This document shows, one piece after another, positions 1-38,357 of a DNA stretch of 38,357 nucleotides. Both the position numbers and the translations under genes were made by a program. Position 1 is the stretch's first letter, and every line of letters begins with the position of its first letter. Source of the DNA: Deltaproteobacteria bacterium (lineage in GTDB: Bacteria > Desulfobacterota > WTBG01 > CAIYCZ01 > CAIRTM01); NCBI GenBank assembly GCA_016875025.1, contig VGSH01000018.1:1-38357 (forward strand), given 5' to 3'. Under the pieces are notes generated by a model. The model saw nothing but the letters and a program-made list of their open reading frames with translations, was not told the DNA's origin and did not search any database.

Positions 1-271
1 ACCTGAGAACAGATCTGTGTGCTGAATTTATCATAACCGACCCTGCTTCATTAAAAATCGATTGTTTTAAAAAAGGGAAAACACCCTCGCATTCAAACAG
101 AATATTAAATTTTAACATTAAAAATCATTGTTGTCTATTTATTATTTACGCTCCATGCCAGGCACCCGGCGTTATTTCAGCGCACATTTATACACTTTTC
201 AAGCATTTCGCATGCATACTGTCAGCCTGAAAACGCAAACATGAATACAGCCTTTTGCAAAGGACGCATTG

Positions 272-1081
272 TTACACCGATACGGAGCCAAAGCTAACAC
301 GCTCGGGATGGCTGTACACGGTAAAATTGCCCCCCCGGGCAAATCCAACAACCGTGATTCCCATATCACGGGCCTGCAAAACAGTCTGATGCGTGGGCGC
401 ACCGCGGGAAAGCAGCAGCGGGACACCGGCACGCTTGACTTTCTGCAAAATCTCCGAAGAAATTCTCCCCGTACCCATGAGAAGCGCCCAGGTAAGATCA
501 ACACCCTGCAGTAAGCAATGCCCTAAAGCCTTGTCAACCGCGTTATGTCGGCCGATATCATCAAAATACACATCCGGAATATCGCCGTTGAGGCTGACGG
601 CAACCGTGTGCACCCCGTGTGTGTCCCGATGCAGCTGCGAGCAGCCCAGCAGCCAGCGCATGCACGCAACCAGCCTCTCGGGCTCTATACTGAATGAATT
701 TTCAAGCGGATGCCGGGCCGCAAGGTTGATCATATTGTCATACATGACACCCCTGCCGCAGCCGCTGGTATAAATACGCTTGCCGAGCAGGGCCGGATCA
801 ATGCGGTGAGTCGTGGTGATATCAAGACGCCAGGTTCTTTCGTCGCAGTAAAAATCACGGAATTCATCGATGCCCTGAATCAGTCCGGAGGTAAACAGAT
901 ACCCGACTGCGAATTCTTTTAAATCCGCCGGCGTGCACAGCATCGTTCCGAGCTCATCGCCGTTTACCTGAAGGGTGCAGGGCACTTCAGTGGCAACCGG
1001 CTGGCGCACACACTCCTGTGCGCCGCCCTTAAAGCACGTAACGTCGATATCAACCGATGGTCCGAATGTCTGATCAAACAT
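272..1081 (-). CDS. fdhD: FdhD-like formate dehydrogenase accessory sulfurtransferase
   Basis: 269-aa ORF with FdhD-type motifs: TSGCGRG, FDDIGRHNAVDKALG, GTGRISSEILQKVKRAGVPLLLSRGAPT. Confidence 0.93.
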   Translation of the reverse strand: MFDQTFGPSVDIDVTCFKGGAQECVRQPVATEVPCTLQVNGDELGTMLCTPADLKEFAVGYLFTSGLIQGIDEFRDFYCDERTWRLDITTTHRIDPALLGKRIYTSGCGRGVMYDNMINLAARHPLENSFSIEPERLVACMRWLLGCSQLHRDTHGVHTVAVSLNGDIPDVYFDDIGRHNAVDKALGHCLLQGVDLTWALLMGTGRISSEILQKVKRAGVPLLLSRGAPTHQTVLQARDMGITVVGFARGGNFTVYSHPERVSFGSVSV

Positions 1082-1147
1082 TGTTGCCGCCTTGTGAAAA
1101 ACGCCTTCGTCCGCTAGAAATCAGGCAGAGAGATCTCTCCAGCGCAT

Positions 1148-1423
1148 TCACTGCGCCGCAACGCCTGCGGATTCTGTTTCCTCAAGATAGCGCCGCACTT
1201 CAGGCCTCAAGTACAGTGTCTCAAGATCGATTTTCTTCCTGAGCTCCCGGGCGCACAGCCGGGCCGAATCTGAAGGTTGCGCGGTCGCATCAAGAAACAT
1301 ACAGCAGCGGCCGTTAACCGTACACATTCCGCCCGCGAAGCCTTCAAGCGTTTCATGGCGTACGCGTATGCCGAGCGCCTCAAGCAGAGCTTCGAGCTCC
1401 TGGAGGAGCTGCTGATCGTTCAT
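1148..1423 (-). CDS. small conserved-looking hypothetical protein (91 aa)
   Basis: Intact ORF directly upstream of fdhD on the same strand; no family recognised. Confidence 0.55.
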   Translation of the reverse strand: MNDQQLLQELEALLEALGIRVRHETLEGFAGGMCTVNGRCCMFLDATAQPSDSARLCARELRKKIDLETLYLRPEVRRYLEETESAGVAAQ

Positions 1424-1651
1424 TGCGCAAGGATACCCCGGTCATTTAACACACACCTGAGAGCTTAACACCCGTGACGCGCTGCATTGTCTCAGCACAT
1501 CACAGCCCTGTAATAAATACCATCTCCCCACTATGCTGTACAGAAAAAACATTGTAACCTTTCGCGCCGATCAACGCACTCTCAATATAGAGGTCGACCG
1601 AAGGAGGAACTGCATACCAGATTGCTAACGTTTTTACAGGAGGACTACACT

Positions 1652-2155
1652 ATGACACGCACACAATTGTATATGACCCTGACCGGCATCGTCACTGCGC
1701 TGTTTCTATGCGCACCGATACCTGCACTGGCATATCGGGGCGCGGGCCCCGGCTATGGTCCGGGCTGCCGGGAGCCCGGTATTTTCTGGTGTATCAGCGG
1801 CCTTGATCTCACCGAAAAACAACGCGCAGCCATTGAAGCCCTGCAGCAGGAAACCCGTGACAAAATTATTCCCTTGCGGGAAGAGCTGCAGCGTCTTGAA
1901 ATTCCCGAGGCCCTTTTTGCGCAGACCATTGATGCCGCAGCGCTTGAAGCCCTGCTGGCCCGCAAAAAAAACATCAATGCAGAGATTCTTGAAATACGGC
2001 ATGAATCGATGATATCCGCTGTTCAGCTTTTAACGCCTGAACAGCGCGCCATCATGCTCGAAAGGAAAAATTCGCCGCCCTTTTTTAAAGGGCGGAGCGG
2101 CCGCGGGCAGGGCTGGAACGCCGACGCGAGTCGAGCCGAATGTCCATGGTGGTAA
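1652..2155 (+). CDS. Spy/CpxP/ZraP-like periplasmic LTxxQ protein
   Basis: Signal peptide, 'LDLTEKQRAAIEALQQETRDKIIPLREELQ' and 'QLLTPEQRAIMLERK'; AGGAGGA Shine-Dalgarno at about 1639 supports ATG 1652 over the track start 1622. Confidence 0.75.
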   Translation: MTRTQLYMTLTGIVTALFLCAPIPALAYRGAGPGYGPGCREPGIFWCISGLDLTEKQRAAIEALQQETRDKIIPLREELQRLEIPEALFAQTIDAAALEALLARKKNINAEILEIRHESMISAVQLLTPEQRAIMLERKNSPPFFKGRSGRGQGWNADASRAECPWW

Positions 2156-2163
2156 GGCCGGCA

Positions 2164-2204
2164 TATCTTCGGGAGCACCCGTTGAAAGGGCGCTCCCGAA
2201 GATA
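2164..2204. terminator. strong hairpin (13-bp perfect stem), terminator/attenuator candidate without U-tract
   Basis: TATCTTCGGGAGC (2164-2176) / GCTCCCGAAGATA (2192-2204). Confidence 0.5.
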
Positions 2205-2255
2205 AACACTGCCGGTTGTTGAAACAGCGCCCAATCCCGGTGCGGTGCTCTTCAC

Positions 2256-2903
2256 TTGCATTTAACGTGTGCCGATTGTATAGATGAAATCATGGTCCCC
2301 GATGATTGTACGCTTGTACAAAATGTTCTCAACGGCGATAAGCACTCGTTTGACATGCTGGTTGAACGCCATGTCACGCGGGTTTTTCAGCTTGTTTACC
2401 GGTTTTTCAGCAACCGCCAGCACGTTGAGGATATTGTTCAGGATACGTTGCTGCAGGCATACCAGTCACTGGGAAACTACGGGCAGGAACGCCCCTTTAT
2501 ACACTGGCTGAGAACCATTGCCGTGCGCCGCTGCTACCGGGAACTAGCACTGCGCTCAAAACGCGCTGAAACAGCCCTGCCGGCGTTAAGCGGGCAGGAG
2601 CAGGAGTGCCTAGACCACTACTGTCTGCAGGCAGGCGCACGCTCAGAGGACCCTGAAGCCGCTTTAATCGCACGCGACATAACCGCCCGGCTGCTTGCAG
2701 CCCTTCCCGCACGCGAGCAAATGGTGCTGATCCTGCGGGACGTTGAAGGCCTGAGCGTCAGGGAGACCGCCCGCATGATGGATATTTCCCAGTTGCACAT
2801 CAAGGTTGTCACTCACCGCGCCCGCAGGCACGCCCAAACCGTGCTGGCAGCAATGGCGCTCGGCAAAGAACCGCACACACGTTCGCAGGAGCAACCAGTA
2901 TGA
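2256..2903 (+). CDS. ECF RNA polymerase sigma factor (sigma-70 family)
   Basis: Region 2 'FQLVYRFFSNRQHVEDIVQDTLLQAYQSL', region 4 'LPAREQMVLILRDVEGLSVRETARMMDIS'; alternative start at 2292. Confidence 0.92.
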   Translation: MHLTCADCIDEIMVPDDCTLVQNVLNGDKHSFDMLVERHVTRVFQLVYRFFSNRQHVEDIVQDTLLQAYQSLGNYGQERPFIHWLRTIAVRRCYRELALRSKRAETALPALSGQEQECLDHYCLQAGARSEDPEAALIARDITARLLAALPAREQMVLILRDVEGLSVRETARMMDISQLHIKVVTHRARRHAQTVLAAMALGKEPHTRSQEQPV

Positions 2904-3364
2904 CACTGCACTGCCGCCAGGTACAAAAGGCCCTGAGAGCCTTTCACGATGGAACCATGCCCGGTGAATGCGCCGCTGCCATAGAGGCCCATCTCGGCCA
3001 GTGCGCAGGGTGCCGCACCGCAGCCCGCCGCCAAGCTTTAACAAAATTACTGCGCGCCGGTTCCCGGGCCCCTGCGCCAGCACCGTCGGACTTTTTCATG
3101 ACCAGGCTGCGGGGCGCGCTGCAGGATTGCCCCCCGCCGCAGCCGGCACCGGCCATGGCAGAGCTTCTGGTTCGCGCTGGTTTGCGCCTTGCCCCTGCAA
3201 TGGCCGCCATGGCCTTGATCATCAGCATCAGCAGCGCCTGGTTTGCCGCACCGGCCTATAATGCTTTGCTGGCTGCGCCGGCTGAAGAACTTCTGCTTGA
3301 GGACCATCCGCTCAGCACTGATCTGATACTGGCGGCCTTAACCGGAGAAACCATAGAAAGGTAG
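2900..3364 (+). CDS. zinc-finger anti-sigma factor (ZAS/zf-HC2 type), membrane anchored
   Basis: HLGQCAGC (H-x3-C-x2-C) motif, one TM segment, 4-bp overlap with the ECF sigma gene. Confidence 0.85.
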   Translation: MTLHCRQVQKALRAFHDGTMPGECAAAIEAHLGQCAGCRTAARRQALTKLLRAGSRAPAPAPSDFFMTRLRGALQDCPPPQPAPAMAELLVRAGLRLAPAMAAMALIISISSAWFAAPAYNALLAAPAEELLLEDHPLSTDLILAALTGETIER

Positions 3365-3368
3365 CACC

Positions 3369-3881
3369 ATGAAATCCGCAGCCAAGGCAAGTATGGTGGT
3401 GGTACTTGTATTTATAGTCGGCTTTCTGTCCGGCGCCGGTGCGCTTGCGCTGTTTCAGACGTTTCGCCCGGATGAAACAGATGGATTTGCCCGGCAGATT
3501 TCCCGACAGGACAGCCGCTTTGCCCGCGAACCTGCCGGGCGCATCGAGCGGCTTGCGCGTGAACTTGAACTTACACCGGAGCAGCGCGAACAGTTCGAAC
3601 CCGTCCTGCGTGCAGGCATGGACCAGATCAGGCAACTGCGCCTGAAGCACCGCCCTGAGGTTCGCAAAGTACTGCTTGAAACCCGGACCGCGCTCTGCTC
3701 TATTCTGGACGAAAATCAATGCAGGCGTTTTGATGAAATTTCGTTTATGATGGGCCCTGATCCCCAGTTTCGCGGTGTGGGGCGCTGCCTGCAGGAAGAG
3801 CCTGGCAGGGAATACCGGCGCGGCAGGAACCGTGAGCACAGGATGGACCCGGTGCGCCGCGATCCCGGACACTACCGCTAA
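3369..3881 (+). CDS. membrane-anchored periplasmic sensor-like protein (CnrX/ZraP/CpxP-like)
   Basis: N-terminal TM plus 'LARELELTPEQREQFEPVLRAGMDQIRQLR'; directly downstream of anti-sigma. Confidence 0.65.
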   Translation: MKSAAKASMVVVLVFIVGFLSGAGALALFQTFRPDETDGFARQISRQDSRFAREPAGRIERLARELELTPEQREQFEPVLRAGMDQIRQLRLKHRPEVRKVLLETRTALCSILDENQCRRFDEISFMMGPDPQFRGVGRCLQEEPGREYRRGRNREHRMDPVRRDPGHYR

Positions 3882-3899
3882 AGCATGTACCTTTTTTCT

Positions 3900-4020
3900 G
3901 CAATCGCTGAAAGCCGGTGACGTGCGGCCTGCGAATATCCGCTTGCGCAGTCCGGTCGAAATCAACACCAAAGCATGCATCCGCTGCTCCTGCTGGCAGG
4001 AACTCTGCCCTGAAGGAGTT
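3900..4020 (+). pseudogene. remnant of a [4Fe-4S] protein C-terminus (possibly DUF362-type)
   Basis: Frame 1 reads 'VRPANIRLRSPVEINTKACIRCSCWQELCPEGV' with a Cys cluster but no full-length ORF around it. Confidence 0.4.
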
Positions 4021-4120
4021 GGTCACACCCTCGATGCATTCGGTGAGCATTCAAATCGCTGCCTGGGGCTGGAAGGATGAGAAATATTTATGCTGCAATC
4101 TTTTAGTGAAGGGGAATTCG

Positions 4121-4297
4121 ATGAAAGTAATTGTTGATCAGAAAAAATGCCGGGGTTCGCTTGAATGCATTAAAACCTGCCCGCAGAAAGCCATTTCGCT
4201 GGTAAACGGCAGGGCGGTCATTGACCCTGCAAAGTGCGACGGCGACGGCATCTGCATACCCTCATGCCCCAATGGCGCCATTCAGCCGGTGGATTAA
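4121..4297 (+). CDS. small ferredoxin-like 4Fe-4S protein (58 aa)
   Basis: MKVIVDQKKCRGSLECIKTCPQKAISLVNGRAVIDPAKCDGDGICIPSCPNGAIQPVD; SD-like GAAGGGG upstream of ATG 4121. Confidence 0.8.
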   Translation: MKVIVDQKKCRGSLECIKTCPQKAISLVNGRAVIDPAKCDGDGICIPSCPNGAIQPVD

Positions 4298-4378
4298 TAT
4301 GTTCCAGGCACGCCGCGCCGCACCTGGGCCCGTCCTCCGCAATAGCCCCGCTCAGGATGGACGTTTTTTAACAGCCTG

Positions 4379-5650
4379 TTAATAATTTCGCTCGAGCGAA
4401 CGCAGCAGGTTGTAGAAATCGCCGCGGGTGTCGATATTGCGGTTGCGCACGTTCAGAGTTTCAGGATCAATCAGCTCGCCGAACGGAATCCCGTCGATTT
4501 CAAGGTTGTCGCACACGGTGACCATCTCGCCGAAGCGCCCATGCGCCAGCAGCCGATAGGCGCCAACGCCGAGCTGTGAGGTTAAAAGCGCGTCATACAG
4601 AGACGGCGTGAGCTGCCGGGTTTCATAGCCTACGATCTGGGGCTTAAAGCTTTTCTTTTTACCGGTTGCCTGCGCGTAGCGCGCTTCGAGTTCCCGGGCA
4701 ATCCGGGCACCGATGTTTGCCTCGGCCAGGCGCATGTTGCCGAAACGGTCGCACTCGATGTTCTGTTTTTCCTGCTCGGACAGCAGGTCGGCCAGCCCTT
4801 CTGCTACGCAGAACACACCGTAAAATTTGCCCTTTTCCTCGCGCCGCAGCACGATCTGCAGCAGGGTTTCGGCCAGTTCCGGCAGGCTGAACGGCCGGTT
4901 TTCATATTCTTCCGGAATAACGGCACGGGTGCCGCGCGCGTAAATGCTCGCTGCGGCCGTGTACCAGCCGGCCTTGCGGCCCATCAGCTCGATCACATGG
5001 TAGCAGTTGGTCGCCCGGGCATCATCGTAGAGCCCGCGCACGATCCGCCCGGCAGCCTCGGCCGCGGTAAAATAGCCGAACGTCCAGGGGATGCCGTAAT
5101 AGTCATTGTCGATGGTTTTGGGCACATGCACGATCGCGCTGTCAAAGCCCGCATCAGGATTGTCCTGTGAGCGGCGGCTCGCAATCGCATGGATAAAATT
5201 GGCTGTCTTCAGGGTATCATCGCCGCCGATCGAAATCAGGGCGCCGATACGCATGTATTCGAATATATCCAGAATCCGATTAATGGCCGCGGTTTTCCGG
5301 GGGTCATTCAGATCATCCGGAGTGGCAATGTCTTTTGCGGGATTGGCGCGTGCGGTTCGGATGATCAGCGTGTTTGAATCAAGCCCGCTTGAAATGGTCT
5401 CTTCATCGATCTCGATAAAATGACGTCCCGGACGCAAATCCTGGGGCGGCAGCTGCTGTATGAATTCATAGCCGTTTATAAAGCCGATGACCGGTATTTT
5501 ACGGTCAATGAACTGCTTGGATGCCCCGGCAATCACGCGGTTGGCGCCCGGCGCCGGTCCGCCCGAATGCAGTATGGCGACTTTGAGCTCGCGCTTTTTC
5601 ATCCGCGCCAGAAACGGCGTTACCTGCTCAACACTTAGTGCTTGCGTCAT
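4379..5650 (-). CDS. 6-phosphofructokinase, PPi-dependent type
   Basis: LHSGGPAPGANRVI, SIGGDDTLKTANF, PKTIDNDYYGIPWTFGYFTAAE, ELMGRKAGW; start MTQALS at 5650 preferred to 5728. Confidence 0.88.
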   Translation of the reverse strand: MTQALSVEQVTPFLARMKKRELKVAILHSGGPAPGANRVIAGASKQFIDRKIPVIGFINGYEFIQQLPPQDLRPGRHFIEIDEETISSGLDSNTLIIRTARANPAKDIATPDDLNDPRKTAAINRILDIFEYMRIGALISIGGDDTLKTANFIHAIASRRSQDNPDAGFDSAIVHVPKTIDNDYYGIPWTFGYFTAAEAAGRIVRGLYDDARATNCYHVIELMGRKAGWYTAAASIYARGTRAVIPEEYENRPFSLPELAETLLQIVLRREEKGKFYGVFCVAEGLADLLSEQEKQNIECDRFGNMRLAEANIGARIARELEARYAQATGKKKSFKPQIVGYETRQLTPSLYDALLTSQLGVGAYRLLAHGRFGEMVTVCDNLEIDGIPFGELIDPETLNVRNRNIDTRGDFYNLLRSLERNY

Positions 5651-5728
5651 GAATACACTCCTTCTCCGGAAAACATATTCCTGCCCCGCGCATGTTTTTG
5701 CTGTATCTACAGTTAAATCTTGACACAC

Positions 5729-5876
5729 TCGTAAAAAGTCCGGATGCTGCGTTGCGCTGCATCCTCAGTCATTGCGGCGTACGGCAAGTACGCCTCATTC
5801 CTTCCGATTTGCGCGCCTTCCCTGCGGCCTTTTTACGAGCGCGTCCTGAAAAAGAGCATTTTTGGACTTTTTACGA
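5729..5876. repeat. MITE-like element with 13-bp perfect terminal inverted repeats
   Basis: TCGTAAAAAGTCC (5729-5741) / GGACTTTTTACGA (5864-5876), plus an internal TTTTTACGAG copy at 5829-5838. Confidence 0.65.
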
Positions 5877-5984
5877 CTTCATCAATCTTAGTTTCTTTTC
5901 ATGTTTAAAAGCAAGGTCAAAAATTGCGCCTCTGTGTTGCCTCGAGAGCCTTTTTTCTGTTTCCTGTAGCCTTTAGACACAAAC

Positions 5985-6078
5985 CCGTTCGTGGTGAGCC
6001 TGTCGAACCATGAACGGGTCTCTGCTGCGGGCCACATGGTCCGTTCAGCCCTTCGACAGGCTCAGGGCGAACGAACGG
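5985..6078 (+). repeat. REP/BIME-like palindromic repeat, copy 1
   Basis: CCGTTCGTGGTGAGCCTGTCGAACCATGAACGG ... CCCTTCGACAGGCTCAGGGCGAACGAACGG. Confidence 0.85.
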
Positions 6079-6142
6079 TGTTTTTTTGCAGGCTTTGGCG
6101 TTATGAAAAAATGCTCTAAAAACCCTTTATCACAAAATTCAC

Positions 6143-6170
6143 TTGACAGGTTTTTCAGCGCCCATATTAT
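6143..6170 (+). promoter_or_regulatory. sigma-70-like promoter candidate upstream of hydG
   Basis: TTGACA (6143-6148), 16-bp spacer, TATTAT (6165-6170). Confidence 0.45.
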
Positions 6171-6264
6171 TGATACAGACTAAAGAACTGCCTGCCTTAC
6201 ACTGCGCGCTGTAATCCACGGCATATGTTTACAAAAACGCCGCATATGTTCATCCAGAGCAGCC

Positions 6265-7641
6265 ATGTCGTTTATTAACCTTGACCAGATTCAATCCGCC
6301 CTCAATCAGCCCTGCCCTGATCCCGGCCGTGTGCGCGACGTGCTTGCCCGGGCACGCACGCTCGTGGGTCTTGAGCCGGAGCAGGCCGCGCTGCTGACCC
6401 GCGTGACCGACGCAATGCTGCTGGAGGAAATCTTTTCAGCCGCACGCGGGGTCAAGGAAACCATTTACGGAAAACGGCTGGTGCTTTTTGCTCCGCTGTA
6501 TATTTCCAACCGCTGTCAAAACGAATGCCTGTACTGCGGGTTTCGCCGCGCCAATGCGGACATGCAGCGCATGAGCCTGTCTCAGGCGCAGATTGCAGAT
6601 GAGGTCCGCTGCCTGACCGCCGAGGGCCACAAACGGCTGCTGCTGGTCGCGGGTGAACAGGAAGGACCGGGCTCTCTGCGCTATGTGCTTGATTCCATTG
6701 CAACCATCTATGCCTGCCGCGAGCCCGGCCTTGAAATCCGGCGTGTGAACGTCAACATCGCCCCGCTTGAGACGGAGGAGTTCCGGCAGCTTGCCGCAAG
6801 CCGCATCGGCACCTACCAGCTGTTTCAAGAGACCTACCATCCGCAAACATACGTGCGCATGCACCCGAGCGGCCCGAAAGCCGACTACGGGCGCCGCTTG
6901 CTGACCATGCACCGCGCCATGCAGGCGGGCATCAATGACGTGGGAATCGGCGCCCTGTTCGGCCTGCATGACTGGCGCTTTGAGCTGCTGTCCCTGCTGC
7001 AGCATAGCCGCGAGCTGGAGAAAACATTCGGCTCCGGTCCGCACACCATCAGCGTGCCGCGCCTTGAGCCTGCATCCGGTTCCGCGCTTGCAGCGCGGCC
7101 CCCGGCTGCGGTATCTGACGAAGATTTTTTAAAACTGATCGCAATCCTGCGCCTGGCCGTGCCCTACACGGGAATAATCCTGTCAACACGTGAAACACCC
7201 GGGGTACGACGCGCGGCTTTTGCCCTTGGCGTATCCCAGATTTCAGCCGGAAGCCGCACCACGCCCGGAGGCTACGGGCATACTGAAGATGAAACGAGCG
7301 GCCAGTTCAGTTTGGGTGATCACCGCAGCCTTGATGAGGTTATCGCCGACATTGCCCAACTGGGCTACATCCCCTCATTTTGCACGGCCTGCTACCGCCT
7401 GGGACGCACAGGCGCCGACTTCATGGATCTTGCGCGGCCAGGGGCGATTAAAGCCCACTGTGATCCCAATGCACTCGCAACATTCCAGGAATACCTCAAC
7501 CGGTTCGCCTCTGATGAAACCAGGCGGATCGGAGGCGCGCTGATAGAAGACCACCTGCAAACCCTCGATGCCCCTGTGGCTGCAACTGCCCGAAATCTGC
7601 TTCAGCGCATGGCCGCAGGTGAAACAGATGTATATTGCTGA
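6265..7641 (+). CDS. hydG: [FeFe]-hydrogenase H-cluster radical SAM maturase HydG
   Basis: CQNECLYCG (CX3CX2C) SAM cluster and C-terminal CX2CX22C (CTAC...AHC); HydG-like over its length. Confidence 0.95.
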   Translation: MSFINLDQIQSALNQPCPDPGRVRDVLARARTLVGLEPEQAALLTRVTDAMLLEEIFSAARGVKETIYGKRLVLFAPLYISNRCQNECLYCGFRRANADMQRMSLSQAQIADEVRCLTAEGHKRLLLVAGEQEGPGSLRYVLDSIATIYACREPGLEIRRVNVNIAPLETEEFRQLAASRIGTYQLFQETYHPQTYVRMHPSGPKADYGRRLLTMHRAMQAGINDVGIGALFGLHDWRFELLSLLQHSRELEKTFGSGPHTISVPRLEPASGSALAARPPAAVSDEDFLKLIAILRLAVPYTGIILSTRETPGVRRAAFALGVSQISAGSRTTPGGYGHTEDETSGQFSLGDHRSLDEVIADIAQLGYIPSFCTACYRLGRTGADFMDLARPGAIKAHCDPNALATFQEYLNRFASDETRRIGGALIEDHLQTLDAPVAATARNLLQRMAAGETDVYC

Positions 7642-7659
7642 TACGGAACATCAGAAACC

Positions 7660-8880
7660 ATGAGTCTTACCACACCCAAAAGCATGCGTTTGCATATCGG
7701 CATTTTCGGCCGCCGCAATGTGGGCAAATCAAGCATCCTGAACGCGCTGTGCGGGCAGAATATCTCGATCGTATCGCCTCATGCGGGCACGACCACAGAC
7801 CCGGTTGAAAAACCCATGGAACTGCTGCCGCTGGGCCCGGTTGTGTTTATCGACACAGCCGGCATTGACGACAGCGGCGCACTGGGTGAGCTGCGCAACC
7901 GCAAAACGCGCTCCTGCCTTGACCGGGTGGACCTTGGCGTGATCATAACCTGTGACGGCGTCTGGGGCGGCTTTGAGCAGCAACTCGCTGCTGAGCTCAG
8001 CGCCCGCGACGTGCCCCTGATTGCCGTACACAACAAGCAGGACCTGTACGGCCAATCCGTCCGCCTTGAGGGCCTGCCGGCCGGCATTCCGCTTGTATTC
8101 AGCAGCGCGCTTGAGGCCCATGGCATCGATGCCCTGAGAGCCGCCCTGATTGAGCACGCGCCCGAGGGCTGTTTTGAAACCGCCTGCATTGCCGCTGACC
8201 TGATCGCACCAGGGCACACGGCCGTGCTGGTGGTGCCGATCGACCGCGAGGCCCCGCGCGGACGGTTGATCCTGCCGCAGGTGCAGACCATCCGCGACCT
8301 TCTGGATAACGGCCGCTGCGCCCTTGTCGTGCGCGAGCATGAACTCGCCCAGGCGCTTGACCTTCTGAAACAGCCGCCTGAGCTGATCATCACCGATTCA
8401 CAGGCATTCGAACAGGTTGCCGCGCTGGCGCCTCCGCACAGCATGCTGACCGGTTTTTCAATCCTGTTCGCCCGCTATAAGGCTGATCTTGCAACGCTGG
8501 TGCAGGGCACCCGTGCCATCGACAAACTGCAGGACGGCGACCGGGTGCTCATTGCCGAGTCGTGCACGCATCACCCGATTGAAGACGATATCGGGCGGGT
8601 GAAAATTCCGCGCTGGCTAGAGCGCTACAGCGGCGCGACGCTTAGCTTTACCACGGCTGCCGGCTATGATTTTCCCGATGACCTTGGTGAGTACCGTCTG
8701 GTGATCCACTGCGGCGCATGCATGCATACGCGCAAAGCCATGCTGCGGCGGCTTGAGAAGTGCCGACAGGCCGGTGTGCCGGTGACCAATTACGGACTGG
8801 CGATCGCCAAGTGCCTTGGCGTTCTTGAGCGCTCTTTGGAACCGTTTCCCGATGTGAGGGAGCTGTGCCGTGGCTCCTGA
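7660..8880 (+). CDS. hydF: [FeFe]-hydrogenase maturation GTPase HydF
   Basis: GRRNVGKSSILNAL P-loop, DTAGIDD, C-terminal 'ESCTHHPIEDDIGRVKIPRWL' and 'HCGACMHTRKAMLRR'. Confidence 0.95.
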   Translation: MSLTTPKSMRLHIGIFGRRNVGKSSILNALCGQNISIVSPHAGTTTDPVEKPMELLPLGPVVFIDTAGIDDSGALGELRNRKTRSCLDRVDLGVIITCDGVWGGFEQQLAAELSARDVPLIAVHNKQDLYGQSVRLEGLPAGIPLVFSSALEAHGIDALRAALIEHAPEGCFETACIAADLIAPGHTAVLVVPIDREAPRGRLILPQVQTIRDLLDNGRCALVVREHELAQALDLLKQPPELIITDSQAFEQVAALAPPHSMLTGFSILFARYKADLATLVQGTRAIDKLQDGDRVLIAESCTHHPIEDDIGRVKIPRWLERYSGATLSFTTAAGYDFPDDLGEYRLVIHCGACMHTRKAMLRRLEKCRQAGVPVTNYGLAIAKCLGVLERSLEPFPDVRELCRGS

Positions 8881-9913
8881 GCTTGCACACGAAGAGATTC
8901 TCGCCTGGCTGCGCTGCGATGATCCGCAGCTGCTTGAGCGTCTCTGGGAGCTGGCCGACCGGGAACGGACGCACCGGGTCGGCGACTGTGTTCATTTGCG
9001 CGGGCTGGTTGAAATTTCAAATCACTGCGAGCGCTCGTGCACGTATTGCGGAATCAGCACTGCCAATGCAGCGCTCGGGCGCTATCGCATGTCGCGCGAT
9101 GAAATCATGGCCTGCGCCCGTCAGGCGGTCTTGTTCGGCTATGGCACGATTGTACTGCAGGCCGGTGAAGACCCGGGCCTTGAAACGCAATGGGTAGCTG
9201 ACCTTGTAGGCGATATCAAAGGCGCAACCGGCCTTGCAGTAACGCTCAGCCTGGGCGAACGCTCCCCCGACGAGCTCGCGCTGTGGCGCGCGAGCGGAGC
9301 GGACCGCTATCTTCTGCGCTTTGAAACATCAGACCGCGAACTGTTCCGCCGCATTCATCCCCCGCCCAAAGACCGCAATGCCTGCGACCGCATTGCGCTG
9401 CTGCGCACCATTAAGGCACTGGGATATGAAACCGGCAGCGGCATCATGGTCGGCATTCCCGGCCAGACCTTTGAAAGCATTGCCCGCGATCTTGCGCTTT
9501 TCCGGGAGCTTGATCTTGACATGATCGGGATCGGTCCCTGGATAGCGCACCCGGCAAGCCCGCTGTGCCGCGAAGGCGCACCTGATGCAGACGCAGATCA
9601 GGTGCCTGCCACCGAGCAGATGGCCTGCATTGTCGTGGCGCTCGCGCGCCTTGTGTGCCCCGAGGCCAATATTCCCAGCACCACGGCACTTGCAACCATC
9701 AACAGCCTGCACGGCCGCGCACACGGACTTACGCGCGGCGCCAATGTGTGCATGCCCAACCTGACACCGCCTCAGTACCGCTGTTTGTATGAAATTTATC
9801 CCAATAAGGCCGGCAGCAGCAGTACACCCGAGCAGTCTCATCGCAGCGTGCTTGCAACCCTTGCGGCCCTCGGCCGCCCTGCCGGGCAGGGTCCGGGCAG
9901 CCGTAGCGCATAA
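8870..9913 (+). CDS. hydE: [FeFe]-hydrogenase H-cluster radical SAM maturase HydE
   Basis: CERSCTYCGI SAM cluster, 'VLQAGEDPGLETQWVADLV'; GTG start overlapping hydF. Confidence 0.94.
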   Translation: MAPELAHEEILAWLRCDDPQLLERLWELADRERTHRVGDCVHLRGLVEISNHCERSCTYCGISTANAALGRYRMSRDEIMACARQAVLFGYGTIVLQAGEDPGLETQWVADLVGDIKGATGLAVTLSLGERSPDELALWRASGADRYLLRFETSDRELFRRIHPPPKDRNACDRIALLRTIKALGYETGSGIMVGIPGQTFESIARDLALFRELDLDMIGIGPWIAHPASPLCREGAPDADADQVPATEQMACIVVALARLVCPEANIPSTTALATINSLHGRAHGLTRGANVCMPNLTPPQYRCLYEIYPNKAGSSSTPEQSHRSVLATLAALGRPAGQGPGSRSA

Positions 9914-9975
9914 CGGCACTTCCGCCGCCGTGTATACAGTTTTCTATTGTTCCTGTTTTCAAAAGAAGCTGTCTG

Positions 9976-10055
9976 CCCGTTCGTGGTGAGCTTGTCGAAC
10001 CATGAACGGCTCTGTCATGATATGTGGTCCCTTCGACAGGCTCAGGGCGCACGGG
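9976..10055 (+). repeat. REP/BIME-like palindromic repeat, copy 2 (between convergent genes)
   Basis: CCCGTTCGTGGTGAGCTTGTCGAACCATGAACGG ... CCCTTCGACAGGCTCAGGGCGCACGGG. Confidence 0.85.
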
Positions 10056-10091
10056 CTTTTTTTCGAAGACAGTGTTTTTTTGTAAAATGCT

Positions 10092-12980
10092 CTACCTGTC
10101 GGAAGAGCCATCCAGCACGCTCCTGATTTTATCCGCAAGCTCCTCAAGGGAAAACGGTTTCTGAATGAACTGCATGCCGGGTTCTATCACGCCCGGATGG
10201 CTGAACGCCTTGTCCGTATAGCCGGACATGAACAGGCATTTCAGGCCGGGAGCGTCTGCAAGCAGGCATTGTGCCAGATCAGGGCCGTTCATTCCGGGCA
10301 TGACAACGTCTGTCAAAAGCAGATCAATGCGGCCTTTGTGCTCCCGGGCAAGCCGCAGGCATTCTTCCGGGGCGGAGGCGGGCAGCACCGTGTAGCCGAG
10401 CCGGGCCAGCATTTTGCCATACATTTCCAGATTCGCCGGCTCATCTTCGGCAAGCAGCACCGTTTCCGTTCCTTGCGCTACCGGCCTGCAGGGCATATCG
10501 GAACCCGCGATTTCTCCGGTATCATCTAGATACTGCGGCAGATAGATTATGAAACGGGTTCCCTGCCCAGGCTCGCTTGCAACCTCAATGCATCCGTTGT
10601 TCTGCTTTACGATACCATAGACGGTTGAAAGCCCGAGCCCGGTGCCTGTGCCGATATCCTTAGTGGTAAAAAAGGGATCGAAAATATTGGCAAGCGTTTC
10701 CCGGTCCATGCCGCAACCGGTATCGCTCACCGCCAGCATGACATACTCGCCTGGCGTGCAATCCGGGTGCCGGGCGCAGTGTGCTTCATCGAGTGTAACA
10801 TTGGCTGTTGCAATCGTAACGCGTCCCACATCCGCAATCGCGTCGCGTGCATTGACGCACAGATTTGCGAGCACCTGATCAAGCTGGGAGGGATCAATTT
10901 TCACCGGCTGCAGGCCCTTGCCCGGCAGCCATGCCAGGTCGATATCCTCGCCGATAAGCCGGCGCAGCATTTTGAGCATCTCTTCAACGGTCTCATTCAA
11001 ATCCAGCACCCTCGGAGCGATGGTCTGCTTGCGGGCAAACGCCAGCAGCTGCCGGGTCAGATTTGATGAACGCTCGACCGCCTGCCGGATTTCAAGCAGA
11101 TCGGCCCGCAGCGGCTGCTCCGGCCCGACATGCTGAAGCGCCATGTCCGTATAACCCAGAATCACGCTCAGGATATTGTTGAAATCATGGGCCACGCCGC
11201 CGGCCAGACGGCCGATGGACTCAATTTTCTGGGCCTGGCTGAGCTGGGCCTGCAATCGCGCGTGCGATTCCTCGGATTGCATCCGCGTGGTGATGTCGGT
11301 CGCGATGGTGGCAAACCGGTTGAGGCCGGGGCACACGACGGAAACGGCAAAATGTTTATCCATCGGAGCAAAATAGGTTTCAAAACGAAACGGTTCGCCG
11401 GTGAGCGCGACCCGGCTGAACTCCTCAAGGTATGGCGGCTCAGCGGTGCTGTACACGTCGGTGGCAAGCCGGCCCAGGGCCTCCGCCCGGACTATTCCTG
11501 TTATCTCGGTAAAAGCCCTGTTGCAGTCGCTTATGCGATAATTGACCGGCCTGCCATCCTCAAAAACCAGATCACTAATGACGACCATCTCGGTCATGGA
11601 AGAAAAAAGCGTTGCAAGCTTTTGCTCGCTTTCCTGCAGGGCAAGTTCAGCCTGCTTGCGCTGCGAGATATCGGAAATAATCCGGTCCAGCCGCTCGGGC
11701 TCGCCCGTTTCGCCGTAAATTATTTTTGAACGTGAACGCACCCAGATAATACTTCCATCCGGACGTATAATCCTGAATTCTCCGTCGGAAAAACCCTGAC
11801 GGTCCAGCCGGGCCACGGAGTCATACAGGTTCTGCATATCATCGGGATGCACGGATTCCGCCCACAGGTGCCAGTTTTTGCTGTGCATTTCCTGGGTTGA
11901 GCCGAATATTTTTTCAATGGAAGGGCTCAGGTAGACGACCCGACCCTGACTGAGTGAATACGCCATGACAACATCATCAATCGTATTCAAAATATTGCTG
12001 ACCTTTTGCTCGCTTTCGCGCAGTGCTGTCTCTGTTTTTCTGCGCTCCGTAATGTCGGTGTGTATACCGACCAGCGATAAGATAATGCCGTGTTTATCCG
12101 TATTGGCGTAGGCGCGCAAAAATATATCAAGCACGCTGCGGTCGCGGCCGTACATCTTGACTTCACCGGCCCAGCTCCCGCCCGCAACGATTATCGAAAA
12201 GACCTCGGCACCGACCGCCGGATCAACGTACAGGGTTTTTTGCGGAAACTCGCCGATGTCGCCGAACAGTTCATCGAACGCCCTGTTCTGGTAGTAGTGC
12301 CGACCCTGCGGCGTTGACATGCCGATGGCATCCGTTGAACTCTCAACAGCCTCCCTAACAATCCTGAGCTGTTGTTCGGATTGCCGCAGCCTTATTTGCT
12401 TGCGCACAAGCAGGAGCATAAGGACGAACAGAACGCCCACGGCCGCAGCCGCCCCGACATGGATGCGGCCTGTTCTCCGCCTGGACATGAATTCGGCTTT
12501 TTTGCGTTCAGTGATGTCGTGTACGGTAAAGACGATACCGGCAGACGGATTGCGGGCGTCAAGCAGCGCGCACATCAGATGAACATCTACAATGGCGCCG
12601 TTTTTCGCCTTCCAGCGGGCGTCAATCGTCAGGGGCAGCAGTCCGGAAGCGAGCTTCTGCATCTCAGCGTGAACCAGATTATATTCACCCTCATCCGGGT
12701 ACAGCATCTGCTCCGGGCGGCCCAGCAGTTCCTGCCGGCCGTAGCCGAGCATAGCCGCGATGTAATCGTTCACCATGGTGATTGTGCCGTTTTTTATCGT
12801 GCCGATACCGCCGGGCACGGCGCACATGACGCACCACAGCGATTGCTCCGTACAGGCATGGAGGCCTGCATGCGCAGGGGCGCTTAATCCGTCCGGCTGT
12901 TCAGGCTGCAGGTCTTGAGCCTGGACACGACCGATGCAGAGCATGAATGCTGTCAGACCTAGTATGCCCAACCATCTCAT
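10092..12980 (-). CDS. multi-PAS hybrid sensor histidine kinase with C-terminal receiver domain
   Basis: Signal/TM segments, repeated PAS/PAC modules, GGVAHDFNNILSVILGYTDMA (HisKA), DTGCGMDRETLANIFDPFFTTK (HATPase), DLLLTDVVMPGMNGPDL (REC). Confidence 0.93.
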   Translation of the reverse strand: MRWLGILGLTAFMLCIGRVQAQDLQPEQPDGLSAPAHAGLHACTEQSLWCVMCAVPGGIGTIKNGTITMVNDYIAAMLGYGRQELLGRPEQMLYPDEGEYNLVHAEMQKLASGLLPLTIDARWKAKNGAIVDVHLMCALLDARNPSAGIVFTVHDITERKKAEFMSRRRTGRIHVGAAAAVGVLFVLMLLLVRKQIRLRQSEQQLRIVREAVESSTDAIGMSTPQGRHYYQNRAFDELFGDIGEFPQKTLYVDPAVGAEVFSIIVAGGSWAGEVKMYGRDRSVLDIFLRAYANTDKHGIILSLVGIHTDITERRKTETALRESEQKVSNILNTIDDVVMAYSLSQGRVVYLSPSIEKIFGSTQEMHSKNWHLWAESVHPDDMQNLYDSVARLDRQGFSDGEFRIIRPDGSIIWVRSRSKIIYGETGEPERLDRIISDISQRKQAELALQESEQKLATLFSSMTEMVVISDLVFEDGRPVNYRISDCNRAFTEITGIVRAEALGRLATDVYSTAEPPYLEEFSRVALTGEPFRFETYFAPMDKHFAVSVVCPGLNRFATIATDITTRMQSEESHARLQAQLSQAQKIESIGRLAGGVAHDFNNILSVILGYTDMALQHVGPEQPLRADLLEIRQAVERSSNLTRQLLAFARKQTIAPRVLDLNETVEEMLKMLRRLIGEDIDLAWLPGKGLQPVKIDPSQLDQVLANLCVNARDAIADVGRVTIATANVTLDEAHCARHPDCTPGEYVMLAVSDTGCGMDRETLANIFDPFFTTKDIGTGTGLGLSTVYGIVKQNNGCIEVASEPGQGTRFIIYLPQYLDDTGEIAGSDMPCRPVAQGTETVLLAEDEPANLEMYGKMLARLGYTVLPASAPEECLRLAREHKGRIDLLLTDVVMPGMNGPDLAQCLLADAPGLKCLFMSGYTDKAFSHPGVIEPGMQFIQKPFSLEELADKIRSVLDGSSDR

Positions 12981-13130
12981 ATGCTATTCTCCACCCGGTC
13001 GGTACTGTCGTTGGTGCAGTCAAAAGACATGTCCGCAACCGCCCTGAACATGCAGAGCCCCCACGCTATTACAGCATGCCTGCGTGCCAATGCCTTCGCC
13101 CCGTGCAACCGGTCCGGTCATGCCGCAACG

Positions 13131-14825
13131 CTACTGTCTGATCAGCAGCGAATCAAGATAGTCCTGCGGCTTCTCATAGCCCAGCAGCATCAGCAGGGTT
13201 GCGGCGATATTGCCCAGACCCGGCTCCGGGATGTCCCGGTTCAGCTCGAAGCACCCGGTGTGCGCGCCATGCACCACGAACGGCACCGGATTCAGGGTAT
13301 GGCTGGTCAGGGGCTTGAATGAGCCTCCGGGGCCTGCTACCGGTTTGCCGGTGTTTTTCTCAACCGCTATCATCTGTTCGCAATTACCGTGATCAGCCGT
13401 CAAAATCAGAGTGCCGCCCAGTTCATCAAGCACCTGCGCCAGCCTGGCAACCGCGGCGTCAACCGCCTGCACGGCCCGGATCGCAGCCGGCAGCGACCCG
13501 GTATGCCCCACCATGTCGCCGTTGGCGAAATTAACGCGCAGAAACTGATACCGGCCGGAGCGCAGGGCCTGCTCCAGGGTGTCGGCGATTTCGCGGGCCT
13601 TCATCTCCGGTGCCTGGTCAAAGGCGATTTTATCGGAGGGTATTTCCACCCACTCCTCAAGCGCGGGATCGAATTTGCCGGAATTGTTGCCGTTCCAGAA
13701 ATAGGTGACATGTCCGTATTTCTGGGTTTCGCTGATGGCATATTGCGAAACGCCGTTGCGGGCCAGGTACTCGGACACTGTGCAATCAATGGCGGGCGGC
13801 TCAACCAGATAGAGCGGGGGAATGTGCAGGTCGCCGTCATATTCCATCATGCCGGCGTAGACAGTTTTCGGAAACGCCCGGCGTGTGAATGCCTGAAAAT
13901 CAGGTTCGGTAAACGCCCGGCTGATTTCAATGGCGCGGTCCCCACGAAAATTGAAAAACACCACACTATGTCCGTCGCTGATCGGGCCGATGGGCCGGCT
14001 GGAATCCTGCGGATCATGCACCACCCAGTGCGGCAGATACTGGTCATCCACACGGCTCTCAAGCCGCAGCGCCTTGATGGCGCTGACCGCATCAGCAAAC
14101 CGGGGCCCGTCGCCCAGCACATGGGCATGATAGCCGCGCTCTACAATAGACCAGTCCGCTTCGTAGCGATCCATGGTCGTGACCATGCGCCCGCCGCCCG
14201 AGGCGATATAATAGCGGCGCTGTTGATTGTTTTTGAGTGCTGACACGCGCAAGGTCCACAGAAAATCTTCAAGCTCGCCCACGTAGCGCAGCGCGGAGAG
14301 GGGCGACACGTCACGGCCGTCAAGCAGGCAGTGCACATAGACCTGCTCGATACCGGCCTTGTCGCAGGCCCCGATCAGGGCGCACAGATGGGCGATATTG
14401 CTGTGCACATTGCCGTCCGAGAGCAGCCCGATGAAATGCACCGGGGTTGTGTTGCGCAGGGCATTGTCGATGACCTTCTTCCAGCCGGCGTCTTCAAACA
14501 ACCGGCCGCTCTCAAGGGCCTGTTCAACAAGGCGCGCGCCCTGGGCGAACACCCGGCCCGCGCCGATCGCATTGTGGCCGACTTCGCTGTTGCCCTGGTC
14601 CTCATCTGAGGACATGCCCACCGCAGTGCCGTGGGCCTTGATGCGCATTGACAGGCGCTCCTGTTTTATCAGGCGCAGCAGATGCGCGGGGTTGGCCAGT
14701 TCAAAGGCATTGCCGGGATAGCCGTCAGCCTCTCCGCGGTACAGGCCGACCCCGTCGGCGATGACGAGCAGCAGCGGCCCTTTGGGAGGGGTATAGCCGT
14801 TCGTTTTTTTAAGGGTAAAGTCCAT
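13131..14825 (-). CDS. gpmI: 2,3-bisphosphoglycerate-independent phosphoglycerate mutase
   Basis: LLVIADGVGLY, DEDQGNSEVGHNAIGAGRV, VHCLLDGRDVSPLSALRY, FFNFRGDRAIEISRAF, LTADHGNCEQM. Confidence 0.95.
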   Translation of the reverse strand: MDFTLKKTNGYTPPKGPLLLVIADGVGLYRGEADGYPGNAFELANPAHLLRLIKQERLSMRIKAHGTAVGMSSDEDQGNSEVGHNAIGAGRVFAQGARLVEQALESGRLFEDAGWKKVIDNALRNTTPVHFIGLLSDGNVHSNIAHLCALIGACDKAGIEQVYVHCLLDGRDVSPLSALRYVGELEDFLWTLRVSALKNNQQRRYYIASGGGRMVTTMDRYEADWSIVERGYHAHVLGDGPRFADAVSAIKALRLESRVDDQYLPHWVVHDPQDSSRPIGPISDGHSVVFFNFRGDRAIEISRAFTEPDFQAFTRRAFPKTVYAGMMEYDGDLHIPPLYLVEPPAIDCTVSEYLARNGVSQYAISETQKYGHVTYFWNGNNSGKFDPALEEWVEIPSDKIAFDQAPEMKAREIADTLEQALRSGRYQFLRVNFANGDMVGHTGSLPAAIRAVQAVDAAVARLAQVLDELGGTLILTADHGNCEQMIAVEKNTGKPVAGPGGSFKPLTSHTLNPVPFVVHGAHTGCFELNRDIPEPGLGNIAATLLMLLGYEKPQDYLDSLLIRQ

Positions 14826-15052
14826 AATTTAATCCTTGCCTGTTGGGTGGAAGTGTAATTTCAGAAGGCGGTTACAGCCTCTATACAAAGCCCTTTTATA
14901 GGGTAACTCCTGCTGTGTGTCAAATACAATACATTGCCGGCAGGCCGGTGGTGCCGCAGATGAAGGCCTCTCGGCTTTTTTGCTGTTGCACTTTTTAAGG
15001 CAATCGGATAAAGTTATCTGCATTGAAAGTAACACCTCTTTGGAGAATTTTC

Positions 15053-15721
15053 ATGAAATTAATGGACGGTGTCTACGCATATCCCTGGACCAATATGATG
15101 GAAAACAACTGCAACACCTATGTGCTGCAGGGCCCTGACGGACTGATTTTTATCGACCCCGGTCTGAAACGCTATGTTCCGGACACGATTGCGGCCATGA
15201 AAAAAGACGGGCTTGATCCCGATGATATCAAACTGGTTATGTGCACCCACTGCCATCCGGATCACGCTGATGGTGTTGCCTTTTTTACTAACAAAAAGAT
15301 ACCAGCCACCTGGCACGCGGACGAGGACGCTTTTTTAAATGAAATCGGCCGGGACTTCTTCCGCATGTTCGGGCTTGATCAGCCCGGTTTCAAGGCCGCC
15401 AGCTTCTGTGCCGAAGGCGAACTGCATACGGCCGGGTTAACCTTGAACATCATCCACGCGCCGGGCCACTCACCTGGTTCGATCTGCATCTACTGGCCTG
15501 AAAAACAGGTTATGGTGACCGGGGATGTTGTTTTCAGCAGCAGTATCGGACGCACGGATTTCCCCGGCGGGAACAGCGCGCTTCTTAAAAAGAGTATCGA
15601 GCGCATTGCCGCACTGCCGGCAGTGCTCGTGCTGCCCGGTCATAATGAAGTCGTTGAGGGAGAAGAAGCCGTCAAGCGCAACTATGATTTTATCAGGCGC
15701 TCGTTTTTTTCCTACCTGTAA
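15053..15721 (+). CDS. MBL-fold metallo-hydrolase
   Basis: CTHCHPDHADG (HxHxDH), 'HAPGHSPGSICIYWPEKQVMVTGDVVF', 'VLPGHNEVVEGE'; SD supports start 15053. Confidence 0.9.
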   Translation: MKLMDGVYAYPWTNMMENNCNTYVLQGPDGLIFIDPGLKRYVPDTIAAMKKDGLDPDDIKLVMCTHCHPDHADGVAFFTNKKIPATWHADEDAFLNEIGRDFFRMFGLDQPGFKAASFCAEGELHTAGLTLNIIHAPGHSPGSICIYWPEKQVMVTGDVVFSSSIGRTDFPGGNSALLKKSIERIAALPAVLVLPGHNEVVEGEEAVKRNYDFIRRSFFSYL

Positions 15722-15735
15722 CACCCATATACGCT

Positions 15736-15810
<75 letters not shown>

Positions 15811-15820
15811 GAAATATCAG

Positions 15821-15850
15821 GCACTTAGCACATCGCTAAGTGCTTTTTTT
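15821..15850 (+). terminator. rho-independent terminator of tRNA-Thr
   Basis: GCACTTAGC-acatc-GCTAAGTGC followed by T7. Confidence 0.85.
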
Positions 15851-16037
15851 CTGCCTGAAAGCCTGCTGGTTGAGCCTGGGTGGCGGATTGTTGCACATCA
15901 TCATCCAAACTATCCGCAGCCTGACAATTGCTGCCCGGCAGCAGGTGAACGTAAAAATCAACCGTCACCTGTATTGAATAGTGCCCCAGCTGATCACGGA
16001 CATAGGCAAGCGACTCACCCTGGGAGATCCCCCCCCC
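15825..16037 (-). pseudogene. C-terminal remnant of a tyrosine recombinase/phage integrase
   Basis: 'GESLAYVRDQLGHYSIQVTVDFYVHLLPGSN' is the integrase C-terminal catalytic box; the N-terminal ~300 aa are absent; adjacent to tRNA. Confidence 0.8.
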
Positions 16038-16206
16038 TCTGGACCATCGCCATAATCTCGCTTTCACGCCAGCACGTCGTGCGCGGACCCAGTTTCACCG
16101 GCGCCGGATACTTTCCGGTTTTCACACCCAACCAGAAGGCCGAACGCGATATGGGCAGGATTGCGGGAATAATCTGCTTAATTCGTAAGAGTCTGTCTTG
16201 TTCCAT
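16015..16206 (-). CDS. AlpA-like HTH regulator (excisionase-type), C-terminus altered near a G9 tract
   Basis: MEQDRLLRIKQIIPAILPISRSAFWLGVKTGKYPAPVKLGPRTTCWRESEI; start 16206. Confidence 0.75.
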   Translation of the reverse strand: MEQDRLLRIKQIIPAILPISRSAFWLGVKTGKYPAPVKLGPRTTCWRESEIMAMVQRGGDLPG

Positions 16207-16284
16207 TGTTAAATTCTCCTTGTTAAAATTTTGATTTATTATTCTGGATTCCGGCCTGCGAGACTGTGTCGCAATAGCTGGATA

Positions 16285-16399
16285 TGTCATTCCGAATCCC
16301 GCTTGAGCAGGGTGAGGAATCTTAAGTAGTTGATTTTTGTTGAAGCGAAGATTTCTCCCGGAGCCTGCCCTGAGCGCAGCCGAAGGGGTCGAGATGACA
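16285..16399. repeat. intergenic repeat-like element with TGTCAT/ATGACA ends
   Basis: TGTCATTCCGAATCCCG... AAGATTTCTCCC ...GTCGAGATGACA; related partial sequence at about 29265-29297. Confidence 0.4.
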
Positions 16400-16686
16400 C
16401 CTTTTTTAATTACAACACGGTCTCTGCGCCGGAATGACAGTCATGGCGGATGCCGCATCACGCGCGGCATGGCTGGTGTTGCGGGCTTGCGGAAGCCCGT
16501 CCCACAATACGGCGCTGGCAGCGACCCAAGACCTCTCAGTCGCTGTCCACCCCTTAGCAAGCGACTGCGGAGGACTGGCACTTCTTTAAAATGACGGGAG
16601 TGCAGATTTTAGGTTTTCAAATCCCCATCGTTTCGCTGCCGAAACGGGTGAAGGCGAGCCCAAGCGGCGAAAAACTGCTTTTGTCA

Positions 16687-17499
16687 TTATACTGTTGTAT
16701 TTCCCTGCCACGGTTCGCCCGGTATCAGGGGCAATAATTGGCTCATCACCTGCTCGGCCGCATTCTGGAAATCGAAGGCAGTGTCCGTAATCAATAACGG
16801 CTGCACATCTCTGGTAAAAGTGGCGTCATTGAGCTTCTCGCTCAGGTTGCGCTCAAACTCCGCCCGGGAAACCTTATGGCCCCCCTGTTGCATGTACTGC
16901 AGGAAGCAATTCACCACGGATTGAAGATTGACGGAGGAAGTGGTCAGCGCCTGCCACAGGTCAAACAGATCACGGCCTTTCTTGCGCTGATACAGCGCCC
17001 GCATTTTGGTGCCCAGCAATTCATCCAGCCGATAGGTCACAACGGAAGCACTTCCCGAAAACCAGCGGGACCGGATGTCCAGCAGGCGCTTTTCCAGCCC
17101 CAGCACCGTAAAATGCTCACGGGAATTAATTTCCACCTTGAGCCTGAGCGGCAGCCCGCCCTCCGCAGTCATCCGGTAGATCAGTGTGATGCGCCCTTCG
17201 GACTGCTTGCGCTTCGGCTTACCCAGCCACGGGTCCAATACCTCTTTCAGGGCATCCATCAACAATCCGATCGGACCGGGGTGAACCTGGACCAGGTCAA
17301 TGTCTTCGGAATAACGCACCGGCGGCAGGTATAATTTATACAGCGCCGTCCCGCCGCGGAAAGCAAGGTTTTCGGATACGACGGGGTGGCTGAATATTGC
17401 CACCAGAGCACGGCTTATAATCAAATCCTGCTCCACCTGATACGTCTCACGCCAGGGAGCAAACGTCTGCCATTCAGAGATAAAATCTGCGGGTATCAA
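16687..17499 (-). CDS. AbiEii/AbiGii-type nucleotidyltransferase toxin
   Basis: RGGTALYKLYLPPVRYSEDIDLVQV (nucleotidyltransferase active-site pattern), adjacent AbiEi partner. Confidence 0.9.
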   Translation of the reverse strand: MIPADFISEWQTFAPWRETYQVEQDLIISRALVAIFSHPVVSENLAFRGGTALYKLYLPPVRYSEDIDLVQVHPGPIGLLMDALKEVLDPWLGKPKRKQSEGRITLIYRMTAEGGLPLRLKVEINSREHFTVLGLEKRLLDIRSRWFSGSASVVTYRLDELLGTKMRALYQRKKGRDLFDLWQALTTSSVNLQSVVNCFLQYMQQGGHKVSRAEFERNLSEKLNDATFTRDVQPLLITDTAFDFQNAAEQVMSQLLPLIPGEPWQGNTTV

Positions 17500-18278
17500 A
17501 CATCCGCCTCAACTTTTGCGTTGACCAGAAGCCGCCAGCGTTCCACACGGCTGCTTCCCGTGCGAGGCATAGAGGGGACAAGCGCTGCAGCAACGGGTTT
17601 CTTTTGGGCAATATAGGCGGCCAGTGCTTCCGTTTTATCCTGTGCGCCCACGGTGTCAAGAAGATATCCAAGACGTTGAGCCCATGCGATTGGGGAAAGC
17701 TCTGCAATTCGTCCTAAATCAACACCGTCAAGCTGTTCGGCCAGCTCCGACAGAACAGTTGCCACATTGTCCAACCCGGCCGCATGACGGGAATATCCCA
17801 CAAGATCAAAAGCCGTTGCCGCAGGCACTGATATTTTCAGGTAGCCTCGCGGCGTTTTAAAATCCATCGTGGGAATCTTTTCCATATTTTTTCGAGCGAT
17901 AAATTCAACACGCACCTTCCCGCAAATGATGCGGGGCTTGTTTTTTGAGGTAATAACCTGAAAAACCTGGGGCCGCTGATGGGCTGCACCGGAGAATTCG
18001 GCGGCGCTGAGCACACCCGCATAATATTTTTCACCCAGATGATTCATCAGCGCGGGGATAAAATGACTCGCCGGCAAACAGCCGATATTTCGAAATTCCG
18101 GAGGTACGATGACGTAGAAACCTTTATACGGCATGGCCAGTTCGCCTTTTTGCCGCAAACGCCGAAGCGCCGCACGCGTTGCCACGGCTGATGCGCCAAA
18201 CCCGTCGATTGCTTCTTCCGTAGAGAAGCAGTATCGCCCGCGTGCGGTTAACCCGGCTATGAATTTTTGTGCGTTCAT
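17496..18278 (-). CDS. AbiEi-type antitoxin/transcriptional regulator
   Basis: N-terminal winged-helix 'FSTEEAIDGFGASAVATRAALRRLRQKGELAMPYKGFYVIVPPEFR'; 4-bp overlap with toxin; start MNAQKF at 18278. Confidence 0.9.
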   Translation of the reverse strand: MNAQKFIAGLTARGRYCFSTEEAIDGFGASAVATRAALRRLRQKGELAMPYKGFYVIVPPEFRNIGCLPASHFIPALMNHLGEKYYAGVLSAAEFSGAAHQRPQVFQVITSKNKPRIICGKVRVEFIARKNMEKIPTMDFKTPRGYLKISVPAATAFDLVGYSRHAAGLDNVATVLSELAEQLDGVDLGRIAELSPIAWAQRLGYLLDTVGAQDKTEALAAYIAQKKPVAAALVPSMPRTGSSRVERWRLLVNAKVEADV

Positions 18279-18295
18279 ATACCTATATCCCATCA

Positions 18296-18340
18296 ATCAC
18301 TTGTCAAAAGTAACACTTTTCGTTACTTTAGCCAAGTGAT
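18296..18340. promoter_or_regulatory. nested palindromic operator candidate of the AbiE pair
   Basis: ATCACTTG(18296-18303)...CAAGTGAT(18333-18340) and AAAGTAAC(18307-18314)...GTTACTTT(18322-18329), both centred at 18318. Confidence 0.65.
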
Positions 18341-18492
18341 AAATGCGGCGCTATTGGTTTAACACACCAGCATCGTGACTGCCACCGGGCATGCAGCAGA
18401 TTGCCGCCGGGATATATTGACTCCGGGCAGGTATTTTTCTATAGTCGATCTGTGTTTCAACTCATTCAAACGTCTCAAATACAGGCATCCGC

Positions 18493-20037
18493 ATGAGACG
18501 CACCCTGCAGATTATTTTTCTTATACTGTTTTTAGCGCTGATTACTTTAAGCGCCTGGCCGCATCTGCCGGTTGCGCCGGAGCTGTTCCTGCAGGCAAGT
18601 CCGCTCATTGCCGGACTGAGCTCGCTTGCCGCGCGCACGTTTACCATTTTTCTGCTTCCCGCCATCGTTATTCTTGCAACCGCGCTGATTGCCGGGAGAA
18701 TCTTTTGCGCATACACCTGCCCACTGGGCACATTGTTTGACCTGTGCGGCCGCAGACAAACCCGGGCCGGAAGTATCCACACCCGCGTGCCCAAATATCT
18801 TATTTTGTGCGCGCTGCTTGCAGCAGCAGCGGCCGGTGTTAATTTTACGGGCCTGTTTGACCCGCTCGCGCTGCTCTATCGCAGCGTGGCCTTTGTGCTC
18901 TACCCCCTGAGCATTCTGGGTGTCAACCTCGGGCTGGACGCGCTGCGGCCTGCAGCCGAACACTTTCGCTGGCTGTCTCTGGCCTATGCCTATGTGGCGC
19001 AGCCGGTTTTTATCGGCGCGTGGCTCAGTGCTCTTATTATCCTGTGCCTGTTTGTGCTCAACCGCTTTGCGCACCGCTTCTGGTGCCGCTCTTTGTGCCC
19101 GCTGGGCGCACTGCTCGGCATATTCGCGCGCATGAGCCTTGTAAAGCGGCAGGTTTCAAGCGCCTGCACGTCCTGCGGCGCGTGCGTTGAGCCCTGCCCG
19201 CTGCAGGCCATACCGGCAGACAGGCCTCAGGAAACTATCGCGAGCGAGTGCAGCCTGTGCGGCACCTGCGCCAAGGTCTGCCCGCAGGATGCGATCAGCT
19301 ACGGCCTGCAAAACCGCGTGCCTGTTTCACGGCAGGCTCTGCTGTCAAAACGTTCTTTTATTGCTGCCGCCGGACTCGGTCTGACAGCCGCGGGTCTTGC
19401 AAGGCTTTCGCCCCGCGAGCCATTGCGGCCTGCAGGCCTTCTGCGGCCGCCGGGCGCAGTGCCTGAAAAAGAATTTCTTCAGCGCTGCGTGCGCTGCGGA
19501 GCATGTATGCGCGTGTGCCCCACCAACACGCTGCAGCCGCTTCTTTTTGAACGGGGCCTGGAAAATCTGTGGACCCCGCGCCTTGTGCCGCGCCTTGCCG
19601 GCTGCGATCAAAGCTGCTTTCTGTGCGGCACGGTGTGCCCCACCGATGCCCTGCGCGAACTGACGCTTGAGGAAAAGAAGCATGCCAAAATCGGCACCGC
19701 GTATATTGTCAAAGACCGCTGCCTGGTCTGGGCCCAGGACCGATTGTGCCTGATCTGCGATGAGCAGTGCCCCTATAACGCGATAATATTCCAATGGAAG
19801 GACGGGTTTCGGAGGCCGGTAGTGATTGAGCACAAATGCAACGGCTGCGGATTCTGTGAAGAGCAGTGCCCGGTGGCGGGCGAATCCGCGATTATCGTGA
19901 CGTATCAGGGCGAGATCCGGCTCTCACAGGGCTCCTACATCGAGGCTGCCCGGCAGCAGCAGCTTGATTTCAGCACCGACCCCGATGACGATGAATTTTT
20001 CCTGCAACCGGAAAGGTTCTCACCAGAAGACAGATAA
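18493..20037 (+). CDS. NapH-NapG-like membrane polyferredoxin (4Fe-4S binding)
   Basis: Multiple TM helices, FCAYTCP and WCRSLCP motifs, several CxxCxxCxxxCP clusters, internal KRSFIAAAGLGLTAAGLA segment before a second ferredoxin block. Confidence 0.85.
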   Translation: MRRTLQIIFLILFLALITLSAWPHLPVAPELFLQASPLIAGLSSLAARTFTIFLLPAIVILATALIAGRIFCAYTCPLGTLFDLCGRRQTRAGSIHTRVPKYLILCALLAAAAAGVNFTGLFDPLALLYRSVAFVLYPLSILGVNLGLDALRPAAEHFRWLSLAYAYVAQPVFIGAWLSALIILCLFVLNRFAHRFWCRSLCPLGALLGIFARMSLVKRQVSSACTSCGACVEPCPLQAIPADRPQETIASECSLCGTCAKVCPQDAISYGLQNRVPVSRQALLSKRSFIAAAGLGLTAAGLARLSPREPLRPAGLLRPPGAVPEKEFLQRCVRCGACMRVCPTNTLQPLLFERGLENLWTPRLVPRLAGCDQSCFLCGTVCPTDALRELTLEEKKHAKIGTAYIVKDRCLVWAQDRLCLICDEQCPYNAIIFQWKDGFRRPVVIEHKCNGCGFCEEQCPVAGESAIIVTYQGEIRLSQGSYIEAARQQQLDFSTDPDDDEFFLQPERFSPEDR

Positions 20038-20129
20038 ATTGACGCACATGCTCTGAACTGGTATTGTTCAGGGCAACTACCTCTCGGCAACAAAATCAGA
20101 CATTGCGAGGAATATGGGGAAACGGCATC

Positions 20130-21584
20130 ATGTTTGAACAGGCCTTCAAGAATATTGATGACGTGCTCTGGAAAGAAGCCGGATGCACGACCGAGCTGGA
20201 CTACACCGAGCAGACCTCCTGGCTGCTGTTTCTGAAATATCTCGACGGCCTTGAGCAGGACCGCGCTGATGAAGCCGCCCTGAGCGGGAAGAAATATACC
20301 TACATTCTGGAGAAGCCCTATCGCTGGGCGAGCTGGGCTGCGCCAAAGGGCAAAGACGGCAGGCTCGACCATAACAAGGCCGATAGCGGTGATGATTTGC
20401 GCGATTTCGTCAATGGCAAGCTGTTCCCCTATCTGCACGGGTTCACGCAGCGGGCCACCGGGCCTGACACCATTGAATATAAAATAGGGCAGATTTTCGG
20501 GGAGATCAAAAACAAGATCCACAGCGGCTACAACCTGCGTGAAATCATCGATCACATTGACGAGCTGCGCTTCCGCTCGCAGGCTGAAAAACACGAGCTC
20601 TCCGCGCTGTACGAGGAAAAGATCAAGCGCATGGGCAATGCGGGCCGCAACGGCGGCGAGTATTACACCCCGCGCCCGCTTATTCGCGCCATGGTGAAAG
20701 TGGTTGCGCCGAAAATCGGTGAGACCATTTATGACGGCGCCTGCGGCTCAGCCGGGTTTTTGTGCGAGGCCTACGACTATCTTAAGTCCGGCGGCAGGCT
20801 CACCACCCGCGATGTTAAGACGCTTCAGGAAAAGACTTTTTACGGCAAAGAGAAGAAGTCGCTGGCCTATGTTATCGCCATCATGAACCTGATCCTGCAC
20901 GGCATCGAGGCCCCGAACATCCTGCACACCAACACGCTCACCGAAAACCTGGCCGATGTTCAGGAGAAAGACCGCTACGACATTATCCTGGCCAATCCGC
21001 CGTTCGGCGGCAAGGAGCGCAAGGAGGTTCAGCAGAACTTCCCCATCCGCACCGGCGAGACCGCGTTTTTGTTTTTGCAGCATTTTGTTAAAATGCTGCG
21101 CGCCGGAGGCCGCGCAGGCGTGGTTATTAAAAACACGTTTTTGTCAAACACCGATAATGCCTCGGTGTCGCTTCGCAAGCTGCTGCTTGAAAGCTGCAAT
21201 CTGCACACCGTGCTTGACTGCCCCGGCGGCACGTTTCAGGGCGCGGGCGTGAAAACCGTGGTGCTGTTTTTTGAAAAGGGCAGCAAAACGAGAAAAATTT
21301 GGTATTACAAGCTCGACCCCGGCCGCAATCTCGGCAAGACCAATTCGCTGAATGATGATGACCTGATTGACTTCATTGACCGGCAATTGACGTTTGCCGA
21401 CTCGGCCAAAAGCTGGAGCGTGGATGCTGCCGCGATTGACCCGGCGACATTTGATTTGTCGGTAAAAAACCCCAACGGCAATGAAGCGGTGGTGCACCGC
21501 AGCCCGGCCGACATCATGAATGAAATAGCCGCGCTTGATAAAGAAAGCGCGCAGGTGCTGGCAAAAATTCGAGGGCTGCTGTGA
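20130..21584 (+). CDS. hsdM: type I restriction-modification N6-adenine methyltransferase subunit HsdM
   Basis: EYYTPRPLIRAMV, YDGACGSAGFL, ILANPPFGG; start ATG 20130. Confidence 0.95.
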   Translation: MFEQAFKNIDDVLWKEAGCTTELDYTEQTSWLLFLKYLDGLEQDRADEAALSGKKYTYILEKPYRWASWAAPKGKDGRLDHNKADSGDDLRDFVNGKLFPYLHGFTQRATGPDTIEYKIGQIFGEIKNKIHSGYNLREIIDHIDELRFRSQAEKHELSALYEEKIKRMGNAGRNGGEYYTPRPLIRAMVKVVAPKIGETIYDGACGSAGFLCEAYDYLKSGGRLTTRDVKTLQEKTFYGKEKKSLAYVIAIMNLILHGIEAPNILHTNTLTENLADVQEKDRYDIILANPPFGGKERKEVQQNFPIRTGETAFLFLQHFVKMLRAGGRAGVVIKNTFLSNTDNASVSLRKLLLESCNLHTVLDCPGGTFQGAGVKTVVLFFEKGSKTRKIWYYKLDPGRNLGKTNSLNDDDLIDFIDRQLTFADSAKSWSVDAAAIDPATFDLSVKNPNGNEAVVHRSPADIMNEIAALDKESAQVLAKIRGLL

Positions 21585-22636
21585 AAAAAGGGTGGTTCAA
21601 AAAACCGTTTGAGGATTGCCTCGAAAAAGTGACCTACACCCAGAAGGTTCAGCGCAAAGACTTCTTGGATGACGGCGCATACCCTGTGGTATCTCAGGAG
21701 GAAAGTTTCATTAATGGTTATTGGGATAATGAAGCCGATCTTTTCAAGGTTAAGACACCCATCGTTATATTTGGTGATCACACCAAGGTGCTTAAATACA
21801 TCGATTTCGATTTCGTGCTGGGCGCGGACGGCGTAAAGATTTTGCCGCCACGAGATTTTCTGGTTCCAAAGTTCTTTTTCTACCAGCTGCAGAATGCAAA
21901 TCTTGAGACACTTGGATACGCACGTCACTATAAGCTTTTAAAGGAGTTAGTGATACTTTACCCGGCTCGGCCCGAACAGCAGCGGATTGTGAAGATACTT
22001 GACGAAGCTTTTGCGGGCATTGCCACTGCCCAGGCCAATGCCGCCAAAAACCTGCAAAACGCCCGCGACCTTTTCGCCAGCCACCTCAACGCAGTGTTCA
22101 CCCACCGCGGCGCCGGGTGGGTGGAGAAACGATTTGATGAATTTTGCCTTCTTCAAAGAGGCTTTGATCTTCCAACACGCGAACGAATAGCAGGCAAGTA
22201 TCCGCTGGTCAGTTCCAGCGGTATTATAGACACACATAATAAAGCCCCGGTTTGCGGGCCTGGCGTTGTCACCGGAAGAAGTGGCAGCATTGGTAATGTT
22301 TTTTTTATTAAAGAAGACTATTGGCCGCTTAACACTACATTATTCGTAAAAGAATTTTTCGGTAATGACATTCGATTTACCTACTGGCTTCTCAACTATT
22401 TTAAACTGTTACGCTTTGCATCAGGAACCGGTGTTCCTACGCTTAACCGTAATGCTGTTCATGAACAGCCCGTAATAGTCCCAGCTTGTTGTGATAAACA
22501 AAAAGCTATTGCCGCCCAGCTCGACGCCCTGTCCTCCGAGACCCGGCGCTTGGCTGCCATCTACCAGCGCAAGCAGGCGGCGCTGTCGGAATTCAAGCAG
22601 TCGCTGCTGCACCGGGCCTTTGCGGGGGAGTTATAA
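21581..22636 (+). CDS. hsdS: type I restriction-modification specificity subunit HsdS
   Basis: Two TRD-like halves with coiled spacers 'PARPEQQRIVKILDEAFAGI' and 'QKAIAAQLDALSSETRRLAAIYQRKQAALSEFKQSLLHRAFAGEL'; GTG start overlapping hsdM. Confidence 0.93.
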   Translation: MKKGWFKKPFEDCLEKVTYTQKVQRKDFLDDGAYPVVSQEESFINGYWDNEADLFKVKTPIVIFGDHTKVLKYIDFDFVLGADGVKILPPRDFLVPKFFFYQLQNANLETLGYARHYKLLKELVILYPARPEQQRIVKILDEAFAGIATAQANAAKNLQNARDLFASHLNAVFTHRGAGWVEKRFDEFCLLQRGFDLPTRERIAGKYPLVSSSGIIDTHNKAPVCGPGVVTGRSGSIGNVFFIKEDYWPLNTTLFVKEFFGNDIRFTYWLLNYFKLLRFASGTGVPTLNRNAVHEQPVIVPACCDKQKAIAAQLDALSSETRRLAAIYQRKQAALSEFKQSLLHRAFAGEL

Positions 22637-22734
22637 ATTGACCTTATTGACAAAGTTGACATTGTTGATAATGTGCGGAAAGCCTCTTGCAGCGAAGCGT
22701 CAATGAGGTCAATCGGGTCAACAGGGTCACACAC
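22637..22734. repeat. two opposed 9-bp-period tandem arrays (4 units each)
   Basis: ATTGACCTT ATTGACAAA GTTGACATT GTTGATAAT (22637-22672) and GTCAATGAG GTCAATCGG GTCAACAGG GTCACACAC (22699-22734). Confidence 0.75.
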
Positions 22735-22760
22735 ATTGTTACAATAGGGGGGGCATCGCA

Positions 22761-23510
22761 ATGCCTGAACTGTTTGACAAACACGGAGGGTTTCGAAGGC
22801 TGCATTCATTTACGCTGGCCACGATCATTCAGCTCGAAACCCTGCGCTTCTGCCGCCGATTTCTCACGCACGACGTGCGCGAGCGCGAAAAAAAATCCTA
22901 CGACCCCAAGGGCCGCCAGTATGACCAGATGATTCAGGCCGCCCGCAGCGGCAGGCAGAACATCATCGAAGGCTCGGAGCGCTCCGCAACATCGAAAGAC
23001 ACTGAGATGAAACTCACCGATGTGGCGCGCGCAAGCCTGAGCGAGCTGCGCGGCGACTTTGAGGTCTGGATTCTGGACAAGGGCGCGCTGCCCTGGTCAG
23101 CGCATGCGCCTGAAGCCCGCGAGATAAACGCCGTTTCTCTTGACCCGGCACCGTTCACGGACGACATGGTGCATGAGTCCGCAAAGCATGCGCTGCAGCA
23201 GCGCAAAAAATACGCCCGCTGGCTCGACAGCGATGATGACGCTGTGGTGGCCAATGCCATGCTGGTTATTATCAGCCGGGCGCTGAACATGCTCAAAAGC
23301 CAGATCGAGGCCCAGGGCAAGGCGTTTGAAGAAACCGGCGGGTTCAGCGAGCGGCTGACCGCCAAACGCATCGAAGCGCGCGAGCGCAATAAAGAACCAT
23401 CGCCTGAGTGCCCGCAGTGCGGCCAGAGCATGCGCAAGCGCACATCGGCCAAGGGCGATTTCTGGGGCTGCACCGGATTTCCCGAATGCCGGGGCACCCG
23501 GCCTTACTGA
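22761..23510 (+). CDS. four-helix-bundle (suffix-domain type) protein with C-terminal topoisomerase-type zinc ribbon
   Basis: 'AARSGRQNIIEGSERSATSKDTEMKLTDVARASLSELRGDFEVWI' resembles S23/four-helix-bundle proteins; C-terminal 'CPQCGQSMRKRTSAKGDFWGCTGFPECRGTRPY' zinc ribbon. Confidence 0.75.
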   Translation: MPELFDKHGGFRRLHSFTLATIIQLETLRFCRRFLTHDVREREKKSYDPKGRQYDQMIQAARSGRQNIIEGSERSATSKDTEMKLTDVARASLSELRGDFEVWILDKGALPWSAHAPEAREINAVSLDPAPFTDDMVHESAKHALQQRKKYARWLDSDDDAVVANAMLVIISRALNMLKSQIEAQGKAFEETGGFSERLTAKRIEARERNKEPSPECPQCGQSMRKRTSAKGDFWGCTGFPECRGTRPY

Positions 23511-23523
23511 AAAGCTTTTTACT

Positions 23524-26004
23524 ATGAACGAAGCTGAAACCAGAGCCGAACACATCGACCCCGCGCTTAAAGCAGCAGGCTGGGGCGCACTTGATGGCAG
23601 CCGCATCCGGCGCGAATACGGTATCGCGCCCGGCCGCATTGAAGGTTCGGGCCGCCGCCGCGCCCTGAAGGCCGATTATGTGCTTGAATACCGCAATACA
23701 AAACTTGCGGTTATTGAAGCCAAGGCCTGGGATCAACCCCTGACCGAAGGCTTGGCGCAGGCCAAGGACTATGCTGCAAAACTTGCCGTGCGCTTTGCCT
23801 ATGCTGCCAACGGGCAGGGCATCTACGCAATCGACATGCACATTGGCAGCGAGGGCGAAATCGCCGCCTTCCCGTCGCCTGAAGAACTCTGGAACCGGAC
23901 CTTCGCCGAGGCAAACGCATGGCGCGATCGTTTTGCCGCCGAGCCCTTTGAAGACAAGGGCGGCTCGCATCCGGGCCGCTATTATCAGGACATTGCGGTT
24001 GAGCGGGTAATGGAGTCCATCGCCGCAGGCAAAAAGCGCATACTGCTCACCCTTGCCACGGGCACGGGCAAAACATTCATCGCCTTTCAGGTTGCCTGGA
24101 AACTGTTTCACAGCCGCTGGAACCTGACCGGCGAACCCACACGGCGGCCGCGCATTTTGTTTCTGGCTGATCGCAACATACTTGCCAATCAGGCGTTTAA
24201 TGCTTTCTCGGCCTTCCCCGAAGACGCACTCGTCCGGATCTCGCCGGATGACATCCGCAAAAAGGGTAAAGCTCCTAAAAACGGCAGCCTGTTTTTCACC
24301 ATCTTCCAGACCTTCATGACCTCTGATTTGTCCAATGTCCCTGCTGTCAATCAGGTCAGCAAGGTCATCCCCGTTGTTCAAAAGTCTGCAACCTATCCGA
24401 CATCGTGCGAGGATGCTGCGCAACCCGCCCTGGCAGCGGAGAGGCGCGAAGTGTACAGCGCCTATCCGCCTGACTTTTTCGACTTCATCGTTATTGACGA
24501 GTGCCACCGGGGCGGCGCGAACGACGAGAGCAACTGGCGCGGCATCATGGAGTATTTCGCCCCGGCAGTGCAGCTTGGGCTGACTGCCACACCGAAGCGC
24601 ACTGAAAATGCTGACACCTACCGGTATTTCGGCGAGCCGGTCTACATTTATTCGCTCAAGGACGGCATCAACGACGGCTTTCTCACGCCGTTCAGGGTAC
24701 GGCAGATCTCAACGACGCTGGATGATTATGTGTACACGCCAGATGATACGGTCATCGAAGGCGAGATCGAGGCGGGCAGGCGCTACGAGGAAGATGACTT
24801 CAACAAAAAAATCGAGATCATGGCGCGCGAAAAGAAACGGGTTGAAATCTTTATGGCCGCCATAGACCAGCGTGAAAAAACGCTGGTGTTCTGTGCCACG
24901 CAAAACCACGCGCTTGCCGTGCGCGATCTTGTTAATCAAATGAAGACCAGCAAAGACCCGCATTACTGTGAGCGGGTTACGGCCAACGACGGCGCTCTGG
25001 GTGAGCAGCATCTGAGAGATTTTCAGGATACCGAAAAGACGATTCCAACAATCCTGACCACATCGCAGAAGCTTTCAACCGGCGTGGACGCCCGCAACAT
25101 CCGCAATATCGTTTTGATGCGGCCGATTAATTCGATTATCGAGTTCAAGCAGATCATCGGGCGCGGCACGCGCCTGTTCGACGGCAAGGATTATTTTACT
25201 ATCTATGATTTCGTAAAGGCGCACCTGCATTTCAGCGATCCCGAGTGGGACGGCGAACCGCTGGAGCCGGAAGCATGCAGCGCCTGCGGCACATATCCCT
25301 GCGCATGCGAGAAGCCACAACCGCATCCGTGCCCGGTGTGCGGAAAACGGCCCTGCGTGTGCCCGAAGGAGCCCTGCCCGAAATGCGGACAGCGGCCGTG
25401 TATCTGCAAAAAGAAGGTAAAGGTCAAGCTGGCCGACGGCAAAGAGCGCACCATTGCCCACATAATGTGTACCAGCTTCTGGCACCCGGACGGAACGCCC
25501 ATGTCGGCTGCTCAGTTTATGGAACTGCTTTTCGGCAGGCTGCCTGATTTTTTTAACAACGAGGAAGATCTGAGAACCATCTGGAGCGCGCCGGACACAC
25601 GCGGGCGGCTTTTGGAAGGGCTTGCTGAAAAAGGCTTTGGCCGCGAGCAGCTTGCGGAAATGCAGCGGATCATCGATGCGCAGAAGAGCGATCTGTTCGA
25701 TGTGCTTGCCTATGTGGCCTATGCTTTGCCGACGCTGACCCGTGCAGAGCGGGTTGACCGCGCCAGAGTAGCAATTAAGACATCCTTTAATGACAAACAA
25801 CAGGCTTTTCTCGATTTTGTGCTGGCGCATTACATCAGCGTGGGTGTTGAGGAGCTCGATCAGGAAAAACTGACCCCGCTGCTGCGTCTGAAATATCACG
25901 ACTCTATCGCCGATGCCGTGGCTGATTTAGGCAGACCGGAAGAGATTGGGCAAGTATTCTCTGGGTTTCAGAAATATCTGTATGCGCGGCAGCTTGGGGC
26001 ATAG
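23524..26004 (+). CDS. hsdR: type I restriction endonuclease subunit HsdR (DEAD/DEAH helicase, EcoEI-like)
   Basis: ATGTGKTFIAFQ, DECHRGG, LTATPKRTENADT, IGRGTRLFDGKDYFTIYDFV; N-terminal 'LAVIEAKAW' nuclease motif. Confidence 0.94.
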   Translation: MNEAETRAEHIDPALKAAGWGALDGSRIRREYGIAPGRIEGSGRRRALKADYVLEYRNTKLAVIEAKAWDQPLTEGLAQAKDYAAKLAVRFAYAANGQGIYAIDMHIGSEGEIAAFPSPEELWNRTFAEANAWRDRFAAEPFEDKGGSHPGRYYQDIAVERVMESIAAGKKRILLTLATGTGKTFIAFQVAWKLFHSRWNLTGEPTRRPRILFLADRNILANQAFNAFSAFPEDALVRISPDDIRKKGKAPKNGSLFFTIFQTFMTSDLSNVPAVNQVSKVIPVVQKSATYPTSCEDAAQPALAAERREVYSAYPPDFFDFIVIDECHRGGANDESNWRGIMEYFAPAVQLGLTATPKRTENADTYRYFGEPVYIYSLKDGINDGFLTPFRVRQISTTLDDYVYTPDDTVIEGEIEAGRRYEEDDFNKKIEIMAREKKRVEIFMAAIDQREKTLVFCATQNHALAVRDLVNQMKTSKDPHYCERVTANDGALGEQHLRDFQDTEKTIPTILTTSQKLSTGVDARNIRNIVLMRPINSIIEFKQIIGRGTRLFDGKDYFTIYDFVKAHLHFSDPEWDGEPLEPEACSACGTYPCACEKPQPHPCPVCGKRPCVCPKEPCPKCGQRPCICKKKVKVKLADGKERTIAHIMCTSFWHPDGTPMSAAQFMELLFGRLPDFFNNEEDLRTIWSAPDTRGRLLEGLAEKGFGREQLAEMQRIIDAQKSDLFDVLAYVAYALPTLTRAERVDRARVAIKTSFNDKQQAFLDFVLAHYISVGVEELDQEKLTPLLRLKYHDSIADAVADLGRPEEIGQVFSGFQKYLYARQLGA

Positions 26005-26631
26005 AAAGCGGCTCGGAACATCCTATAGTGCTCCTGTCAAGCAGTAAAAAAAATTATGCAATGTCAAAGAGATAGAAGTTTCATTTTTTTCGAGCGCACC
26101 ACTGCCCTGTACCGAAAAAGGCACTTATAAAAAAACGGCGAGCTCTCACCTGCGCGAACCTTGCACCTGATCGTTATCATTATCCGGCATGCCGATTCCG
26201 ACCACCAATCATCCTCTATCCAGGTTGCAAGGAAAGGAGAGGGGACAGGCGAAAAATGCATTGCTTGACTGTTGCTTCATTGAAACGCCTCTCCGAAAGT
26301 GTTTTCTTTAAAAAAATAAGAAAAACCAATCGGTTAGTTTTTTTGTTTGTTTGACAGCGCCGCAAGGTGACAGGCGAAAATACTTCAACAGCTCCGCTGG
26401 CCGGCTTCTGCCCATGCTGATGAACGGCCAGGTCACGGTGGCGCAAATGGATCATACAGCAATTGCCGACAGGCAAAACATGCCTTATTCTTTCTGTCCG
26501 GTCACTAACCGGGGAAGTTTTCCAGCTCAATAGCGACAAATAACACAAGCTTTGGTTTCAACAAAAGCGGAGGCTAAAGTCGACGGGCAACACATGGTGT
26601 TCTTCGACGGCAGAAAACGGGGCAAAAAAAG

Positions 26632-26657
26632 ACCTTGCAAAAGGTATCAATTGATAC
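26632..26657. promoter_or_regulatory. palindromic operator candidates upstream of the MqsR-like gene
   Basis: ACCTT-GCAA-AAGGT (26632-26645) overlapping the perfect palindrome GTATCAATTGATAC (26644-26657). Confidence 0.55.
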
Positions 26658-26664
26658 TATACCT

Positions 26665-27021
26665 ATGAACAGACCTTCTCACAAAGAGCTGAACAAAAAG
26701 CTCAACGAAGCCAGGGCACTCTCAGAAAAACAGCAGGTTTCTATTGTAGAACCTCTTTGCTTTGCAGCCGATGCGATTGGGCTTGGCTATGATATCGAAG
26801 ATATTTTTATAACCGTCAGCGGCCTTTTAAATGAGATACTGCCTGATCATTATGCCGGAGGCAGGCCGCCGCAGCGGTCATATGAGGACTGTATAACAGG
26901 CTCTGATCTTTTCGCGTTTGAATGGCACAGTGAAATACTGGCTGCCAGGGTATATTGTAAGTTTGCGATCAGGGGAACTACGCTCTGGATTGTTTCGCTG
27001 CACAAAAGCCGGAAGAAATAA
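26665..27021 (+). CDS. MqsR-like toxin candidate
   Basis: 'FAADAIGLGYDIEDIFITVSGLLNEIL...SEILAARVYCKFAIRGTTLWIVSLHKS' resembles the MqsR fold pattern; directly upstream of an MqsA-type antitoxin. Confidence 0.6.
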   Translation: MNRPSHKELNKKLNEARALSEKQQVSIVEPLCFAADAIGLGYDIEDIFITVSGLLNEILPDHYAGGRPPQRSYEDCITGSDLFAFEWHSEILAARVYCKFAIRGTTLWIVSLHKSRKK

Positions 27022-27032
27022 GGAGAACCGCC

Positions 27033-27836
27033 ATGAACTGCCCCAACGGCCACGGCACAATGCCGCTGAACAAAATAAAGAAAAAAACAGTGTTCCGCAA
27101 TGAAGATATTAGCGTTGCGGCGGAAGTGCATGTATGCCCGGTGTGCAAACTCGAGGCGGGCTCTGTTGAGCAAACGGCAGGGCTGCAAAAAGCCATTGCC
27201 GATGCCTATCGCAGAAAGGTTGGCCTGTTGACGGGCGAGGATATAAGAATTCAAAGAAAGAAAGCCTGTATTACGCAGGACGAACTTGCAGAGCGTACCG
27301 GTGCAGGCATTGCCAGCATAAAGCGCTGGGAAGGGGCCCATATTCAGACCGAATCTATGGATAGGCTATTACGAAAGGCATTGGCGGATCAAAATCATGA
27401 GAATGATCTTAGTGGCTGCAGGGCTTTTTCTATCGATCGTGTAAAGCTTGTATTAGCCAGGTTTGAATCTTGCCTTGGGTTTAGGCTGTTAAAAAAGAAC
27501 GATAAGATGCTCTTTGCTACAAAGTATTTGTGGTATGCGGATATGGTAGCCTATCGAGATTTGGGCAGGAGTATGACCGGTGCAACGTATGCAGCCCTGA
27601 AATATGGTCCTCAGTTGAATAATTACCGGGATTTGCTCACTTCAATACAAGAATCCGATACTCAAAAGGCTGAACCGCTCACCACCGAAGAAGAAGCGCT
27701 TATTACAAAAATTTGCAGGGCCTTTCCGACCTCACGCACAGCTTACAATGCAGCCCATAAAGAGCCCATCTGGAAAAACGCCCCTATCGGTTCGATCATT
27801 TCCTATTCCAGCGCTATAGCGTTACGAGAAATCTGA
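27033..27836 (+). CDS. MqsA-like (YgiT zinc finger + HTH) antitoxin fused to a Panacea/SocA-like (DUF4065) domain
   Basis: MNCPNGHG...CPVCKLEAG zinc-binding N-terminus; QDELAERTGAGIASIKRWEGAHIQTESMDRLLRKAL HTH; 'LFATKYLWYADMVAYRDLGRSMTGATYAALKYGPQLNNYRDLL' Panacea-like. Confidence 0.8.
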   Translation: MNCPNGHGTMPLNKIKKKTVFRNEDISVAAEVHVCPVCKLEAGSVEQTAGLQKAIADAYRRKVGLLTGEDIRIQRKKACITQDELAERTGAGIASIKRWEGAHIQTESMDRLLRKALADQNHENDLSGCRAFSIDRVKLVLARFESCLGFRLLKKNDKMLFATKYLWYADMVAYRDLGRSMTGATYAALKYGPQLNNYRDLLTSIQESDTQKAEPLTTEEEALITKICRAFPTSRTAYNAAHKEPIWKNAPIGSIISYSSAIALREI

Positions 27837-27903
27837 ATACGTATCCCCTGATTATCGTCTGATTGGTTCAATCCGCGGTTTGTGTATTCAACTCTTGACA
27901 CGC

Positions 27904-28938
27904 TCACCCCTGCGCGATGGTAATCACCACCTTGCCGCTGGCGCGGTGGCTGCGCACGTGGGCGACGGCATCGCGCACGGCTTCAGTTTCAAGCGGCACC
28001 TCCCGGTCGATCGGCGGCTTGATGCCATTGTCCAGCACCAGTTTCTGCAGGCTTTCAAGCGATCTGCCGATGCCGGCCATGAGATAGCGCGGACCCGCAA
28101 TGCGCGACAGCATAGACCTGCGGCTTACATAGGCCAGATAGCCGATAATGCCGGAGGTGCCGATGCGGGTCTCACCGATAAAGCTGTGCGGGCCGACCAG
28201 GGTAACGAAGCGACCCTGCCTGTTCAGCACTCGCAGGCCCTGCTGCTCCACATCGCGGCCGCCCACACAGTCAATGACAACGTCCACCTTCAGGCTGCCC
28301 AGCTGCTCTCCGAACGGCCCGCGAGTGTAATCAACAATGGTTTCCGCGCCGAGCGAACCGACCAGGGCCGCGTTGCGGCCGCTGCAGACCCCGATCACGC
28401 GCACGCCCTGATGCTTTAAAATCTGCACGATGAATGAGCCGATGCCGCCGGAAGCGCCGACAACAAGCGCGGTCTGCCCCGGCTGCAATGCCGCGGAAGT
28501 AACCGCGTTGGCCGCTGTCTTGCCGGCAACCCCGCAGGCTGCGGCCTCCGCGAAGCTGTAGGCAGCGGGCTTTTTTAAGGCCATCACCGCTGACAAACAG
28601 CAGTACTCGGCCCAGGCCCCGCGTCCGGGCTTGGGCCCCAGAATGCCCAGCACCTCATCGCCGACAGCAAAGCCGCTGACATTGGCCCCGAGTTTTTCAA
28701 CAACTCCGGCGACATCGACGCCGGGCGTGCTCGGCTGCTCCTTTGATGCCCGGGATTTCTGCATGCCGCCCAGAAAGGTGCCTTCGGCAATATGAATATC
28801 ATCAATGTTGATGCTGGAAGCGCGCATGCGCACGAGCAGCTGGCCCTCAGTTGGCTCAGGAATACTCACATCCTGCATCTCAAGGGCTGATTCAAACTCG
28901 CCTATTTCAAGCGGCCGGGTGTAGCACAGTGCTTTCAT
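27904..28938 (-). CDS. MDR-superfamily zinc-type alcohol dehydrogenase-like / NADPH:quinone reductase-like protein
   Basis: 'GVDVAGVVEKLGANVSGFAVGDEVLG', 'ALVVGASGGIGSFIVQILKHQGVRVIGVCSGRN'. Confidence 0.88.
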   Translation of the reverse strand: MKALCYTRPLEIGEFESALEMQDVSIPEPTEGQLLVRMRASSINIDDIHIAEGTFLGGMQKSRASKEQPSTPGVDVAGVVEKLGANVSGFAVGDEVLGILGPKPGRGAWAEYCCLSAVMALKKPAAYSFAEAAACGVAGKTAANAVTSAALQPGQTALVVGASGGIGSFIVQILKHQGVRVIGVCSGRNAALVGSLGAETIVDYTRGPFGEQLGSLKVDVVIDCVGGRDVEQQGLRVLNRQGRFVTLVGPHSFIGETRIGTSGIIGYLAYVSRRSMLSRIAGPRYLMAGIGRSLESLQKLVLDNGIKPPIDREVPLETEAVRDAVAHVRSHRASGKVVITIAQG

Positions 28939-29003
28939 GCGGTATCCTCCGTATGGGATTGAAGCCTTAGAGCCTTTATCTAAATACTATCGACTGAAAA
29001 AAA

Positions 29004-29093
29004 CCGTCCGTTCGCCCTGAGCCTGTCGAGGCAGAACGGGTCATGTGTCGCACAGCAAACCCGTTCATGGTTCGACAAGCTCACCACGAACGG
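29004..29093 (-). repeat. REP/BIME-like palindromic repeat, copy 3 (inverted orientation)
   Basis: CCGTCCGTTCGCCCTGAGCCTGTCGAGGCAGAACGG ... CCCGTTCATGGTTCGACAAGCTCACCACGAACGG. Confidence 0.85.
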
Positions 29094-29336
29094 AAAAAAG
29101 GTTTTGGAAAAGTTAACCATGAACGAGTTTACTTTCTTTTGAAAAAGGGCATACGAACAAAGCTAAGTTCTCTAATGATCACGTAGAAGGTCCCCACAGG
29201 TCACCTCGAACCCTTCGCCTGCACTCAGGACAGGCTCCGTGAGAGGTCGTATAACATTTTGAAATAGCAGGATTTCTCCCTTCGGTCGAAATGACAAAAC
29301 AGCCTGCTTCTGACTTATCACGACTCCATGAAGCCT

Positions 29337-29891
29337 TCATTCATAGCGGGGTTTTATAATGATCGAGGGGCAAGTCTGCGGGCTGTATGAAAATCCACGG
29401 GCCGCGCCGCATTCTGCGTATTTTTTTTGAAGTTCCTCCATAGCGCCGCAGTCAAGTGCGCGCATGGGGCAGGCAGCAACGCATACCGGAGACTTACCTT
29501 CTTCGAGCCGATCATGGCACATGGTGCACATCTGCATTTTCGCATCCGGGCCGGGGCCGAACTGGGGCACATTATACGGACAGGCCGCACGGCAGGCCCC
29601 GCAGGCATCGGCCCCAAGACAGGTGTCGGCATCAACCAGCATGCTGCCGTCTGATTCACGTTTGTGAATGGCATCGGCCGGGCAGGCCGCACGGCAAGCG
29701 GGATGAGCGCAGTGAAGGCAGGAAAGCGATATATAAGAGAGCTGCACATCAGGGTAGGAGCCCTGCTCGGTTGCCGTTACCCGGCGCCACCTGACGGAAG
29801 TGTCCTGAATGTCATGCCAGTCGCGGCAGGCTATTTCGCAGGCATAGCAGCCGGTGCATCGTGACTGATCAAAATAAAATCCGCGTTGCAT
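29337..29891 (-). CDS. four-cluster ferredoxin subunit of a molybdopterin oxidoreductase (DmsB-like)
   Basis: CTGCYACEIACRDWHD, CLHCAHPACRAACPADAI, CGACRAACPYNVP, CTMCHDRLEEGKSPVCVAACPMRALDCG. Confidence 0.92.
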   Translation of the reverse strand: MQRGFYFDQSRCTGCYACEIACRDWHDIQDTSVRWRRVTATEQGSYPDVQLSYISLSCLHCAHPACRAACPADAIHKRESDGSMLVDADTCLGADACGACRAACPYNVPQFGPGPDAKMQMCTMCHDRLEEGKSPVCVAACPMRALDCGAMEELQKKYAECGAARGFSYSPQTCPSIIIKPRYE

Positions 29892-29904
29892 ACATAGTCC
29901 CCGG

Positions 29905-32079
29905 TTACGGCTCTTTTGTTATCTCAACCAGACAGGTGTTGCTGCAAAATGCGCCGGCCGGAGAATGCGTATCCTTGAGCAGCACGTTCACGCAGCCGCC
30001 GCGGTCAACGCCGTTTTCATCAGGCTGATACCACGCGCCCTGGCCCATGCTGACCACACCGGGCATGATGCGGCCGGTTACCCGGGCTTCAATCAAAACA
30101 GCCCCACGGTCATTGAAAACCCGCACGCGCGCGCCGTTGACGATACCGCGCGCAGCAGCATCAAGAGGATTGATCCAGACCGTATGCGGCTCAAGATCGC
30201 GCAGCCAGCCGACCGTGTGCATATTGGAGTGAATGCGCCGCTTGGAGTGCGTGCTGATAAGCTGCAGGGGATACTCCCCTGCGCCTGCTGCCTGCGGCCC
30301 TTCCCACGGCTCAATCCAGGTTGGAATCGGGGGAAGCTCCGCATCGTTTCGCGCTGCGATCGTGCTTGAATAAATTTCAATTTTACCTGAAGGCGTGTTA
30401 AAAGGCTTCTCAGCAGCAAGGTGTTCAAATGCAATTGCGGGTGCCTGACGCGGCATGCGGTGCAGGCCCATCTGCTTAAATGCATCATAGTCAGGCAGCT
30501 CTTCGCCATGCGTCATGCCGCGGGCTTCCTGCCAGAACTCGCGCAGCCAGTCTTCATCATTCATGTCGCCGTAGGCATCAATGCCGAGCCGGGGCGCGAG
30601 CAGGCGGCAGATGTCAAGGTCGGACTTTGATTCGTGCTGGGACTCAACCACCTTTTTCAGATAAACGCAGTAGTGGCCGCCCTGCCAGGGCCGGATAATG
30701 TCATTGCGCTCAAGGTGCGTGTTGACCGGCAGCACGATGTCGGCATAGCGCGCCGTGGCGGTGAGCACCTGTTCGTGTACCACCACGAACTCGAGGCTTG
30801 AGAGGGCTTCGGCCGCCCGGTTGCTGTTCATGAACTGGTTGACGGGGTTGGCATTGGTGATGTAGGCCATTGTATAATCAGCCCCGTAGCCGCCCCCTTT
30901 GCCGGTAAGGATCGCATCCCACAGTTTCGTTATGTGGATCGCTTTGCGCTGGCGCGCGCCCTCGGGCAGATTGCCCGGCATGCGCCGCGCGATCAGCCCT
31001 GTTCCGGCTTCGGGCTTCAGCCCGACCGGGGCCAGTCCGAAACCGGCCGGCTCGCCGCCGTAAATACCGATATTGCCGGTCATGGCAGCCAGCGTGGCAG
31101 CTGCCCGGTGAAACTGTTCGCCGAATGCGCTGCGGCCCGGTGCGCCCAGAGTGAGCAGCTTGGCCGGTTTAGTGGCGGCATAGAGCCGCGCCAGCGCGCT
31201 GATCCTTTTTTCGTCAACCCCGGTAATGGAGGCAGCCCATGCAGGTGTTTTCGAAGTGCCGTCCGAAGTACCAAGCACATAGTCTTTGAACTGCTCGAAA
31301 CCGCTTGTGTACGTTTCTACAAACGCACGGTCGTAAAGATTTTCGGTAATCATGACATGGGCCATGGCAATCAGCATGGCCGTGTCCGTGCCGGGCCGGA
31401 TCGGTATCCAGTCGCGGGCGAAGGCTGCGGCCGAATCGGTAAAGCGCGGATCGATCGCGACAATATTCGCGCCCTTTTCGCGCGCTCGCGCAAGATACCA
31501 GGCCGTATTCGTCTTCTGAACCGTCTCAGCCGGATTCCAGCCCCACATCAAAATCAGTTTCGCGTTGAGAATGTCGTCGGGCGTGTGGCCGGCTGCCAGC
31601 GTGCCGTAGGTTGCCTCCGATGAAAACAGACTGCCCCAGAATGAGGCCGAGCCCCAGCAGGGGGTGAAACCGCCGAACAGGGTCAGCAGCCGGAACACGC
31701 CGAGCTGGCTGTGCAGAAATGTGCCCGTGTTGCCCGAGTAGGCGATATACATAATGGCTTCATTGCCGCAGCGCTGCCGGATATCGAGCATGCGCTCGGC
31801 AACGGCATCAAGGGCGGCCTCCCAGCTCACGGGCTCAAAGGCCCCCTGGCCGCGTTTGCCCGTGCGGCGCAGCGGCGTACGTATGCGGTCTTCCGCATAC
31901 AGCCGCTGTCGATACGCCCGTCCGCGTACGCAGGCGCGCAGCTGCGGCTCCTCGCCGTCGTCGGTTTCAATGCGTCGGACAACGCCGTCCCGCACATGCA
32001 CTTTAAGCACGCAGCGGCCGCCGCAGTCATGCGGGCACGAGGTGATATGGACTGTTTCGCTACCGGCGGGGTCACTCAT
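29905..32079 (-). CDS. molybdopterin-dependent oxidoreductase catalytic subunit (DMSO reductase family)
   Basis: CPHDCGGRCVLKVHVRDGVVRRIETDDG, LMWGWNPAETVQKTNTAWYL, IPIRPGTDTAMLIAMAHVM, FCSNTCLVEI; immediately upstream of the FeS subunit. Confidence 0.93.
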   Translation of the reverse strand: MSDPAGSETVHITSCPHDCGGRCVLKVHVRDGVVRRIETDDGEEPQLRACVRGRAYRQRLYAEDRIRTPLRRTGKRGQGAFEPVSWEAALDAVAERMLDIRQRCGNEAIMYIAYSGNTGTFLHSQLGVFRLLTLFGGFTPCWGSASFWGSLFSSEATYGTLAAGHTPDDILNAKLILMWGWNPAETVQKTNTAWYLARAREKGANIVAIDPRFTDSAAAFARDWIPIRPGTDTAMLIAMAHVMITENLYDRAFVETYTSGFEQFKDYVLGTSDGTSKTPAWAASITGVDEKRISALARLYAATKPAKLLTLGAPGRSAFGEQFHRAAATLAAMTGNIGIYGGEPAGFGLAPVGLKPEAGTGLIARRMPGNLPEGARQRKAIHITKLWDAILTGKGGGYGADYTMAYITNANPVNQFMNSNRAAEALSSLEFVVVHEQVLTATARYADIVLPVNTHLERNDIIRPWQGGHYCVYLKKVVESQHESKSDLDICRLLAPRLGIDAYGDMNDEDWLREFWQEARGMTHGEELPDYDAFKQMGLHRMPRQAPAIAFEHLAAEKPFNTPSGKIEIYSSTIAARNDAELPPIPTWIEPWEGPQAAGAGEYPLQLISTHSKRRIHSNMHTVGWLRDLEPHTVWINPLDAAARGIVNGARVRVFNDRGAVLIEARVTGRIMPGVVSMGQGAWYQPDENGVDRGGCVNVLLKDTHSPAGAFCSNTCLVEITKEP

Positions 32080-32110
32080 GGCAGGACCGGATACGGTGTG
32101 TGCAGGCCTC

Positions 32111-33658
32111 TCAGGCCGGATTCTGCGGCACGGCGGGCAATGCTTCCGTGTGTTCCATCATGTAGGAATTCATTGAAACCGTGCTGTCGCCGGTAATGCT
32201 GATGCGCACGGAGAACCGTTTTTCAATATCGCAGATTTCACGGCGCAGGCTGTTGAGCATGAACTCGGCCGCTTCCGGGGCAAGGCGCAGGCTGAGCGTT
32301 GCAAGCCCGCCTGCGCTGACGCGTGCGGAAATGTCGCGCATTGCCGCTCTGGTGATATTTTCGCACGAGCGCACCCGGCCTGTCCCTCCGCAGTGAGCGC
32401 ATTCGCGATGGCTGGAGTCGGACAGGGGAGAGCGCAAATGCTCACGGCTCATCTCCAGCAGGCCGAACTTTGAAATCGCCGCGATTTCAATGTTGGCCTT
32501 ATCGTTTTTAAACGCGGCCCTGAGCTGGCGCTCAACCTGCTGGCGGTTTTTGGCCTGGCGCATGTCGATGAAGTCAATCACGATCAGTCCGCCCAGGTCG
32601 CGCAAACGCAGCTGGCGGGCGATTTCATCGGCCGCCTCCATGTTGGTGATCAGCGCTGATTCTTCCGGGTCTTTGACGCGGGTGAAGCGTCCGCTGTTGA
32701 CATCAATGGACACCAGCGCCTCGGTCGGATCGATGCACAGCCGCCCGCCGGAGTTAAGCGGCACCACACGCTCATAGAGCGGTTCAATCTGCGGTTCGAT
32801 CCCGTATTTCTGAAACACGGGCTCGCGGCCCTCATAGAGCCGGACGGTTTTCTGATGCTTGGGAATGACCTGTTTGAAAAATTCGCGCACCCTGCGGAAC
32901 ACATCGGCATTATCGATCAGCACCTCCGATATATCGGTGGTGTAATAATCGCGGATGGCCTGAATCACCATGCTGCTTTCCTGATACACGAGACTGGCCG
33001 GCGGCAGCTCAGCGGCCCGGGACTGCACGGCGCCCCACAGCCGCACCAGATAATTCGCATCGGCCTGCAGCTCTTTTTTGCCCTTGTTGAGTCCGGCCGT
33101 CCTGATAATAAAGCCCATATCCTCGGGCACATTCAGCTCACGCCCGATATCTTTGAGCTTGTTGCGCTCATCCGTGTCCTCGATTTTGCGTGAGATGCCC
33201 GTGCGGTTGTAGCCGGGCATCAGCACAAGATAGCGGCCCGGCAGTGAAATATAGGTTGTCAGCGCAGCGCCCTTATTGGCCTTCTCATCCTTGGTGACCT
33301 GCACGAGAATCTCCTGATTCTTATGCAGAACCTTTCCCGGAGGAACCTTGCCTTTGCTTGCGCGCTCTGACTCATGCCGGAACTGGGGCATGACGTCATC
33401 GAGCGGCAGAAAGCCGGGGCGGTTGCCGCCGTACTCGACAAAGGCCGCGTACAGGCTCGGCTCAACCCGCTGCACTTTGCCCTTGTAGATATTACCGCGC
33501 AGTTTTTCGCGGGACGTGGTTTCTATGGAGAGATCCTGAAGCATCCCGTTTTCAATAATGGCGACCCGGCTTTCATCCTGATGCACCACATTGATAATCA
33601 TTTTTTTCTGCTCGCTTTGTTTGGCGCGCGAGCGGGAAAGCGCACTAAATAGATTCAT
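32111..33658 (-). CDS. ribonuclease E/G family protein
   Basis: 'GNIYKGKVQRVEPSLYAAFVEYGGNRPGFL' S1-like, 'LVSIDVNSGRFTRVKDPEESALITNMEAADEIARQLRLRDLGGLIVIDFIDM', 'CAHCGGTGRV'; start MNLFSAL at 33658. Confidence 0.94.
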   Translation of the reverse strand: MNLFSALSRSRAKQSEQKKMIINVVHQDESRVAIIENGMLQDLSIETTSREKLRGNIYKGKVQRVEPSLYAAFVEYGGNRPGFLPLDDVMPQFRHESERASKGKVPPGKVLHKNQEILVQVTKDEKANKGAALTTYISLPGRYLVLMPGYNRTGISRKIEDTDERNKLKDIGRELNVPEDMGFIIRTAGLNKGKKELQADANYLVRLWGAVQSRAAELPPASLVYQESSMVIQAIRDYYTTDISEVLIDNADVFRRVREFFKQVIPKHQKTVRLYEGREPVFQKYGIEPQIEPLYERVVPLNSGGRLCIDPTEALVSIDVNSGRFTRVKDPEESALITNMEAADEIARQLRLRDLGGLIVIDFIDMRQAKNRQQVERQLRAAFKNDKANIEIAAISKFGLLEMSREHLRSPLSDSSHRECAHCGGTGRVRSCENITRAAMRDISARVSAGGLATLSLRLAPEAAEFMLNSLRREICDIEKRFSVRISITGDSTVSMNSYMMEHTEALPAVPQNPA

Positions 33659-33781
33659 CGAAAAGCCTCGTGATCTGTTCCCTGACAACGCCGCCATAGA
33701 CCGCGCCGCACCTGCTGCAGATGCGCGCCGTCGCAATCTTCGTGCGGTGTGCCGTGGGGGATAATGAATAGGGTGCCTGCC

Positions 33782-34087
33782 TCATACCCGTTCTTCCTGC
33801 ACGGAAACGCATACGGCCCCGCCGTTGTAGTCGGGCTTCAGGCTGCGCAGCGCGGCACGAAGAGCACTGACGTCATTGAGAACAACGTGCGGAGGATTTG
33901 TGACCCGAAGGTAGTGCCACCTGCTGAACGTCGCTTCAGCATAGGGCAGCGGAAACGGCCCCATCTGCTTTTCAAAACCGGGGCCTTTCATGAAAAGCAC
34001 TTCCGGCTCATCGGGAGCATCAAGCTCCACGGCAATATAGGCGGCATCAGGCTCTTGTTCAAATAATACGGCTATGAGACGCGGCAT
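33782..34087 (-). CDS. hypothetical protein
   Basis: Intact ORF, likely start MPRLIAV at 34087; no family recognised. Confidence 0.5.
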   Translation of the reverse strand: MPRLIAVLFEQEPDAAYIAVELDAPDEPEVLFMKGPGFEKQMGPFPLPYAEATFSRWHYLRVTNPPHVVLNDVSALRAALRSLKPDYNGGAVCVSVQEERV

Positions 34088-34429
34088 GCAGCAATAATAC
34101 TGTTCATGTTTATTGATAGTCAAGGCAAATATTGTGACGCAACAACCCCGCAGCGCTTACGACACGCGGGCCGATCATGACATCAGCTCTTCTGTGCCGG
34201 ATGAGGCGCACGCGGCCCCGGCCAGAGGGCCTGTTCTAAATTATTTTGGACACTACTGATATGCGTCTATAAAAAACTTAAGCTTTGATATCGGACGCCG
34301 ATAATTATATATAAAAATTAGCGTATCAATCTGTTTTAACTGAACCCGATACAGGAGAGATGTGCAGCGCTGGTTTTTTATTGTTTGATGATGCAGTACA
34401 AATCACTTCACACGCAGGGAGGGTAACGT

Positions 34430-34696
34430 ATGGCAACTTCAAAACAGGTAAAAAACAAAATCAGCAGCAACAAGAAAAAAGCAGCACGTCTGGAGAAAGA
34501 ACTGAAGGCAGCCAAGGCTGTCGCAACCAGGCTGCAGGGCGATCTGAAGAGGGCCGTTGCCGCTGAAAAGAAGGCGCCCGCCAAGAAAAAAGCGGCTCCC
34601 CGGAAAAAAGCCGCCCCGAAGAAAAAAGGGATTGCCAGGAAAAAGGCTGCGCCGAAGAAAAAAGCGGCTTCAAAAAAGAAAGCCGTCAGGAAGTAG
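34430..34696 (+). CDS. histone-H1-like Lys/Ala-rich protein (88 aa)
   Basis: KKAPAKKKAAPRKKAAPKKKGIARKKAAPKKKAASKKKAVRK tail; GGGAGGG Shine-Dalgarno; own terminator. Confidence 0.8.
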   Translation: MATSKQVKNKISSNKKKAARLEKELKAAKAVATRLQGDLKRAVAAEKKAPAKKKAAPRKKAAPKKKGIARKKAAPKKKAASKKKAVRK

Positions 34697-34725
34697 CTGG
34701 CTGCTGACATCTGCAGTTTAACAGC

Positions 34726-34766
34726 AAAGATCCCGGGTGCGTTCGCGCAGCCGGGATCTTTTTTTA
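34726..34766 (+). terminator. rho-independent terminator after the H1-like gene
   Basis: AAAGATCCCGG ... CCGGGATCTTT followed by a T-run. Confidence 0.85.
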
Positions 34767-34851
34767 TAAAACGCTCAATGAACTATCCCGGTGCGGCGGC
34801 TTGCAATCGTAGCGGGCATTGTCCTGAAGAACACAGCCTCACGAACACCAG

Positions 34852-34939
34852 CCGTTCGCCCTGAGCCTGTCGAAGGACGAACGGACCGCATATCGAACGG
34901 CAGACCCGTTCATGGTTCGACATGCTCACCACGAACGGG
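34852..34939 (-). repeat. REP/BIME-like palindromic repeat, copy 4 (between convergent genes, inverted orientation)
   Basis: CCGTTCGCCCTGAGCCTGTCGAAGGACGAACGG ... CCCGTTCATGGTTCGACATGCTCACCACGAACGGG. Confidence 0.85.
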
Positions 34940-34997
34940 TTTTCTCTTTGCAGGGCCTGCAGTAAAAAGGAATATGCTCCCGTAACGGGAAAAATCA

Positions 34998-36035
34998 CTA
35001 CACAATCAGCCAGGGCTGGGGCAGGAAAATTTTTTCGTAGGCCTTGAACGCGTAACGGTCAGTCATGCCGGAGATAAAATCGCACACCAGGCGGTGGGGC
35101 TCTTCATCGCCGATACTTTTGCCCGCCTCACGGGCAAAGGCTTCAGGAGATGCGGTATAATAGGCGTAGAGTTCGCGGATGACTTTGGATGCCTTGACAA
35201 AATCATCATGCACTTCGGCGCCGTTGTAGACCTCGCGGTCCAGAAACCCGCGCAGATGCATGGCGGCCTGCAGCATGGCCGGGCCGGCGCTGATATGGTC
35301 CATGCCGGATTGAAGTGTCGTATCCACAACATCGAACACCATGCGGCCTATGCGCTGGGAATGCGAAGCGCCCAGCAGTTCCAGGCTCGCACCCACTTCG
35401 GCCTTCAGCTCACTGCGCGAAATAACCTTTGCGCGCAGCGCGTCATCCAGATCGTGGTTAAGATAGGCGATTGAATCGGCCACGCGCACAATCTGACCTT
35501 CAAGCGTGAGCGCCATCTGAGAGGGTTGATCTGGCACAATCGGACCGCCCCGCTTTGAGTGTTTGAGAATACCGTCGCGCACCTCAACGGTCAGATTCAG
35601 CTTTTCGATCTCATCCACCACCCGCAGGCTCTGCTCCGGGTGGCGAAACCCTCCGGGCACAATCGTGTTGAGCACCTCCTCGCCGGCATGACCGAACGGC
35701 GTATGCCCGAGATCGTGGCCCAGTGCAATTGCTTCGGTCAGGTCTTCGTTCAGCGCCAGAGCGCGCGCAATCGTGCGGGCGATCTGCGAAACCTCAAGGG
35801 TATGGGTCATGCGCGTGCGGTAATGGTCGCCGCCGGGGATTAAAAAGACCTGTGTTTTATGCTTGAGCCGGCGGAAGGCCTTGGAGTGAATGATGCGGTC
35901 GCGGTCGCGCTGAAATGCCATGCGCAAATCGCACTCTTTTTCCCGCACGAGCCGGCCCCGGCTCTCGCTGCTGAGCATCGCCCGGGGCGACAGCATGCGG
36001 CGCTCGCGCTCTTCAAGTTCCCGTCTTATAGTCAT
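34998..36035 (-). CDS. dGTPase-like HD-domain triphosphohydrolase
   Basis: RDRIIHSKAFRRLKHKTQVFLIPGGDHYRTRMTHTLEVSQIARTIARAL, ALGHDLGHTPFGHAGEEVLN, DSIAYLNHDLDDALRA. Confidence 0.93.
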   Translation of the reverse strand: MTIRRELEERERRMLSPRAMLSSESRGRLVREKECDLRMAFQRDRDRIIHSKAFRRLKHKTQVFLIPGGDHYRTRMTHTLEVSQIARTIARALALNEDLTEAIALGHDLGHTPFGHAGEEVLNTIVPGGFRHPEQSLRVVDEIEKLNLTVEVRDGILKHSKRGGPIVPDQPSQMALTLEGQIVRVADSIAYLNHDLDDALRAKVISRSELKAEVGASLELLGASHSQRIGRMVFDVVDTTLQSGMDHISAGPAMLQAAMHLRGFLDREVYNGAEVHDDFVKASKVIRELYAYYTASPEAFAREAGKSIGDEEPHRLVCDFISGMTDRYAFKAYEKIFLPQPWLIV

Positions 36036-36205
36036 AGGCTGGCCCGATCGGCAGTGACAGTGCGACTTTTTGCCGGATTATACGGCATGCGCGCACGTTT
36101 GCCAATTGAATTCAGCTGCCGGGTTCTCCAGTCAGCACCGGTTGACCTTTTAGCGCACACATGGTAGTTGTTGGACTACTATTACTATCATAACCGGGAC
36201 ACTCG

Positions 36206-37570
36206 ATGGCACCCAGGGCATCAATACTCGTTGTGGATGATGAGCGCAGCATTCGCGACATGCTCTCCATTTATCTCAAACGCGAAGGCTTCGATGTGAG
36301 CTGCGCCCCTGACGGGCAGGCAGCCCTTGAGTGCTGCCAGGCACAGAAGTACGATATTGTGATAGCCGACATCAAAATGCCCAGGCTCGACGGTATCGCT
36401 CTTCTGCATCGCGTACGCGAGTTTGCTCCCGAGACGATTTTCATCATGATTACCGCCTTTGCCTCGCTTGAATCAGCGCGCGACTCAATGCGTCAGGATG
36501 CCTGGGATTATATTACCAAGCCATTTGATGTCGACGACATCCGGCGCAGGATTGATGAAGCCCTGAGCCGCAAAATAGCCCTGGTTGAGGCCGCACCCGG
36601 CCAGGCCGCCGGCACACCGTTCGGCATGATCGGCTCCAGTGCGGCCATGCGCAAAATCTTCGACCTGATTCCGCGCGCGGCTTCAGCCAAAAGCAACGTG
36701 CTGATCACCGGCGAATCCGGTACCGGCAAGGAACTGGTTGCCCGCGCCATTCACTATCACAGCAATCGCAGCGAAAATGCCTTTGTGGTCATCAACTGCG
36801 GCGGTATTCCCGAGAACCTGCTTGAAAGCGAGCTGTTCGGCTATAAGAAAGGAGCCTTTACCGGCGCCCAGCAGGACAAAAAGGGCTTTTTGCACGCGGC
36901 TGACAGCGGTACCCTGTTTCTGGACGAGGTCGGCGATCTGCCGCCGGCCCTGCAGGTCAAGCTGCTGCGCGTGGTGCAGGAGCGCACCTTTACGCCGGTC
37001 GGCGCAACAGATGAACACAAGGCCGACGTCAGGTTTATCGCCGCCACCAACAAGGACCTTGCGGCCGAAGTGCAGGCCGGCCGCTTTCGCGAAGATCTGT
37101 TTTACCGGCTGAACGTTATCAACATACATCTGCCGCCCCTGCGCGAGCGCAGGGAGGACATCCCGGTGCTGGTCGAATTCTTCACCCGCAAATTCGCGCG
37201 CGAGATGGGCAAGGACGTCGGCCCCGTATCGCCGTTCATCATGGAATGCCTGTGCGACTGTCCGTTTCCCGGCAATGTGCGCGAACTCGAAAACCTGATT
37301 GAGAAAAGCGTGGCCCTGGCAAAAACAAGCATTATGCTGCCCGACGTTTTTGTCGAACAGCAGCCCGATGCCGCAGACGCCGACGAGTCTCCGGAGGGCA
37401 TTCCGCCCGGAGGCCTTATGCTTGATGAGATACTGGACAGAATCGAGCGCCGTCATATCGACGCAGCCCTCAGGCAGAGCGGCGGTTCAATTAAAAAAGC
37501 CGCCCAGCTGCTGGGCATCACGTTTCGCTCCATGCGCTATCGCCTGCAAAAACATGGCATTGCAAAATAA
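36206..37570 (+). CDS. sigma-54-dependent NtrC-family response regulator (PilR-like)
   Basis: REC domain 'VVDDERSIRDML', GESGTGKELVARAIH, ESELFGYKKGAFTGA, GTLFLDEVGDLP, C-terminal Fis-type HTH. Confidence 0.94.
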   Translation: MAPRASILVVDDERSIRDMLSIYLKREGFDVSCAPDGQAALECCQAQKYDIVIADIKMPRLDGIALLHRVREFAPETIFIMITAFASLESARDSMRQDAWDYITKPFDVDDIRRRIDEALSRKIALVEAAPGQAAGTPFGMIGSSAAMRKIFDLIPRAASAKSNVLITGESGTGKELVARAIHYHSNRSENAFVVINCGGIPENLLESELFGYKKGAFTGAQQDKKGFLHAADSGTLFLDEVGDLPPALQVKLLRVVQERTFTPVGATDEHKADVRFIAATNKDLAAEVQAGRFREDLFYRLNVINIHLPPLRERREDIPVLVEFFTRKFAREMGKDVGPVSPFIMECLCDCPFPGNVRELENLIEKSVALAKTSIMLPDVFVEQQPDAADADESPEGIPPGGLMLDEILDRIERRHIDAALRQSGGSIKKAAQLLGITFRSMRYRLQKHGIAK

Positions 37571-38357
37571 CCCTGCCGCCCCGCTGCTGCCGCATCCCGG
37601 CCGGGCCCCTGAAAAAAACAGGGCCGTGGCTCAGCCGTGGTTTCGCCGACGTCTGCAGTGGTTCATGCTCAGCCGCGTTGTGATCGCCTCTTTTTTTCTC
37701 GGCACGGTCGCCGTCGCTCAGTTCCGGCACGGCGATTCGCTGCTGCGGCCTGAGCTTGTCTGGATCTACGGCCTGGCGGTGTGCATCTACCTGCTGAGCC
37801 TGATCTACGTGCTGCTGCTGCCGGCGCTCAGGGATCTGAAACCTTTCGTCTATCTGCAGATTGCCCTTGATCTGCTGTGTATCGCCGTGCTGCTGCTGGC
37901 CACCGGCGGCATTGACAGCATGTTCGCTTTCATGTTCAGCATCGAAATCATCGCCGCCAGCATACTGCTGTACTGGACCGGCGGGCTTGCGGCCGCGGTC
38001 GGCGCAAGCCTGCTCTACAGCGCCCTGGTGATTCTGCAGCGCATGGGAATGCTGGTCTCGCCGATAGCAGCCGAGCGTCTCATATTCGACTATTCCGGCG
38101 TTCCGCTGTACTTTCCCATTATTGTTAATACATCCGCATTCTTCCTTGTGGGCCTGCTTGCCAGCTTTCTTGCCGATCAAAACCGCCGCTCGCGCCAGAA
38201 GCTCGCCCAGCAGCTGGTTGACATCAGCAATCTTGAGGCGCTCAATGAGCATATTATCCAGAGCATAACCGGCGGCCTGATAACGCTTGACCTGCAGCGC
38301 CGCATCGTCAGCTTTAACCGCGCCGCAGCCGACATTACCGGCCTTGCTCCGCAGCAG
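37554..38357 (+). CDS. PilS-like sensor histidine kinase N-terminus (TM helices + PAS), truncated by the window edge
   Basis: Open frame of 268 codons from ATG 37554 to the window end without stop (missing from the ORF track for that reason); several TM segments, then 'LEALNEHIIQSITGGLITLDLQRRIVSFNRAAADITGLAPQQ'. Confidence 0.85.
   Translation, partial: MALQNNPAAPLLPHPGRAPEKNRAVAQPWFRRRLQWFMLSRVVIASFFLGTVAVAQFRHGDSLLRPELVWIYGLAVCIYLLSLIYVLLLPALRDLKPFVYLQIALDLLCIAVLLLATGGIDSMFAFMFSIEIIAASILLYWTGGLAAAVGASLLYSALVILQRMGMLVSPIAAERLIFDYSGVPLYFPIIVNTSAFFLVGLLASFLADQNRRSRQKLAQQLVDISNLEALNEHIIQSITGGLITLDLQRRIVSFNRAAADITGLAPQQ

Follow-up and report, generated by a model that had tools for sequence, protein, structure and literature searches.

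Introduction

The STRR heptanucleotide repeats of cyanobacteria have been recognized for decades and, to our knowledge, their source has found no explanation. A different use of repeats is seen in TRAP-type ring proteins, whose protomers each touch one repeat of regularly spaced tandem triplets in RNA. S23/four-helix-bundle (FHB) proteins are common and structurally solved, and their function is unexplained. According to PMC4990558, which cites Lin et al. (2006), Xanthomonas S23p forms a homopentameric toroid. In the Coxiella 23S rRNA IVS, tandem GACAGAT heptamers lie directly 5' of the S23p start and their copy number varies between strains (PMC4990558). These heptamers are the sole published case found that fits the association of FHB genes with arrays described here; the open-access literature yielded no paper linking FHB genes to tandem repeats in general, and novelty is provisional.

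Results

Opposed 9-bp arrays between hsdS and an FHB gene

In the window, the whole stretch of 38,357 nucleotides that was analysed, an FHB gene (P0001) lies within an hsd operon and is preceded by two opposed arrays:

20130 to 21584, forward strand: hsdM of the host operon, probably starting with the ATG at 20130, although a TTG at 20064 is also open
21581 to 22636, forward strand: hsdS, encoding the specificity subunit (type I), a gene of the host operon and outside the proposed cassette
22637 to 22672, forward strand: forward array, four 9-mers of RTTGAY plus NNN (ATTGACCTT ATTGACAAA GTTGACATT GTTGATAAT)
22673 to 22698, no strand: 26-bp gap separating the opposed arrays
22699 to 22734, reverse strand: opposed array, four 9-mers of the reverse-complement type (GTCAATGAG GTCAATCGG GTCAACAGG GTCACACAC)
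22761 to 23510, forward strand: FHB gene P0001, 249 aa, with a TIGR02436-like bundle, a TIGR04258 4helix_suffix and a Top1-type zinc ribbon
23524 to 26004, forward strand: hsdR, EcoAI/FtnUII-type, host operon

The forward array begins at 22637, directly 3' of the hsdS TAA (22634-22636), and the gap and the end at 22734 are also exactly where a reading made earlier from the sequence alone had placed them. The fourth unit of the opposed array (GTCACACAC) is degenerate, and the 13 bp between the FHB stop and hsdR hold no array, the arrays of the window copy being upstream only. The two-unit pattern RTTGACNNNRTTGAC, with at most one mismatch, matched 10 times in the window versus 0.44 expected, and TRF detects both arrays with period 9. 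Across the 3.25-Mb genome, RTTGAYNNN x3 occurs at the window locus and in one other place, and the reversed-pattern control gave 0 matches; a lack of such enrichment had been named beforehand as a result that would speak against the arrays. The opposed arrays at 22637-22734 are real and above chance.

The second place in the genome, on contig C8, falls in a CARDB-like coding motif that is conserved as coding in the sister genome and is probably a coincidence. Both genomes carry the RTTGAC-like 9-bp array within this motif (L080, 6850-6885; L067, 12404-12436). It lies at a distance of 3 kb from another FHB gene and, despite its conservation, is probably again a coding coincidence. When RTTGAC x4 was searched across 297 genomes, the match within the genus (C8/C11) fell in the same CARDB-like motif and beyond the genus only two perfect-unit repeats, presumed coding, were found. 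Elsewhere in the window, a 36-bp (2 x 18) tandem repeat at 34565-34669 encodes a lysine/alanine-rich tail (AAPKKK-like).

P0001 can be aligned with the FHB family over its length, but profile support for its FHB domain is weak. Residues 54-97 match TIGR02436 just below its cut-off (E 1.2e-4; 22.2 bits vs 24) and the match to PF05635 is also below (20.7 bits vs 33.8), residues 160-207 match TIGR04258 above its cut-off (E 7e-17; 61.1 bits vs 40), and residues 216-248 are a topoisomerase (Top1)-type zinc ribbon (PF01396). For a structure model obtained from 54 aligned relatives (pLDDT 88), the best natural fold match was 2RLD of the S23 family, a weak one (E about 0.1); 2GSC was matched marginally by profile, and these two are the structural relatives found. 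The domain profile search found no transposase domain in P0001, the PADLOC anti-phage defence models gave no match at E 0.1, and no relatives were found among phages; a plasmid search returned one FHB-suffix gene, in Prevotella. The window's genome also contains a plain FHB gene interrupted by in-frame stop codons (L005; G000:C92:2434-2758).

Joint presence or absence of gene and arrays in sister genomes

FHB genes with the suffix domain occur in 41 of 297 genomes of the phylum, and the window's own genome (G000) has four. The nearest relative of P0001, with 79% protein identity, is L074 in the same-genus genome G104, and these two copies are the only members of the RTTGAC clade known here. 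L074 adjoins msrA and is without adjacent hsd genes; three RTTGAC units stand upstream of it and opposed RTTGAC/GTCAAT arrays directly past its stop codon. At the orthologous site G000 has 62 bp instead of about 1.1 kb, with flanks that are 76-93% identical between the two genomes on one side and 86% on the other. Gene and arrays are thus present or absent together as one unit between sister species, by gain or by loss, and the single empty site could be a deletion. An hsdR-based search of close relatives found no orthologous hsd operon in which an empty counterpart of the window's own insertion could be recognized. Because L074, with an unrelated neighbour, has the same RTTGAC arrays and the G000 site is empty, the arrays at 22637-22734 are assigned to the FHB gene and not to hsdS.

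Arrays accompany FHB-suffix genes across phyla

Loci were selected by protein alone, and array periods were then scored in their regions and in matched stretches, with periods and score thresholds set on a first set (from the phylum) and then applied to a second, multi-phylum set. Of the 56 FHB-suffix regions in the phylum set, 41 had 9-bp arrays, compared with 5 of 53 matched controls (Fisher 6e-12); in the multi-phylum set, 58/80 regions and 7/80 controls had them (Fisher 3e-17). Related loci are not independent in these counts. The multi-phylum set also contained 10-bp arrays of the CACNGACnnn type (21 of 80 regions, 1 of 80 controls; Fisher 3e-6), mostly at loci without 9-bp arrays, and other periods at FHB-suffix loci stayed at background level. 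As about a tenth of these loci have no recognizable array (for example L071, L073, L079, and L082), arrays may be dispensable. Loci of this kind had been proposed in advance as a refutation of the array-gene link; they exist, but most FHB-suffix loci have arrays, and the link is for the most part not refuted.

Arrays stand downstream of the gene as well as upstream of it, frequently just 5' of the FHB start, and also in the linker that joins the helix domain to the suffix. Those in the linker are in frame and encode 3-residue repeats, and some conservation there could be at the protein level. Copy number ranges from 3 to 16 units. Very long GTGGACnnn arrays of 9-16 units were seen at some FHB-suffix genes (L213, 622-1230; L170; L198), possibly reflecting a fast-evolving copy number. 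That the arrays are functionless repeat slippage or low-complexity coding sequence would agree with the variable copy number, with the in-frame linker repeats and with the TTGAC array of the CARDB-like gene, which resembles such a coincidence. This explanation is nevertheless hardly credible, since arrays are found far above matched controls, their periods of 7, 9, or 10 go by protein family and their motifs by clade, they are paired in opposite orientation, and intergenic copies have fixed cores and free spacers.

Among 136 loci the motif classes RTGGACnnn (54), GTCNGACnn (19), CACNGACnnn (18), and YTATARG (12) were distinguished, further classes being AGGGAC, ATGGGA, and RTTGAC. On a tree of 134 proteins, calculated from columns at least 90% filled and thus with most linker columns excluded, the motif class changes 7 times among classified rows, and the RTGGAC class 5 times compared with 42 times when shuffled. 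P0001 and L074 form their own clade. The sole odd row in the 10-bp clade is L209, which was labelled RTGGAC by the script, yet has 10-bp linker arrays. Motif class follows protein clade across phyla. In a search that started from the motif, 10 of 297 genomes contained GTGGACNNN x4 (GTGGACnnn), and 9 of the 10 possess a suffix-FHB gene compared with 41/297 overall (P 7e-8); the reversed-pattern control occurred in 0/297. In the remaining genome, G015, the GTGGAC array is part of a long ORF containing repeats of the TGTGGACA type and was taken as unrelated.

Orientation, folding and pairing of the arrays

Where arrays of opposite type are neighbours, a forward array precedes a reverse one in 41 cases and the order is reversed in 1 (41/42 mixed pairs); lone upstream arrays are forward in 17 cases versus 2, and lone downstream arrays reverse in 15 versus 2. 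Inverted ends are arranged in this way, and so are the two arms of a hairpin. The sequence-only reading had considered that the opposed arrays form a long stem in the hsd transcript and thereby tune the expression of hsdS against that of downstream genes, for which the convergent, hairpin-capable geometry in 41/42 pairs and the folding of the region can be quoted. Folded alone, the 98 bases 22637-22734 give a full-length hairpin in which the cores pair in register (-32.5 kcal/mol, z -3.5); with a few flanking bases included, however, z is only -1.3. The expected 15-base match with one G-U also exists, but it joins the outer two forward units to the inner two reverse units and not outer to outer. 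A covariance check, which had been suggested, went against a stem: in facing arrays, spacers pair at the shuffled level (0.333 vs 0.335, n=192; 0.323 vs 0.331, n=99). Spacers without co-variation indicate that it is the repeated core and the spacing that are under selection and not a continuous stem; RNA or single-stranded DNA may still form hairpins interrupted by internal loops. In addition, hsd genes are near only 16 of 57 FHB-suffix loci, L074 has its arrays without adjacent hsd genes, and an Rfam scan of the window matched tRNA only and not the arrays. A hairpin tuning hsd expression is therefore very improbable. The search of related genomes for the pattern, in which arrays accompany FHB genes and follow their protein clades and most loci lie outside hsd operons, together with the comparison of the sister species, strongly supports another proposal of that reading, namely that the arrays flank a small cassette carrying the four-helix gene.

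Plain FHB genes and cyanobacterial plasmids

Around plain FHB genes (TIGR02436 without suffix) period 7 was found in 22 of 30 regions and period 9 in 1 of 30; period 7 was also present in 11/30 far flanks, partly from further arrays nearby. The arrays of these genes directly precede the start codon and follow the stop codon, one inverted relative to the other, and an inverted-end score, for which the upstream flank is aligned with the reversed downstream flank, had a median of 16.5 for FHB genes versus 8.0 for other ORFs (P 3e-8). Plain FHB genes were found on 24 plasmid records, mostly from Nostocales; 14 of the 24 loci were read, 12 of them cyanobacterial, and in 14/14 the FHB gene lies between opposed 7-8-bp arrays. 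On a Nostoc edaphicum plasmid, GGGAGTA x7 and TCCCTAC x5 arrays enclose an FHB gene between two ribonucleotide reductase (RNR) genes, on a Pseudanabaena plasmid AAAGCTA and GCCAAAA arrays enclose one within a cas operon, and TCAGGAG arrays are found at plasmid FHB genes of Nostoc, Trichormus, and Aulosira. These plasmid arrays resemble the STRR heptamers of cyanobacteria and may correspond to published STRR classes, and their position suggests that STRR repeats are FHB-linked.

Two observations on the individual plasmid loci may be added. All 12 cyanobacterial plasmid FHB genes (L307-L318) are flanked on both sides by STRR-like 7-8-bp arrays. Four plain FHB genes with opposed heptamer or octamer arrays (L308, L310, L313, L316) are situated inside operons, between RNR beta and alpha genes, between cas10 and cmr3, and, twice, between cas6 and cas4.

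Isolated arrays and autoregulation

Isolated intergenic GTGGAC arrays are present in G000 in both orientations, and two of them are kept at orthologous sites of G104 with conserved cores and changed spacers. The conserved GTGGACnnn arrays (L257/L261 and L254/L260) lie after ssb and before an oxidoreductase gene. These dispersed arrays, together with the frequent position of arrays directly upstream of the FHB start, would fit a reading in which the FHB/zinc-ribbon protein acts on the arrays, as operator or as mRNA site, to repress its own gene, with no mobility and with the dispersed arrays as its regulon. Such autoregulation, possible through the same binding that is proposed below, is the main rival explanation, but we consider it unlikely: arrays also occur within and downstream of genes and in convergent pairs, the protein clade that motif class tracks extends over many phyla, the genes on either side of a cassette are unrelated from case to case and include those of cas, RNR, and hsd operons, and the gene is gained or lost as a unit with its arrays.

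Discussion

The arrays at 22637-22734 are probably cognate repeat sites of the downstream FHB gene, forming with it a small IVS-like (S23-type) cassette within the hsd operon. Like the copies in the cas and RNR examples, the window copy has the look of a passenger that occupies a gap in an operon, and annotators may note that an FHB gene found within an hsd or cas operon is probably such a passenger. By analogy with other S23 proteins, the FHB protein is expected to be a pentameric ring and would most likely bind its own array, perhaps with one repeat per protomer, on duplex or on folded single-stranded nucleic acid. Recognition of a tandem array by a ring would let the protein family set the period and the clade set the core, and FHB specificity might then be readable from sequence through the pairing of clade and array. 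Array pairs could be ends or docking sites for maintenance and spread of the cassette, in an IVS- or REP-like manner, and arrays standing alone between genes would then represent either copies that are not autonomous or sites that have been domesticated. No recombinase can be recognized in the cassette, so that copying would need host or trans-acting machinery; no transposition of FHB cassettes was seen in the genomes compared. Binding of array by protein, mobility and any effect on the hsd genes are what we infer from these patterns, and none of the results speaks for a part in tuning hsd genes.

More tentatively, and with the odds slightly against so broad a statement, FHB genes and their clade-specific arrays may constitute one very widespread class of minimal mobile or selfish DNA that has no transposase, consists of a ring protein and cognate repeats with a period set by the protein, includes IVS elements and the cassettes of cas, RNR, and hsd operons, and is the source of STRRs. 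The reproducible match between a protein clade and the period and motif of its repeats unites FHB function and STRR origin in one testable question, whether each FHB protein binds and spreads the array that belongs to it.

Among described systems, the IVS elements of Coxiella and Leptospira resemble the window cassette in being small, in having one S23/FHB ORF between terminal inverted repeats and in having been called selfish. They differ by their location in 23S rRNA and excision by RNase III, whereas the window cassette, with its 9-bp arrays, lies outside rRNA in a protein operon (hsd) and the window contains no rRNA. Inverted repeats stand at both ends in relatives of the window copy, which itself has the upstream pair only, and its FHB protein additionally carries the suffix domain and a zinc ribbon; a perfect stem of the RNase III type was not seen. 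REP/BIME elements with RAYT (TnpA-REP) share a repeat-flanked gene, related repeats dispersed between genes and a repeat class that tracks protein clade, but FHB proteins have no HuH/Y1 transposase signature, their repeats are tandem 7-10-mers and not single palindromes, and dispersed copies of FHB arrays are far fewer. With TRAP the likeness is one of proposed logic only, a ring of protomers on a spaced array with binding by FHB predicted, and the folds are unrelated. The STRR heptanucleotide repeats differ from the window units, which are 9-mers with three free bases; the likeness lies in the plasmid FHB/S23 genes, which are bounded by opposed 7-8-bp arrays of STRR type. STRRs would, on this comparison, be the ends of FHB cassettes, and the link between FHB genes and arrays may explain these cyanobacterial repeats.
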